DNA of 64,000 bases from positions 2,194,501 to 2,258,500 of the forward strand of contig NZ_AP019697.1 in the NCBI RefSeq assembly GCF_007164725.1. The letters run 5' to 3'. Shown one piece after another: positions 1 to 64,000 of this stretch; positions within the stretch are counted from its first letter, which is position 1; the number at the start of each line of letters is the position of its first letter. A model generated the notes under the pieces. It was not told the origin of the DNA. It searched no databases and saw only the letters and a list, made by a program, of their open reading frames with translations. This DNA is from Dialister hominis. Its GTDB lineage: Bacteria; Bacillota; Negativicutes; Veillonellales; Dialisteraceae. Made by a program: the position numbers and the translations under genes.

Positions 1-302
1 TAGGAAATTTCTTTGACTCGCCTTCCCAGACGGGGAAGGTGCCTATATAAGTTCAAAACAAAACCATTGATTTTTCATTTCTCATCGCAAGCTGCCCCCA
101 ACGGAGGGAAGTGCCCGAAGGGCGAAAGGGGTGCAGTTTCTAAAAAGGGGCGGATAGGGTTGATTTCTCCAAGGCTGTGCCCTGATTGTATGGTTTTCAA
201 AAGGTGCAGTTTCTAAGAATAGGCTTGATTTCCCAGAGCTGTGCCTTGGTTATATATTTTCCTTCCTTTCGGTTTTCTGGTAATTCTTATTCGGAGGTTC
301 TT
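1..302. repeat. Intergenic dispersed-repeat mosaic, copy R1
   Basis: No convincing gene lies here. The stretch contains modules that recur elsewhere in this window: a cttcccagacggggaagg block, a gtgcagtttctaaaaag block, a gcggatagggttgattt block and a ttgtatggtttt block. The same modules in other combinations occur at about 7600-8110 and 9262-9590. An open frame continuous with the following pilB-like gene runs back to 186, but the repeats and the ribosome site at 291-297 argue that this part is not translated. Confidence 0.6.
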
Positions 303-1481
303 ATGGAAGAAGTGCGTGCGCCGACGGCGGAGGCGGCTCTGCGGCGGATCCTTACCACGGCGGTCCGCGAGCGCGTAAGTGATGTGCATATCGAGCCGCA
401 GGAGTCTTTCATCCGCGTGCGTTTCAGGCGGGATGGGATTCTGTACGACCGCTTCACGATGATGCTTGCGATGAAGAAGCCGATATCCGTGCGCGCCAAG
501 GTCGTCGGGAGCATGGACATCGCCGAGAGCCGGCTGCCGCAGGACGGGTCGTATTCGGAAACCGTGGACGGCGTTTCCTATGATTTCCGCATTTCCACGC
601 TGCCCTCCCTCTACGGCGAGACGATCGTCATCCGCATTCTCTCCGGGAAGGTAGATTTCATAGAGAATAACCATCTCGGGATGATGGATGTCCAGGAAAA
701 GCTTTTCATGAAGTGCCTTAGAAGGAAATCAGGGATGATTCTCACGACCGGGCCGACCGGTTCGGGAAAGACGTCGACGCTCTATGCGGCGCTCCGGCTC
801 CTGAATGACCCTTCGGTGAATATCATCTCGATCGAGGATCCCGTGGAGTACCGGATCGAGGGCGTGACGCAGATGCAGGTGAATAAAAAAGTAGGGCTCA
901 CCTTCGAAAAAGGCCTCCGCTCGATCGTCCGCCAGGATCCGGATATTCTGATGGTCGGGGAAATCCGCGACAGGGAGACGGCGGAAATCGCCGTACATGC
1001 CGCGCTGACGGGACACCTCGTCCTGTCGACGCTTCACACGGTGAATGCAGCGTCCGCGCCGCTCCGTTTGATGGACATGGGTATCGCTCCCTACCTTCTG
1101 GCGGATTCGCTCTCCCTGATTATTTCCCAGCGCATCCCCGGGCGCCTCTGCCCGCATTGCAAAAGGAAAGTCACGCTGACGGAGGAAAATTTCGCCGACC
1201 TTTCCCTCCCGCAGGAATTTCTGGGAGAGACGGTCATGGATGCAGAAGGCTGCGAGGAATGCCATGGGAGCGGCATCGCAGGGCGAATCGGCGCCTTTGA
1301 AATGATTGAAATCGGACGGGAAGAGCGGCAGATCATCCGCGGGGGCTTCTCGGCCGACAAACTGCAGGAAAGAATGAGAGCGCAGGGCCAGCCCGATATG
1401 GGCGCGGCGGCGCTTCGCGAGCTCCGGAAAGGCTGGATTTCAGCAAGATCAGCCTCCCAGGTCATCGCGGGAGAGGACTGA
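303..1481 (+). CDS. pilB: GspE/PilB-family secretion or pilus assembly ATPase (short form)
   Basis: A hexameric cytoplasmic ATPase that would power pilus or pseudopilus extension. In the 392-residue product the Walker A GPTGSGKT is at 150-157, the Asp box around 177-183, Walker B DPDILMVGE at 212-220, and a His box (HAALTGHLVLSTLHT) at 232-246. A four-cysteine zinc site (C283, C286, C317, C320) is typical of GspE/PilB. The start at 303 follows a clear ggagg. The N-terminal MshEN/T2SSE_N region of full-length (500-570 residue) members is absent, as in several Firmicutes ComGA-like ATPases. It is followed 5 bp later by a PilT-like gene. Confidence 0.9.
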   Translation: MEEVRAPTAEAALRRILTTAVRERVSDVHIEPQESFIRVRFRRDGILYDRFTMMLAMKKPISVRAKVVGSMDIAESRLPQDGSYSETVDGVSYDFRISTLPSLYGETIVIRILSGKVDFIENNHLGMMDVQEKLFMKCLRRKSGMILTTGPTGSGKTSTLYAALRLLNDPSVNIISIEDPVEYRIEGVTQMQVNKKVGLTFEKGLRSIVRQDPDILMVGEIRDRETAEIAVHAALTGHLVLSTLHTVNAASAPLRLMDMGIAPYLLADSLSLIISQRIPGRLCPHCKRKVTLTEENFADLSLPQEFLGETVMDAEGCEECHGSGIAGRIGAFEMIEIGREERQIIRGGFSADKLQERMRAQGQPDMGAAALRELRKGWISARSASQVIAGED

Positions 1482-1486
1482 GCAAA

Positions 1487-2485
1487 TTGGATATAGAAAA
1501 ACTCATGCAGACGTATCCGAATCTGACGGATGTGCACGCCACGCAGGATGAACCGCTGATGATCCGCGCAGGCGGCGCGCTGAAAAAGCTTCGCGAGACG
1601 GCTGGAGAAGATTTCTTCACGGCGCTTTTCACGTCCTACGTCAATGAAGACAGAATGACTGCATACAAAAAAGAAGGCGCGCTCGATACTGCCTTTTCCC
1701 TGGGAAATACCCGCTTCCGCCTCCATATTTACAAGAGCGGAGGGAAACCGGCCGCCGCGATCCGCGTCTTGCCCGAGCTCTCCGCACTCCCTGCCGACCC
1801 CGACAAGGCTTTCTTGGACAAACTCTCTGCCCTTGAGCACGGCCTTGTCCTCATCACAGGCCCCTCGGGAAGCGGCAAGAGCACGACGCTCGCGCACATT
1901 CTCCTGACAGCCGTGGCCAAGCGCCCCTGCCATATCGTCACCCTCGAAGACCCCGTCGAATACGTCATTTCCTCTGACAAAGCCCTCGTCCACCAGAGGG
2001 AAATCGGAGAAGACACGCCGAGCTTTGCCGAAGGCGTCATCGAGTCCCTAAGGGAGGACCCCGACATCATCGCTGTGGGAGAAATGCGCGACGCCGCCAC
2101 CATCGAAGCTGCCCTGACCGCGGCCGAGACAGGCCACCTCGTCTTTGCCACCCTCCACACCACACGTGCCAAAGACGCATGCACGCGCATCATCCACGCA
2201 TTTCCTTCCACGAGGGAAAACGAAATCCGGAGCATCCTTTCCTCCTGCCTGCAGCACGTCCTCACGCAGCGCCTCTGCCGGCCGGGCAAGGAAACCTTCC
2301 TCATGCGCGAAATCCTGACGAACGTCCCCGCCGTTTCCCACCTCATCCGGGAAGGCAAGGACGAGCAGATCCCGTCGTACATGGAAATGGGCCTCCAGAA
2401 CATGCGCACCCTGAAGCAGGCAGCGTACGGCCTGAAGAATATCTCCGAAAAAGACAGAGAAAAACTCCTGAAAACCCTCGAATGA
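1487..2485 (+). CDS. pilT: PilT-family retraction ATPase
   Basis: Predicted type IV pilus retraction ATPase, 332 residues. Walker A GPSGSGKS lies at 125-132, the LEDPVEY Asp box at 153-159, DPDIIAVGE at 191-199, and TGHLVFATLHTT forms the His box. The C-terminal LIREGK..QI..YM segment is the hallmark of PilT. It starts with TTG, with gggagagg about 10 bases upstream inside the end of the preceding gene, so the two are translationally close. Pairing of a PilB and a PilT with PilC indicates a dynamic pilus rather than a simple secretion system. Confidence 0.85.
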   Translation: MDIEKLMQTYPNLTDVHATQDEPLMIRAGGALKKLRETAGEDFFTALFTSYVNEDRMTAYKKEGALDTAFSLGNTRFRLHIYKSGGKPAAAIRVLPELSALPADPDKAFLDKLSALEHGLVLITGPSGSGKSTTLAHILLTAVAKRPCHIVTLEDPVEYVISSDKALVHQREIGEDTPSFAEGVIESLREDPDIIAVGEMRDAATIEAALTAAETGHLVFATLHTTRAKDACTRIIHAFPSTRENEIRSILSSCLQHVLTQRLCRPGKETFLMREILTNVPAVSHLIREGKDEQIPSYMEMGLQNMRTLKQAAYGLKNISEKDREKLLKTLE

Positions 2486-2515
2486 TTCCCGGCGTAAAGC
2501 CGACACAAGATACAT

Positions 2516-3709
2516 ATGGAAACATACCTCTACAAAGTCTTCAATACCGAAGGAGCTATGGAAGAAGGCACCATCAGTGCCAGCTCTGGCGGGGATGCCG
2601 CGAATGCACTCCGCCTTCGCGGCTTTTCTATTATCTCCCTGACAAAAGAGGCATCGGAAAAGAAAGAAAGACGCAGCTTCCTGAAAAGGAAACCATTCTC
2701 CGGAGACGAGACACTCTCCGTCCTTGCCAGCGAATGGAGCGCCCTCCTCAAAGCAGGCCTCACCATCACGGCTACCCTGGCCCTCCTTGAAGAACAGGCG
2801 AAAAAACACGAGAAACCTATCCTCTCACGCGCCCGCGAGACTGTCATGGAAGGAAGGACCCTCTGGGAAACGCTCGATGAATCAGGCGCCTTTCCCCGCT
2901 TCTTCACCGCCTTGATTCAGGTCGGAGAAATGACAGGCACGCTCCCCGAAGAACTCGACCGCATCGCCGAGCACTACCGGAAGAAAGCAGAATTCAAAAG
3001 AAAAGCGGTAAGCGCCCTTGCCTATCCCTGCTTTGTCCTCCTCTTCGCACTGACCGTCCTTCTCACCATCCTGACATTCATCCTCCCCACCTTCGAGACA
3101 CTCTTCGCCTCCCTGCAGATCACCCTTCCTGCCGGCGCGAGGATTGCTCTGGCCGCCGGGAAATTTCTTCAGGAAACAGGACGCTTCCTCTTCCTTCTGC
3201 CGCTTCTCTCGGCCCTCGGTCTTGGTATTTCCTTGAAGACAGAAAAAGGAAGAGAGAAAATAGACGAAATCCTCTACCGCTCCCGCTTCTGCAAACGCCT
3301 CCTCCTCATCCGCTTCGCAGCTACACTCTCTGCTTTCCTTGAAAGCGGAAGGACCCTGGGCGACGCCCTTGAAGACTGCAAGGATACCATAGGAAACCGC
3401 GAAGCAGAAAGAGCCCTCGAAGCCGTCAAGGAAGAAGTCACCAAAGGAAACGACTTCGCCGAAAGCCTCAAGAAAAGCGGCTTCTCCCTGCCCATCTTCT
3501 ACCAGCTTACAAGGATCGGCATGGAAAGCGGCGAACTCCCGGACTTCCTCATGAAAGCCGCCGGCCTCATGGAAAGAGAGGCAGAAAGAAAAGCCAGCCG
3601 CTTCCGCGCCATCTTAGAACCCGCCATGCTCCTATTAGTAGGCGGCATGACCGCCATCGTCGTATTCTCCGTCATCCTCCCCGTCTTCCACATGGCGGCG
3701 AGAGTGTGA
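2516..3709 (+). CDS. pilC: PilC/GspF-family inner-membrane platform protein
   Basis: The 397-residue product has two repeated T2SSF cytoplasmic helical domains (about 60-180 and 265-385), each followed by membrane helices: around 163-190, 224-243 and 365-392. It forms the inner-membrane platform on which the PilB and PilT ATPases act. It is last in a three-gene run and is followed by a strong terminator. No pilin, prepilin peptidase or PilM-Q genes follow in this window. The ribosome site is weak. Confidence 0.9.
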   Translation: METYLYKVFNTEGAMEEGTISASSGGDAANALRLRGFSIISLTKEASEKKERRSFLKRKPFSGDETLSVLASEWSALLKAGLTITATLALLEEQAKKHEKPILSRARETVMEGRTLWETLDESGAFPRFFTALIQVGEMTGTLPEELDRIAEHYRKKAEFKRKAVSALAYPCFVLLFALTVLLTILTFILPTFETLFASLQITLPAGARIALAAGKFLQETGRFLFLLPLLSALGLGISLKTEKGREKIDEILYRSRFCKRLLLIRFAATLSAFLESGRTLGDALEDCKDTIGNREAERALEAVKEEVTKGNDFAESLKKSGFSLPIFYQLTRIGMESGELPDFLMKAAGLMEREAERKASRFRAILEPAMLLLVGGMTAIVVFSVILPVFHMAARV

Positions 3710-3773
3710 AGGGAAAAAGATAAAACCATAAAACAAGAAAAAACAGAACGCAAGGGAAAAAAACATAAAAATC

Positions 3774-3807
3774 GCAAAAAAGCTCCCTATGAAGAGAGCT
3801 TTTTTGC
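3774..3807 (+). terminator. Rho-independent terminator after pilC
   Basis: A perfect 12-bp stem (gcaaaaaagctc with gagcttttttgc) surrounds a 10-nt loop. The A and T runs lie inside the stem, so it can work in both directions. Confidence 0.85.
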
Positions 3808-3991
3808 GTGGGAAAATCAAAACCTTCACAACCGGACTTCGTCCGTTGGTAATCAGCCCCTTTCGGCGCATGCGCGCCACTTTCCCCTGACGGGGACAGC
3901 TATAGTCTCGCTCCGCTCGCCATTCCTGAGCGTTGATTTTTCAAATCGAAGCGAACTTGTAATCAAATTTCCCTTATTATTTCATTCCTCT
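3808..3991. other. Intergenic stretch with decayed repeat modules
   Basis: No gene is visible. It contains cggacttcgtccg and a cattcctgagcgttgattttt segment. Related pieces appear near 7520-7560 and 9440-9510, so it belongs to the same decayed intergenic repeat family as R1. Confidence 0.4.
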
Positions 3992-4005
3992 ATTTCTATT
4001 CTTTC

Positions 4006-5211
4006 CGTAAATTGTAGAATGAAATTGAACACTAAAACTAAATAAAAAGATCCATAGGATTGCATCAATGGTAAAATTAAGTTACGACACAAAATTAACC
4101 GGAGGCAATCACTATGGACTACCTAAATAATACCATTAATACCCTACCTCGCGAAAGAGGACAACACTTAAGATTTGAAGATCGATGCGAAATCAAAGCG
4201 CTCCATAAGCAAGGTTACTCTTATCGCCAGATTGCAAAAGCACTTAATTGCTCACCTAGTACTGTGGGCTACGAATTAAAACGTGGCACTGCAACTAAGA
4301 CGACACATCGAGGCAGACCAACAGAGTATGTACCTAGTCGAGGTCAAGCCGTTTACTATGAAAACAGAAAACGTTCTGGTCGTAAACAGCGCATTACGTC
4401 TGAAAGTCCATTTGCTATTTGGGTTGCAGCGCAAGTTAAAAAAGCTAACTGGTCATTAGACGTATGTGCTGGCTATGCTAAGAAGCATAATCTGTTTACT
4501 GAAGAGGAACTTGTATGTGCTAAAACGCTGTATAACGCCCTTAATCAATCACGCCTACCATTATCCCTATTCGATGTACCAGAACTGCTTAGTCGTAAAA
4601 AGTCAAAGCCTAAACAAGCAAAGAACGTACGCATCTTTGGCCGAAGTATTGATGAACGACCAGATATCGTTAAGCTACATCTTGAGATTGGTCATTGGGA
4701 AATAGATACTATCGTTGGTAAGCGTAAAGGTAAAGAGGCTGTGGTACTAACTTTAGTAGAGAAAGTAACGCATAAATTCATTGCTATTAAGATTCGACGT
4801 AAAGATGTAGCATCTGTAAAAGCTGCTTTACGTAGTCTCAAAATATATTATGGATCACAATTTGCTACTGTATTTAAAACAATTACAGCAGACAACGGAA
4901 CTGAGTTTGCGGAATTATCTCAGTTAGAACGATATGGTATAATGGTATATTTTGCTCATCCATATAGCTCTTATGAGAGAGCTCAAAATGAGCGTCACAA
5001 TCGCATTTTCAGAAAGTACGTACCTAAAGGAAAGTCTATCGAAAACTACTCTGCTGAGCAGATTCTCTGGTTTGCAGAGGATATGAATTCATTACCTAGA
5101 AAGTCCCTTGGGTATGATACGCCTGATGATTTATTTGAAGCTTATTTAGATACCGTCTATGCAGCTTAAATTATTTGGTTAAAGGTGTTCAATTTGAACT
5201 TGCAATTTTAG
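4006..5211 (+). mobile_element. IS30-family insertion sequence A
   Basis: A complete element of about 1.2 kb with one transposase gene. Imperfect terminal inverted repeats are visible: the left end has attgtagaatgaaattgaacac and the right end reads, inverted, attgcaagttcaaattgaacac (shared core aaattgaacac). The 14-base sequence tttctattctttcc occurs directly at both borders (3992-4005 and 5212-5225) and may be a target duplication. Base composition is AT-richer than the neighbouring genes. Confidence 0.8.
4114..5169 (+). CDS. IS30-family transposase (element A)
   Basis: A 351-residue DDE transposase. The N-terminal helix-turn-helix lies at about 20-58 (YSYRQIAKALNCSPSTV). The catalytic residues fit D198 (HWEIDTIVG), D260 (TADNGTEF) and E293 (AQNERHNR). 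The start ATG has ggaggc upstream. It shares the family plan but only moderate similarity with the two IS30 copies further right, so it is a different IS30 lineage. The gene is intact. Confidence 0.95.
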   Translation: MDYLNNTINTLPRERGQHLRFEDRCEIKALHKQGYSYRQIAKALNCSPSTVGYELKRGTATKTTHRGRPTEYVPSRGQAVYYENRKRSGRKQRITSESPFAIWVAAQVKKANWSLDVCAGYAKKHNLFTEEELVCAKTLYNALNQSRLPLSLFDVPELLSRKKSKPKQAKNVRIFGRSIDERPDIVKLHLEIGHWEIDTIVGKRKGKEAVVLTLVEKVTHKFIAIKIRRKDVASVKAALRSLKIYYGSQFATVFKTITADNGTEFAELSQLERYGIMVYFAHPYSSYERAQNERHNRIFRKYVPKGKSIENYSAEQILWFAEDMNSLPRKSLGYDTPDDLFEAYLDTVYAA

Positions 5212-5296
5212 TTTCTATTCTTTCCCCATTTTCTATATAATTAAGGAATGTTAAGCAAAGTCTTTTTAAAAAATCGAGCGCAGGAGGTGCGTTAGT

Positions 5297-5941
5297 ATAA
5301 AAGCTGTTATTTTTGATATGGACGGGACTCTTTTTGATACGGAGTTTATTTTCCAGAGGATCTGGAATGAGATCGCGGGCGAGATGGGCCTGGTGCTTCC
5401 GGATTCTTTCAAATATGAAATCTGCGGGACGAATGGTGCCGTGATGAATGGCGTCATTGAAAAGTACTACCATGTATCTGACGGACAAGTGATCCAGAAC
5501 GAATGCCGCCGCCGTGTGGATAAGATTTTTGCCCGGTATGTGCCGGAGAAGCCGGGCTGCAGGGAAATCCTTCATTTCTTCCGCGAGCATGGGTATAAAA
5601 TTGCCATGGGAAGCAGCAGCCGCATTACAAGGATCGAAGGAAATCTGCACCAGACGGGGCTTCGTGATGCCTTCGATGCCATTGCAGGGGGCGATGAAGT
5701 CGAGCATGGCAAGCCCGAGCCGGATGTATTTCTTCTGGCGGCCAGCCGCCTTGGTGTCGATCCCAGGGACTGCTACGTCTTCGAGGACAGCCCCAACGGC
5801 GTTCGCGCCGGCGTCAAAGCGGGCATGAGAACGATCATGGTTCCTGACCTCATGCCCGTCACTGATGACCTCATCCCCATCGCCTACGGGATTTTCAAGA
5901 ACCTCTCCGAAGCACAGGAATTTCTGGAGAAGGAAATATAA
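5297..5941 (+). CDS. HAD-superfamily hydrolase, beta-phosphoglucomutase/phosphatase-like
   Basis: Predicted sugar-phosphate phosphatase or mutase. The N-terminal IKAVIFDMDGTLFDTE is HAD motif I, with the first Asp of DMDGT as nucleophile. SSSRITR fits motif II, KPEPDVF motif III, and FEDSPNGVRAG motif IV. The frame has no ATG/GTG/TTG before motif I. The ATG at 5318 would remove the nucleophile (its codon is at 5315). The gaggt-type site at 5283-5287 points to the ATA at 5297 as initiator, giving 214 residues. Either AUA initiation or a mutated ATG is implied. The gene lies directly after IS30 A, with a TATAAT at 5236. Confidence 0.75.
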   Translation: MKAVIFDMDGTLFDTEFIFQRIWNEIAGEMGLVLPDSFKYEICGTNGAVMNGVIEKYYHVSDGQVIQNECRRRVDKIFARYVPEKPGCREILHFFREHGYKIAMGSSSRITRIEGNLHQTGLRDAFDAIAGGDEVEHGKPEPDVFLLAASRLGVDPRDCYVFEDSPNGVRAGVKAGMRTIMVPDLMPVTDDLIPIAYGIFKNLSEAQEFLEKEI

Positions 5942-6032
5942 GGAAAATCAGGACTCAGGAATGACGAGCATCGCGAGTTCCGCATTGGCAAGAACGGCTG
6001 CATTACTGCGATGTGCTGAGTCCTGATTTCCT
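5941..6032. repeat. Long inverted repeat between HAD and SAP genes
   Basis: Arms aggaaaatcaggactcag (5941-5958) and ctgagtcctgatttcct (6016-6032) pair over 17 bp. The interior can also fold (agcatcgc near 5968 with gcgatgtgct near 6009). The left arm overlaps the HAD stop codon. It may act as a terminator despite lacking a T-run, or it may be a small non-autonomous repeat. Confidence 0.6.
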
Positions 6033-6185
6033 CTCTTATTCCCTATTTCCTTTATATAATAGAAATATATATAGAATAATATATTTCTCCCAATTCCCAA
6101 AAAATCACTTCTGTATTATACTTAAGAATGGAAAAGTTTACGAAAGACCGCGGAAGGCGGAATATATGGGAAAGGAGGCGCTGCG

Positions 6186-7346
6186 ATGGCTTTATCGATC
6201 AGGGACATTTTGATACTCGACTACTTCGACGGCAAGCCGGTGCATCATAAGATACCGCCGTACAAGCTGAAGATTTACGGCCAGGACGCCAATGACCGGA
6301 TCGGGCTTTTGTATGAGAATGGCTGGATCCGCTACAGCCGGCCGCAGGAGACGGTCAGCATGCTGCCGGACAAAGCACTCTCGGATTTCCTGAAGCGTTA
6401 CGGTCTCTCCGGCGAAGGCTCGCATGCCGAGCTCACCGGGCGCGTCATTTCCCAGATTCCCGAGTCCGACTATGCCCACGGCGTGCCGAAGATTTACGTC
6501 CTCACCAAGGAAGGCAAGGCGGAAATCGGGCATCACATGGCCTACGTCCTGAACGTCCGTGAGAATTACGGCCTGACCGAAGGGGAAATCGGCGAATCGC
6601 AGAATACCCTCGCCCAGCGCGGTGAACCATATACCGCCCGGGACATCCTTTACCGCGCCTTCCAGCAGAAAATTTCCCTCTACATCATGGCCGGCGAATG
6701 GTCGAAGCTCCGCAACATGTACTACACTGTCGCGAATTTCTACCTGCGTATCAAAGACAACGAAGAAGCCCTGCCGTACCTGTACCTTGTCTTCTTCATG
6801 GACATGTCCGGCATGGGAAACAAAAACAACCTCGTCCCGTACGAGAACCTTTTCCCCACGCAGAAGGGCATGATCCTCCTGATGGATGAAATCCGGAAAG
6901 ATCTCCACTACTCCATGGACGAAGTGAAGACATCCTTCCTTTCCTCCATCGCCCGCATGGCGCCGAGACTGCCATTCTCGTATTTCTCGCCGCAGGTCAT
7001 GGCCTCCATGCTCCTCGAACGCCTCCGCGGCATCGACTTCAATGGAGCCAGGTACATCGTTCAGAGAAATACCCCGGATCCCTCCGCCAAGTCGTACCAC
7101 TACGTACCGTACGGAAGAAGCGAAGCCAGGCCCAGATCCTACCACCCGCCCGTCGTGAAACCAAACTTCATGGCCCCGCCGGTCTTAAGGATGCCCACCT
7201 TCACCGCGCCCCCGCCCTTCAAGCCGGGCCAGTCCGCCCCGCCGCCAAGCCGCGAGCCCGTGCCAGAGAAGAAAGAAGAGCCTGTTTTAAGAAGAAAACC
7301 CGAAAAGAAAAAGGGCATCTTCTCCAAGCTGAAAGATCTGTTTTAG
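6186..7346 (+). CDS. SAP-domain protein of unknown function
   Basis: 386 residues. A SAP-like DNA-binding helix-extended-loop-helix motif is visible at about 61-85 (LSDFLKRYGLSGEGSHAEL), followed by a tyrosine-rich helical middle region. The C-terminal 80 residues are proline-rich (TAPPPFKPGQSAPPPSR), and the protein ends with a lysine-rich tail. The start has an excellent aaggagg 7 bases upstream. No signal peptide is seen. It may be a nucleic-acid-associated cytoplasmic protein, but I do not recognise a specific function. Confidence 0.7.
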   Translation: MALSIRDILILDYFDGKPVHHKIPPYKLKIYGQDANDRIGLLYENGWIRYSRPQETVSMLPDKALSDFLKRYGLSGEGSHAELTGRVISQIPESDYAHGVPKIYVLTKEGKAEIGHHMAYVLNVRENYGLTEGEIGESQNTLAQRGEPYTARDILYRAFQQKISLYIMAGEWSKLRNMYYTVANFYLRIKDNEEALPYLYLVFFMDMSGMGNKNNLVPYENLFPTQKGMILLMDEIRKDLHYSMDEVKTSFLSSIARMAPRLPFSYFSPQVMASMLLERLRGIDFNGARYIVQRNTPDPSAKSYHYVPYGRSEARPRSYHPPVVKPNFMAPPVLRMPTFTAPPPFKPGQSAPPPSREPVPEKKEEPVLRRKPEKKKGIFSKLKDLF

Positions 7347-7390
7347 TCGTACTTGAAAAAGACACCATCATTTTGTAAAATAATACTAAT

Positions 7391-7467
7391 GCGTTTGTAG
7401 CTCAGCTGGATAGAGCAGCGGTTTCCTAAACCGTGTGTCGGGGGTTCAAATCCCCCCAAGCGCACCA
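7391..7467 (+). tRNA. tRNA-Arg (anticodon CCT)
   Basis: A complete cloverleaf of 77 nt: acceptor gcgtttg/caagcgc, D-stem gctc/gagc, anticodon stem gcggt/accgt with loop ttcctaa (anticodon CCT, reading AGG), T-stem ggggg/ccccc with ttcaaat loop, and an encoded CCA end. A terminator follows at once. No integrated element directly abuts it. Confidence 0.97.
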
Positions 7468-7478
7468 ATGGAAATCAG

Positions 7479-7506
7479 AGCGTTCCCGAAAGGGAGCGCT
7501 TTTTTT
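7479..7506 (+). terminator. Terminator of tRNA-Arg
   Basis: Stem agcgttccc/gggagcgct with GAAA tetraloop, one G-T wobble, followed by seven T residues. Confidence 0.9.
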
Positions 7507-8363
7507 GCGTGGAGAAATGGGAACTCACTTCGCTCGCCAGTCCTGAGCGGGGATTTTTATTTCTACGAGCGCAGCGAGGTCGTAAGGTTTTCCACGAGCA
7601 ACGCGAGGTTTAAGGGTGTTTGACCTTGCCTCGTAGAGGAAGGTGTCGCTGAAGGCGACGAATGAAGTTCATTTCCTGGGCTGCAAGCCGGTTGTATGGT
7701 TTTTAAATGTGCAGTTTCTAAAAAGGCCGGGCGGATAGGGTTGATCATTCATTGAGTTTTAAAATCTAAAAAGGTTCTGCGAGCGGAGTGAGGCTGTTTG
7801 GTTTTTCTTTTCCCTTTGCGAAGCAAATAAGTGGTGTTGACCTTCCCAGACGGGGAAGGGAGTATGGTAGGGGAAGGGGTACGAAAGGTCCAAAACAAAT
7901 AAGATTGGAAATCCTTTCTTTATTCCTTGTGAAGCTGCCACCTTCGGGGGAAGTGGACTGTATACCAGTTGAATCTTCTGTAATATCGGTAATGACTCAA
8001 TTGTTCTGTACAGGCCGAAAGGGGTGCAGTTAATAAGTAAAGCATATTCCTTTTGTGGCGGTTAGGGTTGATTTCTCTCAACCTCCGGGCTGGTCGTCCG
8101 GTCTTTTCTTTTCCCCGCTCTGCGGTTGTCTGGTTTTTCATTTCTTTCCCAGTTTTCCTCCCTGCTTTTCTCCCTACACGGTCTTTTTCCTCTCTCCCCA
8201 TCCTCTTTTATTTTTATAATCGCTATCCTTCCTTGTATCTTTCTTGCTGTTCTTTCAAAAAAGTCCGCTGCTTTTAGAAATTTCCCTCACATTTCCTTTC
8301 AAAAGTATACTTTCGGATAGTTTCATTCCATTTTGCGATAGGTTAGAGTAAATGCAGGGAAAA
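7507..8363. repeat. Dispersed-repeat mosaic, copies R3 and R4
   Basis: About 850 bp without a gene. R3 (about 7600-7760) carries the gtgcagtttctaaaaag and cgggcggatagggttgat modules. R4 (about 7836-8110) starts with cttcccagacggggaaggg and then matches the copy at 9262 for roughly 90 bp (agtatggtagggga, ggggtacgaaaggtc). Short open frames on both strands here are artefacts of the repeats. From 8110 to 8363 the DNA is pyrimidine-rich with nothing recognisable. Confidence 0.6.
7958..8013. repeat. 56-bp imperfect inverted repeat inserted in repeat R4
   Basis: The ends ctgtatacc and ttctgtacag, with inner ttgaatc/gactcaa, form a long imperfect hairpin. The sequence interrupts the R4 copy between the gaagtg and gccgaaaggggtgcag modules, which are nearly contiguous in R1. 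This marks it as a later insertion of a very small palindromic element. Confidence 0.5.
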
Positions 8364-8396
8364 AGCTTTGGCCCTGGCAATGGCGCCGGGGAAGCT
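8364..8396 (+). other. Stable hairpin in leader of the following gene
   Basis: ccctggc pairs with gccgggg (7 bp, loop aatggc), with an outer agctt/aagct clamp. It ends 28 bases before the ATG at 8424. There is no T-run, so it is more likely an mRNA leader structure than a terminator. It does not match a riboswitch that I recognise. Confidence 0.4.
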
Positions 8397-8423
8397 CTAT
8401 TGATTTAGAAAGAGGGAATCGAA

Positions 8424-8855
8424 ATGAACAAAAAAGCAGAAAGCTTCTAGGAATACTTGGATAAGAGAAAACTCAAAGACTTCGCCGTCGAAGAAATTGC
8501 CAAAGATCCATTGGAAACCGCCGTATTCCGCTCGCACATGCAGCTTGAAAACGCAAGACTGCCAATCATCGTCATCCTTGACAAGAGCATCTACGGCATC
8601 GTCCGTCTCCTTGTCGCTCAGAGCGCCAAGAAGAAGAACAACGAAAAAGCACTCGAAGAGCTCATGAACAAGTTCAATAAACAGTATAAAGCATTCAAAT
8701 ACTACCTCGACGACGAAGGAAACCTCGTCCTCGATCTCAGCATCCTCTGCCCGGAAGAAAAAGTAAGCGGCCCGATGATTTATGCCCTCTTCCAGAGCGT
8801 CGAAGAACACCTCAAGACCGCCTATCCGCAGTGGATAAAAATCATCTGGAAGTAA
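8424..8855 (+). pseudogene. Small YbjN-like protein gene with in-frame amber codon
   Basis: The ATG at 8424 has agagggaa upstream and opens a frame MNKKAESF, then TAG at 8448-8450, then continues in the same frame as EYLDKRKLKDFAVEEI... to 8855 (143 codons before the terminal stop). The natural protein probably had Gln (CAG) at codon 9. The body has an alpha/beta pattern and ends in hydrophobic/aromatic IKIIWK, faintly like YbjN/T3SS-chaperone-fold proteins. A TTG at 8457 could give a 132-residue product but has only a weak ribosome site. Function unknown. Confidence 0.6.
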
Positions 8856-8922
8856 TTCATACCGGGGATAGTACAAAAGAAGGGCGGGGAGGGCCCGGAC
8901 TTTTGTGGAAATGGGAGGAACC

Positions 8923-9081
8923 ATGTTAGGGATTGCGGCAGGAATTCTCGTAGGTGCCGTTTCAGGCGTTGCCTTCTACTGCCTTCTGTGCAGGAACGCA
9001 GAGTATATCGACGCATTCGACGAAGACCTCGTCAGAGAAAGATTTATGGAAGATATGAATAACAAAACAAGAATGGAATGA
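8923..9081 (+). CDS. Small single-pass membrane protein, 52 residues
   Basis: Starts at ATG 8923 after gggagg. The sequence begins MLGIAAGILVGAVSGVAFYC, one glycine-rich membrane helix (about 3-22). A charged tail of about 30 residues with an acidic patch (YIDAFDEDLVRERF) follows and should face the cytoplasm. It lies 67 bp after the amber-interrupted gene and shares its terminator, so the two probably form an operon. Function unknown. Confidence 0.6.
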   Translation: MLGIAAGILVGAVSGVAFYCLLCRNAEYIDAFDEDLVRERFMEDMNNKTRME

Positions 9082-9140
9082 TTCCGGGGAAGGAAGAATT
9101 CCTGAAGAAACAGCGTTTCCGGGAAGAAACACTATTTCAA

Positions 9141-9170
9141 AAAAGCAGGCAGCGGGAACTGCCTGCTTTT
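9141..9170 (+). terminator. Rho-independent terminator
   Basis: A perfect 12-bp stem aaaagcaggcag/ctgcctgctttt with loop cgggaa. It closes the two-gene unit upstream. Confidence 0.9.
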
Positions 9171-9786
9171 CACATGGGAAAAATTAAGAGTATACATAAA
9201 ACAACTCGCCCGCTCGATATTCCAGAGTCCTGACTCTTGAGTGGAATCAGAGCAGCCCACCAATACTCGCCTTCCCAAATGGGGAAGGGAGTATGGTAGG
9301 GGATGGGGTACGAAAGGTCAAAAACAAATCAGATTTGAAACTTTTTCTTTATTCCTCTTGAGACCTGCCTCAGCGAGGAAGGATGTCACGGAGTGACAGA
9401 AAGGAGTGCAGTTCCTCGGACGAAGTCCGATTGTATGGTTTTGATTTTCCCCAAGGCGAAGCCTTGGTTTAAGGGTGTCAGAGCTCGCCCCGTAGGGGGA
9501 GCTGGCGCGCATGCGCCTGAAACATCATCTCCACGAGCAACGCGAGGTTTTACGGTTTTCTTAACCTGCCGCTCTCCGCCCATACGCTTTTATCTCATCT
9601 TCCACCTATCTCTTTTCCTCATGCTTATTGAGAAAAAGTAATAACTTATAGTTGTGAGTGAATTGTAATTTTAATAATTCTAAATATTTTGTTTCGCCAT
9701 GCCTATAAATTTCTATCCGATAATATCGAGTAAAATCCAGTATAAAGAAATATTTCGAATATGCCCATTTGTATTTATAAATCAAA
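9171..9786. repeat. Dispersed-repeat mosaic R5 and AT-rich leader
   Basis: No gene. About 9262-9590 is another repeat copy: cttcccaaatggggaaggg, then agtatggtaggggatggggtacgaaaggtc, then the ttgtatggtttt and tttaagggtgt modules. From 9600 to 9786 the sequence becomes very AT-rich and leads into the arsR-like promoter. Confidence 0.6.
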
Positions 9787-9818
9787 TATTGACAGATTAT
9801 AAATTCTCAATATATAAT
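9787..9818 (+). promoter_or_regulatory. Promoter with overlapping palindromic operator for the ArsR-type gene
   Basis: TTGACA at 9789-9794 and TATAAT at 9813-9818 with 18-bp spacing. The inverted repeat tattga (9787-9792)/tcaata (9807-9812) spans from the -35 box to the -10 box, which suits autorepression by the ArsR-type product. The expected transcription start falls at about the A of the ATG at 9825. Confidence 0.8.
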
Positions 9819-9824
9819 TAAGAC

Positions 9825-10139
9825 ATGAATGAATTAGAAATCTTCAAGGCTCTATCGAACCCTATACGGCTAAACATCATAAAGTGGCTGAAGGAACCGC
9901 AGAATAACTTTCCACCCCAGGGACTCCATGTGCCGGAGGGAGACCGTTTTGACAGAAGTGTCTGTGTTGGATCGATCTGCGAAAAGACTCAGATTTCCCA
10001 GTCGACCATCTCGCATTATCTTGATATGATGCAGAGAGCAGGTCTTTTGGAATCGCGCCGTTTCGGCAAGTGGACATACTACCGCCGCAACGAAAGGAAC
10101 ATCAGCCGATTGTCAGAGTTCATCCGTAACTCGTTATAA
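9825..10139 (+). CDS. ArsR-family winged-helix transcriptional repressor
   Basis: 104 residues. A winged HTH is visible: FKALSNPIRLNIIKWL at about 5-20 and QISQSTISHYLDMMQRAGLL as the recognition region, followed by a beta wing with RRFGKWTYYR. VCVGSIC before the recognition helix resembles the ELCVCDL metal or thiol-sensing site of ArsR proteins, so a metal, metalloid or redox signal is plausible. There is no ribosome site, and the -10 box lies 7 bases before the ATG, so translation is probably leaderless. A separate terminator follows, so it is monocistronic. Confidence 0.85.
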   Translation: MNELEIFKALSNPIRLNIIKWLKEPQNNFPPQGLHVPEGDRFDRSVCVGSICEKTQISQSTISHYLDMMQRAGLLESRRFGKWTYYRRNERNISRLSEFIRNSL

Positions 10140-10162
10140 CCGGTCATTATAAGGTATAATAA

Positions 10163-10192
10163 AGACGGCAGGGAATCCTGCCGTCTATTTTT
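10163..10192 (+). terminator. Terminator of the ArsR-type gene
   Basis: A 10-bp perfect stem agacggcagg/cctgccgtct with loop gaat, followed by attttt. Confidence 0.92.
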
Positions 10193-10198
10193 GGGTTT

Positions 10199-10222
10199 AT
10201 GTATCTAATAAACGAGATACAT
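10199..10222. promoter_or_regulatory. Palindromic operator candidate upstream of the flavin oxidoreductase
   Basis: A perfect 8-bp inverted repeat atgtatct (10199-10206) and agatacat (10215-10222) separated by 8 bp, 60 bp before the oxidoreductase start. The layout fits a dimeric repressor site. The regulator is unknown; the ArsR-type neighbour is a candidate, but its own putative site has a different sequence. Confidence 0.55.
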
Positions 10223-10281
10223 TTTGGAATATTTCATGTAAATTCTCATTTTGAAGGCAAAAGCCGGAAAGGACTGTTCAC

Positions 10282-11247
10282 ATGATTGAAAAACCATTTA
10301 TCCTCGCAGGAAAGAAACTCTCCACACGTCTCGTGTTCCCGCCGCTCGCGACCGAAAGCTCAGACGGCGGCAAGCCGAACGAAAAAATCACGCAGCACTA
10401 CTGCGCCATCGCAGCAAACCCGAACGTCGGCATGATCATCACTGAGCACAGCTACGTCGATCCACAGGGCAAAGCAGACCCGCACCAGATTTCCTTTGCC
10501 GACGACTCCGTCATCGACGCACAGAAAGCCATGGTGAAATCCATCCGCAACGTGCGCCCCGACATCTGCCTCCTCGCGCAGATCAATCACGCAGGCGCCA
10601 ATACACGCAAACTCTACACAGGCATGGATCTCGTCTCCGCCTCTGACATCAAATGGACCAGAGACCAGGCAAGAGCCCTCACCGTCGATGAAATCCACGA
10701 CCTGGAACAGAAATACATCGCAGCAGCCCTCCGCGTCCAGGAAGCCGGCTATGACGGCGTAGAAATCCACTGCGCACACGCTTACCTCCTGAACCAGTTC
10801 TACTCGCCGATCACCAACCACAGAGACGACGAATACGGACCGCAGACCATCACCAACCGCCTCCGCTTTACCCTCGAAATCATCCGAGGCATCAAAGCCA
10901 AAGCCAATAAGAACTTCATCGTCTCCGTACGCTTGGGAGGCTGCGACTACAAAGAAGGCGGCAGCACCATCGAAGACGCATGCGCAGCAGCCAAACTCCT
11001 CGAAAGAGAACACATCGACCTCCTGAACCTCTCCGGCGGCACCTGCCAGATCTTCAGACCGGGCCACGCAGAACCAGGCTTCTTCACCGACATGTCCGAA
11101 GCCGTCAAGAAATGCGTATTCACCCCGATCCTCGTAGCAGGCGGCATCACAACAAAGAAAGAAGCCGACCTCTTCCTCCGTGAAGGCAAAGCCGACCTCA
11201 TCGGCGTAGCCAGAGCACTCAACGCAGACCCGAAATGGGAAATGTAA
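10282..11247 (+). CDS. NADH:flavin oxidoreductase, Old Yellow Enzyme family (single-domain)
   Basis: A 321-residue FMN-binding TIM barrel that reduces activated alkenes with NAD(P)H. Visible signatures: LAQINHAGANTR, and the substrate-site stretch at about 161-186 (EIHCAHAYLLNQFYSP followed by N.RDDEYG) with H163 and H166. VAGGITTKKEAD and LIGVARALNADP form the C-terminal FMN-phosphate site. The FAD/4Fe-4S extension of dienoyl-CoA reductases is absent. ggaaagga precedes the ATG. Confidence 0.9.
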   Translation: MIEKPFILAGKKLSTRLVFPPLATESSDGGKPNEKITQHYCAIAANPNVGMIITEHSYVDPQGKADPHQISFADDSVIDAQKAMVKSIRNVRPDICLLAQINHAGANTRKLYTGMDLVSASDIKWTRDQARALTVDEIHDLEQKYIAAALRVQEAGYDGVEIHCAHAYLLNQFYSPITNHRDDEYGPQTITNRLRFTLEIIRGIKAKANKNFIVSVRLGGCDYKEGGSTIEDACAAAKLLEREHIDLLNLSGGTCQIFRPGHAEPGFFTDMSEAVKKCVFTPILVAGGITTKKEADLFLREGKADLIGVARALNADPKWEM

Positions 11248-11272
11248 AATAAGGAAACTAAATAAGACATTC

Positions 11273-11300
11273 AAAAAGGACCCCGAAAGAGGTCCTTTTT
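11273..11300. terminator. Bidirectional terminator between convergent genes
   Basis: aaaaaggacc (11273-11282) pairs perfectly with ggtccttttt (11291-11300). It sits between the oxidoreductase and the convergent cyclase pseudogene and serves both. Confidence 0.9.
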
Positions 11301-11302
11301 AG

Positions 11303-11874
11303 TTACATCGTCTCTGCAACTACCCTGCAGGGCAGTCCGGTCATGCCTTGGTAACGCATAGGGTACGTATTCATTATTACATCTTTATTTAGCAGTTCCC
11401 TCAAATTACACATGTTTTCAATGACGAAGACACCATGATCAGCACAGTACTGATCCTTGACAGGATGCTCGCGGCCGCGCCTGATCCCCGCAAAATCCAC
11501 GCCGATCAATGAAATATGAAGATCGACCAATTTCTCAATCAGACCAATTTCTCAATCAATTCATCAGACAGCTGCGGATGCTCCTTGAAATACCTTGCAC
11601 TTCCGTAGCCTTCCTCCTCAATGAATCCTGAGTAAAACATGACAAATGAATCCGCGGGAACTTTCTCCAGATCCACATCAAAGACACCGATATCCCTGTC
11701 TTTGATCCCGCTGACATCAAATACGATTCCTCTTCTCTGGGTATACTCTAAAGGAAATTCCTTATTCATTACATCAAAATGAGTTCCCAAATGTCCAGAT
11801 AAAGATTTCTTATCATGCCCCTGTGCATCCTGTACCATTTTAGGTGTGATTTCAAGCGTTACATCAATTTTCAT
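11303..11874 (-). pseudogene. Cyclase-family (kynurenine formamidase-like) gene broken by a 17-bp tandem duplication
   Basis: The N-terminal part (11539-11874) begins MKIDVTLEITPKM and contains the HxGTHxD metal motif (GHLGTHFDV). It runs to LSDELIEKLV and then hits a stop. The C-terminal part (to 11303) continues DLHISLIGVDFAG. The frame is broken by two adjacent copies of gaccaatttctcaatca (11525-11541, 11542-11558). Removing one copy rejoins the frames exactly as EKLVDLHIS. The start has ggggga upstream. The intact enzyme would be a metal-dependent amidohydrolase of about 184 residues. Confidence 0.9.
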
Positions 11875-12331
11875 TACGGTTTCCCCCTTTAGATCTTTGC
11901 TGGCTGCTAAATTTTACCAGCACCGATAAAAATCAAGATATGCCCTTAACCTTGCCATGGAAGATGTGAAATGAAAGCCATTTCTTTATTCTTTGTGTTA
12001 GATTAAAGTTCTAATATAAATATTATACAATAGCCTCGAGGTGCGAATTTGGAAAGGAGGTAAGATGCCTTTTGCAAACATATCAATCATTGAAAATGAT
12101 GGCGGTACTATTTTCCAATAAATAGTATACCAATGATGAGAATCAAACGGCTCTATTTTGCATATATTGAACGGTATGTATGAGTTTAAGTGCTAAATAA
12201 CCTAATATACGATACTTAAATAGCAAATAGCCATAATTAGTATATAATTCAACTTAATTGTGTGCTAAAATGTGTGAAGAATACGTAAGACGTTTGTAAA
12301 GGTAATATATATTTGGAAGGAGATGCGTGGA
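11875..12331. other. Divergent intergenic region with a possible 18-codon ORF
   Basis: AT-rich control region between the cyclase (minus) and the transporter operon (plus). An ATG at 12065 with a perfect aaaggagg opens MPFANISIIENDGGTIFQ and stops at 12121. Its start resembles a 4-oxalocrotonate tautomerase N-terminus (Pro-1) and may be a remnant or a leader peptide. A TATAAT at 12243-12248 is a candidate -10 box for the transporter. tgatgagaatca at 12134-12145 is a weak palindrome that could be a Fur-like half site. None is proven. Confidence 0.4.
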
Positions 12332-13381
12332 ATGAAGTGGAAGGCTATAGTTGCAGGTATGTTAGCAGGTGCAGCTCTGTTAATGGCAGGCTGCGGCGGC
12401 TCATCTTCTGGGGATGCAGCAAAATCGGCCAATGCGGCACAGAATTTCAAGGGTAAGAAACTGGTTATGTATGTTTCTTTCCATGAAGATACGGCAAAGG
12501 AACTGTCGGACGCATTCAAGAAGAAGACCGGTGCTGATGTAAGCTTTATCCGCCTGCCAACTGGTGAAGCATTAGCTCGTATTCAGGCTGAAAAGGATTC
12601 ACCGAAAGCGGATGTATGGCTGGGCGGCACAGCAGATGCTCACGCAAAGGCAGCTTCTGACGGACTTCTGTCAGCTTATAAGTCACCGAATGCGAAGATG
12701 ATTCTTCCGCAGTATCAGGATAAGGATGGATACTGGTATGGCACATACCTGGAAGCTCTGTCCGTCGGCTATAACGAAAAACGTTTCAAAGAAGAATTTG
12801 AACCAAAGGGCGTCAAGGCTCCTGAAACACTGGATGATCTTCTGAAACCGGAATTCAAGGGCGAAGTCATTATGCCAGATCCGAGAAAATCCGGAACAGG
12901 CAATACATTCATCAGCTCCGTTCTTCAGTCCATGGGCGAAGAAAAAGGCTGGACCTATTTGAAAGCACTGAAAGGCCAGGTAGCACAGTTCACTCCTTCC
13001 GGATTTACACCAGCACAGAAGACAGGTGCCGGAGAATACCTGATCTGCGTCAACTTTGTTTCTGACCAGAATCTGGTCAGCGCAAAGGGACAGAAGATCC
13101 ACAGCACGATTTACAATAATTCCGGCTGGACGGTCTGCCCTGTTGGCCTGATCAAAGGCGCTGCTGATGCTGATGTAGCTAAAGCATTTATCGACTTTGT
13201 ACTGACGAAAGAAGCTGGCGAAATCATGGTAAAATCCACCCATGGTATCGCATGCAACCCTGATGTAGCTCCGCCAGAAGGTATGAAGCCTCTGAAAGAG
13301 CTCCCACTCTTCAAGGAATATGACCTGATCAAGGCCGGTGCAGATAAGCAGAAGAATTGCGACGAATTCTTCGCAAATTAA
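12332..13381 (+). CDS. ABC transporter substrate-binding lipoprotein, Fe(III)-type
   Basis: A 349-residue lipoprotein: MKWKAIVAGMLAGAALLMAGC gives a signal peptide and lipobox with Cys21. The mature part is a class II periplasmic-binding fold of the FbpA/AfuA group (GADVSFIRLPTGEALARIQ, ADVWLGGTADAH, GTGNTFISS, FVLTKEAGEIM). The second ATG (12332) is preferred because ggaaggag lies 10 bases before it; the ATG at 12323 is too close. First gene of a binding protein-permease-ATPase operon. The substrate is likely ferric iron or a small chelate, although 2-aminoethylphosphonate and polyamine relatives exist. Confidence 0.85.
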   Translation: MKWKAIVAGMLAGAALLMAGCGGSSSGDAAKSANAAQNFKGKKLVMYVSFHEDTAKELSDAFKKKTGADVSFIRLPTGEALARIQAEKDSPKADVWLGGTADAHAKAASDGLLSAYKSPNAKMILPQYQDKDGYWYGTYLEALSVGYNEKRFKEEFEPKGVKAPETLDDLLKPEFKGEVIMPDPRKSGTGNTFISSVLQSMGEEKGWTYLKALKGQVAQFTPSGFTPAQKTGAGEYLICVNFVSDQNLVSAKGQKIHSTIYNNSGWTVCPVGLIKGAADADVAKAFIDFVLTKEAGEIMVKSTHGIACNPDVAPPEGMKPLKELPLFKEYDLIKAGADKQKNCDEFFAN

Positions 13382-13394
13382 ATTGGTTCAGATG

Positions 13395-13421
13395 ATGCCT
13401 CTGCCTTTCTGGCGGAGGCAT
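13395..13421 (+). terminator. Attenuating hairpin between binding protein and permease genes
   Basis: atgcctctgcc pairs with ggcggaggcat (11 bp, loop tttct) and is followed by a T-rich stretch. It probably makes the binding-protein message more abundant than the downstream genes. Confidence 0.7.
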
Positions 13422-13465
13422 TATTGTTCTACAATAGATTTCTTAAATCATTGTAAGGAGTCACT

Positions 13466-15127
13466 ATGAGCGAAAAAGATATAGGGCATGAACATACAGG
13501 AGGAATGGCGGAATTCAAGGCCCTCTTAAGGGAGCCGCCGCTCCTTATCAGCATATCCGTTGTATTTTTGCTGTTTGCTGTTTTTATCATTTATCCATTT
13601 GTGAAAATACTGCTGGTCCCGGACGGAAGTGATTGGATCCGTGCGCTGACGGAAGAAGAATTTGTCCTTGCCTTCGCGCATACGCTGTATTCTTCCTTCG
13701 TGGCAACATTCAGTGCCATCATCCTCGGGTTTCTCTTTGCATACGGCATCCATTATACGGATATGCCATGCAAGCGGTTCTTTCAGGTAGTGGCTCTCCT
13801 TCCTACGATGGCGCCGTCTGTCGTGACGGGCCTTGCCTTTATCATGCTTTTCGGCAGGCGCGGATTTATCACCTGGAACCTCCTTCATCTGAAGGTAGAC
13901 CTGTACGGCCCATTCGGCCTGTGGGTGGCGCAGACTGTTGCATTCTTCCCTCTGGCCTATATCACGATTTCAGGGGTGCTTAAGAGCATCAGCCCGAATC
14001 TTGAACTGGCTGCACAGAACCTGGGGGCAAGAGGCTGGTATCTTTTCAGGACTGTCACATTGAGGCTGGCAACCCCGGGCATTGCCAGTGCATTTCTTCT
14101 GGTAGCCATCAACTCTCTGGCAGACTTCGGCAACCCGATGCTCGTCGGAGGAAATTATCAGGTACTGGCGACAGAAGCCTATACACAGGTCACAGGAGCC
14201 TGGGATCTTCCCATGGGCGCCACGCTTTCTGTTTTCCTTGTCATTCCGACACTGATCGTATTCTTCATCCAGAGGTACTATCTGGAAAAGAATTCTTACG
14301 TAACCGTTACGGGGAAACCTGTCGCAGGGCTGATCCGCGTCACCACGGGGCCGCTTGCAAAATGGCTTCTCTTTGCATTCTCCATGCTGCTCAGCCTCGG
14401 GATCTTAATGATCATCGGAGTCGTATTCCTCTTTGCCTTTACCGTTGCATTCGGGTATGACTACACGTTTACGCTCGAATATTTCAAGGAAGGCGTCATC
14501 CACTCCCATGTCATGATCAATTCCTGGGTGGCTTCCATATCGACAGCTGCCATAACGACAGTTCTGGGCATTGCGCTTGCCTTTCTTACCATCCGCAAGA
14601 AATTCCCCGGAAGAACGATCATGGATTTCCTTGCCATGCTTCCGGTATCCCTTCCAGGTACATTCATCGGCCTGGCATTGATCCTTGCCTTTAACGACGG
14701 ACCGCTGGCCATGACGGGTACGCTCGGCATCATTATCCTCGGTATGGCCCTTCGACAGCTTCCTGTCGGATACAGGCAGGCGGTAGCAGGGCTGAAGCAG
14801 ATCGAGGGCTCGCTGGAAGAAGCATCGACCAACCTGGGCGCGAACAGTTTCACCACATTCCGCAAAATCGTCCTTCCTATGCTAAAAAATTCCTTATCCG
14901 TCAGTTTCGTTTATGCTTTCATGCGATCCATGAATACGCTGTCAACTGTTATTTTCCTGGTTTCCCCGGAATGGAACCTGGCATCCATCAATATCATGAG
15001 TCTGGCAAATCAGGGATTCCTTCCTACAGCGAGCGCCACGGCAGTAGGGATTATGCTTGTCATTTATGCAACTTTTGGTATCGTGAAGCTCATCTTAAGA
15101 GATAAAATCAATATCTTTGATCTGTAA
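13466..15127 (+). CDS. Fused two-domain ABC permease, Fe(III)-type (FbpB-like)
   Basis: A 553-residue inner-membrane permease made of two BPD_transp_1 halves with about 12 membrane helices in total. Each half carries the EAA coupling loop: LAAQNLGARGWYLFRTVTL at about 181-199 and LEEASTNLGANSFTTFRKIV at about 450-470. Fusion of two halves is normal for the FbpB/ThiP/PotB-like iron group. aaggag precedes the ATG. It follows the binding-protein gene and precedes the ATPase by 18 bp. Confidence 0.9.
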   Translation: MSEKDIGHEHTGGMAEFKALLREPPLLISISVVFLLFAVFIIYPFVKILLVPDGSDWIRALTEEEFVLAFAHTLYSSFVATFSAIILGFLFAYGIHYTDMPCKRFFQVVALLPTMAPSVVTGLAFIMLFGRRGFITWNLLHLKVDLYGPFGLWVAQTVAFFPLAYITISGVLKSISPNLELAAQNLGARGWYLFRTVTLRLATPGIASAFLLVAINSLADFGNPMLVGGNYQVLATEAYTQVTGAWDLPMGATLSVFLVIPTLIVFFIQRYYLEKNSYVTVTGKPVAGLIRVTTGPLAKWLLFAFSMLLSLGILMIIGVVFLFAFTVAFGYDYTFTLEYFKEGVIHSHVMINSWVASISTAAITTVLGIALAFLTIRKKFPGRTIMDFLAMLPVSLPGTFIGLALILAFNDGPLAMTGTLGIIILGMALRQLPVGYRQAVAGLKQIEGSLEEASTNLGANSFTTFRKIVLPMLKNSLSVSFVYAFMRSMNTLSTVIFLVSPEWNLASINIMSLANQGFLPTASATAVGIMLVIYATFGIVKLILRDKINIFDL

Positions 15128-15145
15128 AGAAAGCGGGAATAAAGT

Positions 15146-16198
15146 ATGGCAGACTATGTATTGCAGTTAAAGAATATCAATAAATATTTCGGGAAAAGCC
15201 ATGTGATCAAGAATGTCAATCTGTCCTTTGAAAGAGGCCATTTCATTACCTTTCTGGGACCATCCGGCTGTGGCAAGACGACACTCCTCCGCATGATTGC
15301 AGGATTTTATGAACCCGATGAAGGGGAAATCCTCCTGAACGGAAAGAACGTCGAAAGGATTCCCCCTTATGGAAGAAATACATCCATGGTATTCCAGGAA
15401 TATGCGCTCTTCCCTCATATGAACGTTTTTGACAACGTATCTTACGGGCTGAAAGTCAAAAAGGTTCCCAAAGATAAAATGACCAAGCGCGTGGAAGATG
15501 CACTGGAACTCATGCAGCTCAAAGGGATGAAAAAACGTTTCCCGAACCAGATGTCCGGCGGCCAGCAGCAGCGTGTCGCTGTCGCAAGAGCACTTGTCAT
15601 GAAACCGGACGTCCTTCTTCTCGATGAACCGCTTTCCAATCTGGATGCGAAGCTCCGCGAAAGCGTCCGTGTCGAATTAAGAACCATCCAGCAGAAAATG
15701 GGACTCTCCGTTATTTACGTAACACATGACCAGTCAGAAGCCCTTTCCATGTCGGATGCCGTCGTCGTACTGAAAGACGGCGAAGTCCATCAGGTCGGCA
15801 CGCCGCAGGAAATCTATTTCGAACCGAAGACACAGTTCGTCGCTGATTTCATCGGCACAACCAATCTCATTTCCGTAGAAGGAAAAGGGAATAACGACGT
15901 GGCTTATGGAAATACCGTATTCCATTCCACCAATCCCGTCACCCCGGGTGCCAGGTACGTCGCATCCGTCCGTCCGGAAAGCATAAAGATCTCCCTGGAA
16001 AAAGCGGAGGGGAAGGTCAATATCAAGACCTCTATCGTAAACCGCATGTTCCTGGGCGAAAAAGTGCGCTACTTCGTCAAGGATGAATTGGACAAGGAAT
16101 GGATTGTAGACATGTTCGATCCAGGGAAAACGCTTCTCAGCGGTGACGCCTATGTCACGTTCAAAGCGGAAAAAGCATGGGTGATTGAAGACAAATAA
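15146..16198 (+). CDS. ABC transporter ATPase, Fe(III)/polyamine/sulfate type
   Basis: 350 residues. Walker A GPSGCGKT 38-45, Q-loop Q84, signature SGGQQ 137-141, Walker B VLLLDE about 156-161, H-loop in YVTHDQSEALSM. A C-terminal TOBE-type regulatory region (about 240-350) is present, as in FbpC/PotA. It supplies energy to the fused permease upstream. gcggga is a weak ribosome site, so translational coupling is likely. Confidence 0.92.
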   Translation: MADYVLQLKNINKYFGKSHVIKNVNLSFERGHFITFLGPSGCGKTTLLRMIAGFYEPDEGEILLNGKNVERIPPYGRNTSMVFQEYALFPHMNVFDNVSYGLKVKKVPKDKMTKRVEDALELMQLKGMKKRFPNQMSGGQQQRVAVARALVMKPDVLLLDEPLSNLDAKLRESVRVELRTIQQKMGLSVIYVTHDQSEALSMSDAVVVLKDGEVHQVGTPQEIYFEPKTQFVADFIGTTNLISVEGKGNNDVAYGNTVFHSTNPVTPGARYVASVRPESIKISLEKAEGKVNIKTSIVNRMFLGEKVRYFVKDELDKEWIVDMFDPGKTLLSGDAYVTFKAEKAWVIEDK

Positions 16199-16231
16199 GC
16201 TTCAACAGACCTTGGGAAAGGAGCTGCCTGG

Positions 16232-16927
16232 ATGTTAGAAGAACTGAAAGAAGAAGTGCTGGAGGCAAATCTGGAACTTCCCCGTCATCATGTCGTGCTT
16301 TATACATGGGGGAACGCGAGCGGAATCGACAGGGAAAGAAACCTCATCGTCATCAAACCGTCCGGCGTACCGTATGAATACCTGAAAGCTTCCGATATGG
16401 TCGTCGTGAACCTTGAAGGCGAAGTGGTGGAAGGAAATCTGAGACCATCCTCAGATACCAGGACCCACATTGAACTGTACAAGAACTTCCCGGAAATCGG
16501 CGGAGTCGTCCACACCCATTCCATTCACGCCGCAGCCTTCGCACAGGCCGGAAGGCCGATCATCCCTATTGGCACGACCCATGCAGACTATTTCTACGGA
16601 CCCGTTCCCTGTACCAGACCCCTCACGAAAGAAGAAGTGGAAGACGACTACGAAAGAAATACGGGAAAAGTGATCGCTGAAACCTTCCGTGATCTCAAGA
16701 TTGATCCTAAATCCACGCCCGGCGTACTCGTCAGAAACCATGGCCCGTTCACATGGGGGAAAGATGTTAAAGAAGCTGCATACCATGCAGTCGTCCTGGA
16801 AACAGTCGCAGAAATGGCCCTCAAGACATTCCTTCTCTCGCCGGATGCAAGGATACAGAACTACATCCTGGAAAAACACTACGAAAGAAAACACGGACCC
16901 CATGCCTACTATGGGCAAGTGAAATAA
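16232..16927 (+). CDS. araD: L-ribulose-5-phosphate 4-epimerase
   Basis: A 231-residue class II aldolase/epimerase that would convert L-ribulose-5-phosphate to D-xylulose-5-phosphate (pentose or ascorbate catabolism). Visible: GNASGID near residue 27, [28 protein letters not shown], zinc ligands in VVHTHSIHA, and the RNHGPFTWG segment supplying a further histidine. ggaaaggag precedes the ATG. It lies 33 bp after the ABC ATPase and may be co-transcribed with it, although no pathway partner (AraA/AraB) is nearby. Confidence 0.9.
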
Positions 16928-16932
16928 TTTAA

Positions 16933-16959
16933 AAAAGAGTGGCGCGATGCCACTCTTTT
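16933..16959 (+). terminator. Terminator of araD/ABC operon
   Basis: An aaaagagtggc/gccactctttt stem with loop gcgat and flanking A and T runs. Confidence 0.9.
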
Positions 16960-17046
16960 ACTATGCATGAAAGGCCCGAGGCTCTTGGATATTCTCATTT
17001 TCCCATCACACTCCATGGTATAATGGGAGGAGCAAAGGAGCTTGTT

Positions 17047-18426
17047 ATGTCTACTAAAAATACCCCACTCACATTAAACGCGACGTATACGATCGAGATC
17101 CGCGATCTTGGTGTCCATGGCGAAGGCATCGGATCGGCGGAGAATTTTACTGTCTTCGTTCCGGGAGCTCTTCCTGGAGAGACGGTGAAGGCGAAGATCA
17201 TCCTGATCAAGAAATCGTACGCTTCCGGGAAACTCATTTCCGTCGAGAAGCCGTCTCCCTACCGTACGGTGCCCCAGTGCCCGGTCTATGATTCCTGCGG
17301 AGGATGCCAGATTTCCCATCTGACCTACGAGGGCCAGCTGGCAGCGAAGGAACGCCGCGTGAAGGACGTCATGGTCCGCATCGGCAAGGCAAGCGAAGAC
17401 GTCGTCCTTCCGATTCTTGGCGCGCCGCATGAATGGAATTACCGAAATAAAATGGCCGTCCCTGTCGGACAGGTGACAGGCGGCCCCGTTCTTGGCTACT
17501 ACCGCCAGGGCACGCACCAGATCGTCCCGATTCAGGAATGCCTCATTCAGGAAGAGGAAAACAACCGCCTTCTCCGCTTTGCGGAAGATTTCATGATCCG
17601 CCATGGCATTACCGGCTACAATGAGAAATCCGGAAAAGGCTGCGTCCGCCACGTCATGGGGCGTGTCGGCGATAATGGGGAAGTCATGGCCGTCATCGTG
17701 ACTGCCACCGAAAACCTGCCGAAGAAGGACCTCTGGGCTGAAGAAATCCAGAAAGCCCTCCCCGAAGTCGTTTCTCTTTACCACGATGTCCAGAATAAGA
17801 AACGCAACGTCATCTTAGGACCGGAAATCCACCACATCTGGGGAAGAAAGACCCTCACCGCATCCCTCTGCGGCATTGCCTTCGAAGTATCGCCATTTTC
17901 CTTCTTCCAGGTCCACAAGGCCCAGGCAGAAGTCCTCTACCAGAAAGCCTTGGATGCCGCTGACCTCAAAGGCGGGGAAACCGTCATCGACGCCTACTGC
18001 GGCACAGGCACCATTTCCCTCTGCCTTGCGAAAAAAGCACGCCGCGTCATCGGCATCGAAATCGTCAGGGAAGCCATCGAAGACGCTAAGAAAAATGCCG
18101 CATTCAACCATATAGAAAACGCCGAATTCCACGCCGCCGACGCAGGCCTCCTCATGCCGAAACTCTACGAAGAAGGCCTTCGCCCCGACGTCATCGTCAT
18201 GGACCCCGTCAGAGCCGGATGCAGCGAAGACGTTCTCAAAGCCGCCGCAGGCATGCAACCCGCCCGCATCGTCTACGTCTCCTGCAACCCCGCCACCTTG
18301 GCCCGCGACGCAGAGATCTTGGGCCGCTTAGGCCACTACAAACTACAGTCCGTCCAGCCCGTGGACATGTTCCCACAGACCACTCACGTCGAGTGCGTAT
18401 GTTTGATGTCTAGGACAGGAAAGTAA
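17047..18426 (+). CDS. rlmD: 23S rRNA (uracil-C5)-methyltransferase, RlmD/RumA family
   Basis: 459 residues. The N-terminal TRAM domain (about 10-68) contains GVHGEGIGS. A four-cysteine Fe-S site is at CPVYDSCGGC and a following Cys. The SAM site is DAYCGTGTISLC, motif IV is MDPVRAGCSEDVL, and the catalytic cysteine lies in VSCNPATLARD. I chose ATG 17047, with aaaggag upstream and a TATAAT at 17019-17024. The frame runs upstream to 16939, but that would start inside the preceding terminator. Could alternatively be the RlmCD type with dual targets. Confidence 0.9.
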   Translation: MSTKNTPLTLNATYTIEIRDLGVHGEGIGSAENFTVFVPGALPGETVKAKIILIKKSYASGKLISVEKPSPYRTVPQCPVYDSCGGCQISHLTYEGQLAAKERRVKDVMVRIGKASEDVVLPILGAPHEWNYRNKMAVPVGQVTGGPVLGYYRQGTHQIVPIQECLIQEEENNRLLRFAEDFMIRHGITGYNEKSGKGCVRHVMGRVGDNGEVMAVIVTATENLPKKDLWAEEIQKALPEVVSLYHDVQNKKRNVILGPEIHHIWGRKTLTASLCGIAFEVSPFSFFQVHKAQAEVLYQKALDAADLKGGETVIDAYCGTGTISLCLAKKARRVIGIEIVREAIEDAKKNAAFNHIENAEFHAADAGLLMPKLYEEGLRPDVIVMDPVRAGCSEDVLKAAAGMQPARIVYVSCNPATLARDAEILGRLGHYKLQSVQPVDMFPQTTHVECVCLMSRTGK

Positions 18427-18780
18427 AAATGCTGGAAAGTGTAGTAAATAAGCTGCTTTCACTATTTTGAAATTAAAAATGAGAAAGTCAACATCGGAGT
18501 TTCATCACCCCATGGGAACATATCGACGAAAACCATTTTTTGATAGTTTAGACGGTGAGTTGGATAATGGGTTCATGAGTGTATGAGTTGGATGTTTTGT
18601 GGAAAAATGGCTTTGCGAGTGAGCAGGTTGGATATTTTTTAAAACAACAATTGCATAGACTATAAAAATGATAAGGTTTAGAGGCATAAGTATGGTATTC
18701 AAATTATCTTAATAAAAACAATTTTTATTAATTATATTACGAATTACGGTTAAAATGTACAATCATAGGAGATGAATATT
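18427..18780. other. Intergenic boundary between core and accessory DNA
   Basis: No gene is visible. The composition shifts from mixed to strongly AT-rich at about 18,640, marking the left edge of the accessory region. No clear terminator stem was found after rlmD. Confidence 0.5.
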
Positions 18781-19704
18781 TTGCCTAAGAATGTTCTAGA
18801 AGCTGATGCTCATAATAAATGGATTTCTAAAAAAGTTCCGTATGTAAAATATAATTTTAGTAAAGAAGAATTTGAAAATGCCTTAGAGAATCTTGACAGA
18901 GATTTTATTAAAAAAGGGATTGATCCACAATTTAGGCCAATACATGTTATGACTTTAATATCTTCCCAATTACCTATATTGAAAGATGCATGCTTTTTAC
19001 CATATTGTAATGAACCTTTTGTTTCAGGAATCTATACATCTTATAATTTGGGTACGTTAATAAACAAATGGTTCAAGCTTCGATATGGAAATAAACTAAG
19101 TCTAGGAGAAAGAGCAATTGTTGGAAGAATGATTTTATTAATAAGGGGCGAACCATATATTGCTATATTTCCTGTTATTTTTGGAACAGTTAAGATTACA
19201 TGGGAAGTTAAAAATATACAATTGCCTACTGATACTATTAATCTAGTTAATAAAATTGAAAATTTGACGTTTCAAGTAGCAAACAGTTTAACAAAAGATG
19301 AAATTTATAAATTATTAGAAGTATATAATAAGACATACGCTGCGATGTATAAATTTTACGAAAGTGGAATGGTATATTCGCAAGAAGCCTTGGAAGATGA
19401 ACATCAAGCTGTTGATGGAATTTTTCATTCATATGGTTTTGGGCAATCTAAATGGGATTCTCTACAATTTACGGAAAAATTATTGAAAGGACTATATTTT
19501 AAAATCGAAAATAAAAAACCGCAGCGTACTCATTGTTTGAATAAATTAGCTGAGTTGTTACCTACTTTAAATATTGATAAACAAAGCTTAAACAAAATAA
19601 ATTGTAGCGCGGGTGTTAGATATGGCGAGATTAAAGTTAATAAGCAAGAATCTATAGATGCTCACTTAGCATCTATGAAAATTTTACGAGATGTAATGGT
19701 ATAA
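18781..19704 (+). CDS. Unknown protein with a HEPN-like C-terminal domain
   Basis: 307 residues from TTG 18781 (aggag 9 bases upstream; the ATG at 18772 is directly adjacent to aggag and less likely). The C-terminal 100 residues have the helical pattern of HEPN domains: LQFTEKLLKGLYFKIENKK, then H-containing RTHCLNKLAELL, then RYG and a final helix with SIDAHLASMKIL. The N-terminal 200 residues match nothing I recognise. It is AT-rich and stands alone next to IS debris, like many HEPN defense or toxin genes. The function is inferred only. Confidence 0.5.
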   Translation: MPKNVLEADAHNKWISKKVPYVKYNFSKEEFENALENLDRDFIKKGIDPQFRPIHVMTLISSQLPILKDACFLPYCNEPFVSGIYTSYNLGTLINKWFKLRYGNKLSLGERAIVGRMILLIRGEPYIAIFPVIFGTVKITWEVKNIQLPTDTINLVNKIENLTFQVANSLTKDEIYKLLEVYNKTYAAMYKFYESGMVYSQEALEDEHQAVDGIFHSYGFGQSKWDSLQFTEKLLKGLYFKIENKKPQRTHCLNKLAELLPTLNIDKQSLNKINCSAGVRYGEIKVNKQESIDAHLASMKILRDVMV

Positions 19705-19714
19705 TTTAGTACTG

Positions 19715-19736
19715 TAGACACATAGCTTAATTGTGT
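19715..19736. mobile_element. Solo IS3-type terminus
   Basis: tagacacatagcttaattgt closely resembles the left terminus of the IS3 element at 22835 (tagacacaaatagtttaact). It abuts the point where a cupin gene is cut, so it looks like a relic of an insertion, deletion or excision. Confidence 0.5.
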
Positions 19737-19870
19737 TCACCATTAATGGAGTAGAAACGGTTTTGCATTCCGGTGACGAATTGTTTATCCCGAAAGGGAC
19801 TGTACAGGGTGGCAGATGCAAGGCTGGCACTAGAACTATTCATGCATTTGGCGGCAGACGTATTATTTAG
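19718..19870 (+). pseudogene. 3' remnant of a cupin-domain gene
   Basis: The open frame encodes IVFTINGVETVLHSGDELFI followed by PKGTVQGGRCKAGTRTIHAF and a stop at 19868. This is the C-terminal half of a small cupin barrel (GDE..IPKGT motif). The N-terminal half is missing at the solo IS end. A stem aggaaca/tgttcct with a following T-run at 19897-19946 is probably its terminator. Confidence 0.7.
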
Positions 19871-20011
19871 TTAAAAAAATTGTAATATTAGTAAACAGGA
19901 ACAGGGTACTTTACAATATCGGTTGTAGAGCATCTTGTTCCTTTTTAATTATGCAATGTTTTCATCAACGTGTAATTCTATAAATAATATAGGTTTCATA
20001 CCAGAAGGGAG

Positions 20012-20912
20012 GTGATAATTATTGAAAAACGCCTAAAAATTCAGGAAACGAAAAAATGGAAAAAAGGAAGGAGGACAGAACGACACCGTGAGGAGGAAAA
20101 GAAACGTATCCGTAAGGGGTTTTCAGAAAATCAGACAGTTGAAATCATTCCTGCTAAATATAAGGGAAGTGCGGCTGCACATCGGCATCTTCGTGTTGCG
20201 GCATATTGTCGAGTCAGTACATATGAGGATGCGCAGGCGGGAAGCTTTGAATTACAGATTCAGCATTTCAAGGAACAGATAACCAAAAATCAGGATTGGC
20301 AGTTTGTTAATGTATATTCGGATGAAGGAGTGTCAGGTACATCCATCAGGAAACGATTCGGATTTCAACATATGATAGCTGATTGCGAGGCTGGTAAAAT
20401 TGATCTGATTTTGACAAAGAGTATCAGTAGGTTTACTCGTAATACACTTGATTGTTTGGATGTTGTCAGAAAACTTAAAGGGTTAAATCCTCCGGTTGGT
20501 GTATGTTTCGAAACAGAGAACCTGAATACTATTGAAACCAATAGTGAATTGATTCTCGGCGTTATCAGCTTAGTTGCACAAGGAGAATCAGAACAAAAAA
20601 GTGCAGCCATTACATGGTCATTTATTGAGCGGTGTAAAAAAGGGATTGCTGTTTTTTCAACATATAATTTATTGGGATATGATAAAGATCGATTCGGTAA
20701 AATTATTATTGCCGATGACGAAGCGGAGGTTGTGCGATATATCTATTCATTATATTTAGATGGATTATCAGTTCGTGAAGTGGCACAACAGCTTACCGAA
20801 CAACAAATTCCGACAATTCGTGGCAATGTGGTGTGGAGTGGTTCAACGGTACGTAATATTCTAAGAAATGAAAAATATTGTGGCGATGTATTAATGCAAA
20901 AAACTTTCCCGA
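20012..20912 (+). pseudogene. Large serine recombinase, truncated by IS30 copy B
   Basis: The N-terminal catalytic domain is intact: [10 protein letters not shown] carries the nucleophilic Ser (about residue 69), followed by LTKSISRFTRNTLD and the start of the recombinase DNA-binding domain (TIRGNVVWSGSTVRNILRNEKY). The frame then enters the IS30 terminus after LMQKTF, and the zinc-ribbon and coiled-coil C-terminus are lost. A gaagggaggtg site overlaps the GTG start at 20012. The other side of the IS does not continue the gene. Confidence 0.85.
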
Positions 20913-22097
20913 ATTGCAATAATAAGTTGAACACCCGGCGAACCTTTATGCAGTAAGTGCTGCAAGCATTTCTTCCCTAAAGCACTCCTCGGGTGTCTTA
21001 TAGCCGAGTATTTTTCTTGGCAGGGTGTTGGCCCAGCACTCTACTCTGGAAATGTGTTCCACTGGGTAATCCTGGATTTTCTTCCCTTTGGGAAGAAATC
21101 GACGGAATAAGCCGTTGTGATTCTCATTCGTACCTTTGTCGCTGGAGCAGTACGGATGCGCATAATAGATCCGTGTGTGACTTAGTTTCTCTAGCTCCGA
21201 CAGGCTAGAAAACTCACTGCCATTGTCTGTCGTAATGCTGAGGAACACTCGGCTGAAACAGCCGCGGAACATTCCATCCTTCAATTTTCTGAAGGCTGCT
21301 ATTACAGAGGCACTTTCCTTGTTGGGCAGTTTTCTGATGAGGGAACAGCGTGTCTTGCGCTCAACCAGAGTCAGCAGTACTTCGTCCTTTGAGCGAGATC
21401 CCAGTACAAGGTCACACTCCCAATGCCCGAAATCCTGACGCTCATCCACAGAAGGATCGCGCTCATCTATACTGCGGCCGAACTTCTTCTTACGCTCACG
21501 AACCCGCTTCCTGGCGTTTTTTCGCTTGACGCGCAAGGGCAGGTCAATACTCTTGATTTTTCCTAGGAGCCCCAGCGTGACATAGTTGTACAGGGTTTTC
21601 GTACAGACCATCTCGCCACGTTGAAATTCTCCCGTAACCAGTGCCCTGCCAAAGCAGGCATCGAGCGACCAGTGATGTTCCTGAAGTCTCTTCTGCACAT
21701 AGTCGAGGAATGCTCCCTTTGCTATGGCGTCGCATTTGCGACCACAGTTTTCGCGATGCGCCTCATAGGTGCTTTGCCCGTCTGCTGCGCGATAGCGTTC
21801 CACCTTGCCGTTATAGCAAAGAACCTTGCCACGCTTCACCTCGTTGCGTACCGTATTGACACAGCACCCAATCTCACGGGCTATGCTCCGATACGATTGC
21901 TTGTCGCGGAGACGCGTTTGGATAATGACTCGTTCCTCAAAAGTTAAATGAGCCCCTTTTTTGCGTAACGTATCCGTGGTAAAATGATTTTGATCCATAG
22001 CGATTCTCCTTTGTGGTTGTGTTTTTTGTGCAACTACATTTTACCACAAGGGTTCGCTATGGATTTTTAAGTGTTCAACTTAATTATACAATCCGCC
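20908..22097 (-). mobile_element. IS30-family insertion sequence B, copy 1
   Basis: About 1.19 kb. The terminal repeats are gaattgcaataataagttgaacac at the left and, inverted, ggattgtataattaagttgaacac at the right. The identical block recurs exactly 5600 bp downstream (26508-27697). It disrupts a serine recombinase on its left and adjoins a truncated gene on its right. Confidence 0.9.
20946..21998 (-). CDS. IS30-family transposase (element B, copy 1)
   Basis: 350 residues, intact. HTH near 20-60 (SYRSIAREIGCCVNTV). DDE residues lie in HWECDLVLG, TDNGSEF and TNENHNGLFRRFLPKG. It differs from copy 2 by one residue (Val in ALVTGEF here, Ile in copy 2), caused by a single base. Confidence 0.95.
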   Translation of the reverse strand: MDQNHFTTDTLRKKGAHLTFEERVIIQTRLRDKQSYRSIAREIGCCVNTVRNEVKRGKVLCYNGKVERYRAADGQSTYEAHRENCGRKCDAIAKGAFLDYVQKRLQEHHWSLDACFGRALVTGEFQRGEMVCTKTLYNYVTLGLLGKIKSIDLPLRVKRKNARKRVRERKKKFGRSIDERDPSVDERQDFGHWECDLVLGSRSKDEVLLTLVERKTRCSLIRKLPNKESASVIAAFRKLKDGMFRGCFSRVFLSITTDNGSEFSSLSELEKLSHTRIYYAHPYCSSDKGTNENHNGLFRRFLPKGKKIQDYPVEHISRVECWANTLPRKILGYKTPEECFREEMLAALTA

Positions 22098-22834
22098 TAA
22101 AAAAAATAAAGGCATTAAAAGAAAAAATTCAACATATTGGCACACGGGATTTGTTAGGCATGATTGGAATTCATTTTATAACATTTTCAAATGGAGCATC
22201 AGATATCGCTGAACAATCTGACATATTCAATAAAACAGATTTAACTTCTCCGCAGAAACAATATACTTATTTGGCGGGCTTGCTTATGAGTACAGATGAT
22301 AAAAGTAACGGACATGTTACAAGAAATGAAGAAAGTGGAATATATAATGAGTTAGAGAATGACATTCAGAATATTACTCTGGAATATACGAAAACTTTTC
22401 TCAACATTGATCCAATATCTAAGCCAGAGGATATAAAAAGAAATTTGGTATCCATGGATGCATTTACATCGTACTTTGATACAGGAATATTAAGATATGC
22501 AGAGCAGACGATTGATTTGATAAAAACACTTTACGGCTCTTTCGATTCAGAATTAGATGATTTAACTGGATTGACAACAGAGGATTATATTTCGTTTTAT
22601 CAACTAGTGTGCGATGAATTTGAAAATGCAATGAGTTCATCAAGATATGCAATGAATAATATAAAAGGATTTTTAAATTCTCTTAATCCTTATGCAGTTG
22701 ATGTGGAAAAAGAATATGAACGCCTAATGGCATTTGCTCAAGGCTCGGCAGGTATAGATTTGCAAAATGCAATGGATAGTTTGAATTCAATAAAGGCATT
22801 AAAAGTATATGATACTGGACCTAGGTCAATATCG
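22098..22834 (+). pseudogene. Unrecognised accessory gene fragment between two insertion sequences
   Basis: About 245 codons of open, AT-rich frame, cut on the left by IS30 copy 1 and on the right by an IS3 end. The conceptual product (from KEKIQHIGTRDLLGMIGIHF to MDSLNSIKALKVYD) is helical and acidic with no motif I recognise. The apparent start inside the IS is an artefact of frame read-through. The coiled-coil tail at 26061-26330 may be the other end of the same gene. Confidence 0.5.
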
Positions 22835-22855
22835 TAGACACAAATAGTTTAACTG

Positions 22856-23680
22856 TCATGCTGCAGCTTTGGCTGCGTCTTCATACTCTTGCGGCGTCAT
22901 ATAATTAATGCTGCCGTGAATCCTTTTCCGGTTATACCAGGATTCAATGTATTCAAAGATTGCTTTGCCGGCAATCTTGAAATCATAATATCTGTTATGG
23001 TTAATCTCTTCCTTTTTTAGAATGGAATGGAAAGACTCAATGCAGGCATTATCATAAGGATTTCCTTTGCGGCTGTAAGAATGAATGATATTTCTTCTTA
23101 CAAGCTCATCTTCAAATATTTGGCTAGTGTACTGGGTTCCAAGATCACTGTGCAAGATTATTCCTGTTGTATCTTTGACATTGAGGCAGGCGTTCGCAAC
23201 AGCTTTTACCGCTAATTCAGCAGTCATCCGTTTTGCATATGCATAGCCGATGATCTTTTTGCTGGCCAAGTCCATTACGGATGCCAGATATGTCCAGCCG
23301 TCATTAACTGTATGGATATATGTTATGTCCGTACACCATTTCTTATTGATTACCGTAGTTTTAAAATCTCTGTTCAGCAAGTTGTCATGTTCTTCAATCA
23401 AACATTTAGAGGAATAATGCCTGTACTTCTTTACTACTATTGACCTTAATCCCAGCACTGCCATATGCCTTTGGACACGCTTTAAACTGGCATGTATGCC
23501 ATGAGAAGCTAATACTCTTTGTATTTTTGGAGCGCCGTAGCGCTTCTTGTTTTCCTCGAATACATTTTTAATTGTTTCTCTGAGCTTCTCTTTATTCGTT
23601 TTTCTGGCAGATGGTCTAGGGCATAAGTACTTGTAATAAGTGCTTCGCGCAAATTTAATTACTTTGCATATGCGCTTCAC
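22856..23680 (-). CDS. IS3-family transposase OrfB (element C)
   Basis: A 274-residue integrase-core protein. An HTH_21-type linker (KKRYGAPKIQRVLASHGIHA) precedes the DDE core: D in WCTDITYI, D in LHSDLGTQY, E in NACIESFHSILKKE. The C-terminus has YNRKRIHGSINYMTPQEYE. Normally made as an OrfAB fusion by -1 frameshifting. Confidence 0.93.
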   Translation of the reverse strand: MKRICKVIKFARSTYYKYLCPRPSARKTNKEKLRETIKNVFEENKKRYGAPKIQRVLASHGIHASLKRVQRHMAVLGLRSIVVKKYRHYSSKCLIEEHDNLLNRDFKTTVINKKWCTDITYIHTVNDGWTYLASVMDLASKKIIGYAYAKRMTAELAVKAVANACLNVKDTTGIILHSDLGTQYTSQIFEDELVRRNIIHSYSRKGNPYDNACIESFHSILKKEEINHNRYYDFKIAGKAIFEYIESWYNRKRIHGSINYMTPQEYEDAAKAAA

Positions 23681-23724
23681 AGTATACTGGGATTTATATT
23701 TATTGATAAAAGCAACTATTTCTC

Positions 23725-24000
23725 CTAGCGTTTTCTTGCAAATATGGCTGTAGCTTTTTTTAATATTTCGTTCTCCATTTCCAGCTCGGCAATACGTTTT
23801 TTCATTTTCTCATATTCTTTCGAAGTTACTTCTTCATTACCGAGTACTTTAACTGGGGAGATCTCTTTTATCCATTTATAAATTGTTACTGCTGATACGC
23901 CATATTCACTGCTAAGATAGCTTACGCTGCTGCCAGATTGTTAAAGATCAACCATTTGCTTTTTGAATTCATCCGTAAATCTTATTCCATTCTTGGACAA
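23725..24000 (-). pseudogene. IS3-family OrfA with in-frame ochre codon (element C)
   Basis: The frame from TTG (24000) reads LSKNGIRFTDEFKKQMVDL, then TAA at codon 20 (plus coordinates 23941-23943), then QSGSSVSYLSSEYGVSAVTI and a leucine-zipper tail (AELEMENEILKKATAIF). A tyrosine (TAC/TAT) is expected at the stop. The HTH half is therefore cut off. Confidence 0.8.
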
Positions 24001-24186
24001 GGTTTAACACGCCCTTTCTAAATTGATTTTAGCCTGTTAAACTTTTCGTGTCCATTCTTATATACTAGTACCAAGGCTAATAATTTCATTGATGTTAGCA
24101 TGTAAATAGTACAAGCCAAAATGAGAAATTCCTAAATATCAAAAACATGGTAAAATAAACAGATACAATTAATGGAGGTTTTCATT

Positions 24187-24475
24187 ATGGCAAAACATTA
24201 TGACAAGCAATTCAAACTAGATGCAGTCCAATATTTATTTCCTTGATCACAAAGACCTTGGACTTCAAGGTTGTGCATCAAATCTGGGTATAAGCCAGCA
24301 GACCCTTTCTCGATGGAAAAAAGAGCTGCAAGAGACTAGCGATATTGAATGCAGTGGTTCAGGCAACTTCTCTTCTGATGAAGAAAAAGAAATTGCAAAA
24401 TTAAAGCGAGAGCTTCGTGACACACAGGATGCACTTGATGTATTAAAAAAAGCCATCAGCATTTTGGGAAAATAA
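24187..24475 (+). pseudogene. IS3-family OrfA with frameshift (element D)
   Basis: Starts MAKHYDKQFKLDAVQY at ATG 24187 after ggaggttttcatt, then runs off frame to a TGA near 24244. The rest (LDHKDLGLQGCASNLGISQQ, RWKKELQETS, and a coiled coil ending ALDVLKKAISILGK) lies in another frame to 24475. A small indel in the ccaatatttatttcc stretch explains this. Confidence 0.8.
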
Positions 24476-24552
24476 CAGAAGCCATTTATCTTGAGGTTTC
24501 TGCAAAGACAGAAACAGCTAACCAGGAAAAACGCCGGGTTTCTGTCTCTGGG

Positions 24553-25386
24553 ATGCTGAGAATATTAGGCGTTTCACGCTCTGGTTATAGGGCATGGCTT
24601 AAACATGTACCTTCTGATATGCAAGAACGTAAGGAGGCTGTGAAAGTTAGAATCCAAGACATCTACGATGATTCAAAACAAAACTATGGAGCCCCTAAAA
24701 TTGCCAAAGAACTGCAAAAAAATGGTGAGGTTATCGCTGAGCGTACAGTTGGCAAATATATGAAAGAAATGGGTATCAAAGCTCAGTGGATCAAACCCTG
24801 GACTGTGACAACCAAAGACTCCGATTTCAGTAACAAGCTTCATAATCTATTGGATCAGCGGTTCAACCCCGACAGACCCAATGCTGTTTGGTGCAGTGAC
24901 ATCACCTATATCTGGACAAGAGAAGGGTTTGTCTATCTAACCAGCATAATGGATTTATTTTCCAGAAAAATCATTGCCTGGACGCTTTCCAAAACAATGG
25001 AAGTATCTTCGGTAATTGATACAATAAACAAAGCTAAAGCAAGGCGTTCAACTGATTTACCACTGATTCTTCATAGCGATAGAGGGAGTCAGTATGTTTC
25101 TAGAGAATATAAAAAGGCGACTGAAAAAATGCAACTGAGTTATTCAAAAAAAGCTTTCCCATGGGACAACGCATGTATTGAATCCTTCCACTCTCTGTTA
25201 AAGAGAGAATGGATCAACAGGTTCAAAATTAGAGACTATCAACAGGCAAACCGCCTTGTTTTTGAATATATCGAGGCTTTTTACAATACAAAGAGAATTC
25301 ACGGTTACTGCGGATATATGTCACCCAATGATTTTGAATCTTTATATGAAAAAACAAAAGATAGCAGATTACAATTAGCCGGCTAA
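24553..25386 (+). CDS. IS3-family transposase OrfB (element D)
   Basis: 277 residues in the listed frame; in the natural OrfAB fusion it would extend upstream. HTH linker QNYGAPKIAKELQKNGEVIA. DDE residues in WCSDITYIWT, LHSDRGSQYVS and DNACIESFHSLLKRE. YNTKRIHGYCGYMSPNDFE lies near the end. Intact, but its partner orfA is frameshifted. Confidence 0.92.
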   Translation: MLRILGVSRSGYRAWLKHVPSDMQERKEAVKVRIQDIYDDSKQNYGAPKIAKELQKNGEVIAERTVGKYMKEMGIKAQWIKPWTVTTKDSDFSNKLHNLLDQRFNPDRPNAVWCSDITYIWTREGFVYLTSIMDLFSRKIIAWTLSKTMEVSSVIDTINKAKARRSTDLPLILHSDRGSQYVSREYKKATEKMQLSYSKKAFPWDNACIESFHSLLKREWINRFKIRDYQQANRLVFEYIEAFYNTKRIHGYCGYMSPNDFESLYEKTKDSRLQLAG

Positions 25387-25495
25387 TTTGAGGACTTTTT
25401 TCTCATTTTAATTTGTACTAAATCTTGACATAGGACCACTAGTATGTTTAAATAAATAGTGAAGATGATTATAGAATTTAGAAAGGAGTCTTGTT

Positions 25496-26023
25496 CTGAT
25501 TACGAAAAATGAGAATGGATTTGGTTGGGGGAGTCTGCTGTTGGCAGTGCTGTTCTTTATTGCCGGATGGACCGCCCTCAACAATCCGCTGACCACTTTG
25601 ATTGCTATGGGGCTTATGTTTGGGATGATTGCCATCGTACAGGGGGTTTCAGCCCTGATGTACTACTTTGAGCTGAAAAAGGTGCTGCCCGGTAATCCTT
25701 GGTACTTGATCCTGATTGGCGTATTGGACTTGCTGGTTGGCCTTTATCTGGTGTTCAATCCGGCTGTCAGTGTGACGTTCCTGCCGATGTTGTTTGTGAC
25801 TTGGTTCCTCATCGACTCCATCATGAACATTTTCCTGGCCTTCCGCTTGAAGGATAGCCAGAGGAGCTGGTTCTGGGTGCGACTCACCTTGGGCATCCTG
25901 GGGGTCGTGATCGGGTTTGCCTTGGCGGGGAACTTGTTAGCCGCCATCATTTCCGTCACCTACTTGATCGCGTTCTACTTCTTCACCGGCGCCATCATCA
26001 AGCTGATTGACGCGTTTGTCTAG
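25496..26023 (+). CDS. HdeD-family (DUF308) membrane protein
   Basis: About 175 residues with six hydrophobic helices: FFIAGWTALNN, LIAMGLMFGMIAIVQGVSAL, WYLILIGVLDLLVGLYLVFN, FLPMLFVTWFLIDSIMNIFL, LTLGILGVVIGFALAG and IISVTYLIAFYFFTGAI. HdeD relatives are linked to acid stress. The frame opens without ATG/GTG before residue 16. aaaggag at 25481-25487 points to CTG 25496 (product starting (M)ITKNENGFGW); a later TTG at 25541 lacks a ribosome site. It looks more GC-rich than its AT-rich neighbours and is surrounded by gene fragments, so it was probably acquired. Confidence 0.75.
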   Translation: MITKNENGFGWGSLLLAVLFFIAGWTALNNPLTTLIAMGLMFGMIAIVQGVSALMYYFELKKVLPGNPWYLILIGVLDLLVGLYLVFNPAVSVTFLPMLFVTWFLIDSIMNIFLAFRLKDSQRSWFWVRLTLGILGVVIGFALAGNLLAAIISVTYLIAFYFFTGAIIKLIDAFV

Positions 26024-26060
26024 TTGGCTTCTTCGGCTCTTTGTCAAATAGGACTGATAA

Positions 26061-26330
26061 CTCAATTATGGTCCGTATCAAAAGAAACTTTTTATAAAAT
26101 TAAAATCAATACAATCTGGCGAAGAACTGTCTCAGATTAGGGTATTAACAAATAAAATCGATGAGCTTAATCAAAAATTTAATGATATATCAAAACAAAA
26201 TAAAGAGTTTGAGAAAAGAGTATTTGCTGCTTTCCCCAATATAACGTCAAAATTACATAAAGAAACACTAATTAATTTAAAAGCAGTAAATAAAATGAAC
26301 ACAAACAAGAAGAATAAAAAAAGCAATTGA
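26061..26330 (+). pseudogene. Coiled-coil C-terminal gene fragment
   Basis: The open frame has no start or ribosome site and encodes LNYGPYQKKLFIKLKSIQSG, then a heptad-patterned helix (VLTNKIDELNQKFNDISKQN), ending in a lysine/asparagine-rich tail and TGA at 26328. It is AT-rich like the fragment at 22098-22834 and may be its C-terminus, separated by IS insertions and the HdeD gene. Confidence 0.5.
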
Positions 26331-26338
26331 TAGTATAA

Positions 26339-26380
26339 AAAATAAAGCACATGGGTGAATAGCCCGATGTGCTTTATTTT
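26339..26380. terminator. Bidirectional terminator
   Basis: aaataaagcacat pairs with atgtgctttattt (13 bp), with an inner ggg/ccc. It serves the fragment on the plus strand and the Hsp20 remnant on the minus strand. Confidence 0.85.
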
Positions 26381-26393
26381 GCCTTATTCAACA

Positions 26394-26507
26394 TCAATTG
26401 TAATGCTGTTGTTTGGCTTTTCTTCTTTAGGAACTACAACTTTAAGTAAACCATTTTCCAGTTTTGCTTTAATACCATCTGGCTTGGCATCTTCCAAATA
26501 AATTGAA
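26394..26507 (-). pseudogene. 3' remnant of an Hsp20 small heat-shock gene
   Basis: The minus-strand frame encodes GSIYLEDAKPDGIKAKLENG followed by LLKVVVPKEEKPNNSITIDVE and a stop. This is the last strands of an alpha-crystallin domain, with the conserved (E)NG-L-(V)-VPK motif. The 5' part is cut by IS30 copy 2 and is not found on the far side of the IS. Confidence 0.75.
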
Positions 26508-27697
26508 CCCGAATTGCAATAATAAGTTGAACACCCGGCGAACCTTTATGCAGTAAGTGCTGCAAGCATTTCTTCCCTAAAGCACTCCTCGGGTGTCTTA
26601 TAGCCGAGTATTTTTCTTGGCAGGGTGTTGGCCCAGCACTCTACTCTGGAAATGTGTTCCACTGGGTAATCCTGGATTTTCTTCCCTTTGGGAAGAAATC
26701 GACGGAATAAGCCGTTGTGATTCTCATTCGTACCTTTGTCGCTGGAGCAGTACGGATGCGCATAATAGATCCGTGTGTGACTTAGTTTCTCTAGCTCCGA
26801 CAGGCTAGAAAACTCACTGCCATTGTCTGTCGTAATGCTGAGGAACACTCGGCTGAAACAGCCGCGGAACATTCCATCCTTCAATTTTCTGAAGGCTGCT
26901 ATTACAGAGGCACTTTCCTTGTTGGGCAGTTTTCTGATGAGGGAACAGCGTGTCTTGCGCTCAACCAGAGTCAGCAGTACTTCGTCCTTTGAGCGAGATC
27001 CCAGTACAAGGTCACACTCCCAATGCCCGAAATCCTGACGCTCATCCACAGAAGGATCGCGCTCATCTATACTGCGGCCGAACTTCTTCTTACGCTCACG
27101 AACCCGCTTCCTGGCGTTTTTTCGCTTGACGCGCAAGGGCAGGTCAATACTCTTGATTTTTCCTAGGAGCCCCAGCGTGACATAGTTGTACAGGGTTTTC
27201 GTACAGACCATCTCGCCACGTTGAAATTCTCCCGTAATCAGTGCCCTGCCAAAGCAGGCATCGAGCGACCAGTGATGTTCCTGAAGTCTCTTCTGCACAT
27301 AGTCGAGGAATGCTCCCTTTGCTATGGCGTCGCATTTGCGACCACAGTTTTCGCGATGCGCCTCATAGGTGCTTTGCCCGTCTGCTGCGCGATAGCGTTC
27401 CACCTTGCCGTTATAGCAAAGAACCTTGCCACGCTTCACCTCGTTGCGTACCGTATTGACACAGCACCCAATCTCACGGGCTATGCTCCGATACGATTGC
27501 TTGTCGCGGAGACGCGTTTGGATAATGACTCGTTCCTCAAAAGTTAAATGAGCCCCTTTTTTGCGTAACGTATCCGTGGTAAAATGATTTTGATCCATAG
27601 CGATTCTCCTTTGTGGTTGTGTTTTTTGTGCAACTACATTTTACCACAAGGGTTCGCTATGGATTTTTAAGTGTTCAACTTAATTATACAATCCGCC
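26508..27697 (-). mobile_element. IS30-family insertion sequence B, copy 2
   Basis: Identical to copy 1 over about 1190 bp except for one base (c in copy 1 near 21,638, t in copy 2 near 27,238). Same orientation. It interrupts the Hsp20 gene. The two copies bracket 4.4 kb of accessory DNA. Confidence 0.92.
26546..27598 (-). CDS. IS30-family transposase (element B, copy 2)
   Basis: 350 residues, same domain plan as copy 1 (HTH, then D, D, E in HWECDLVLG, TDNGSEF and NENHNGLFRR). One Val-to-Ile difference (ALITGEF). Near-identity implies very recent duplication or ongoing activity. Confidence 0.95.
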   Translation of the reverse strand: MDQNHFTTDTLRKKGAHLTFEERVIIQTRLRDKQSYRSIAREIGCCVNTVRNEVKRGKVLCYNGKVERYRAADGQSTYEAHRENCGRKCDAIAKGAFLDYVQKRLQEHHWSLDACFGRALITGEFQRGEMVCTKTLYNYVTLGLLGKIKSIDLPLRVKRKNARKRVRERKKKFGRSIDERDPSVDERQDFGHWECDLVLGSRSKDEVLLTLVERKTRCSLIRKLPNKESASVIAAFRKLKDGMFRGCFSRVFLSITTDNGSEFSSLSELEKLSHTRIYYAHPYCSSDKGTNENHNGLFRRFLPKGKKIQDYPVEHISRVECWANTLPRKILGYKTPEECFREEMLAALTA

Positions 27698-27980
27698 GAA
27701 ATATATGTTATTGAGATAGGGCTGACAAAACTGCTAAACAATCAATTTGAATAATAAATATATTTGCTACTTATAATGTATATATTTCTATGTATCTCGG
27801 AAGTAATCCGGAACCTATAGATGAACAAAAACGGATCGCGAGTATGTTAAAGAGAGAAAATAGAACTATGAATATAAAATTTTTTGACGCTGCAAGCAAA
27901 AATTGCTGGTGTAATTTTTAGGTTTATAATATTTATTTATTCATATTCATGTATTTCTTGTAATAGGAGATGCATATAAA
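27698..27980. other. AT-rich gap with a 43-codon gene scrap
   Basis: No complete gene. A frame at 27790-27921 (MYLGSNPEPIDEQKRIASML, then KRENRTMNIKFFDAASK, ending at TAG) has no ribosome site and looks like a piece of a larger unidentified gene. The Mrr-like gene begins just after, with taggag upstream. Confidence 0.35.
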
Positions 27981-29018
27981 ATGCCGAAATACTACGTTTT
28001 TAGAATCAATTATGAAGAGTCATGGCAGCCACTTGTTAGATCCGCTATTGATAAAGGTGAACTTCGTCAAGGATGGGGAATGCAGCAGGGAACAGACAGC
28101 TTGAGGGTTGATCAAGATGAATCTGCGTTTTTGAAAGCATGGGATAAAATATGGCCAGGTAGTGAGATATCGTATTGTAAACGAAAATATAGTTCACTTA
28201 GCAAAATGTTGGATTTTAACAATGGTGATATTATTGTTGTCCCTAAAGCACCAGATTGGCGACAATTTTTAATCCTTACTGTAAATGGATCATATCGGTT
28301 TGATGATGATTTAAATTCTAAATTTAACAATGGTGATGATTTCCGCCATATTATTCCTGTGGAATATAAAAAAACTGTTGGTTATGACTATTCTGATGAT
28401 AGCCGGAAAATAGTCAAAAAATTTGGTGCTTATCGATCTCCAATCAACAGTGTATATGATAAAAAATTTCAAAATGCAATTAATACGTTATTGCAAGATT
28501 CTAATAAGAATTTAACAACATCCCAAGATGAACTAGCAGCATTAGGGTTGGAGGATTCTCAACCCTTTAAAGACTTAAAAAAATGGATTCCCAATACAAT
28601 TAATAATTGGGGAGCAGATAAATTAGAAAAGTTAATTCAATCGTTGTTCGAAAAAAATGGTTTTACACTCATCAAAAGAAATCGGCATAATAACAAAGGT
28701 GGCGATATTGATTTAGTGTTTGCTATGCCATCTGTTCCACTTTTAGATGGTATTTTAGAAGATACACCTTTTCCTCAAGTCTGGATTCAAGCTAAAAACA
28801 AACGAGGCCATGATGCTAATGCAATAGATGGAATTAAACAACTGATAGAACAGAAAAGGACTGATAATTTATCAGCTATTTGCATATTGATTAATACAAC
28901 AGACTGTTTTGACAAGGAAGCCAAAATGATGGCTGAATCACATGATATTATTCTTATTAATGGGACACAGTTTGCAAGATTGATTTTAAAATATGGTATT
29001 GAAGATTGTCTTGCTTGA
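27981..29018 (+). CDS. Mrr-like PD-(D/E)xK restriction endonuclease
   Basis: 345 residues. The C-terminal half carries an Mrr_cat-type nuclease: LEKLIQSLFEKNGFTLIKR, then GGDIDLVF (D242/D244) and IQAKNK (Q270, K272), spaced as in the type IV enzyme Mrr. The N-terminal 190 residues begin with a YYVFRINYEESWQPL sheet and probably recognise DNA or a modified base. No methyltransferase accompanies it, which suits a modification-dependent enzyme acting on methylated foreign DNA. AT-rich, taggag before the ATG. Confidence 0.8.
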   Translation: MPKYYVFRINYEESWQPLVRSAIDKGELRQGWGMQQGTDSLRVDQDESAFLKAWDKIWPGSEISYCKRKYSSLSKMLDFNNGDIIVVPKAPDWRQFLILTVNGSYRFDDDLNSKFNNGDDFRHIIPVEYKKTVGYDYSDDSRKIVKKFGAYRSPINSVYDKKFQNAINTLLQDSNKNLTTSQDELAALGLEDSQPFKDLKKWIPNTINNWGADKLEKLIQSLFEKNGFTLIKRNRHNNKGGDIDLVFAMPSVPLLDGILEDTPFPQVWIQAKNKRGHDANAIDGIKQLIEQKRTDNLSAICILINTTDCFDKEAKMMAESHDIILINGTQFARLILKYGIEDCLA

Positions 29019-29091
29019 GCAATTTGATTAATACTTTTGTGAGCAATCTTATGTTTAAAATTTTATAGGGAACATTTTGTTATGTTTATGA

Positions 29092-30657
29092 TTATTTCTC
29101 CACATCCACTGTCACACCCGATTTGAATTCTACGGTACAGCTATCCTCAAACACCGTAATGGTTTTAATTAGCTGCCGGACGAGGTAATCATCAAACTGG
29201 GTGATGGCAGTGGATGTTGTTTTTAGGAATGTAGCCATATTTTCTATACGGCTGCGGATTTCATCCTGATTGGCATTTTTCGCCAGCGCTTGCTGTTTTT
29301 GTTCGCGCAGGTGGTAGATTTCTTCGGCAACATCGTCGTAGCCAGCCTTGGAACTTGCTAACTTTACAAGCTGTGTTTGCAGTTCTTCCAATCGGGTATC
29401 GATAGTTGCCAGCGTTTCATCATTGTTATGGCTGAGAACGGTTTCGATATTATGCTGCAGCATGGCAAGAAAATCCTTCTTTCCGCATAGCACCTGATTG
29501 ATGGCTGTTAGACAGACCTGCTCGAGTGCAAATTCAGATATGGTGCGGGCATCGCATTTACCTGTATGGTCTACTCGATTGACACAGCGCCAGACGATGG
29601 ATTTCTTTCCTCGGTTGTTCCAGTGTATCCGGCGGAATATCTCGCCACATTTACCACAGCGTATCCGTTGGGAAAAACAATGGTTGCTGCTGTAGGTCAA
29701 CTTCCTCCCGTTTTTCAAGTGAATAGAACTTCGCCGTACCATTTCTTCCTGCACCTGCAGAAATATGTCGCGGGGGATAATGGCCTCATGGTTATCTTTT
29801 ACATAATACTGTGGCATGATGCCAGTATTCTTGACGCGCTTTTTGGTAAGGAAATCCACCGTATAGGTTTTTTGCAAGAGGGCATCACCCATATATTTTT
29901 CATTTTGCAAAATCTGTCTGATATTACTGTCTCGCCATTTGGTGTGACCAGCACCGTTTTTTAACCCGTCCGCTGTCAGGTTGCGGGCGATTTTTAGCAT
30001 ACTGGCACCTTCAAGGTATTCCCGGTAAATGCGTTTTACGATTTCTGCTTCCTCCGGAACTATGACCATGTGTTTATTTTCATCCTTGGCATAACCGAGA
30101 AAATGATTGCAGTTGATTTGTACTTCACCCCGTTGGTAGCGGTACTGCAGGCCCAGCTTCACATTCTGGCTTAGGGATTGGCTTTCTTGCTGGGCTAGGG
30201 ATGCCATAATAGTAAGCAGCACCTCGCCTTTAGAGTCCATCGTATTAATATTTTCCTTCTCAAAAAAGACGGGAATGTGCTTGTCCTTTAACTGCCGGAT
30301 GTATTTTAGGCAGTCCAGCGTGTTGCGGGCAAATCGACTGATGGATTTGGTAATAATCATATCAATCGTACCTGCCATGCAATCTTCGATCATGCGATTA
30401 AATTCATCCCGCTTTTTGGTATTGGTACCGGATATCCTATCATCAGCGTAGATCCCGGCTAATTTCCAGTCTGGATGATTGTGGATGTAGGTGGTGTAGT
30501 GCTCAATTTGTGTTTCATAACTGGTGGCCTGCTCGTCGCTGTCGGTAGAAACCCGGCAATAAGCAGCCACACGGCATTTTGGCTTTTCTTCAGTATGGCT
30601 TCGGTGTAGATAGGTTCGTGCCGGAATGATCGTGACATTCCGCGTCTGTAATTCCAT
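29092..30657 (-). CDS. Large serine recombinase/integrase 1
   Basis: 521 residues from ATG 30657 (gtgagga upstream; a GTG at 30672 overlaps that site). Catalytic domain with [23 protein letters not shown] and [13 protein letters not shown]. Recombinase domain with [15 protein letters not shown] and [18 protein letters not shown]. Zinc ribbon with [11 protein letters not shown] and a later C..C pair. A coiled coil (about 405-475) follows. Last gene in a four-gene minus-strand unit at the left end of the capsid element, so it probably acts in integration or excision. Confidence 0.93.
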
Positions 30658-31075
30658 ATATGGATTCCTCACTTTCTATTAAACTGTAGGCATATTCAGC
30701 TTGCTGAAATGGATCAGTATAGGTTTGCGTTTTTTCTGCAAGGGAGAAGGTGGTGGGGTATAGAACCGGTGACGCTTTTTTAGGTTCCCGGATGCGCCCC
30801 AGTTTTTTGGCCCGGCTGGTGATTTCCTTTTGTGCCGCAGTAAACGTATCGGCATCAATAATAGCCGGATAATAATCATCACCGATATAATGCGTCGTTT
30901 GCAGGATATGGCGGATACCACTGTGGAAGGCGTGGATCGCTGCCTCTTTCGCAGCCGTAGTCAGTGCAGCCCCGGCAAGATAGGCTTGGAACAGCACTCG
31001 TATTTTTTCGGCTTCCTCCACATCCACTATTGCTTTGCCATTTTTAATCCGGTACCCAAACGGTGTATGGCTCAT
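30590..31075 (-). CDS. Recombinase DNA-binding domain protein without catalytic domain
   Basis: 161 residues. The start [20 protein letters not shown] matches the beginning of the serine-recombinase DNA-binding domain (the GYxxxxGKxxxxxxEA pattern), and [20 protein letters not shown] matches its second half. There is no N-terminal resolvase domain and no catalytic Ser. It lies between two full recombinases, 3 bp from the upstream one, and overlaps the start of the downstream one by 68 bp. It is likely an accessory subunit or directionality partner. Confidence 0.8.
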
Positions 31076-31078
31076 AGC

Positions 31079-32638
31079 TTACACCAGCCTTTCCCGTAGC
31101 GTAATGCCGCATTTTAGCTTAAAGCCGATGTTCGTTCGAGAGTAGACCAGAATTTGTTCTACAAATTGTTGGAATACTGCTTCGTCAAAGCCCGTTAGCA
31201 TTTTCGCCTTACAAGTATACTGCAGTAATTCTCTCGTTTCATGGACCGTTTTATTATCATCATTCAAAAAATCTACAAGGGAATCTTTTTGGTGCTGCCA
31301 TTGTTCAGCTTCCTGCAGTAGCTCGTTATTTCCTTTCTGGTACATCGCAGGCTCTAGATATTTTTTTGTCAGCAGGTACGCCAGTGTTTTTTGATGCTCG
31401 GCATTTTCCGCCAGCTTTGTGTCTAAATCTTGAATGACGGTGATGCTGTCGTTCGAATGGAGGGTACGCAAACTAGCAAGCAGCGGTTTTAAAACAAAGG
31501 CATGACCAAAGATGAGCTTATTCATCATCGTAACAAAGGCATATTCCAGTGCCGTTTCTTTGATGTATTTTAACGAGCATTTTGTGGCATCTGCTACATG
31601 GGTGGCGCAGCACCAAGCTATATAGGAATTGCGACCGCCTTGGATCCGCCGCTTGAAGGTAGCACCACATTGATGACATCGAATGACACCAGAAAACGGA
31701 TAACGGTTCTGGTACTTTTTATTCTGTGGCAGCGCACCTTTTTCTTTGCCACGCTGCCGGATGACCTGCTGGGCCGCTTCAAATATGTCCTTGGTGATGA
31801 TAGCTTCGTGGTGGTGTTCCACCCGGTATTTATCTTTCTCACCATGGTTATGATGACGATTAAAATGTGAATCGGTATAGGTTTTCTGGAAAATAGCATC
31901 CCCAGTGTAATTCTCGTTTTTCAATATGCCGCGAATGGTTGTTGCAGTCCAATGGGTACCGCGTTTAGCCGGAATTTTCTTTGCATTTAATTCCTTGGCA
32001 ATGGCATCCGTGCCAATACCGGCGAGTGTTTGATCAAACATAGCTTTTACAATTGTAGCTTGCTCCGGCTGCAGCACCAGTTTTCCCTCTATTACATCAT
32101 ACCCATATGGGGCGTAAGCAAGTTTAAAGGTGCCATTTTGGAAACGGCGCTGTATGGACCAGGTGCTGTTTTCGGCAATCGATACCGATTCATTTTCCGC
32201 TAGGCCGCTTAGAATCGATAGCATGAGCTCGCTTTCCATCGATCCGGTATTTAGGTTTTCCTTTTCAAAATAAATATAAACGGTAAGCCCCAGTAATTTA
32301 CGGACCAGTTCCAGACAATCGGTGGTGTTGCGGGCAAATCGGCTGATAGACTTTGTCACAATAAGGTCTATTTTTTTATGCTCGCAATCATCTATCAGGC
32401 GGAGTAGGGCCGGACGCTTTTCTTTTTTCGTGCCGGTAATTCCTTCATCATAATAAATACCGGCAAACTCCCAGTCCGGATTTGCTGTAATGTAGCTTTC
32501 ATAGTGCTTTCGTTGTGTGGCAAGGCTGACTAATTGCTCCTCACTATCAGTGGATACCCGGCAGTAGGCCGCTACCCGCAGCTTATGTTTTGGTGTAGGA
32601 AATACAAGCTGGCCTCCGATTTTTGTCACCGTTTTCAT
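31079..32638 (-). CDS. Large serine recombinase/integrase 2
   Basis: 519 residues. [16 protein letters not shown] with the catalytic Ser, [30 protein letters not shown], then the recombinase domain (APYGYDVIEGKLVLQ; TTIRGILKNENYTGDAIFQ), zinc ribbon CHQCGATFKRR...WCCATH...C, and a coiled coil near 385-460. Homologous to integrase 1 but clearly diverged, so the two may work as a pair like CcrA/CcrB rather than as a duplicate. Ribosome site aaggaggtgaaa precedes the ATG. Confidence 0.93.
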   Translation of the reverse strand: MKTVTKIGGQLVFPTPKHKLRVAAYCRVSTDSEEQLVSLATQRKHYESYITANPDWEFAGIYYDEGITGTKKEKRPALLRLIDDCEHKKIDLIVTKSISRFARNTTDCLELVRKLLGLTVYIYFEKENLNTGSMESELMLSILSGLAENESVSIAENSTWSIQRRFQNGTFKLAYAPYGYDVIEGKLVLQPEQATIVKAMFDQTLAGIGTDAIAKELNAKKIPAKRGTHWTATTIRGILKNENYTGDAIFQKTYTDSHFNRHHNHGEKDKYRVEHHHEAIITKDIFEAAQQVIRQRGKEKGALPQNKKYQNRYPFSGVIRCHQCGATFKRRIQGGRNSYIAWCCATHVADATKCSLKYIKETALEYAFVTMMNKLIFGHAFVLKPLLASLRTLHSNDSITVIQDLDTKLAENAEHQKTLAYLLTKKYLEPAMYQKGNNELLQEAEQWQHQKDSLVDFLNDDNKTVHETRELLQYTCKAKMLTGFDEAVFQQFVEQILVYSRTNIGFKLKCGITLRERLV

Positions 32639-32689
32639 GGATTTTCACCTCCTTGTAGTGTGACATAGTACCTCTATATGCCGGATATA

Positions 32690-32893
32690 TCAAGGAATAG
32701 AGGGCAATATAGCCGCTAATACCGGTGAAAATGTTTTTCGGTTTACTGCCGTTATTTTGGCAAATTCATTGGTAGAAAGCAGGCCTTTATGGAATAGGGA
32801 CTGCAGTATGTGTTGGGCACGGATATAATCGACTTCGTGCTGCAGTTGTTCCTGTGATATTGACCTTGCTTCGGGTGTACGGCTGTCGTTCAT
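32690..32893 (-). CDS. Small SHOCT-like protein upstream of the recombinases
   Basis: 67 residues. LQHEVDYIRAQHILQSLFHKGLLSTNEFAKI resembles the short helical SHOCT motif. A full taaggagatg site precedes the ATG. It is the first gene of the recombinase unit and 51 bp before integrase 2. It is commonly seen beside recombinases in such elements; the role is unknown. Confidence 0.65.
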   Translation of the reverse strand: MNDSRTPEARSISQEQLQHEVDYIRAQHILQSLFHKGLLSTNEFAKITAVNRKTFSPVLAAILPSIP

Positions 32894-33003
32894 GGCAAAT
32901 CATCTCCTTACAGATAGGCCATGAAATAGGGGAAAGTAAACCTATTTTGTTAGCCCTTATATCTGTAGTCGATGAAATAAGCTGCTATTCGAACCCAAGA
33001 CAT

Positions 33004-33043
33004 AAAAAAAAGACCTGCCAGAGTGATGAAACTCCAGCAGGCC
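33004..33043 (-). terminator. Terminator of the capsid operon
   Basis: On the minus strand ggcctgctggagt pairs with actctggcaggtc (13 bp with three G-T wobbles) and is followed by seven T. It separates the holin from the recombinase unit. Confidence 0.85.
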
Positions 33044-33057
33044 AACGGCATATATTC

Positions 33058-33453
33058 CTATTTTCGTAGCTGCTTCAATGCTTCCTGCAAGCGGTCCGGT
33101 ATGGGAAGCCCCATCCGTGCGGCATTTTCCACAATGGAAAGTCCCTCGTTGGACAGATAGAACAAGATGGTGGCAGTCCGCAAGGCGCTGCCGGAACCGA
33201 GCATTGTCTCATCCAGCGTATGGGCCACACCGACGAGCACAAAAAGAAGCACCTTCCGGCAGATGCCCATAAAGCCGATCTCACTGGATAGCTGCCGTTC
33301 CCGGCAGGCACATAATACACCGGTAACATAATCCAGACAGACGAATGTCAGCAGGGCATAGAGCAGATTGTCAAAGCCGCCGATGAACCATCCCAGCCAG
33401 GCACCGATCACCGCACACCCGATTCGTATTTCATTCCATGTCATTCGCATCAC
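33058..33453 (-). CDS. Phage holin (toxin secretion/phage lysis family)
   Basis: 131 residues. Hydrophobic segments: IGCAVIGAWLGWFIGGF, LLYALLTFVCLDYVTGVL (DYVTG is the family signature), KVLLFVLVGVAHTLD and a weaker ATILFYLSNEGLSIVE. It makes the membrane holes that release the endolysin. It overlaps the head-closure gene by 4 bp and is the last gene before the terminator. Confidence 0.88.
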   Translation of the reverse strand: MMRMTWNEIRIGCAVIGAWLGWFIGGFDNLLYALLTFVCLDYVTGVLCACRERQLSSEIGFMGICRKVLLFVLVGVAHTLDETMLGSGSALRTATILFYLSNEGLSIVENAARMGLPIPDRLQEALKQLRK

Positions 33454-33767
33454 CCCGCCAGGGTAGCCTTGATTTCCAGATACTGGTCCCCGTATTTCAC
33501 ATTATCGATAAACTGGATGTTATACTTCTGCCCGCGGAACTTAATGTTCCATTTTTCCGAGATATCCGAGCGGTATCGGATAACAAATGACACATCCTTT
33601 TCCAGATGGACGGCTGCGGCAAAAAAATACTCCCCGCCGTGGATATTGGTTACCTTGGCCCAGGTACTGCCCTTGCTGACCAGCGTGGTATCATACCCGC
33701 CCTGCCCATCAGAGACATTCTCCTCCACCATAAACTCAATCCGCTGCTTCATTTCCCCGATATCCAT
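33450..33767 (-). CDS. Phage head closure protein
   Basis: 105 residues, SPP1 gp16/HK97 head-tail-adaptor fold. MKQRIEFM, GYDTTLVSKGSTWAKV, ERDVSF-like VSFVIRYRSDIS and KYNIQFIDNVKYGDQYLEI are typical. It shares a TGATG stop-start overlap with the connector gene upstream. Confidence 0.85.
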   Translation of the reverse strand: MDIGEMKQRIEFMVEENVSDGQGGYDTTLVSKGSTWAKVTNIHGGEYFFAAAVHLEKDVSFVIRYRSDISEKWNIKFRGQKYNIQFIDNVKYGDQYLEIKATLAG

Positions 33768-34042
33768 CAGAACACCTCATCCCGATAGGAAAACAGCATG
33801 GCCCTCATGAGCTTGATCATGGCATCGAAGTCCGCCGTATCCCGGTTCTCATACAGATAAGCCACACCATACAGAATGGCCGTCTTGATGTCCTCCGGCA
33901 GTGTCGTGTAGTCGCTCAGCGGATGGCGCAGTACATTTTCTACCGTCGTCGTGGAGGACTGAATCAGACTGTCGATCAAGGCATCCTCTACATCGTTATC
34001 AATACGCAGGTATAATTTAGCTTCGTCCCGTGTTACTGCCAT
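33767..34042 (-). CDS. Phage head-tail connector (gp6/gp15-like)
   Basis: 91 residues, helical: VTRDEAKLYLRIDNDVEDAL, LIQSSTTTVENVL, IKTAILYGVAYLYENRD. This is the standard QLRRP-type connector sequence that sits between portal and closure protein. 19 bp after the capsid gene. Confidence 0.85.
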   Translation of the reverse strand: MAVTRDEAKLYLRIDNDVEDALIDSLIQSSTTTVENVLRHPLSDYTTLPEDIKTAILYGVAYLYENRDTADFDAMIKLMRAMLFSYRDEVF

Positions 34043-34060
34043 GCTGCCACCTTCCTTCTG

Positions 34061-35257
34061 TTATTTGCTGGCCTGTTTGAGCGTCTTGATGGCTTCCGGT
34101 AATACGATCTTGGCATCGACGCGCTGAGAGCCGAGAAAACCGACCTGACCAGTAACCGCGTATAATTCGTTCAAACGCTTAAAGGTGCGGCCCTGCCTGT
34201 CGGCAATCCAGTAGTAGGAAAAGTCACCGAACAGCACCGTCTTGGCATCGGCTGCCATCTGCGGCATATACCGGCTGGTGACAACCGGGCAGTTCAGAAT
34301 CTTATCCGGCACATCGGCGCTGACGGAAGGCTGCCAGATGTACTGGCCCTGTGTATCTTTCAGCTTCCGGATGGCCTTGACAGTGCTTTCATGCAGCAGC
34401 AATGTAGCCGACTTGCGGTACGGTTCGCGGAGCGAATAGTACAACTCAATCAAATCGTCAAAGGTAATCGCTGTAGCAGAAGCGGCAGTCGAGCCATCCG
34501 AAGCACCGGCAGTATCGACGAGAATGCCGGACGGACGATCCGTTCCGGTGCCGGTGAGGAAGGCTTCTTCTTCGGCATTGCCCAGCCTGCGGGCGAACTC
34601 CTGCGCCATGTATCCTTCCAGGTCGAAGGCTGAATCATTCAACAGTTCTTCGGATACCTTGACGAGCGTACCCAGCTTATGCGCCCCGATGGACACCTGG
34701 CCGAAGGTGGTGTTGCTTTCGGTGTAGGCGGCTTCTTCATCCGTCCATGCGGCGGTTCCTTCGCTGGCAACGACCGGAATCTTATGGTCGCCGCTTGCAG
34801 TCTGGATCACATGGGCAAGGGAGCGCAGCACATTTTCTTCTGCCAGCATCTGGATCAGCGTCCGTTCAAATTCGTCCGGTACCAGGTAGCCGCCCTGAGG
34901 ATCGGCCCCTTCCTTTAAGGTGTTGCGGATTTCCGCACGGGACTTGCCGCGCATGCTGTCCCAAAAGGCGGGTGCATAGGCGTCGCTGAACCTGCCATGC
35001 TTCGTTGTATCCTGCTTGGCAGGCTTGTTCACAATAGCGGTTGAAGTCGGCTTGCTTAATTCGAGATCAATGGCAGCCTGTGTCTTCAGCCGGTCGATTT
35101 CCTTGCCCAGTGCCATGACATCGGCTTCCATCTTGTCATAGGTGGCGGCATCCTCGGTGGAAAGCGTATCACCGGCTGCCTGCTTTTCATCCAGGAAGGC
35201 CTTGGCCTGCTCCCAGATATTAGCACGTTTTTCCTGCAGTTCTAATAGTTTACTCAT
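34061..35257 (-). CDS. Major capsid protein, HK97 fold
   Basis: 398 residues. The N-terminal 105 residues are a coiled-coil scaffold (delta) region rich in E/K/A that the prohead protease would remove. Then GGYLVPDEFERTLIQMLAEE starts the coat domain, with KVSEELLNDSAFDLEGYMAQ, FLTGTGTDRPSGIL and VVTSRYMP. taaatggaggta precedes the ATG. The gene is intact. Confidence 0.93.
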   Translation of the reverse strand: MSKLLELQEKRANIWEQAKAFLDEKQAAGDTLSTEDAATYDKMEADVMALGKEIDRLKTQAAIDLELSKPTSTAIVNKPAKQDTTKHGRFSDAYAPAFWDSMRGKSRAEIRNTLKEGADPQGGYLVPDEFERTLIQMLAEENVLRSLAHVIQTASGDHKIPVVASEGTAAWTDEEAAYTESNTTFGQVSIGAHKLGTLVKVSEELLNDSAFDLEGYMAQEFARRLGNAEEEAFLTGTGTDRPSGILVDTAGASDGSTAASATAITFDDLIELYYSLREPYRKSATLLLHESTVKAIRKLKDTQGQYIWQPSVSADVPDKILNCPVVTSRYMPQMAADAKTVLFGDFSYYWIADRQGRTFKRLNELYAVTGQVGFLGSQRVDAKIVLPEAIKTLKQASK

Positions 35258-35271
35258 ATTGGTACCTCCAT

Positions 35272-35991
35272 TTAATGTGTTAAGAGCGACAGCCGCTGCT
35301 GCAGCGACGCTACGGATATAGTTGTTTTGTTTGCTGCCGGTGTTGGCTTGGTCTGCTTGGTGATGGCCTTATTGAGTAATGCATTGGTGACCTGCCGCCG
35401 AGAAAAAGAATAGCTTCCCATACTGGCAGCATCATGCATTTGTTTGCTATCACTATCAGTCAAAATGCTGTCGGCAAAGCCGAGTTCGATTGCTTTTCCC
35501 GCATTCATCCAGGTCTCGGCATCCATTAGATGGGATAGCTGGGTGCGGGAAAGGCCGGTCTTTAATTCATAGGCATTAATAATGGATTCCTTGACCTCGG
35601 ACAGCATAGAGATGGCCCGTTCCATTTCATCAGTATCACCCATGGCGATCGTGAACGGATTGTGAATCATCATCAGTGCGGTCGGTGCCATATTGACGGT
35701 TGTGCCTGCCATGGCAATCACGGAGGCAGCCGAAGCCGCAATCCCGTCGATATTGACATGGACCTGCCCGGCATAATCCATCAGCATGGCATAGATCTGG
35801 CTGGCCGCTACGCAGTCACCGCCGGGCGAATTCAGCCACAAGGTGACATTGCCCTGTCCGGATGCCAGCTCGTTTTTAAACAGCTTCGGCGTTATGTCGT
35901 CATCAAACCAGCTTTCTTCGGCAATGGTACCGTCAATGGTAAGGATGCGTCCGGTATCGTCATCGGTATTCCAGTTCCAAAACTTCTTCAT
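35272..35991 (-). CDS. ClpP-type prohead protease
   Basis: 239 residues. Serine-protease signatures: VTLWLNSPGGDC (oxyanion), GIAASAASVIAMAG with the catalytic Ser, ALMMIHNPF with the catalytic His, and ELKTGLSRTQLSHLMD leading to the Asp. It processes the capsid scaffold. It overlaps the portal gene by 4 bp (ATGA). Confidence 0.92.
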   Translation of the reverse strand: MKKFWNWNTDDDTGRILTIDGTIAEESWFDDDITPKLFKNELASGQGNVTLWLNSPGGDCVAASQIYAMLMDYAGQVHVNIDGIAASAASVIAMAGTTVNMAPTALMMIHNPFTIAMGDTDEMERAISMLSEVKESIINAYELKTGLSRTQLSHLMDAETWMNAGKAIELGFADSILTDSDSKQMHDAASMGSYSFSRRQVTNALLNKAITKQTKPTPAANKTTISVASLQQRLSLLTH

Positions 35992-37247
35992 GGGGTTTTT
36001 CCCTCGCTTTCGGTATAAAATTTTCCTGCCTTGTCCAGCGGCAGCATATTACCGTTGACCAGATACGTATCGCCGCCCTGTTCGGCAGGAATGTGATTCA
36101 TATCCTCAAGCTCCCGGATGTCGTTGGCGGAGAGCCAGCCGTTCTGCCAGCCGTTCTGCCTGCCGATGGCATACCCGTTCATGCGGCTCTGGTAGTCGCC
36201 GCGCAGCAGACCGTCCACATTAAACTTCGTAAAGACCTGCGAGCGTTCCGACGGCAGCACCAACTGCTGGTTCATGGCCTGTTCCCAGCGGACGCACCAG
36301 GGATTCAAGGTATATTTGACAAATTCCAGCGACTGCTGCTCGATATTGGAGAAGGTGGATTTTTCCAGATCCCCGACCATATGCGGCGGCACCCGGAAGA
36401 TACGGGCGATCTCGTCAATCTGGAACTTTCGTGTTTCAAGGAACTGCGCCTGATCCGGCGGGATGGATAGCTGCTGGAAGGTCATGCCTTCCTCCAACAC
36501 GGCTACATTGTGCCGGTTCGTGCCGGAAAATTGGGCATGCCAGCTTTCCCGCAGTTTGACCGGATCTTTCACGATGCCCGGATGTTCTAAGATGCCGCCC
36601 GGTGTAGCACCGTTGGCAAAGAATAACGCACCGTACTGCTCGGCTGCCAGCGACATGCCGATGGCGTTCTTGGCCATGGCGATCGGACTATAGCCGATGA
36701 GTCCGTCAAACCCAAGCCCCGGAACATGCAGCACCTCATCCTGCGACAGGACAATCTGCTGGCAGCGGTTATCCGCACCGAACTCGTCCGAGTCCTTGGA
36801 GTAGGTATAGATAAGCTGACCGTTCGCGGCCCGACTGACATCCATCTTGCTGGGCAGCAGCGGGTACAGTGCAATCGGCTGCCCGGTGCCGTTCCGGATG
36901 ATCTGTGCGTAGGCATTGCCCCATAACAACAGATGGCTCATGAGCGTTTCCCGGAAGATGAAACTCGTCATCTCCGGATTAGGGGCATCATGAAGCAGGT
37001 TGTACAATGGATGGTTGATGGCTTTCTCCTTGCCGCCATCTGGTGTATACCGGTATAGATTAAGTGGCAGTCCGGCAATAGCCTCAGACAGTACTCGGAC
37101 GCAGGCATAGACCGCCGTTGTCTGCATGGCGGTTCGTTCGGTCACCACGTTTCCGGAGGAGGTCGGGCCGAACAGGAATGTAAAGGCTGTAGACAGGTAG
37201 TTCTTCGGCTTGTCGCGCGAACGAAATAGTCCAGATAATATATGCAA
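35988..37247 (-). CDS. Phage portal protein, HK97 family
   Basis: 419 residues, forming the DNA entry vertex. AVYACVRVLSEAIAGLPLNLY, LLLWGNAYAQIIRNGTGQPI, FFANGATPGGILEHPG, EIARIFRVPPHMVGDLEKST and FSNIEQQSLEFVKYTLNPW are all characteristic. The start is taken at TTG 37247, with ggaggtgat just upstream; the frame runs to 37262, where the codon would lie inside the ribosome site. Confidence 0.92.
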   Translation of the reverse strand: MHILSGLFRSRDKPKNYLSTAFTFLFGPTSSGNVVTERTAMQTTAVYACVRVLSEAIAGLPLNLYRYTPDGGKEKAINHPLYNLLHDAPNPEMTSFIFRETLMSHLLLWGNAYAQIIRNGTGQPIALYPLLPSKMDVSRAANGQLIYTYSKDSDEFGADNRCQQIVLSQDEVLHVPGLGFDGLIGYSPIAMAKNAIGMSLAAEQYGALFFANGATPGGILEHPGIVKDPVKLRESWHAQFSGTNRHNVAVLEEGMTFQQLSIPPDQAQFLETRKFQIDEIARIFRVPPHMVGDLEKSTFSNIEQQSLEFVKYTLNPWCVRWEQAMNQQLVLPSERSQVFTKFNVDGLLRGDYQSRMNGYAIGRQNGWQNGWLSANDIRELEDMNHIPAEQGGDTYLVNGNMLPLDKAGKFYTESEGKTP

Positions 37248-37279
37248 TGGTATCACCTCCAAAAAAATTGCAAAGAGTA

Positions 37280-37318
37280 TTTACAACTGAATTCGGATGC
37301 TTTACAATAAAAGCATCC
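37280..37318 (+). promoter_or_regulatory. Palindrome-embedded promoter of the reverse-strand passenger gene
   Basis: TTTACA (37280-37285), 17-bp spacer, TACAAT (37303-37308). A perfect palindrome ggatgctt (37295-37302)/aagcatcc (37311-37318) flanks the -10 box, which sits in its 8-bp centre. A dimeric repressor here would block the promoter. Transcription runs opposite to the capsid operon. Confidence 0.8.
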
Positions 37319-37356
37319 AATATTGGTTACTATAAATTTATAAGGAGAAAACAAAA

Positions 37357-37797
37357 ATGAAATCAACCTATCAAACTTTTCTTGACGAAAATCCGAAATG
37401 CGGGAAAGACCTTATTTCAAATCAACATGCTCAGGCAACATTTTTTTTATTGTCGTCCGATAGAAACATTATCGCAATGATCGATGCTTCCGAAGCAGGG
37501 AGACCAGCTATTGAAGCAACATACTCAGTTGTAGAAGATTATTACGACAGAAACAAATCATCCGATTTCGACTTAACTAATGACCAACGCAGAACAGTTG
37601 TGGGATGTATGATTAAAACAATACTCGCCCCGTTCGGATACGTACCCGTTGAACCAAAGACAAAGACACAAAAAGAATTGTCGAGGTCTTCCAGAGCTAA
37701 GTATTTTAAGAGCGGAAGTTGCTATTACTTTGATTCTGCAGCACCCGCAACCATGCAGATTTGCCGAGCGGTTATGGAAATCTCACAAGACCAATAA
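37357..37797 (+). CDS. Reverse-strand passenger (moron) gene between portal and terminase
   Basis: 146 residues with no family I recognise. MKSTYQTFLDENPKCGKDLI, DRNIIAMIDASEAGRPAIEA, a central YDRNKSSDFDLTNDQRRTVV, and a C-terminus with GSCYYFDSAAPATMQICRA. Mixed alpha/beta, soluble, no signal. aaggag precedes the ATG. It has its own promoter, is the only plus-strand gene in the packaging region, and its end overlaps the terminase end by 15 bp. These are the marks of a lysogenically expressed moron (immunity, exclusion or anti-defense), but the function is unproven. Confidence 0.8.
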   Translation: MKSTYQTFLDENPKCGKDLISNQHAQATFFLLSSDRNIIAMIDASEAGRPAIEATYSVVEDYYDRNKSSDFDLTNDQRRTVVGCMIKTILAPFGYVPVEPKTKTQKELSRSSRAKYFKSGSCYYFDSAAPATMQICRAVMEISQDQ

Positions 37798-39384
37798 GCC
37801 ACGTTTGTCATATACACTTTCACTCGTATCATTTCCACAGCGAATTGCACGGTCTAGCGCCATTATCGTAGCTACTACACCGTCTATCTTCTCTGTGGAT
37901 TTTTCTTTATCAGGCTTGATATTTCCCGCCGGATCGGATTTGATGAAGATATTGTCCATCATCCAACGCAATACCGGCTGCCCACCGTGGGTGATTTTCT
38001 TTTCCAGCGTCAGCTTCATCAGTTCCTTGGTGGGCGGACTCATGTCCTTGAATCCCTGCCCAAACGGGACGACGGTAAATCCCATGCCCTCGAGATTCTG
38101 CACCATCTGCACCGCGCCCCAGCGGTCGAAGGCGATCTCGCGGATGTTGTACTGTTCGCCCATCGTTTCGATGAACTTTTCAATATAGCCGTAGTGGACG
38201 ACGTTTCCTTCCGTTGTGTGCAGGAATCCCTGTTTCTGCCATACGTCATAGGGGACATGGTCCCGCCGGACGCGAAGGGACACGTTTTCTTCCGGTATCC
38301 AGAAGTAGGGAAGCACGACATAGTTGTCTGCTTCATCCTGCGGCGGAAACACCAGCACGAAGGCCGTAATATCCGTCGTGGAGGATAAGTCCAAGCCGCC
38401 GTAACAGACACGGCCTTTTAACTCATCCGGCTGTACGGGAAACGCGCAGGCGTCCCATTTGTCCATCGGCATCCAGCGGATCGCCTGCTTGACCCATTGG
38501 TTCAAACGAAGCTGCCGGAAGGCGTTCTCCTCGGCAGGATTCTGTCTGGCGGATTCGCAGGCCGCCTTGACCTTGTCCATGCCGACCGTAATGCCGAGCG
38601 AGGGATTGGCCTTCTTCCACACTTTGACATCCGTCCAGTCGTCCGTATCCTTGGCACCGTATATCACCGGATAGAAGGTGGCATCAATCTTACGGCCTGC
38701 GATAATATCCAGTGCCTTTTGGTGGGTTTCATAGCAGATGGAATGGGTATCCGTCCCGGCTGTGGTAATGAGAAAGTACAACGGCTGCGTTCGGGCATCG
38801 CCGGAACCTTTGGTCATGACATCAAACAGCTTCCGGTTCGGCTGCGTGTGCAGTTCGTCAAAGATCACGCCGCTTACATTAAAACCATGCTTGCTGTAGG
38901 CATCAGCAGACAAGACCTGATAAAAACTGTGCGTGGGAAGGTAGATGATCCGTTTCTGCGAAGCCAAGAGTTTTACCCGCTTGGATAAGGCCGGACACAT
39001 CCGTACCATATCCGCCGCTACTTCAAAGACAATGGATGCCTGCTGGCGGTCGGCAGCGCAGCCATACACTTCGGCGCGCTGTTCTCCGTCGCCGCAGCAT
39101 AAGAGGAGTGCTACCGCTGCCGCCAGTTCCGACTTGCCCTGCTTCTTGGGAATCTCGATGTAGGCGGTATTGAACTGCCGATAGCCGTTCGGCTTTAAGA
39201 TGCCGAACACATCACGGATGATCTGCTCCTGCCAGTCGATCAGTTCGAACGGTTTACCTGCCCAGGTGCCCTTGGTATGGCAGAGACATTCGATAAAGGA
39301 CACGGCATAGTCCGCCATGGTCTTGTTGTATTTGGAATCTTTGGCCCTGAACTTCGTAGATCGATAGCGTTTCAACTTCCGCAA
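37783..39384 (-). CDS. Phage terminase large subunit
   Basis: 533 residues, the DNA packaging motor. The ATPase shows IPKKQGKSELAAA (Walker A) and GVIFDELHTQ (Walker B), then the coupling motif ITTAGTD. The C-terminal RNase H-like nuclease shows GGLDLSSTTDI, IAFDRWGA and the late DGVVATIMALDRA. The ribosome site caaaggaggtgac lies upstream. Intact. Confidence 0.94.
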   Translation of the reverse strand: MRKLKRYRSTKFRAKDSKYNKTMADYAVSFIECLCHTKGTWAGKPFELIDWQEQIIRDVFGILKPNGYRQFNTAYIEIPKKQGKSELAAAVALLLCCGDGEQRAEVYGCAADRQQASIVFEVAADMVRMCPALSKRVKLLASQKRIIYLPTHSFYQVLSADAYSKHGFNVSGVIFDELHTQPNRKLFDVMTKGSGDARTQPLYFLITTAGTDTHSICYETHQKALDIIAGRKIDATFYPVIYGAKDTDDWTDVKVWKKANPSLGITVGMDKVKAACESARQNPAEENAFRQLRLNQWVKQAIRWMPMDKWDACAFPVQPDELKGRVCYGGLDLSSTTDITAFVLVFPPQDEADNYVVLPYFWIPEENVSLRVRRDHVPYDVWQKQGFLHTTEGNVVHYGYIEKFIETMGEQYNIREIAFDRWGAVQMVQNLEGMGFTVVPFGQGFKDMSPPTKELMKLTLEKKITHGGQPVLRWMMDNIFIKSDPAGNIKPDKEKSTEKIDGVVATIMALDRAIRCGNDTSESVYDKRGLLVL

Positions 39385-39407
39385 GCAGCGTCACCTCCTT
39401 TGCGGCA

Positions 39408-39437
39408 ACAAAAAAGACTGCCGAAGTGGGCAGTCTT
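39408..39437 (-). terminator. Terminator between DUF4314 and terminase genes
   Basis: aagactgcc and ggcagtctt (9 bp, 6-nt loop) followed by a T-run on the minus strand. It would partly separate the packaging/capsid operon from the upstream genes. Confidence 0.85.
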
Positions 39438-39461
39438 GGTATACAAATATGATATGTGTAA

Positions 39462-39689
39462 TTATTTCTTTCTGATTATAAGGCAGCGGTCTATGCCGTA
39501 CAATACGTTCAACGTGCTGCCGTTGTCCCAATGCACCAGCAGGCTGCCGGTGTCATCCACACCGACGACTGTTCCCTTGGTGCCGATCGGCGGAGCCTGG
39601 GCGTCGTCCATTTGCACCAGTACAATCCGCGTCCCGGCGGGATATGTGCTGCGCAGTTGCTCCAGCCTTTCCTTATTCGGATATCTCAT
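39462..39689 (-). CDS. DUF4314-like phage protein
   Basis: 75 residues starting MRYPNKERLEQLRSTYPAGT, then RIVLVQMDDAQAPPIGTKGT and LLVHWDNGSTLNVLYGIDRC. A small SH3-like beta protein common in Firmicutes phage elements just before the terminase. Its 5' end overlaps the end of the upstream gene. Function unknown. Confidence 0.8.
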   Translation of the reverse strand: MRYPNKERLEQLRSTYPAGTRIVLVQMDDAQAPPIGTKGTVVGVDDTGSLLVHWDNGSTLNVLYGIDRCLIIRKK

Positions 39690-40377
39690 CAGGGTGTTCT
39701 TCCTTTCTGCCATTTTTAAAGGCCGAGGAGCCGGAAAGGTGCTGCAGGAGCAGCTTCCGTTCGTCCTTGTATTCCTTGCCAATAAACCCAAGCCGGAGCA
39801 GGAAGCAGCGGAAGTCGTATTTCTCGTTGGTGGATGGGTGCTCCGTTGCCAGAACCCGTTTCTGCTTCTTTGCCAGATGGCAGAGTGCTGTAATGAAATG
39901 GGCGTAGGCTTTGACCGTATCGGCATTCGGGCAGCCGGTAAATCAAGGAAATAGCACTTTATCCTCCGTTACCTGCATGCGCAGCACATCAGTTTGGAAA
40001 ACTTTTAACATAATGCTGCTCTTGGCCTGAATCAGCTTCTTCAGGTTTTCCAACGCCGTATCGGTGAAAAAGGAGCGTGGCATGGCAATCACCAAATCGT
40101 CTATGTTCTCCTGCTTAGACGCCGAATCGTCAGGTTCTTTCTCTATTGGTTCGGCTGGATCGACATGGAATCCCATGCTGTCGAGTTTCTCGAGTAAATC
40201 CTTAGTTTCTGTACTGGCATCAAAATTAAGATTGCCGTCGCGGTCGACCGTGAAGCAGTCAATCTCATAGGCATAGCTGGGAATCCCCTGATACACTTTG
40301 GCGGCTCCGTTAATGGTGCTGATGGCATCCGCCAGTTCCTTACGTGTTTTTCCTTGTGCATGGTACAAAATTTTCAT
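39673..40377 (-). pseudogene. Phage virulence-associated-like protein interrupted by TGA
   Basis: The first 144 codons begin MKILYHAQGKTRKELADAIS and end VTEDKVLFP, then TGA (plus 39943-39945), then about 90 further in-frame codons: FTGCPNADTVKAYAHFITAL ... NEKYDFRCFLLRLGFIGKEY ... LQHLSGSSAFKNGRKEE to TAA at 39673. The relatives I recall from clostridial elements have Trp (FPWF) at the stop position, so TGG changed to TGA. The product is truncated unless TGA is read through. Confidence 0.8.
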
Positions 40378-40465
40378 GGTAGAAAACCCCTTTCTTTTTT
40401 ATCATGTACATATATCACTCTAACCGGCAACTATAGCAAGGGGTTTATACCACAAATTACACGTA

Positions 40466-40741
40466 TTATTCTTGTACTACCACCATTTTACCGAGCAACT
40501 TTCCGGTCAGCCACAGACCGCTGTCAATCAGCGTCGGCAGAAAGCACTGGTCGCGGAATTTGTTCCAGCCGGTTTCCTTGCCAGCGGATTCCTGCAAGGC
40601 TACTGTGTAGGCATCTGCTACTTCCTTTACTGCCGGAAGCACCGTTGTATGGAGCCAGGAAATAGTGGCATTCTTGGCATCCTCCTGCACCGAGTCCAGA
40701 ATGTGTTCCTTGAGTTCGTTCTTAATTGTTTCGATATCCAT
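40466..40741 (-). CDS. Small phage protein of unknown function
   Basis: 91 residues starting MDIETIKNELKEHILDSVQE, helical, with a short hydrophobic stretch near the end (LPTLIDSGLWLTGKLLGKMV). gggagat lies before ATG 40741, directly after the amidase stop. Could help lysis (antiholin or membrane-associated), but there is no clear transmembrane helix. Confidence 0.6.
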   Translation of the reverse strand: MDIETIKNELKEHILDSVQEDAKNATISWLHTTVLPAVKEVADAYTVALQESAGKETGWNKFRDQCFLPTLIDSGLWLTGKLLGKMVVVQE

Positions 40742-40742
40742 A

Positions 40743-41291
40743 TTAGTATCTCCCTTCAAAATCTGTTATGCCGCGGGCAATGGCCCGGGCGAAATCATCC
40801 GCGTTATTCGTGAGCAGCGCGGCATCATCCTCATTATCAATAAAAGCTGTTTCTACTAAGACGGCGGGCATCGTGGTGTCCTTCAACACGATGAGGTTGG
40901 GCCGTTCCTTCAGGCCGTGATCCACTGTGCCGAGACTCTGCACGATCTGCAACTGGATGCAGGCGGCAAGCTGTGGGGACGAGCCGCTGTCGTTAGTATA
41001 GATAAGCGTTTCTGTACCGCGGGCGTAGCCGCTGTCGGAGTTGCAGTGCAAACTGACGAATACATCAGCAGACCATGCATTTGCCGTATCCACCACGCAA
41101 GGCAGATCCGGTGTTTCTCCTGCCAGATTATCACTTTGCAGGAGCTGCACCTCGCAGCCTGCCGTCTCCAAATATGTTTGGACGAGACTGCCAATCGTAG
41201 CAGCCACATCACATTCCCGCAGTCCGGTGTTTGGGTTCACCGCGCCGCTGTCCCGTTCCCGGTCATGCCCGGGGTTGATACATACACGCAT
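40743..41291 (-). CDS. N-acetylmuramoyl-L-alanine amidase (endolysin)
   Basis: 182 residues, Amidase_3 fold. Zinc ligands fit H in INPGHDRERD, E in GLRECDVAA and H in FVSLHCNSD; the catalytic Glu lies in VLVETAFIDNEDDA. It would cleave peptidoglycan at lysis together with the holin 7 kb downstream. No cell-wall-binding domain. Start and upstream stop overlap (TAATG). Confidence 0.92.
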   Translation of the reverse strand: MRVCINPGHDRERDSGAVNPNTGLRECDVAATIGSLVQTYLETAGCEVQLLQSDNLAGETPDLPCVVDTANAWSADVFVSLHCNSDSGYARGTETLIYTNDSGSSPQLAACIQLQIVQSLGTVDHGLKERPNLIVLKDTTMPAVLVETAFIDNEDDAALLTNNADDFARAIARGITDFEGRY

Positions 41292-42520
41292 TATGTTGCC
41301 TCCATTTCAGTATAGGTATACGTTTTCCCGTTCCGTGTCACGGTTACCCGTTCGTCCGAGCCGACCTGCTCAATGTAACGTTTCACGATCACATCACAGA
41401 ACTTTTCATCGAGTTCTATCATATAGCAGCGTCGTTTCGTCTGCTCGCAAGCCAGCAGCGTTGAGCCGCTGCCGCCGAATGGATCCAGTACGGTGCAACC
41501 GGTCATGCTGGAATTCAAAATAGGATAGGCTAAAAGCGGGATCGGTTTCATGGTGGGATGGTCCGTATTCTTTTTCGGCTTATCAAACTCCCAGATAGTC
41601 GATTCCTTCCGTCCGGTGTACCACTCGTGCTTTCCTTTCTTCTTCCAGCCGTAGAGCACCGGCTCGTGCTGCCACTGATAGGGAGAGCGTCCCAGCACCA
41701 GCGACTGTTTCATCCAGATGCAGCAGCCGGATAAATAAAAACCGGCATCCGAGAAGGCTTTCCTAAAGTTAAGTCCCTCGGTGTCGGCGTGAAACACATA
41801 GATGCTGGCATCGTCTGCCATGACGGTGTGCATGCAGGAAAACGCATCATATAAGAATTGGTAGAACTTGTCGTCCTGCAGGTGATCGTTCTTGATTTTT
41901 CCGGCCCGGCCTTCGTAGTTGACATTATATGGCGGATCGGTGACCACCAGATTGACCGGTGTTCCCTGCAGCAATCGCTGGTATGTTTCCGGCTGGGTGC
42001 TGTCGCCGCAGAGCAGGCGATAGATTCCCAACTGCCACATATCACCTGCCTTGGAAAATACCGGCTTTTTGAGTTCGGCATCCACATCAAAGTCATCCTC
42101 ATGTACACCATTCTTTATATCGTCCTTGAACAGGTCGTCCAGTTCTGCCGGATCAAAGCCGGTAAGCGATACATCAAAGTCGCTGCCCTGCAGATCGGTA
42201 ATGAGTAGGGCTAATTTATCCGTATCCCAATCGCCGCTGATTTTATTAAGGGCGATGTTTAGGGCTTTTTCCTTTTCGGTGTCCATGTCGATGACGACGC
42301 AGTCAATTTCCGAGATGCCCTCCTGCTGGAGCACCTTCAGGCGCTGGTGCCCGCCGACCACGTTGCCGGTGCGCTTGTTCCAGATAACCGGTTCGACGTA
42401 GCCGAACTCGTCCAGCGAGCGTTTCAATTTTTCATATTCCGGATCGCCCGGCTGCAAATCCTTTCTCGGATTATAGGCTGCCGGGATAAGGTCTTGTATG
42501 TTCTTTTTGATCAATTCCAT
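41291..42520 (-). CDS. ParB-domain/DNA methyltransferase fusion
   Basis: 409 residues from ATG 42520 (aaagga upstream). Residues 1-95 are a ParB-like nuclease domain: LIPAAYNPRKDLQPGD, VGGHQRLKVLQQEGI. The rest is a beta-class DNA methyltransferase: VTDPPYNVNYEGR (motif IV) precedes DPFGGSGSTLLACEQ (SAM motif I). Such fusions are common in phages and probably protect the element's DNA from host restriction. Target base and site cannot be read from the sequence. Confidence 0.9.
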   Translation of the reverse strand: MELIKKNIQDLIPAAYNPRKDLQPGDPEYEKLKRSLDEFGYVEPVIWNKRTGNVVGGHQRLKVLQQEGISEIDCVVIDMDTEKEKALNIALNKISGDWDTDKLALLITDLQGSDFDVSLTGFDPAELDDLFKDDIKNGVHEDDFDVDAELKKPVFSKAGDMWQLGIYRLLCGDSTQPETYQRLLQGTPVNLVVTDPPYNVNYEGRAGKIKNDHLQDDKFYQFLYDAFSCMHTVMADDASIYVFHADTEGLNFRKAFSDAGFYLSGCCIWMKQSLVLGRSPYQWQHEPVLYGWKKKGKHEWYTGRKESTIWEFDKPKKNTDHPTMKPIPLLAYPILNSSMTGCTVLDPFGGSGSTLLACEQTKRRCYMIELDEKFCDVIVKRYIEQVGSDERVTVTRNGKTYTYTEMEAT

Positions 42521-42522
42521 AA

Positions 42523-43089
42523 TTATTTTCCTTTCCGTGCCTGCAACAGGTGTTCCATCATCGTATCCTGCGGACTTCCTACAAATGCTGTGGTACAGTT
42601 CTGCTTGACGATATCGAAAATCTCGTACCAGAGCAGGTTCGCCTGTTTTTGAAATGATTGGCTCATCTGCACAAACGGACTGGTAATGGCACCGCCGGTC
42701 GTGGGGTGCTTGCCGAGCAGTCCATACGTGCTGATGGCTTCCTCGCACTGGATATACCGGGCAAATGCCTGGGCATAGGCTTCCAGCAGCCGGGGATTGA
42801 CGAGCCGTTCGCAGCCGCGGTCCTTCAGCCATTTCCAGGTCTGGCGAAACAGGTCGTCGGCACCGAGCGGCTTGCCGTCCCGCTGCCGGGCAGACAAATA
42901 GTCACTGGGATTCGGCATATCCTCGCCGGTGAGATCTGCGGCATCGTTTAACTCGGCACCTTCTAAGGCAGGCGTCGGCAGGTCGATAATGGTGGCTGCT
43001 TTTCCCTTGTCGATTTTATCGGCCAGCGCCTCCGGCTTGTCTCCGGCGCGGATCCGTCTGCCGCCGCGATTGGTTCCGTCCTTGGCCAT
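42523..43089 (-). CDS. Phage terminase small subunit, P27 family
   Basis: 188 residues. A basic N-terminus (GGRRIRAGDKPEAL), then LFRQTWKWLKDRGCERLVNP, LLEAYAQAFARYIQCEEAIS and HPTTGGAITSPFVQMSQSFQ, the core of P27-type small terminases. It recognises the packaging site and partners the large subunit 3 kb downstream. Confidence 0.9.
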   Translation of the reverse strand: MAKDGTNRGGRRIRAGDKPEALADKIDKGKAATIIDLPTPALEGAELNDAADLTGEDMPNPSDYLSARQRDGKPLGADDLFRQTWKWLKDRGCERLVNPRLLEAYAQAFARYIQCEEAISTYGLLGKHPTTGGAITSPFVQMSQSFQKQANLLWYEIFDIVKQNCTTAFVGSPQDTMMEHLLQARKGK

Positions 43090-43218
43090 GGCTGTTCAAC
43101 TCCTTTCCCATGCGGTAAATCCCCCGTTTGAACTGCAATTTTTGTGCGTGTGACCCCAGCACCGGTCTAGCATTTGGGTGCGCCAGAGATTTTGACCGCC
43201 CCTCCTGGCAGAGCGTAG

Positions 43219-43623
43219 TCATTCGTAGTGGTATTCCTTTCTGGCATGATGCCAGCGGTCGTCCATCTCGGCGGTGATCTTTGAGTGGCACGGCTTGCAT
43301 AATGCCATAAGGTTATCCTCGTCATGGGTGCCACCGCGGGAGAGGGGACGGATATGGTGCACCTCCGTTGCCGGAGTGGTCTTGTGGTTCTTCAGACACA
43401 TCTCGCATAAGGGGTGTTTTCCGATGTACCGGTCCCGGATGCGCTTCCATGCTCTGCCGTATCGTTTCTTGACAACAGGACTGCGCTCGTACGCGTCATA
43501 ACGTTTGTCCATTAATTTTTGGTGCTGCTCGCAGTACCGGTTCACGGTCAGCTCCCTGCAGCCGGGGTAGGCGCACGGCTTTTTGGGTTTCCAAGGCAAA
43601 GCACTCATCTCCAGACATAGCAA
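43219..43623 (-). CDS. HNH endonuclease
   Basis: 134 residues. Zinc and catalytic pattern: CAYPGC..., CEQHQ, PLCEMCLKNHKTTPATEVHH followed by IRPLSRGGTHDEDNLMALCK and PCHSK. Gene order HNH, small terminase, large terminase is typical of HK97-type packaging units, where HNH proteins assist terminase cleavage. The start lies inside the direct repeat at 43615-43709, so the 5' end may have been reshaped. Confidence 0.9.
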   Translation of the reverse strand: MLCLEMSALPWKPKKPCAYPGCRELTVNRYCEQHQKLMDKRYDAYERSPVVKKRYGRAWKRIRDRYIGKHPLCEMCLKNHKTTPATEVHHIRPLSRGGTHDEDNLMALCKPCHSKITAEMDDRWHHARKEYHYE

Positions 43624-43709
43624 AAGCCTTCAAGGGATTGCTCCCACGAAGGCTTTTCACATTTTTTCATGCTATTAGTATACCACGTCGAACAGATACA
43701 TGCGTCCGC
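43615..43709. repeat. Direct repeat flanking the toxin-antitoxin cassette, left copy
   Basis: About 95 bp (acatagcaaaagcct ... tttcatgctattagtata ... atgcgtccgc) that recurs with about a dozen differences at 44346-44441. It contains an aaaagccttc/gaaggctttt hairpin followed by a T-run on the plus strand. Confidence 0.8.
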
Positions 43710-43725
43710 TACATTACTCATGTGG

Positions 43726-44001
43726 CTAAAATAATTGGGAATGACTGCCCAAACGATATAGCAGAAGAACAAGTACATCATCTTTGGTTTCATAAATGAG
43801 AAGCCAATCTGGATCAATATGGCATTCCCGGCAACCTTTGTATGTTCCACCTAAATCATGGTCTCTATATTTTTCATCCAATTGTTTTCCTTGGGCCAAT
43901 TGCTCAATGACAGAGAACAGCACATCTATATCTTTGTTCTGCTTCTTTGCCAATTTCAAATCTTTCTTAAATTGAGTGGTGAATTTTACTTCGTACTTCA
44001 T
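43726..44001 (-). CDS. YafQ/RelE-family mRNA interferase toxin
   Basis: 91 residues. FTTQFKKDLKLAKKQNKDID, HDLGGTYKGCRECHIDPDWL and LLIYETKDDVLVLLLYRLGSHSQLF match YafQ, with catalytic His/Asp residues in ECHIDPDW and the late GSHSQLF His. It cleaves ribosome-bound mRNA. Its start overlaps the antitoxin stop by 4 bp. Confidence 0.92.
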   Translation of the reverse strand: MKYEVKFTTQFKKDLKLAKKQNKDIDVLFSVIEQLAQGKQLDEKYRDHDLGGTYKGCRECHIDPDWLLIYETKDDVLVLLLYRLGSHSQLF

Positions 44002-44270
44002 TTTTCAAGGGCCACACGCAAATCTGTCATATTGGTATACCCTTTTACTTTTTTATCAATGGCGATTCGTTTGCCTTCTTCAATGGCAGATCTAGTTGTT
44101 GCATTAGGAACGTCAAGAGTGAGACGGAAGGGAATGCCATTTTCTCGTATCGTTGTTTTTAAGAATATGTTTACCGCCGTCGTCATATTCATTCCCAGAG
44201 CATTGAATATTTTCTCAGCCTGATTTTTGACTTCCTTATCCGTCCGGATATTCAAATTTGTATTTACCAT
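43998..44270 (-). CDS. RelB/DinJ-family antitoxin
   Basis: 90 residues from ATG 44270 (tggaggtgttga upstream; the frame runs back to 44354). The N-terminal ribbon-helix-helix NLNIRTDKEVKNQAEKIFNA and LGMNMTTAVNIFLKTTIREN bind the operator; the C-terminal region wraps the toxin. Forms a two-gene operon with YafQ and is autoregulated in the known families. Confidence 0.92.
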   Translation of the reverse strand: MVNTNLNIRTDKEVKNQAEKIFNALGMNMTTAVNIFLKTTIRENGIPFRLTLDVPNATTRSAIEEGKRIAIDKKVKGYTNMTDLRVALEK

Positions 44271-44345
44271 ATTCAACACCTCCATTTCTGTCTTGAATAT
44301 AGCATTATTTTTGGCTGATGTCAACACAATGTCAATATAATAAAC

Positions 44346-44441
44346 ACATAGCAAAAGCCTCCAAAGGATTTGCTCCCTCGAAGGCTTCTCTCACACTTTC
44401 ATGCTATTAGTATAACACGTCAAATGGATAAATGCGTCCGC
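44346..44441. repeat. Direct repeat flanking the toxin-antitoxin cassette, right copy
   Basis: A second copy of the repeat at 43615-43709. The toxin-antitoxin cassette with its promoter lies exactly between the copies. Confidence 0.8.
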
Positions 44442-44452
44442 GATTTTGGACA

Positions 44453-44913
44453 TCATGTCTTCCCAAATAAAAGAATAGCAAACTTAGCTAATGCACGATT
44501 CTTCCTTTTGTAGGCAGACGACCGCTCGATGTGGAAATGATCAGCGATGGCATAGACGGCACTCGTCTGTGCATCCTCGTCGGCATAAAAAGTTTGCAGC
44601 ACGTATTGCTCGTCGCTGCTCAGCTTTTCCCATGCAGGCTGGAGAACCATGCCATGTACTCGACAGCCTGCCGGTACCGTTCTTTCAGAATGTCGATGTC
44701 TGCCAGTCCGGAGATGATATGATCTTCTGTTGCATGTGGGTTGCTGGAGTGCGGCATCCCATCAAAGCCGGACGGATGCAGGCTGGTCATGGCAGCGTAT
44801 GCCTGCTTAATGTCCTCGCTGGTATTTTCGATGATGAACTTCATGCTGTCGTAATCCCGGATGGCATCAATGGCGCCGCTCCGTTTATTCAGGTATTTCC
44901 AGATAACACTCAT
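44453..44913 (-). pseudogene. Phage sigma-like/DUF1492-type regulator split by a 2-nt frameshift
   Basis: Frame one (from 44913) starts MSVIWKYLNKRSGAIDAIRD and runs to YRQAVEYMAWF, then drifts to a stop at 44620. Frame two continues QPAWEKLSSDEQYVLQTFYA with a sigma-region-4-like HTH (AIADHFHIERSSAYKRKNRA) to 44453. Skipping two bases in the ttctcc tract (plus about 44642-44645) restores EYMAWFQPAWEKL, as in one-piece homologues. The intact protein is probably a late-gene regulator. Two separate small proteins remain possible (65-codon frame with ATG at 44650). Confidence 0.7.
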
Positions 44914-46265
44914 AGGCTGCCTCCTTGCAAGTTGGCCCGGACTGCCTCAATCAGTGCAGCCTGGGTTTTGTTTTTTTCTTTTAATGATTTCATAATGGTT
45001 TCATCTATGGTTCCGGCAGTCAGGATGTGATGAATGATGACCGTATCGGTTTGTCCTTGCCGCCAGAGTCTGGCATTCGTTTGTTGGTATAATTCCAAGC
45101 TCCAGGTTAGTCCAAACCAGACGAGAGTGGATCCGCCTTGTTGCAGGTTTAGACCATGTCCGGCAGAGGCGGGGTGGAGAATAGCAACAGGAATAACACC
45201 AGCGTTCCAATCTGTTATATCTTGTGAAGTCTTGATTTCTCGTACCGTAAACCGTTGCTGAATCCGTATCAGATCATGCTTGAACCAGTATGCAATCAAT
45301 ACGGGTTTGCCATTGGCACCTTCAAGAATATCCTCCAGGGCATCGAGCTTTCGGTCATGAATGGGAATGATTCGTTTTTCCTCATCGTAGACGGCACCAT
45401 TTGCCATCTGGCATAGCTTGTTTGATAAGGCAGGCGCGTTTACGGCATCAATTTCTTTCCCATCTAGTGAAAGCACAAGCTGGGAACACAAGGTATCATA
45501 CATGTTTCGTTCCCGCTTCGAGAGGTGTACACTGATTTCATTTCGTACTAATGCTGGCATAGTCAGATACTCCTTGCTTTTCATGGAAATGGTGATGTCT
45601 GCGATACGCCGATAGATTTCTTCTTCCGCACCGGGTTTTGGTTTGTAAGAAAAGATCATCTGCTGATTCCGCTTATCCGGTTGGAAAAATTCACTCCGGT
45701 AGTGGGTGATAAAGCGACCAAGCCGCTGTCCCATATCCAACAGGCGAAACTCTGCCCAAAGATCCATCAGGCCGTTTGAAGAAGGTGTACCGGTTAGTCC
45801 TACGATTCGTTTTACCTTGAGACGAACTCTTAACAAGCTCCGAAACCGTTTTGCTTGATACGATTTAAAAGAGGAAAGCTCATCGATTACCAGCATATCG
45901 TAATGAAAGAGGATGCCGGAATCTTCTATCAACCAAGGCACATTCTCACGATTGATAATGTGGATATTGACCTGCTGCAAGAGTGCGGCTTTTCGTTCCG
46001 TAGCCGTACCAATAGCAACGGCATACGTTACATCATGCAGATGGTCCCATTTCTGGATTTCTGCTGGCCAAGTATCTCGTGCTACACGCAGGGGTGCAAT
46101 CACTAATACGCGATGGACGTCAAAACTGTCATAGATTAATTGCTCTATGGCGGTTAAGGTAATGACGCTTTTTCCCAATCCCATATCCAGCAAAATGGCA
46201 GCCGTTGGATTTTTTAGGATGAAGTTTGTGGCATAGGTTTGATAATCATGAGGTTTGTATTGCAT
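44910..46265 (-). CDS. SNF2-family DEAD/DEAH-box helicase
   Basis: 451 residues. Walker A LLDMGLGKSVITL near residue 30, VLVIAPLRVARDTWPAE (motif Ia), MLVIDELSSFK (DE box), GLTGTPSSNGLMDLWAEF (motif III), and the C-terminal RecA domain with HPASAGHGLNLQQGG and QTNARLWRQGQTD (motif VI). Typical of phage replication modules next to VRR-NUC. The 5' end overlaps the VRR-NUC gene by 20 bp. Confidence 0.93.
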   Translation of the reverse strand: MQYKPHDYQTYATNFILKNPTAAILLDMGLGKSVITLTAIEQLIYDSFDVHRVLVIAPLRVARDTWPAEIQKWDHLHDVTYAVAIGTATERKAALLQQVNIHIINRENVPWLIEDSGILFHYDMLVIDELSSFKSYQAKRFRSLLRVRLKVKRIVGLTGTPSSNGLMDLWAEFRLLDMGQRLGRFITHYRSEFFQPDKRNQQMIFSYKPKPGAEEEIYRRIADITISMKSKEYLTMPALVRNEISVHLSKRERNMYDTLCSQLVLSLDGKEIDAVNAPALSNKLCQMANGAVYDEEKRIIPIHDRKLDALEDILEGANGKPVLIAYWFKHDLIRIQQRFTVREIKTSQDITDWNAGVIPVAILHPASAGHGLNLQQGGSTLVWFGLTWSLELYQQTNARLWRQGQTDTVIIHHILTAGTIDETIMKSLKEKNKTQAALIEAVRANLQGGSL

Positions 46266-46527
46266 CCAGCATTCCTCCTAGTTGCGTACTATTGTCGATG
46301 CAGTATACCGGAAAACCAAGTGCTTCTAACTGGCGCTTCCGATGTACCTGTAGCGGACGCATTTTCTTTCCGGGTGCTTTAAGCTCCACAAAGGCAATGC
46401 GTCCATGGGGCAGCAGCACCAATCTATCAGGCATCCCGTCATATCCGGGGGAGACGAATTTGGGACAGATACCACCTTTATGTTTTACAGAATGTACAAG
46501 CTGCTGTTCGATTATTTTTTCTTGCAT
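46246..46527 (-). CDS. VRR-NUC domain nuclease
   Basis: 93 residues. PD-(D/E)xK core: KFVSPGYDGMPDRLVLLPHG and AFVELKAPGKKMRPLQ. Stand-alone phage VRR-NUC proteins are Holliday-junction or flap-type nucleases acting in replication and recombination, usually paired with the adjacent SNF2 helicase. Confidence 0.9.
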   Translation of the reverse strand: MQEKIIEQQLVHSVKHKGGICPKFVSPGYDGMPDRLVLLPHGRIAFVELKAPGKKMRPLQVHRKRQLEALGFPVYCIDNSTQLGGMLDAIQTS

Positions 46528-46672
46528 GATTTCCTCCGTCAGAGTGTTTAGTATCGACTTTTCATCAAGATGTGTGACACCCCCGACACCTGGTTACTAT
46601 AACTTCCTATAGGGGTTAATTTTTAAGGGCCTATAGAGACTTTAGGGTAGGAGGTGTCGGAGGTGTCACGCT

Positions 46673-47110
46673 TTAGTTTAAAATGGCTTTTTCTGTCAGC
46701 CGTATTCCGCGAACAAACCGGCCTTGGCGATTTCTGAACCGTACGATTCCGGCTTGTTCAATGGCAGTATAAAAATCGGCAGAATTTCGCACATAATCAC
46801 CGGTAACATTACAAAAGTTTCGATACGCAGTATAAAAATCACCGGATTTTTCCTGATAGGCTTTACCAAGCTCACAGCACTCATCCAGGAAATGGCCGAG
46901 CCAGTCGTTGTTTTCACGATACGAGCCGATGGCTTCCCGCACACAAGCTGGTGTGGTAAGCTGAAAATTTTTTTGAATGATCTTCTGTGCCCCTTCAATG
47001 ATCCAAGTCAGGACATACTCGCCTGCATTTTTCAGCAGGTAGTCTGCATAATTTTTGATATCGTTGTTTCCTTCAATGCGAGCGTTAAAGGGTATCACAA
47101 TGAGCCTGCC
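46673..47110 (-). pseudogene. C-terminal remnant of a D5/P4-type primase-helicase
   Basis: About 140 codons: VIPFNARIEGNNDIKNYADY, then CVREAIGSYRENNDWLGHFL and SGDFYTAYRNFCNVTGDYVR. This matches only the C-terminal winged-helix part of phage/plasmid D5-like primases, whose ATPase and primase domains (600+ residues) are missing. The frame stays open to about 47110 (HGRLIVIPF) and begins only with a GTG lacking a ribosome site. The cut coincides with the switch to a differently composed module. Confidence 0.8.
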
Positions 47111-47114
47111 ATGC

Positions 47115-47360
47115 TTATTTGTCTAAGAGTTTCATGCGCTTCTCGTGGTATTCGAGATCACGCGCGGCCTGTTCCGCTTCCCGCTTGTCGCGTTCCTTGC
47201 GGTATTCGATATCGCGGGCAGTAGATTCCTGCTCACGCTTTTCACGTCTGCGGTCGTAGAGGAAGTTCTGGATTGTTGCAATCAGGATCACAATGCTGAA
47301 GACCAGCCAGATAGCGATAATTGCAGTTAAGAGGATCGTCTGAAAGGTTGTCATAGTCAT
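47115..47360 (-). CDS. Small membrane-anchored coiled-coil protein
   Basis: 81 residues. One strong membrane helix (ILLTAIIAIWLVFSIVILIA, about 9-28), then a highly charged helix of about 50 residues (RRREKREQESTARDIEYRKE and on) with coiled-coil character facing the cytoplasm. gggagg before the ATG. It sits last in the DUF2800/DUF2815 module. Function unknown. Confidence 0.7.
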   Translation of the reverse strand: MTMTTFQTILLTAIIAIWLVFSIVILIATIQNFLYDRRREKREQESTARDIEYRKERDKREAEQAARDLEYHEKRMKLLDK

Positions 47361-47373
47361 AGTCGCGCCTCCC

Positions 47374-47943
47374 TTAATTCAGAAAGTCTTCATCGTCATC
47401 AGTGACGAAGTCAGACTCAGCACTTGCCTTGCCGCCAAGAGGCTCGCCGTCACGGATCTTCTGCAGGTTATTGAGGCCGCAGGCGATTCCCTTGTTGCCG
47501 GAAGAGTTGAAAGCATAAAATGTGATGCTGGCTCTGCCATAGACGCCGGAGTACACTTCGGAACGGGTCAGGATGGGATTCAGGTCTGCATCCACAATAC
47601 CGGGAGCAGAGGTGGCATTGGCGTTTACAAAGTAGGCGTTCTTATAGGCCTCATCGTCCGGGCGCTCCGCGTCGCCGTCACGAAGCGGCGTCTTGATCGC
47701 GGACAGCGCGGGAACGGACTTGCTGTTGCCCTTGAGCTTGGCTTCGCCCTCCTTATAGGCAGCCTCGATGGCGGCCTTGACCTTGGCGACCGTCACGGTG
47801 TCGGACTTCGGAATGATGAGGCTTACGCTGTATTTCGGCGTTCCGCCGTTGATGGACTTCGGCTCCCAGACGTTCGCGTAGGACCAGCGGGTGTTCGGGC
47901 CAGTGATAACCTTCATCGGATTGTGCATAGTTGTCTTACTCAT
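47374..47943 (-). CDS. DUF2815 family, probable phage ssDNA-binding protein
   Basis: 189 residues. Starts MSKTTMHNPMKVITGPNTRW; SVSLIIPKSDTVTVAKVKAA, then FVNANATSAPGIVDADLNPI and ASITFYAFNSSGNKGIACGL, with an acidic tail (DFVTDDDEDFLN) like SSB proteins. Always next to DUF2800 in phage and conjugative modules. caaggaggtc precedes the ATG; it overlaps DUF2800 by 8 bp. Confidence 0.85.
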   Translation of the reverse strand: MSKTTMHNPMKVITGPNTRWSYANVWEPKSINGGTPKYSVSLIIPKSDTVTVAKVKAAIEAAYKEGEAKLKGNSKSVPALSAIKTPLRDGDAERPDDEAYKNAYFVNANATSAPGIVDADLNPILTRSEVYSGVYGRASITFYAFNSSGNKGIACGLNNLQKIRDGEPLGGKASAESDFVTDDDEDFLN

Positions 47944-49078
47944 GATTTTTGACCTCCTTGAAGTCGTTTTTTGCTGTATTCATCGCCGGACGCTTGTCGG
48001 AGTCCGGGACGAGTGTTGGTTTGCCCTGCGGCTTCTCGATGAAGCCTGACAGGAGTTCATTGAACCGGTTCTTTCCGAGGAGCTTCTGCATGGCAGTAAT
48101 GCCGAGCAGCTTCTTCTCATACGGGTCGAATCCGGCGTCTTCGACCGTCTTGGCGACGGCGGTTTCGTTGGTGTACTTGCGGACGGATCTGCCTTCGACG
48201 AGCTTGAAGCCATGCCATTCCTTGCCGGACAATGCCTGCTGGAGCGCGTACTCCTTGATGTCGGACGCCCATGAGATTAGCTCGTCCACTTGGGAGAGGA
48301 TGACCTCGATCTCCGCGTCGGAGAGCTCCGGCGGCAGCTTGAACTCGTGCTGCGCGAGCTTCAGGTTCTCCTCGGCCCGCTTCCGGCAGATGGTCTTCGC
48401 CTTGCAGAACCGGCACCACGGGCCGCAGGAGAGTTCTCCCTTGCCGTCCCACGCCAGCTCCGCTGTAGGCTTCAGAACCTCGTCCGCCCATGCGAGCAGG
48501 TCCTTCTTGCTGATCTGCCATTCGCTGACGTTCTGCCGTCTCGGCTGGTAGATCGTCATGCTGACGGTGTCGATGTCGTAGATGTCATCGAACAGTTTCA
48601 AGGCACCCAGCGAGTAGCATTTGAGCTGCGGATTGTCCTCCGCCGACACGGCGATGCCGGTGCCGTACTTCAGATCGATGATCCGGAGCGTGCCATCCGC
48701 GATGATCAGCGCATCGGATGTGCCGAAGCCCTGTCTCACCCAGCGGGAGTAGTCCACGCGCTGCTCAACCAGAACAACCGGATCAGAGCAGACCTCTTTT
48801 GCGGCCTCGACCTTTTCCAGTACGTAGCTGACATAGCCGTCTGTTGCTTCCTCCATCTCCTCGTTGTAGAAGGCAAGGGCCTCGGTCGGGTCCTGTGCCG
48901 GGTAGCCGAGCGCCTTGCGGAGCTTGTATTCGGCGAGCGCGTGAGCGCAGGTGCCTTCCAGTGCGTAGTCGCTTTCCTTGTCCTCGAATCCCTCGCTAAG
49001 CCTGACTGACGGCGGGCAGTGAATCCACCGGTTGGAGCTTGACGCGGAGAGGACCGCATGCTGTCTTTCAGAATTCAT
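47936..49078 (-). CDS. DUF2800 family, Cas4/RecB-like nuclease
   Basis: 380 residues from ATG 49078. Starts MNSERQHAVLSASSSNRWIH with the CPPS motif, then GTCAHALAEYKL, GTSDALIIADGTLRIIDLKY (PD-(D/E)xK core D...D.K) and the cysteine cluster CGPWCRFCKAKTICRKRAEE that probably holds an Fe-S cluster. Likely a 5'-3' exonuclease for recombination-dependent replication with DUF2815 as the ssDNA partner. Visibly more GC-rich than the capsid genes. Confidence 0.88.
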   Translation of the reverse strand: MNSERQHAVLSASSSNRWIHCPPSVRLSEGFEDKESDYALEGTCAHALAEYKLRKALGYPAQDPTEALAFYNEEMEEATDGYVSYVLEKVEAAKEVCSDPVVLVEQRVDYSRWVRQGFGTSDALIIADGTLRIIDLKYGTGIAVSAEDNPQLKCYSLGALKLFDDIYDIDTVSMTIYQPRRQNVSEWQISKKDLLAWADEVLKPTAELAWDGKGELSCGPWCRFCKAKTICRKRAEENLKLAQHEFKLPPELSDAEIEVILSQVDELISWASDIKEYALQQALSGKEWHGFKLVEGRSVRKYTNETAVAKTVEDAGFDPYEKKLLGITAMQKLLGKNRFNELLSGFIEKPQGKPTLVPDSDKRPAMNTAKNDFKEVKNHE

Positions 49079-49400
49079 TGAGTCCCTCCACATCGAAGAG
49101 CAGGGCCTCGTAGTCCTTCGGATCGACAGCCGACAGCTTGCTCGCACCGTACTTGAGGAGCAGCTCGCGGATCTGCGTCGTATAGCCTGCGCGCGACCGT
49201 TCGGCGAGAACCTTCCTCACATCCTCCAGCTTCAGCTCCTTCTTCGGCTCAGGCTCGGCCTGCGTCTCTTCAGGCTGCGGAGCGGGTTCCTCGTCGTTGC
49301 CGGAGAACTGCTGGTAGAGCCAGTCGGCCGCGCTGTTAATAGCAGCGGCGGCATCGCGCAGTTCCTTGATGGTCTGATCCATTTCTGCCATTTTTGACAT
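49068..49400 (-). CDS. Small phage/ICE protein of the DUF2800 module
   Basis: 110 residues from ATG 49400 (ggaggaaaagg upstream). A helical N-terminus (MAEMDQTIKELRDAAAAIN), an acidic proline-rich linker (EEPAPQPEETQAEPEPKK) and a compact C-terminal helical domain (LEDVRKVLAERSRAGYTTQI, LLKYGASKLSAVDPKDY). The C-terminal part is shared with proteins often misnamed rRNA biogenesis protein rrp5. Function unknown. Overlaps DUF2800 by 11 bp. Confidence 0.75.
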   Translation of the reverse strand: MSKMAEMDQTIKELRDAAAAINSAADWLYQQFSGNDEEPAPQPEETQAEPEPKKELKLEDVRKVLAERSRAGYTTQIRELLLKYGASKLSAVDPKDYEALLFDVEGLNEF

Positions 49401-49539
49401 TTCCTTTTCCTCCTTCCTCGGATTGACCTGCGGCAAGGACAGACAGGTTCCTTGCCAGTCTTGCGGATACATGGCTTATCGCGTAAAGAACTGCGATGGT
49501 CTCTGCGTCCGCCGGACTTCTGTTGCGTGTCGTATTCAT
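49336..49539 (-). CDS. Small protein upstream of the DUF2800 module
   Basis: 67 residues from ATG 49539 (ggaggtaaagcg upstream): MNTTRNRSPADAETIAVLYA, then ISHVSARLARNLSVLAAGQS. It overlaps the next gene by 65 bp. The N-terminal two thirds look like a genuine small helical protein; the C-terminal part may only be read-through into the overlap. Function unknown. Confidence 0.5.
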   Translation of the reverse strand: MNTTRNRSPADAETIAVLYAISHVSARLARNLSVLAAGQSEEGGKGNVKNGRNGSDHQGTARCRRCY

Positions 49540-49681
49540 CGCTTTACCTCCAATCCGGAGCATCTTGTTTTCGTGCTCCTTACACTTCCCACTGGAGGCG
49601 AGGCAGGCGTTTTGACGAAGGGAAAAGAAGAATTTCAGAAAAAAGCTCCGGCCACCACGATGGCCAGCCGGAGTCGCATGA

Positions 49682-50179
49682 TTAGAACCAATCGGGGAAC
49701 TCCTGAGACAGCTTCCCCTCGGCCTTCTTCAGGCGGGACAGGAACGTCGTGCGCTTGATGCCGACGATGTCGGCGATGGCCTCGTCGGAGAGGCCTTCCT
49801 CGCGGAGCTCTCCGATACGCTTGGCCTCCGGCATGAGCTCCTGCAGACGCTCGAAGAGCTGATCCAGCTCCGCCTTCTCGGAAAGCACCTCTTCAATAAG
49901 AGGAGCGCCGTCCGGAACGTAATCGGCGAGCGTTCCATCGCCGCCCGGCAGCGGATCGTCAAGAGAGACGGTCGTGTTGTTGCGGAATTCGCAGTCGAGG
50001 CAGTTGCCGTCGCACAGCCACCATTTGCTGCGCGGGCAGAAGCATTCGCCGCGATACTGCATGCGTTTCCTCAGCGCCGTGCGCCAGCGGTCGTACTCGC
50101 GATACTGGTCCTCCGGGATCTCGTACCACTGCTTGGTGGTCTTGTCGTAGATGCGATACTTCTTGGATTCTTTTGTCAT
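49682..50179 (-). CDS. Sigma-70-region-4-like protein with a cysteine-rich segment
   Basis: 165 residues. YRIYDKTTKQWYEIPEDQYR, then a possible zinc site in ECFCPRSKWWLCDGNCLDCE, then ELDQLFERLQELMPEAKRIG and an HTH (LSDEAIADIVGIKRTTFLSR). This is the sigma-like regulator common at the head of mobile-element early operons. aggaggaaaaa precedes the ATG. First gene of the minus-strand early module. Confidence 0.8.
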   Translation of the reverse strand: MTKESKKYRIYDKTTKQWYEIPEDQYREYDRWRTALRKRMQYRGECFCPRSKWWLCDGNCLDCEFRNNTTVSLDDPLPGGDGTLADYVPDGAPLIEEVLSEKAELDQLFERLQELMPEAKRIGELREEGLSDEAIADIVGIKRTTFLSRLKKAEGKLSQEFPDWF

Positions 50180-50262
50180 GAATTTTTCCTCCTGTGATTT
50201 GCTTTTGCGAAGCAGTCACAGGGGGAATTCACAGACTGTTGATCCCAGAGTCACGCAAGATC

Positions 50263-50291
50263 ATTGAAACCGAGCACGGATTTCGATATAA
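50263..50291 (+). promoter_or_regulatory. Promoter of the defense operon
   Basis: TTGAAA (50263-50268), 17-bp spacer, TATAAT (50286-50291). cggatttcg within the spacer (50276-50284) is inverted downstream as cgaaatccg (near 50341), a possible operator. It points into the 13-kb plus-strand defense cluster. Confidence 0.8.
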
Positions 50292-50468
50292 TAGGAATTG
50301 GTAGGAAACGTTCAGAAATGCTCCGAACCATGTATCCCATGCGAAATCCGCCAGCTGAGCGATTTCTCCCGTGATCACTTCACAGGACTCACCAAATCGT
50401 TCGCAAGGTCGGCTGCCATAGTTCGTAAGGTTCTTAAGGTTCGGGTTTTGAAAAAGCAGAGGAAAATA
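50292..50468 (+). other. Long leader of the defense operon
   Basis: About 170 nt between the promoter and the chosen GTG start. An in-frame ATG at 50298 exists but sits at the transcription start without a ribosome site. Near 50398-50445 are repeated gttcgcaagg, gttcgtaagg, ttcttaagg and ttcggg units, a short array that could be an attachment or binding site. Confidence 0.4.
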
Positions 50469-51362
50469 GTGACAACAGATGGAATACCAAGGCTATGCGG
50501 CGGAACGTTCTTCGTACTCCTGCTGCAGGCATTAAAGAATAGGAAAAGCGCCCGAGAGCATTACAAAGGAGATCGTGATGGCCTCTCTGACCCGGAAGTG
50601 CTCATCGGGCTTATCAAGGTAATTAATCCTGATTACGAGCCGCCAAGGCTCGAGCGGATAAAGACAAAGACAAATGATTTCAAGGCATGCAAGCTGTCGA
50701 AGGGTGAGTATCTTCCCTTTGGAAACACACCGGAAGTAGAAGTGTTTGACGAAAGAATCAGAACGGAATACGGGTCTGCGCTGATTCCTATGACGGATTT
50801 CGTGAATGAGTTTCTCGACCTCGGAGAAACCGTGCATAAGGATGTCAGATTGGTAAAAGCACTGATTGAACTTGTCCAGTGTGACTACAGCATTGCATCG
50901 GATGAAGGATTCTTCATCCGCGACGATGGAGGGCAAATAAAAAAGGCCGCACTTAGCGACCTGACAAAAGTGTGCTATCCAGCATTTTTGCTTGGAATCT
51001 GGCACTATGTAGTTGTGAATCGGAAGGACAATAGCATCGGAAAACCTACATATGATGAATGGTGCCCAGAGAATGGCGGTGGCCCGAGAAACTACTCAGG
51101 CAATATGGGCAAAGGCATTACAGCTGACATCAGGACATATATGCCGGAGCCCACGGATGCGGAACCGGCGGATGATGCCCAGCCTGATAATGAGTCAAAT
51201 GAAGATGAGCAAGAGGACGACAATCAGTCTGCCGCATTTTCGCAGCAGGTAATCAATAATCCTCTGTTTATTCAGCAAAACGGGGATAACAATACGATTC
51301 TGTCAAACTACGGCACAGTAAATTTGACAATCGGCGAAAAGAAAGGAGCCGCGGATGAGTGA
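50469..51362 (+). CDS. Unrecognised protein with C-terminal NYGTV motif (defense operon gene 1)
   Basis: 297 residues from GTG 50469 (agagg upstream). TTDGIPRLCGGTFFVLLLQA, then LSDPEVLIGLIKVINPDYEP, VHKDVRLVKALIELVQCDYS, FLLGIWHYVVVNRKDN and CPENGGGPRNYSG, which look like a conserved globular domain. An acidic linker (DNESNEDEQEDDNQ) follows, and the end carries IQQNGDNNTILSNYGTVNLT. I recall similar proteins of unknown function in Firmicutes mobile elements. It overlaps gene 2 by 8 bp, so the two products are probably partners. Confidence 0.75.
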   Translation: MTTDGIPRLCGGTFFVLLLQALKNRKSAREHYKGDRDGLSDPEVLIGLIKVINPDYEPPRLERIKTKTNDFKACKLSKGEYLPFGNTPEVEVFDERIRTEYGSALIPMTDFVNEFLDLGETVHKDVRLVKALIELVQCDYSIASDEGFFIRDDGGQIKKAALSDLTKVCYPAFLLGIWHYVVVNRKDNSIGKPTYDEWCPENGGGPRNYSGNMGKGITADIRTYMPEPTDAEPADDAQPDNESNEDEQEDDNQSAAFSQQVINNPLFIQQNGDNNTILSNYGTVNLTIGEKKGAADE

Positions 51363-52005
51363 CAAACTTGAAGTAATATCAGCTTCCAATCTTCCGGACG
51401 ACAGGAAGCCAGATGTGACACAGACCGGCAATGAGAATGTGGCCATTGCAAACTACGGCACAGTTCAAATGCAGGTCAACCAGCAGTTTTGTGGAATGCC
51501 ACAGCTTGGAGGACAGTTTTATGTGCCACCGCGGATAAACCGCGAGTATTACAACATCTTTGTCATCGGCACTGAGGAGTACGACAAGCCTTATTTCAAA
51601 GTCCCGCGGGATCGAGCTTTGTCCGAGTGCATGTCTAAGGAGACAAAAGAAAAATTCTCTGGCATGACGAAAGAGGACAAGCAGCAAATCATTATGATGC
51701 CGTCTCTTTTCATGGCGGAGAATCATCAGTACGGTAATGCCGATGATGGCCAGAAGGTCATATACGGTTTCGTGTCGGATTACAAGATCTACGAAAATGA
51801 TGTGAAGGTCTTCTGGTGCGGGTACAGACTGGACATTCCTCAGATACGGCTGAATGAGCTTCTGGAAGAGCTGCAGCTTATCGGAGACAACCGGTTCAAC
51901 GAGATGAATCGGACGCATTGGGCAATAAAGAGATGCGACCTGATACAAGAACTTCAAGAAGCAGGCATCGAGATTCCGGTATTTACATATGGAACATCGA
52001 ATTGA
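51355..52005 (+). CDS. Unrecognised protein with N-terminal NYGTV motif (defense operon gene 2)
   Basis: 216 residues. The N-terminus repeats the motif at the end of gene 1 (TGNENVAIANYGTVQMQVNQ). The core (YYNIFVIGTEEYDKPYFKVP, VFWCGYRLDIPQIRLNELLE) is followed by MNRTHWAIKRCDLIQELQEA, a possible sensor or adaptor. No catalytic motif is seen. Translationally coupled to gene 1. Confidence 0.7.
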   Translation: MSDKLEVISASNLPDDRKPDVTQTGNENVAIANYGTVQMQVNQQFCGMPQLGGQFYVPPRINREYYNIFVIGTEEYDKPYFKVPRDRALSECMSKETKEKFSGMTKEDKQQIIMMPSLFMAENHQYGNADDGQKVIYGFVSDYKIYENDVKVFWCGYRLDIPQIRLNELLEELQLIGDNRFNEMNRTHWAIKRCDLIQELQEAGIEIPVFTYGTSN

Positions 52006-52021
52006 GACACGGAGGAACAGT

Positions 52022-52237
52022 ATGAAAGACGAAGTTCAGAGAACAATGACGGCAGACGAAATGCCTGAAAAATGGGTGAACCTCGAAGATATAGCGGACT
52101 ATCTGAGCGTCAGCAACGACACGATAAGAAACTGGATTAAAGACGGGAAGCTTCCTTATTACAAGGCGGGCAAGCGTTACAAATTCAAGATTTCGGAAGT
52201 GGACGAGTGGCTTCGCAAAGGAAAAATCACCGAATGA
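52022..52237 (+). CDS. Excisionase/MerR-type helix-turn-helix protein
   Basis: 71 residues from ATG 52022 (cggaggaac upstream). WVNLEDIADYLSVSNDTIRN, WIKDGKLPYYKAGKRYKFKI and VDEWLRKG are the classic HTH_17 pattern. Could regulate this operon by binding near its promoter, or act as an excision factor for the island. Confidence 0.9.
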   Translation: MKDEVQRTMTADEMPEKWVNLEDIADYLSVSNDTIRNWIKDGKLPYYKAGKRYKFKISEVDEWLRKGKITE

Positions 52238-52268
52238 TAGAACATAGTAAAGGGAGGAGGAACCGGGT

Positions 52269-54591
52269 ATGCAGGATAAGATGACTTCGCTGATCACAAA
52301 GATAAAACTTGATGCCTCTACGGAAGCCTATACTTTTCATGATGAGGAAGTCTGTCCGACCTACATCAATTTCTTCTTCGGAAAGAACGGAGCCGGGAAA
52401 AGCAGTATAGCGGATGCATTCAGGCACCCAGAGTGCCTTGAATGGAAAACCGGCATCAGTCCGGCAAACTATTCTGTCCTGATTTACGATAAGACCTTCG
52501 TCAGCCAGAATTTTGCAGACTATGGCAATCTGAAAGGTGTTTTTACGCTGAGCCAGGAGAATGTCGAAGCAAGGCAGAAAGCGGAGGCTGCAGCGCAGGA
52601 ACGGACGCAGGTCGCACAGGATGGTAAGAAAGCTGCTGAAGCCAGAGACAAAAAGCATGGAGAATTAGCTCCGCTGCTGGAGAATTTCAGAAACGTCTGC
52701 TGGGAAGGCGCACGCGAATATCGCAAGGACTATGACCAGACTAAGAAGAAGTCCCGCGAGCGGTTTACCGACGAGGTGCTGTCTGGAGACTATTCTCCAG
52801 TCGACCATAACGACACAGCCATAAAGGAGCTCTATGACGTAGCTTTCGATCCGGATGCCAGAAGATACGATCTGTTCAAGTCGTCTTCTGAGATTTCCAG
52901 CAGCTATGATTTGTCCGGGCTTTCGCTGCTTGCCGAAGCAATTACGAGCAGCGGCGGGACGGAATTTGCTAGATTCATGAAAGTACTGAACGCTTCAGAG
53001 TGGGTTCGCCGTGGCCACGATGCCTATGTTCATAAAGCTGACGGAAAATGCCCGTTCTGTCAGCAGAAGCTCCCCAGACGATTTTGAGACATCTATGGCA
53101 AGCGCATTTGATGAAAGCTATCAGGAGTCGCTAAACGCACTGCGTACTCTGCAGTCTAACTATGACACGAAAATGAAAGCTCTTGTTGCGCTGTACCAAG
53201 GCAATCTTGACGACGCCTATCCCAAGGCAGAGGAACTGGCCGTTTACGGAACAAAATTGGCAGAGCTTCAATCCCGCATTCTCGAAAACAATCAGCTGAT
53301 TGCCGATAAGATTTCTTCACCGGTAAAGGTAATAGAGCTGAAGGATGCCGATGCGATTATTTCAGAACTGGATGCGTTGGTCTTACAAATCAACAGACAG
53401 ATTCAGAATAATAATGACATTGTCGCTGCAAAATCCAGCAAGCAAAGTGAGTGCAACCGCATGGTCTGGGAAAAGATCGCCTTCATCCTGAAGGACTATG
53501 TTGCCGACTATATCGCTTCGAAAAAGAAGATCGAGGATGAAGAAGCGGTGCTGCAGGAAAAGGTCAAGGATCTCCAGACACAATATCGCTCTCTGACACA
53601 GGAGATAAACGACCTGAATGCCGGGATTATCAACACGGCTGATACGGTACGAAGCATGAATGGCTACCTGAAAGACTCCGGATTCGAAGGATTCAGCCTG
53701 CACGAAAAAGAAGGCGTCAAAGGCGGATATGAAGTCATACGCGATGACGGTAAAGTGGCCGTGAATCTAAGTGAGGGCGAGCGCAACTTCATCGCGTTCC
53801 TCTACTTCTATCATGTAGTTCACGGCATGCGGTCAGAAACAGACTCTGGCAAAAACAAGATCGTCGTAATCGATGATCCGGTTTCAAGTATGGACAGCAG
53901 CGCCCTCTTCATCGTAGGTTCGCTGGTCAGGGAAATGATAGGAATATGTGCAAATGTTGCTGATCCGGTTGAAAACGAGAATCCGATATTCGCTGGAAGG
54001 TACATCAAGCAGATTTTCATCCTGACGCACAACGTGTACTTCCATAGAGAGATAACCTATCAGCAGGTCGGCTATTATGATTGCACCACGTTTTATATGA
54101 TTCGGAAGACCGCCAATATCTCGCGTGTACATATTTGCGAAAGGCCAAAGGACAAAGCCAAGACCGAGTATGAAAACTACAATCCGGTGCAGAGCTCTTA
54201 TGCGGCTCTGTGGGAGGAACTACGTGATGCAGATTCTGTAATTCCGGCGCTCAACGTGATGCGCAGGATTCTCGAGTCGTATTTCCTGCAGCTTTGCGGA
54301 TACGAAGGTACCAGTCTTCGGGAGCAGCTGCTCGAAGATCCAGAGAACAGAAAGAACTTTATTAAGGAAGTTCCAGGTGGCCAGCCAGATATGACCGACT
54401 ACGAGCTTGCTTCGACTATGCTTGCTTATATCAACAATCCGAACGGCATCACAGACGGCTTGAATCTTGTGGTCGAGGATTATGACGATGTGGACATGTA
54501 CAAACGAGTATTCAAGCAGATCTTTTACGTCATGCATCAGAACCAACACTATGACATGATGACAGCTGCGGTCAAGAAACATAATGAATAA
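52269..54591 (+). pseudogene. RloC/AAA_13-type zinc-hook ATPase with frameshift at the hook
   Basis: N-terminal frame: Walker A GKNGAGKS at residues 38-45, then a coiled-coil arm, ending KCPFCQQKLPRRF and TGA at 53085. A four-C tract (ctccccaga) explains it: with three C the frame reads CQQKLPDDFETSMASAFDES and continues to 54591. The second part has the return coiled coil, VNLSEGERNFIAF (signature) and IVVIDDPVSSMDS (Walker B), then a C-terminal region with MRRILESYF. CPFCQQKL is a zinc-hook. RloC relatives are anticodon nucleases controlled by this ATPase, but I cannot confirm a nuclease triad here. Confidence 0.8.
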
Positions 54592-54608
54592 GGTGGGAAA
54601 CTGAATCA

Positions 54609-55313
54609 ATGCCAAAACAAATAAAATCAAAGGAACGAGTCGCGGAACACGGCGAGGTTTTCACGAATGAGCGTGAAGTCAATGCCATGCTCGATCTCGT
54701 GAAAAGCGAGACCGACCGGATTGAGAGCCGGTTTTTGGAGCCAGCATGTGGCGATGGAAACTTCCTTGCGGAGATTCTCCGCCGGAAGCTTGCACGGGTG
54801 AAGCGACAATATAAGAAGAATAATTCCGAATACACGAAGAACGCTTTTCTGGCGCTTACGAGTATCTACGGAATTGATATACAGGAAGACAATGTCAAGG
54901 AATGCCGCGAACGGCTATTCAAGATCTGGGACGAAGCCTATACAAAGCAGGTCAAGAAGGAAGCCAGCGACGAAATACGCGGTGCAGCAAGGTACATTCT
55001 GCAGAAGAACATCCTGTGCGGTGATGCGCTCACGCTCATGCAAAATGACGGTACGCCGATCATCTTTTCTCAATGGGACTTCACAGTTGGTTACCGGATG
55101 CGGCGGAGGGACTTCACGCTCGATGCACTGATGCGTGATGAGGAACCGGAAAAGGTTGAAGATACTGGCCAGATGAATTTTATGGATGTTCTGGCCGAGA
55201 AAAAGAAACAGGGATGGGATTACGACGCCGAGACACACGGATGGACTCCGGCACCGATCAGAGAGTTTCCGTCCGTAGATTACTGGGAGGTTCAATATGT
55301 CACTGAATCCTGA
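54609..55313 (+). CDS. DNA methyltransferase-like subunit lacking the catalytic NPPY motif
   Basis: 234 residues. AEHGEVFTNEREVNAMLDLV and FLEPACGDGNFLAEILRRKL give an N6-adenine-type SAM-binding domain, and IYGIDIQEDNVKECRERLF follows as motif II. The region where (D/N)PPY should lie reads PIIFSQWDFTVGYRMRRRDF, so it is probably inactive alone. It overlaps the active methyltransferase gene by 17 bp, suggesting a heterodimer with one non-catalytic subunit. Confidence 0.8.
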   Translation: MPKQIKSKERVAEHGEVFTNEREVNAMLDLVKSETDRIESRFLEPACGDGNFLAEILRRKLARVKRQYKKNNSEYTKNAFLALTSIYGIDIQEDNVKECRERLFKIWDEAYTKQVKKEASDEIRGAARYILQKNILCGDALTLMQNDGTPIIFSQWDFTVGYRMRRRDFTLDALMRDEEPEKVEDTGQMNFMDVLAEKKKQGWDYDAETHGWTPAPIREFPSVDYWEVQYVTES

Positions 55314-56856
55314 TTTATTTACAAGCGTATACAAACCGGACGTCCTGTCTTGCCTTGCAGACCTGTCGAACGATGAGGTCTTCACTCCGCCAGATGTCGC
55401 CAACAAGATGCTCGACATGCTGCCGCAGGAGCTATTCCGCGATCCGAATACGAAGTTCCTCGATCCAGCCTGCAAATCCGGAGTGTTCCTCCGCGAAATC
55501 GCGAAGCGTCTGATTGCCGGGCTTGCGGACAAAATCCCGAATCTGCAGGAGCGCTGCGACTGGATTTTCAAGAATCAGCTCTATGGCATTGCCATCACCG
55601 AGCTGACTTCGCTGCTGTCCAGAAGGTCGGTTTACTGCTCGAAGTATCCGAACAGTTCGTTTTCAATTACGCAGTTTGATGATATACAGGGGAATGTACT
55701 TTTTCACAAAGTCAAACACAAATGGGACCGAAATGATTCTAAAGGACATTGCATTTACTGCGGGATAAGTTATGGAAACGAGCTTAATGATATCAAACGT
55801 GAAGGAATGGAGAATCACGCATACGAATTTATACATACGTTACACCCGGAGGAAATATTTAATATGAAGTTTGATGTGATAATTAGTAATCCTCCATATC
55901 AACTCAGTGATGGAGGTGGTGGTGCTGGCAAGAGTGCGTCACCTATTTATCAGAAATTTGTGCAACAAGCAAAGAAGCTCAATCCAAGGTACATGACGAT
56001 GATCACGCCATCTCGTTGGTTAAATGGCGGCAAGGGCCTTGATTCATATCGTCAGGAGATGCTCCAAGACAAAAGGCTCGTAAAGTTAGTTGATTATGCA
56101 GACTCAAAGGATTGCTTTCCAGGTGTAGATATCCCTGGCGGCATCAGCTATTTCTTATGGTCAAGAGATTCAAGCAATGATGACTGTACCATCGTAAACG
56201 TTAATAAAGGTGGTATAGAAACGTCGATGGTTCGGAACTTGAATGAATTTCCAACCTTTATTCGCAATAATGAAGCTGTGGCAATTGTCCGTAAAGTGAA
56301 AGCTTTCAAAGAAAAAACGATGGCTGATCAAGTGCTATCAAGAAGACCATTTGGGTTAGATTCGGCCACTCCTTTTGATGAGGATGGAGACGTGACACTT
56401 AGGAGCAGTAAAGGCCTTGGGAAAATCAGACATGCTTGCATTACACAGGGCAAGAATATTTTGAATAAGTGGAAGGTCATTGTCTCAAAGGTCTCTTTTG
56501 AGCACGCAGGTGTTCCCGATAAGAACGGTCAGATGCGTGTCCTTTCTGTGGTTCAAAAGCTACCTCCAAATTCTGCTTGCACGGAGAGTTATCTCGTCGC
56601 AGGAGTATATGAAGATGAGGAGCAAGCTGACAACCTAATATCGTATTTAAATACAAAATTTGCTCGATTTCTTATGATGCAAATGCTGGCATCTATGAAT
56701 ATGTCAAAGTCATCTTATTCATATGTGCCTGTACAAGACTTTAGTAGACCTTGGTCCGACAAAGAATTGTATGAAAAATATAATTTGTCGGGTGCTGAGC
56801 AAACTTATATTGAAGATGCTATTTTGCCGATGCCCGGTGAGGGAGGTGAAGACTGA
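55297..56856 (+). CDS. Eco57I-like N6-adenine DNA methyltransferase
   Basis: 519 residues. SAM motif FLDPACKSGVFLREIAKRL, a CIYCG zinc-like pair, catalytic NPPY in FDVIISNPPYQLSDG, then MITPSRWLNGGKGLDSYRQE and a C-terminal target-recognition-like region (VLSVVQKLPPNSACTESYLV; SSYSYVPVQDFSRPWSD). It modifies adenine in a site not readable from sequence and should protect host DNA from the downstream helicase-nuclease, whose start it overlaps by 1 bp. Confidence 0.88.
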   Translation: MSLNPDLFTSVYKPDVLSCLADLSNDEVFTPPDVANKMLDMLPQELFRDPNTKFLDPACKSGVFLREIAKRLIAGLADKIPNLQERCDWIFKNQLYGIAITELTSLLSRRSVYCSKYPNSSFSITQFDDIQGNVLFHKVKHKWDRNDSKGHCIYCGISYGNELNDIKREGMENHAYEFIHTLHPEEIFNMKFDVIISNPPYQLSDGGGGAGKSASPIYQKFVQQAKKLNPRYMTMITPSRWLNGGKGLDSYRQEMLQDKRLVKLVDYADSKDCFPGVDIPGGISYFLWSRDSSNDDCTIVNVNKGGIETSMVRNLNEFPTFIRNNEAVAIVRKVKAFKEKTMADQVLSRRPFGLDSATPFDEDGDVTLRSSKGLGKIRHACITQGKNILNKWKVIVSKVSFEHAGVPDKNGQMRVLSVVQKLPPNSACTESYLVAGVYEDEEQADNLISYLNTKFARFLMMQMLASMNMSKSSYSYVPVQDFSRPWSDKELYEKYNLSGAEQTYIEDAILPMPGEGGED

Positions 56857-59780
56857 TGGCTGATATTTTTGATCAATATGTTCATCCGAAAACAGAAGTC
56901 AAGCCGATCATCTACGCCTATTCCGATACACGTTTTCCGGGCTGCTTGAAGGTCGGCTATACAGACAGGCCAATCGAAGTGCGTATGCACGAGCACTATC
57001 CGACGCTTACTCCGGGTCAGTCGTACAAGGTTGAATACGTCGAATCCGCTCTCAATGCTGACGGAGCAATCTTCATGGACCATGATGTTCACCGAATGCT
57101 GGAAGCACACGGCTTCCATGCGCAGAAGTCTCCGGACGGCAAAAAGAGCGAATGGTACAAGTGCTCGGTTGATGATGTGAAAGCCGCTATCCTTGCCGTC
57201 AAGACATCATCTCTCAACCTTGAGAACCGCACGCAGAATTTTCGTATGCGCCCGGAACAGGCCCGCGCTGTCCGGATGACAAAGGCTTACTTTGAATCCG
57301 AGACAAAGCGGAATCCGAATCATACGGCGAAGTTCCTTTGGAACGCGAAGATGCGTTTTGGTAAGACGTTCACGTCCTATGAACTTGCCAAGGCGATGGA
57401 CATGAAGCGGGTGCTGATTCTGACCTTTAAACCCGCTGTTGAGGAATCGTGGGAAACCGATCTGCTCTCACACATGGATTTCGAGGGCTGGCAGTTCTAT
57501 TCCCGTGAGGTCTCTCAGGAAACAGGAATTCGACCACAGGATCTGGATCAGTCGAAGCCGATTGTCTGCTTTGGCTCATTCCAAGACTTCCTCGGCACGA
57601 ATGCCGCTGGTGGCATCAAGGCCAAGAACGAATGGGTGCATACGACGAACTGGGATCTGGTCATCTTCGATGAGTACCACTTTGGCGCATGGCGTGAGAA
57701 CGCTAAGCACCTGTTTGAGAAAGAGGACGAGGACAGCTACGACGATCTGGATATCGATAAGTACAAAAAAGATGAGGCCGATAATGCTGTCAACGAGGAC
57801 TTCCTGCCGATCACGACAAAGTACTATCTCTTCCTGTCCGGTACGCCTTTCCGGGCTCTGAACACCGGCGAGTTCATGGAGGATCAGATCTTCTCATGGA
57901 CATATTCCGATGAGCAGAAAGCGAAAGAAAACTGGGACGACAATGACGGCCCGAATCCGTATGCGTCTATGCCGGAAATGGTCATGATGACTTATCGGAT
58001 TCCGGACGAAATCCGTCGTATCGCCTACAACGAGGATTTTAACGAGTTTGACCTGAACGTGTTCTTTGCCGCGAAACCGGAAGTCGAAGGACACCCAGAG
58101 ACGGCGCAGTTCGTCTATAAGGACTATGTCCAGAAGTGGCTTTCTCTTATCCGTGGCGCTTATATGCCCTCAACTGTCGACGATCTGAAGCTTGGCCAGA
58201 ATGCCAAGCCAGTTATGCCATACTCTGATGCTCGAATGCTGTCGGTGTTGAACCATACGCTGTGGTTCCTGCCGAACGTGGCCTCCTGCTACGCTATGGC
58301 GAACCTGCTCGCCGAGAAGCAGAACGTTTTCTACCATGACTACACCGTCAATGTCTGCGCCGGAACAGCAGCAGGCGTAGGACTCGCTGCGCTTGAACCG
58401 GTGCGTGAGTCTATGGACCCGCCGCTCGAGACAAAAACCATCACGCTCTCTTGCGGCAAGCTGACGACCGGCGTGACGATCAAGCCGTGGACGGGTATTT
58501 TCATGCTGCGGAACCTGTCCTCTCCGGAGACATATTTCCAGGCTGCATTCCGCGTGCAGTCTCCTTGGACAGTTAAGAAGGAAGATGGTACAGAGGAAAT
58601 CCTCAAAGAGAATTGCTACATCTTTGACTTTGCCCTTGACCGTGCATTGAGACAAATTTCCGATTACAGCTGCCGCTTGAACATCTCAGAATCAAATCCA
58701 GAAAAGAAGGTGGGAGACTTCATTCATTTCCTGCCGGTACTGGCTTTTGATGGAAGCACGATGACAGCCGTTTCTGCGTCCGACATTCTGGATATTACGA
58801 TGGCCGGTACGTCTGCAACACTTCTCGCACGCCGCTGGGAATCCGCTCTGCTTGTCAACGTGGACAATGAGACGTTGCAGCGGCTGCTTGACAGCGACGA
58901 AGCCATGAAAGCCATTATGAACATTGAAGGCTTCCGTAGCCTCAATAAGGACATTGAGACGATTATCAATAAATCGAACGCCGTTAAGAAAGCTAAGGCT
59001 GAAAAAGGCGACGACATGACTCCGAAGGAAAAGAAGGAGCTGTCGCAGGAGGAAAAGGAATACAAGAGCAAACGTAAAGAAATACAGGAGAAGCTCATCA
59101 AGTTTGCAACAAGAATCCCGATTTTCATGTATCTGACGGATTTTCGCGAATACAGCTTGAAGGATGTCATCACCCAATTCGAGCCGGGACTTTTCAAGAA
59201 AGTTACTGGTCTAACTGTGGAGGATTTCGAGCTGCTCGTCTCCCTTGGAATCTTCAATGACTCGCTCATGAACAGCGCTGTCTACAACTTCAAACGCTAT
59301 GAAGACGCGTCTCTTGAATATACAGGCATCAGCAAACATGCCGAGGATGAAGATGTCGGTCTGTTCAGTACGGTCATTTCCAAGGATGAGTACAAGGATA
59401 TGGCCTCCGCGCAGACGGCTTCCATGCAGGAGAACCCATTCAAGAAGACTGTCATCATCGAGCAGCCAATTCAGCAGCCGAAACCCGCACCAGCCAAACC
59501 GAAGGTCGTGCCGATTAATCAGGGTTACTCTGTACCTGGCTTGGAGCGCGGTTCCTATGTCGCAGAAAAACCTGCTCCATACGACGCTAAGCCAAAATTC
59601 AAAGAGGTCGACCTGTCGAAATTCCGTGTTGGTACTATCGTCACACACAAGAAGTACGGTGAGGGCAAAGTGACGGGAATCAAATCGGGCAAGGTCATGG
59701 TTTCCTTTGATGTGGCGAATAAGACGTTCTTGTTCCCGGATGCCATTGAGAAGGGATTCTTAACGGTTAAGGAATGGTAG
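56856..59780 (+). CDS. GIY-YIG-like nuclease/superfamily 2 helicase fusion, restriction subunit
   Basis: 974 residues. The N-terminal 110 resemble T5orf172/MUG113 GIY-YIG nucleases (IIYAYSDTRFPGCLKVGYTD, IEVRMHEHY, later Glu/His). The helicase follows: AKMRFGKTFTSYELAKAM (Walker A), LVIFDEYHFGAWRE (DEYH box), LFLSGTPFRALNTG, TTGVTIKPWTGIFMLRNLSS and YFQAAFRVQSPW (motif VI). The last about 45 residues (RVGTIVTHKKYGEGKVTGIK) look like the Tudor-like tail of UvrD/PcrA helicases. With the two methyltransferase genes this forms a restriction-modification set. Confidence 0.85.
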   Translation: MADIFDQYVHPKTEVKPIIYAYSDTRFPGCLKVGYTDRPIEVRMHEHYPTLTPGQSYKVEYVESALNADGAIFMDHDVHRMLEAHGFHAQKSPDGKKSEWYKCSVDDVKAAILAVKTSSLNLENRTQNFRMRPEQARAVRMTKAYFESETKRNPNHTAKFLWNAKMRFGKTFTSYELAKAMDMKRVLILTFKPAVEESWETDLLSHMDFEGWQFYSREVSQETGIRPQDLDQSKPIVCFGSFQDFLGTNAAGGIKAKNEWVHTTNWDLVIFDEYHFGAWRENAKHLFEKEDEDSYDDLDIDKYKKDEADNAVNEDFLPITTKYYLFLSGTPFRALNTGEFMEDQIFSWTYSDEQKAKENWDDNDGPNPYASMPEMVMMTYRIPDEIRRIAYNEDFNEFDLNVFFAAKPEVEGHPETAQFVYKDYVQKWLSLIRGAYMPSTVDDLKLGQNAKPVMPYSDARMLSVLNHTLWFLPNVASCYAMANLLAEKQNVFYHDYTVNVCAGTAAGVGLAALEPVRESMDPPLETKTITLSCGKLTTGVTIKPWTGIFMLRNLSSPETYFQAAFRVQSPWTVKKEDGTEEILKENCYIFDFALDRALRQISDYSCRLNISESNPEKKVGDFIHFLPVLAFDGSTMTAVSASDILDITMAGTSATLLARRWESALLVNVDNETLQRLLDSDEAMKAIMNIEGFRSLNKDIETIINKSNAVKKAKAEKGDDMTPKEKKELSQEEKEYKSKRKEIQEKLIKFATRIPIFMYLTDFREYSLKDVITQFEPGLFKKVTGLTVEDFELLVSLGIFNDSLMNSAVYNFKRYEDASLEYTGISKHAEDEDVGLFSTVISKDEYKDMASAQTASMQENPFKKTVIIEQPIQQPKPAPAKPKVVPINQGYSVPGLERGSYVAEKPAPYDAKPKFKEVDLSKFRVGTIVTHKKYGEGKVTGIKSGKVMVSFDVANKTFLFPDAIEKGFLTVKEW

Positions 59781-59822
59781 GAATTTCTGCTCAGACAATA
59801 AAGTATTGCGGAGGATGCATGA

Positions 59823-62231
59823 ATGTTTGACAAATTTCGTTTGAAAGAGGTGCTCGTCCAGTACAAGAAGGATTTCCTTCCGAAGCACTGGAAAGACGAA
59901 AAATATAAGTGGGAAGCGGTTAAATGCTTTCAGGACAACTGGGATGTGAAAGCGGAGGACTTTGCTGATATGCTCAGCCGGTCTCTCTCCAAAACCTATA
60001 ACCTTCTTGCCTCGATGAATAATTTCCCGGCACGAATGATTACCGGTTTCGCCAAGACTGCGCCGGAGGAAGTCCGGGCGATGTATATTGACCTTTTTGA
60101 CGAGACCAAGGAAGTCTACGAGCGGATCAACGCATTCAAAATGCAGTCATCTATTCTGCTCGAAAAGTACGGAAACGGAGCCGGACAACATTATCAGTAT
60201 GAGAATGCCATCACGACATACCTGTGGCTGCGATATCCGGACAAGTACTACATCTATAAGTTCGGTGAGGTAAAGGCAGCGTCCGATGTCCTCGAAAGCG
60301 ACTACCGCTTCAAGAAAGGCGCATACGCGGATAATATCCGGAATTTCTATAAATTCTATGATGAAATCTGTGAGGAACTGAAACAGGATACAGAGCTGGT
60401 AAACCTGTTCCGAAGTCAACTTACAAGCGACTGCTATCCAGATCCGGAACTGAAAACGCTGACCTTCGATGTAGGGTTCTACATCTCGCGGGAATATTCT
60501 AAGAAAGATAGCGGCGATCCCGATAATAATGTGTGGTTCCCGTCACAGGAAGAATATGCGCCCGGCATCACTGTTCAGGAATGGGTGGCACTGCTGAATG
60601 ATAAAAGTGTCTTTACACAGAGCAGCCTTGAAATTATGAAGCGCTTCAAGGACTACGGCGGCGCAGCCACCTGCACACAGCTTGCTGTCAAATACGGCGA
60701 GAGCAAGAACTTTTATAACGCCGGTTCTGTAGGATTGGCAAAACGAGTCGTCGAGAAGACCGGATGCCCGGTTATGCCGAGAGATTCTGATAATTCCAGA
60801 TGGTGGCCTGTCCTCTATGTTGGCAGGCATGCTACAAAAGACGAAGACGGCGGGTACATTTGGAGACTTCGGAGCGAACTCTCCGATGCCTTGGATCAGG
60901 TCGATTTGAAGGACGTGGACCTCTATGCAAAATCTGATGACGGCGAAGAAGAACATGGCTACTGGTGGCTGAATGCGAATCCGAAGATCTGGAGCTTTTC
61001 AGATCTGCAGGTCGGCGAAGTGCAGGACTACACGCTCTTCAACGAGAATGGCAACAAGCGCCGTGTGTTCCAGAACTTTATTGACGCCAAGGCAGGCGAT
61101 CTCGTCATTGGCTATGAATCGAATCCGGTCAAGCAGGTTGTAGCTCTTGTGAAGGTCAGTGCGGCGAACGACGGCCAGAAGATTTATTTTGAAAAGACAG
61201 AGTCGCTTGCAAACCCGATTGACTACCAGACGCTGAAGGAATGCCCTGAACTGGAGAAGATGGAGTTCTTCCAGAATCCGAATGGCAGCTTCTTCAAGCT
61301 GACAAAAGGCGAATATGAATTCATCATGGACATGATCCGTGATGAGAATCCGCTGAATACTGAGGTAAAGATTCCACCTTATACGAAGGAGGACTTCCTA
61401 TCTGAGGTTTACATGACCGAGGAGAAATATGATCGGCTGGCTGGTGTGCTCCTGAACAAGATGAACATCATCCTGCAGGGTGCTCCAGGTGTCGGTAAGA
61501 CATTCGCTGCAAAGCGCCTCGCCTACTCACTGATGGGTGAAAAGGATGACAGCCGGATTGAATTCGTGCAGTTTCATCAGAATTATTCCTATGAGGATTT
61601 CATGATGGGCTATAAACCGTCCGGCGACAGCTTCGAGCTGAAGTATGGCGTGTTCTATCGTTTCTGCAAGAAGGCCGAGAATCAGCCGGATAAGAAGTAC
61701 TTCTTCATTATTGACGAAATCAACCGCGGAAATCTCAGTAAGATTTTTGGCGAACTTCTGATGCTGATCGAGAAGGATTATCGCGGCACAAAGGCTACGC
61801 TTGCCTATAATGGCATGCCTTTTACTGTGCCGGAAAATCTGTACATCATCGGCATGATGAACACGGCAGACCGCAGCCTTGCGATGATCGACTATGCTCT
61901 TCGTCGGAGGTTCAGCTTCTTTGAGATTGAACCGGGTTTTGAATCAAAAGGCTTTAGTGACTATCAGCGGACACTGGAGAACGATACATTTGATGAGCTG
62001 ATCAAGAAAGTCATCGAATTGAATGAGGAAATCAGCCGGGATAAATCTCTTGGCAAAGGTTTCTGTATCGGGCACAGCTATTTCTGCGGCAGAACGAAGA
62101 AAACCTGCACCGACGAATGGATGCAGTCAGTTGTGGATTATGACATTCTCCCGATGCTTCAGGAGTACTGGTTTGACGACGACAGCAAGGTGCAGCGGTG
62201 GGATAACATCCTGCACGGAGTATTTCAATGA
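59823..62231 (+). CDS. mcrB: EVE-domain McrB-type AAA+ GTPase
   Basis: 802 residues. The first about 370 residues are helical DNA-recognition-type regions. About 377-500 is an EVE domain (WWLNANPKIWSFSDLQVGEV; AGDLVIGYESNPVKQVVALV), a modified-base reader. The C-terminal McrB motor has QGAPGVGKTFAA (residues 553-560), FFIIDEINRGNLSK and GMMNTADRSLAMIDYALRRR, with NTAD as the guanine-specificity motif. It should recognise modified cytosine or similar DNA and drive McrC. Its stop overlaps mcrC by 4 bp. Confidence 0.92.
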   Translation: MFDKFRLKEVLVQYKKDFLPKHWKDEKYKWEAVKCFQDNWDVKAEDFADMLSRSLSKTYNLLASMNNFPARMITGFAKTAPEEVRAMYIDLFDETKEVYERINAFKMQSSILLEKYGNGAGQHYQYENAITTYLWLRYPDKYYIYKFGEVKAASDVLESDYRFKKGAYADNIRNFYKFYDEICEELKQDTELVNLFRSQLTSDCYPDPELKTLTFDVGFYISREYSKKDSGDPDNNVWFPSQEEYAPGITVQEWVALLNDKSVFTQSSLEIMKRFKDYGGAATCTQLAVKYGESKNFYNAGSVGLAKRVVEKTGCPVMPRDSDNSRWWPVLYVGRHATKDEDGGYIWRLRSELSDALDQVDLKDVDLYAKSDDGEEEHGYWWLNANPKIWSFSDLQVGEVQDYTLFNENGNKRRVFQNFIDAKAGDLVIGYESNPVKQVVALVKVSAANDGQKIYFEKTESLANPIDYQTLKECPELEKMEFFQNPNGSFFKLTKGEYEFIMDMIRDENPLNTEVKIPPYTKEDFLSEVYMTEEKYDRLAGVLLNKMNIILQGAPGVGKTFAAKRLAYSLMGEKDDSRIEFVQFHQNYSYEDFMMGYKPSGDSFELKYGVFYRFCKKAENQPDKKYFFIIDEINRGNLSKIFGELLMLIEKDYRGTKATLAYNGMPFTVPENLYIIGMMNTADRSLAMIDYALRRRFSFFEIEPGFESKGFSDYQRTLENDTFDELIKKVIELNEEISRDKSLGKGFCIGHSYFCGRTKKTCTDEWMQSVVDYDILPMLQEYWFDDDSKVQRWDNILHGVFQ

Positions 62232-63313
62232 CAAAGGATAAAAGCATATTCATAAAAAACATCTACTATATGCTGTCCTATGCGTTTACTACGCTCAAAG
62301 AGTCCGTCTACGACGATATTCAGAAAGAGTCATTCGAGAACATCCATAACCTGTTTGCGGCGATTCTGGCAAAAGGTATAGGCCTTCAGCTGAAGCAGGG
62401 ACTTTATCGGGAATACATCAATCGGGTGGAGACACTTCCTGTTGTCCGCGGCAAAATTGATATGCCGGGTACAATCCGAAACCGGCTGGGACGCAGACAG
62501 GTTGTAACCTGTGATTACGACGAGCTTTCCGAGAATAACCTGCTGAACCAGATTCTTAAATCCACGGTCTTCCTGCTGCTTCGACAGAGGGATGTAGACG
62601 AGAAATACAAGGCGGAACTGAAAAAGGAGATGCTCTTTTTCTCGGAAGTGGATCAGATCGAGCTACAGCACATTCGCTGGTCGGATATCCGCTTTCAGAG
62701 AAATAATCGGACGTACCAGCTGCTTCTTGTAATCTGCCAGCTGCTGATAGAAGGCTCGCTACTTACAACTGAAAGCGGCGAATACCGACTGGCGAGCTTT
62801 GTGGATGAGCAGCGGATGAGCAGGTTGTATGAGAAGTTCATTCTGGAATACTATGCGCAGGAGTTCGGGCAGCGACTGAAGGGATTCTCTTCGAGGGCGT
62901 TGCAGATCCCGTGGCAGCTTGACGACGGTTACGATGCTCTGCTTCCGGTGATGCAGACGGACATCACGCTGACATACGGGAATCAGACGCTCATCATCGA
63001 TGCAAAATATTATGAGCGGACGCTGCAGACGAACTTCGATGTGCAGACACTGCATTCGGGCAACATGTATCAGATCTTCACCTATGTGAAAAACAAGGAA
63101 GCGGAACTTGAAGGCACCGGGCATCAAGTGTCGGGGATGCTTCTGTACGCCAAGACTGATGAAGACCTTGTCCCAGACAATGTGTACCAGATGAGCGGGA
63201 ATCAGATCTCGGTGAAGACTCTGGATCTGAATCAGGAGTTTCCGGAGATTGCTGGGCAGCTGAATAAGATTGTAGAAGATCATTTCATGGTGATGCTTCC
63301 TGACGCAGTTTAG
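62228..63313 (+). CDS. mcrC: McrC-type nuclease subunit
   Basis: 361 residues. IKNIYYMLSYAFTTLKESVY is the usual McrC start; LPVVRGKIDMPGTIRN, then CDYDELSENNLLNQILKSTV. The PD-(D/E)xK nuclease is LLPVMQTDITLTYGNQTLII followed by DAKYY. It cleaves DNA translocated by the McrB ring. Intact, last complete gene of the defense operon. Confidence 0.92.
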   Translation: MTKDKSIFIKNIYYMLSYAFTTLKESVYDDIQKESFENIHNLFAAILAKGIGLQLKQGLYREYINRVETLPVVRGKIDMPGTIRNRLGRRQVVTCDYDELSENNLLNQILKSTVFLLLRQRDVDEKYKAELKKEMLFFSEVDQIELQHIRWSDIRFQRNNRTYQLLLVICQLLIEGSLLTTESGEYRLASFVDEQRMSRLYEKFILEYYAQEFGQRLKGFSSRALQIPWQLDDGYDALLPVMQTDITLTYGNQTLIIDAKYYERTLQTNFDVQTLHSGNMYQIFTYVKNKEAELEGTGHQVSGMLLYAKTDEDLVPDNVYQMSGNQISVKTLDLNQEFPEIAGQLNKIVEDHFMVMLPDAV

Positions 63314-63374
63314 CTGATTAAACCTTTCAACGATAGCCATACTTTTTAACGATTGCAGATTGGGGGTGTCGCTT

Positions 63375-64000
63375 TTGACCACAACAACCACAGCAGCATA
63401 TGAATACAGGACCGGAAGTGAGCTCCCGCTCTATGCCCTGAAACGAAGAAAAGCCCAGAAACAGTGCGGTTTCCGGGCTAAAAGCACATACGGGCATTGT
63501 ATCAAAGATAAGGTCTTAATAGATCCTCCCTACAATACGGGCAACGACTTTATCTACAACGACGACTTCAAAGTATCCAGCGAAGAATATGCAGATGAGT
63601 CCGGCGAAGTGGATGAAGAAGGTAACCGAATGTTTAAAAACACAGACTCCAATGGGCGTTTTCACTCCGACTGGTGCTCGATGATCTATTCAAGACTTAT
63701 GCTGGCGAGGAATCTGCTGAGTGAGGATGGGTTAATTTTTATTTCGATTGACGAGCATGAATCCCATAATTTACGGAAAATATGCGATGAAGTGTTTGGA
63801 CTCGAAAACTTTATTTCCCAAATTGTATGGGAAAAACGTTATACGAGAAGCAATAATGCGAAACGATTCACTACATTGACTGAACCGGTTATTTGCTATG
63901 CAAAAAGTTTAGCAAAAGTGACCGACATTAAAGAAAAACGTAGTGAAAAGGCAGACTCCATTTATTCTAACCCAGATAATGATCCAAGAGGAGTATGGAC
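63375..64000 (+). CDS. mod: Type III restriction-modification methyltransferase (Mod), 5'-altered and cut by window end
   Basis: An open frame from TTG 63375 to the window edge. From about 63504 it reads KDKVLIDPPYNTGNDFIYND, then FHSDWCSMIYSRLMLARNLL, GLIFISIDEHESHNLRKICD and VFGLENFISQIVWEKR, which is type III Mod. The usual 60-100 residues before DPPY are replaced by an unrelated stretch (TTTTAAYEYRTGSELPLYAL and on) that contains a minus-strand terminator hairpin. The 5' end is therefore probably rearranged, and the gene may be inactive. Confidence 0.75.
   Translation, partial: MTTTTTAAYEYRTGSELPLYALKRRKAQKQCGFRAKSTYGHCIKDKVLIDPPYNTGNDFIYNDDFKVSSEEYADESGEVDEEGNRMFKNTDSNGRFHSDWCSMIYSRLMLARNLLSEDGLIFISIDEHESHNLRKICDEVFGLENFISQIVWEKRYTRSNNAKRFTTLTEPVICYAKSLAKVTDIKEKRSEKADSIYSNPDNDPRGVW
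63452..63479 (-). terminator. Minus-strand terminator-like hairpin inside the mod 5' region
   Basis: agccc(a)gaaac and gtttc(c)gggct pair with a 6-nt loop and one mismatch. On the minus strand it is followed by ttttctt. A terminator inside an open frame marks foreign sequence fused to the mod gene. Confidence 0.6.

Follow-up and report, generated by a model that had tools for sequence, protein, structure and literature searches.

Two overlapping genes of the plus strand, here gene 1 and gene 2, are located in the window, i.e., the whole stretch of 64,000 nucleotides of Dialister hominis DNA that was analysed (Table 1). The overlap of 8 bp (51355–51362) described in the first-pass annotation was confirmed. 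The start of gene 1 was set at the GTG codon at position 50469 because conservation among homologues begins only there, and a longer ORF of 354 aa beginning with TTG was consequently discarded. Searches of Pfam, NCBIfam, PADLOC and PHROGs assign neither gene to a family, and sequence profile searches against the PDB returned nothing credible. Single-chain models predict a confident helical domain followed by a disordered tail for gene 1 and an alpha/beta core preceded by a disordered head for gene 2, with both terminal tags disordered. The fold search with the gene-1 model against the PDB gave no useful match (best Z 2.3). For the gene-2 core, EVE, McrB N-terminal and YTH domains dominate the list of fold alignments (VIA-align), the best match being 6yex with a Z of 6.6, which is below 8 and thus indecisive by the yardstick of the tool (rmsd 3.2 over 119 residues). 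These modified-base readers of the PUA superfamily (PMC7641849) have the fold that aligns best with the modelled core, whereas no sequence relationship to gene 2 was detected: the Pfam search gave no match, and in a profile comparison (hhalign) with nine EVE sequences taken from related genomes the probability stayed below 1%. By fold alone, the core would weakly resemble EVE/YTH (PUA-like) readers, and the idea that gene 2 reads a modified base is taken as a lead.

The minus strand upstream of gene 1 carries a phage replication module that comprises, according to PHROG matches, a DNA helicase, an endonuclease, a primase end, a single-stranded DNA-binding protein and an exonuclease. Downstream of gene 2 there follow a gene for a helix–turn–helix (HTH) protein, a frameshifted RloC-like ATPase gene, methyltransferase genes, a GIY-YIG/helicase protein, McrB and McrC. 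The same gene order adjoins phage DNA polymerase and exonuclease genes in the phages NatCom_35866 and Javan105, which indicates that the unit is phage-borne. A search among relatives from the family to which the window genome belongs returned the window alone.

Table 1. Positions of the features in the window and in related loci.
Feature	Locus	Position	Strand	Remarks
Gene 1	Window	50469–51362	+	GTG start, 297 aa; helical domain (about residues 5–225), acidic linker, C-terminal tag
Gene-1 C-terminal tag	Window	51258–51335	+	NPLFIQQNGDNNTILSNYGTVNLTIG
Gene 2	Window	51355–52005	+	216 aa; N-terminal tag and alpha/beta core (residues 50–212)
Gene-2 N-terminal tag	Window	51418–51486	+	TQTGNENVAIANYGTVQMQVNQQ
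HTH protein, excisionase-type (HTH_17, MAD1-like)	Window	52022–52237	+	Third gene of the conserved unit
RloC/PrrC-like ABC-type ATPase (AAA_13, zinc-hook CPFC)	Window	52269–54591	+	Fourth gene of the unit; frameshift near 53085
Further restriction island	Window	54609–63313		Two Eco57I-type methyltransferase genes, a GIY-YIG (T5orf172) and ResIII helicase protein, EVE-containing McrB, McrC
Gene-1 domain at the N-termini of NACHT-SNaCT14 proteins	L074, L076–L078, L161–L164, L166–L175			Gene-1 profile matches; NACHT and SNaCT14 confirmed on those scanned
Gene-2 core homologues fused to C-terminal FRG or TIR domains	L151; L153; L156; L157; L158	5019–6317; 85–987; 4971–5864; 5001–5924; 4983–6290		Tagless
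Third tagged protein	L054; L056	8189–8710; 8680–9198		Same tag as the adjoining gene 1 and NACHT receptor
Large genes after the HTH gene	L091; L054; L056	6811–10050; 9035–10837; 9450–10811		Mutually similar; in the place of the RloC-like ATPase
Gene-1 domain protein	L093	4983–8888		389 aa; directly before a UvrD-like helicase, PADLOC candidate family PDC-S53

Matching and co-variation of the terminal tags

The tags are segments of about 24 residues, rich in N, Q, G, V and I, that form the end of the gene-1 product and the beginning of the gene-2 product. In the window, QNGDNNTILSNYGTVNLTIG is encoded at 51276–51335, close to the 3' end of gene 1, and QTGNENVAIANYGTVQMQVN at 51421–51480, close to the 5' end of gene 2. 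A 14-mer common to both tags, AACTACGGCACAGT, occurs at only these two sites in the whole 2.4-Mb genome, and the DNA of the two tags shares an identical run of 16 bases. The first-pass annotation, which had noticed segments with an NYGTV motif at the facing ends of the two proteins, was correct in this respect, and the match lies far above chance. NYGTV itself, however, is just the version of the tag found here; other lineages have different letters.

With homologues drawn from viral contigs, phages, a plasmid and genomes, the gene-1 tail was compared with the gene-2 head in 47 non-redundant gene 1/gene 2 pairs by means of Smith–Waterman scores. Although the letters of the tags vary widely by lineage, the tail resembles the head in almost every pair, as illustrated by the tail/head combinations of the Streptococcus phage Javan105 (FNQSGSGVNIGQATNV / FEQSGQGTNIGLAQNV), a Lactococcus plasmid (NQYANNIYNIEHVENLN / QQNADRIYNIEQANNVN), and the loci L143 (YGSGDIYSDIGTLNI / TGSGDIYSNIGTINQ) and L067 (EQSGKGTQIGFVENY / EQSGKGKQIGFVQHY), while the two tags of L006 show small departures from each other. 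The mean score is 57.1 for cognate tails and heads, whereas non-cognate combinations average 30.0 and composition-matched shuffles 23.3. Of the 47 pairs, 43 score above the 99th percentile of the shuffled set, the match being weak in the other four (L057, L085, L091 and L112), and 20,000 random re-pairings produced a highest mean of 36.6. The first analysis, with 36 pairs, had given 57.9 versus 31.2. Reversal of the gene-2 head lowers the mean from 57.9 to 26.4 and, thus, the match runs in the same N-to-C direction in both proteins.

The composition of the tags differs from that of the cores (N 17.6% vs. 5.1%, Q 9.2% vs. 3.5%), with few charges and an abundance of N, Q, G, V and I. This richness in N, Q and G might suggest low-complexity tails that are alike by composition alone. 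Nevertheless, cognate scores far exceed those of the shuffles, of real but non-cognate tags and of reversed heads. The shuffle and reversal controls refute composition as the sole cause, and the chance that such tails explain the match is negligible.

Identical residues in paired tags use the same codon in 188 of 400 cases, a number that agrees with the 180.4 ± 9.4 expected from the codon use of the genes themselves. Since codon agreement is no higher than expected, the match is kept at the protein level, and recent DNA duplication or gene conversion is ruled out as its source. Moreover, tail and head distances co-vary after the distances of both core domains have been regressed out (partial Mantel r = 0.56; reached in 0 of 2000 permutations, with a maximum of 0.22), so that common descent alone is insufficient to account for the likeness. 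Taken together, the codon test, the core-corrected co-variation and the directional match argue for selection for like tags at the protein level. In the homologues, whose alignment the first-pass annotation had proposed as a check, the two copies match and co-vary.

Fusions, exchanged partners and the conserved four-gene unit

The two genes are fused into a single polypeptide in L129 and L135. The first-pass annotation had advised a search for natural fusions of the two genes; such fusions do exist, but neither polypeptide carries a tag. These fusions, together with the 16-base identical run in the window, could be invoked in favour of tags that are functionless remnants of a split ancestral protein, an origin that had also been suggested initially, or of a recent duplication. 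Such an explanation is highly improbable, given that the fusions are tagless, that codons are shared at the expected level only, and that matched letters are replaced together across lineages. In addition, a split would not produce two similar segments, and the idea of an ancestral split, rejected on account of the tagless fusions, leaves the motif unexplained.

Both modules are also found fused to other domains. The gene-1 domain constitutes the N-terminal domain of NACHT or NACHT-SNaCT14 proteins in about 18 loci, again without a tag (the best tag window scores 45 or lower in these proteins vs. a median of 61 for true tails). Likewise, gene-2 cores are fused to C-terminal TIR or FRG domains and lack the head tag; these are likely sensor-effector proteins of their own. 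In other loci, the tag is retained and the partner is exchanged. A tagged gene 1 is followed in L054 and L056 by a NACHT-SNaCT14 receptor that bears the same tag at its N-terminus, and in L035 by a tagged NACHT receptor that runs off the end of the locus. In L054 and L056, the receptor is followed in turn by a third protein with this tag, the L054 copy of which matches DUF6650. Two tandem gene-2 paralogues, both tagged, occur in L141, and in L089 the tagged gene 2 lies one gene further away while its match to the gene-1 tail is kept. From the tagless fusions and the partner swaps with a shared tag, it seems that the tag stands in for a covalent bond between modules.

A tag with this function could also operate by constitutive docking, in which a stable, non-amyloid beta zipper or two-coil beta solenoid would permanently join genes 1 and 2 with the RloC-like ATPase without any templating. 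The co-variation, the tagless fusions and the overlapping genes fit this arrangement equally well, and a soluble zipper or solenoid of this kind would yield the same co-variation. However, a heterotypic pair need not have two similar halves, whereas likeness in the same direction is what the stacking of identical layers predicts. Moreover, the presence of up to three proteins per tag (L054 and L056; also L141) is easier to reconcile with an open-ended stack than with a 1:1 zipper. Permanent docking is considered possible but rather unlikely.

Among the 41 pairs with enough downstream sequence, the HTH gene is present in 37 and the RloC-like ATPase gene also in 37, so that genes 1 and 2 belong to a conserved four-gene unit. 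The frameshift near 53085 recurs in the metagenome contig L003, whereas the copies in L004, L005 and L009 are intact; owing to this frameshift, the strain may have lost part of the activity of the unit. The 39 full-length homologues of the ATPase contain the Walker A motif, the ABC signature and the zinc hook (CP[FY]C in 39 of 39), and the motifs LSEGERN and DDPVSSMD are found in this protein. The anticodon-nuclease triad described for RloC, Arg-X3-Glu-X36-52-His (PMC2610378), is only partly kept, with the Arg in 34, the Glu in 31, and a His within the spacing in 25 of the 39 homologues. Compared with the RloC/PrrC anticodon nucleases (PMC2610378), the protein shares the ABC ATPase motifs, the zinc hook and, in most members, Arg-X3-Glu, but the position of the catalytic His is not conserved, the gene is embedded with the tagged genes 1 and 2, and the window copy is frameshifted. 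An anticodon nuclease activity is uncertain on the basis of this partial triad. In L091, gene 1, gene 2 and the HTH gene are kept and another large gene replaces the RloC-like ATPase; for this gene and its counterparts in L054 and L056 (Table 1), the family search gave no identification.

The frequent presence of the ATPase raises the possibility that it is the true sensor and effector, and that genes 1 and 2 form a silencing, antitoxin-like pair comparable to the restriction–modification enzyme linked to PrrC. Besides the 37 of 41 loci in which the RloC-like gene follows, this would agree with the fact that PrrC is kept silent by a genetically linked partner (PMC2610378), and with the broken ATPase of the window next to intact genes 1 and 2. 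Nevertheless, NACHT receptors carry the gene-1 domain in the absence of RloC, and L091 combines gene 1, gene 2 and the HTH gene with a different large gene. A silencing role of the pair is, thus, judged unlikely.

Proposed signalling mechanism and comparison with known systems

It is proposed, as a reasonably probable reading of the locus, that genes 1 and 2 constitute a two-part immune signalling pair of temperate phages, coupled by matched amyloid-like tags. Gene 2 would represent the sensor side. The fold contributes less to this assignment than two other observations: the core precedes TIR and FRG effector domains in fusion proteins, and gene 2 stands where other loci have the NACHT receptor. 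The ligand could possibly be a modified base. Gene 1, whose domain is also N-terminal on SNaCT14-type NACHT receptors, would act on the effector or signalling side. Upon triggering of gene 2, the tags would most likely stack in a parallel, in-register, cross-beta (amyloid-like) arrangement, like with like; this geometry is proposed because stacking demands a like-with-like matching that ordinary docking does not need. Gene 2 in its triggered state would nucleate the stacking of gene-1 tags, leading to the recruitment and clustering of gene 1. A tRNA-cutting or abortive response would probably be supplied or gated by the RloC-like ATPase, acting as an additional executor or gate. Since stacking needs like letters, each lineage would keep its own matched version of the tag, and these lineage-specific versions could insulate co-resident systems. 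Two earlier suggestions, namely that the matched segments co-assemble and that they belong to a tag-adaptor pair in a defence system, are both well supported by the co-variation, the tagless fusions and the partner swaps that place the same tag on a NACHT receptor.

A broader reading, given an even chance, is that the tags, hypervariable and self-matching, work as interchangeable plugs, by which one effector domain is wired to a small reader-like protein, a NACHT receptor or a DUF6650 protein through lineage-specific amyloid-like tags that keep co-resident systems apart, which would represent an undescribed layer of bacterial immunity. If this is true, amyloid signalling would no longer be confined to NLRs and would reach into phage-encoded defence. 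Receptor-to-executor signalling by amyloid is known from the NLRs of fungi and filamentous bacteria and, in animals, from RHIM proteins. In the open-access library that was searched, no paper linked motifs of this kind to non-NLR partners or to phages of Bacillota; an earlier mention elsewhere, such as in the original BASS paper (Dyrka 2020), is possible. The present loci would offer the same receptor-executor logic with a non-NLR partner in prophages, along with numerous naturally occurring versions of the tag, tagless fusions and exchanged partners. The specificity and evolution of short amyloid signalling motifs, a long-standing question, would thereby become directly testable.

The closest parallel is provided by the bacterial amyloid signalling sequences (BASS) of Bell effector/NLR pairs, which comprise many unrelated motif families (reviewed in PMC7889193; modelling in PMC8086366). 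In these pairs, the N-terminus of the receptor and the C-terminus of the effector share a motif of about 20–40 residues, and their genes are adjacent or overlapping (PMC7889193, PMC8086366). Similarly, the two overlapping genes of the window encode a like motif, placed C-terminally in gene 1 and N-terminally in gene 2, and an NLR-type NACHT protein serves as the receptor in L054 and L056. By contrast, the receptor of the window and of most relatives is a small non-NLR protein, gene 2, without a Pfam family. The effector domain of gene 1 was not recognised as Bell, as it has no Pfam match and no clear PDB match, in libraries in which no Bell profile was identified. The loci also belong to phages and prophages (of Streptococcus, Lachnospiraceae and others) and not mainly to filamentous actinobacteria and cyanobacteria, and the RloC-like ATPase is part of the present unit. 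Thus, by analogy, the window pair is proposed to work like BASS; since gene 2, its receptor, is not an NLR, the pair is not classified under this name.

A second parallel is found in the bacterial NLRs of bNACHT clade 14 (SNaCT) (PMC12169576), since the gene-1 domain is located at the N-terminus of several NACHT-SNaCT14 proteins, whereas it forms a separate protein in the window. Clade 14 bNACHT proteins have been described as having no readily discernible effector domains (PMC12169576), and the gene-1 domain is, therefore, a candidate N-terminal effector for this clade.
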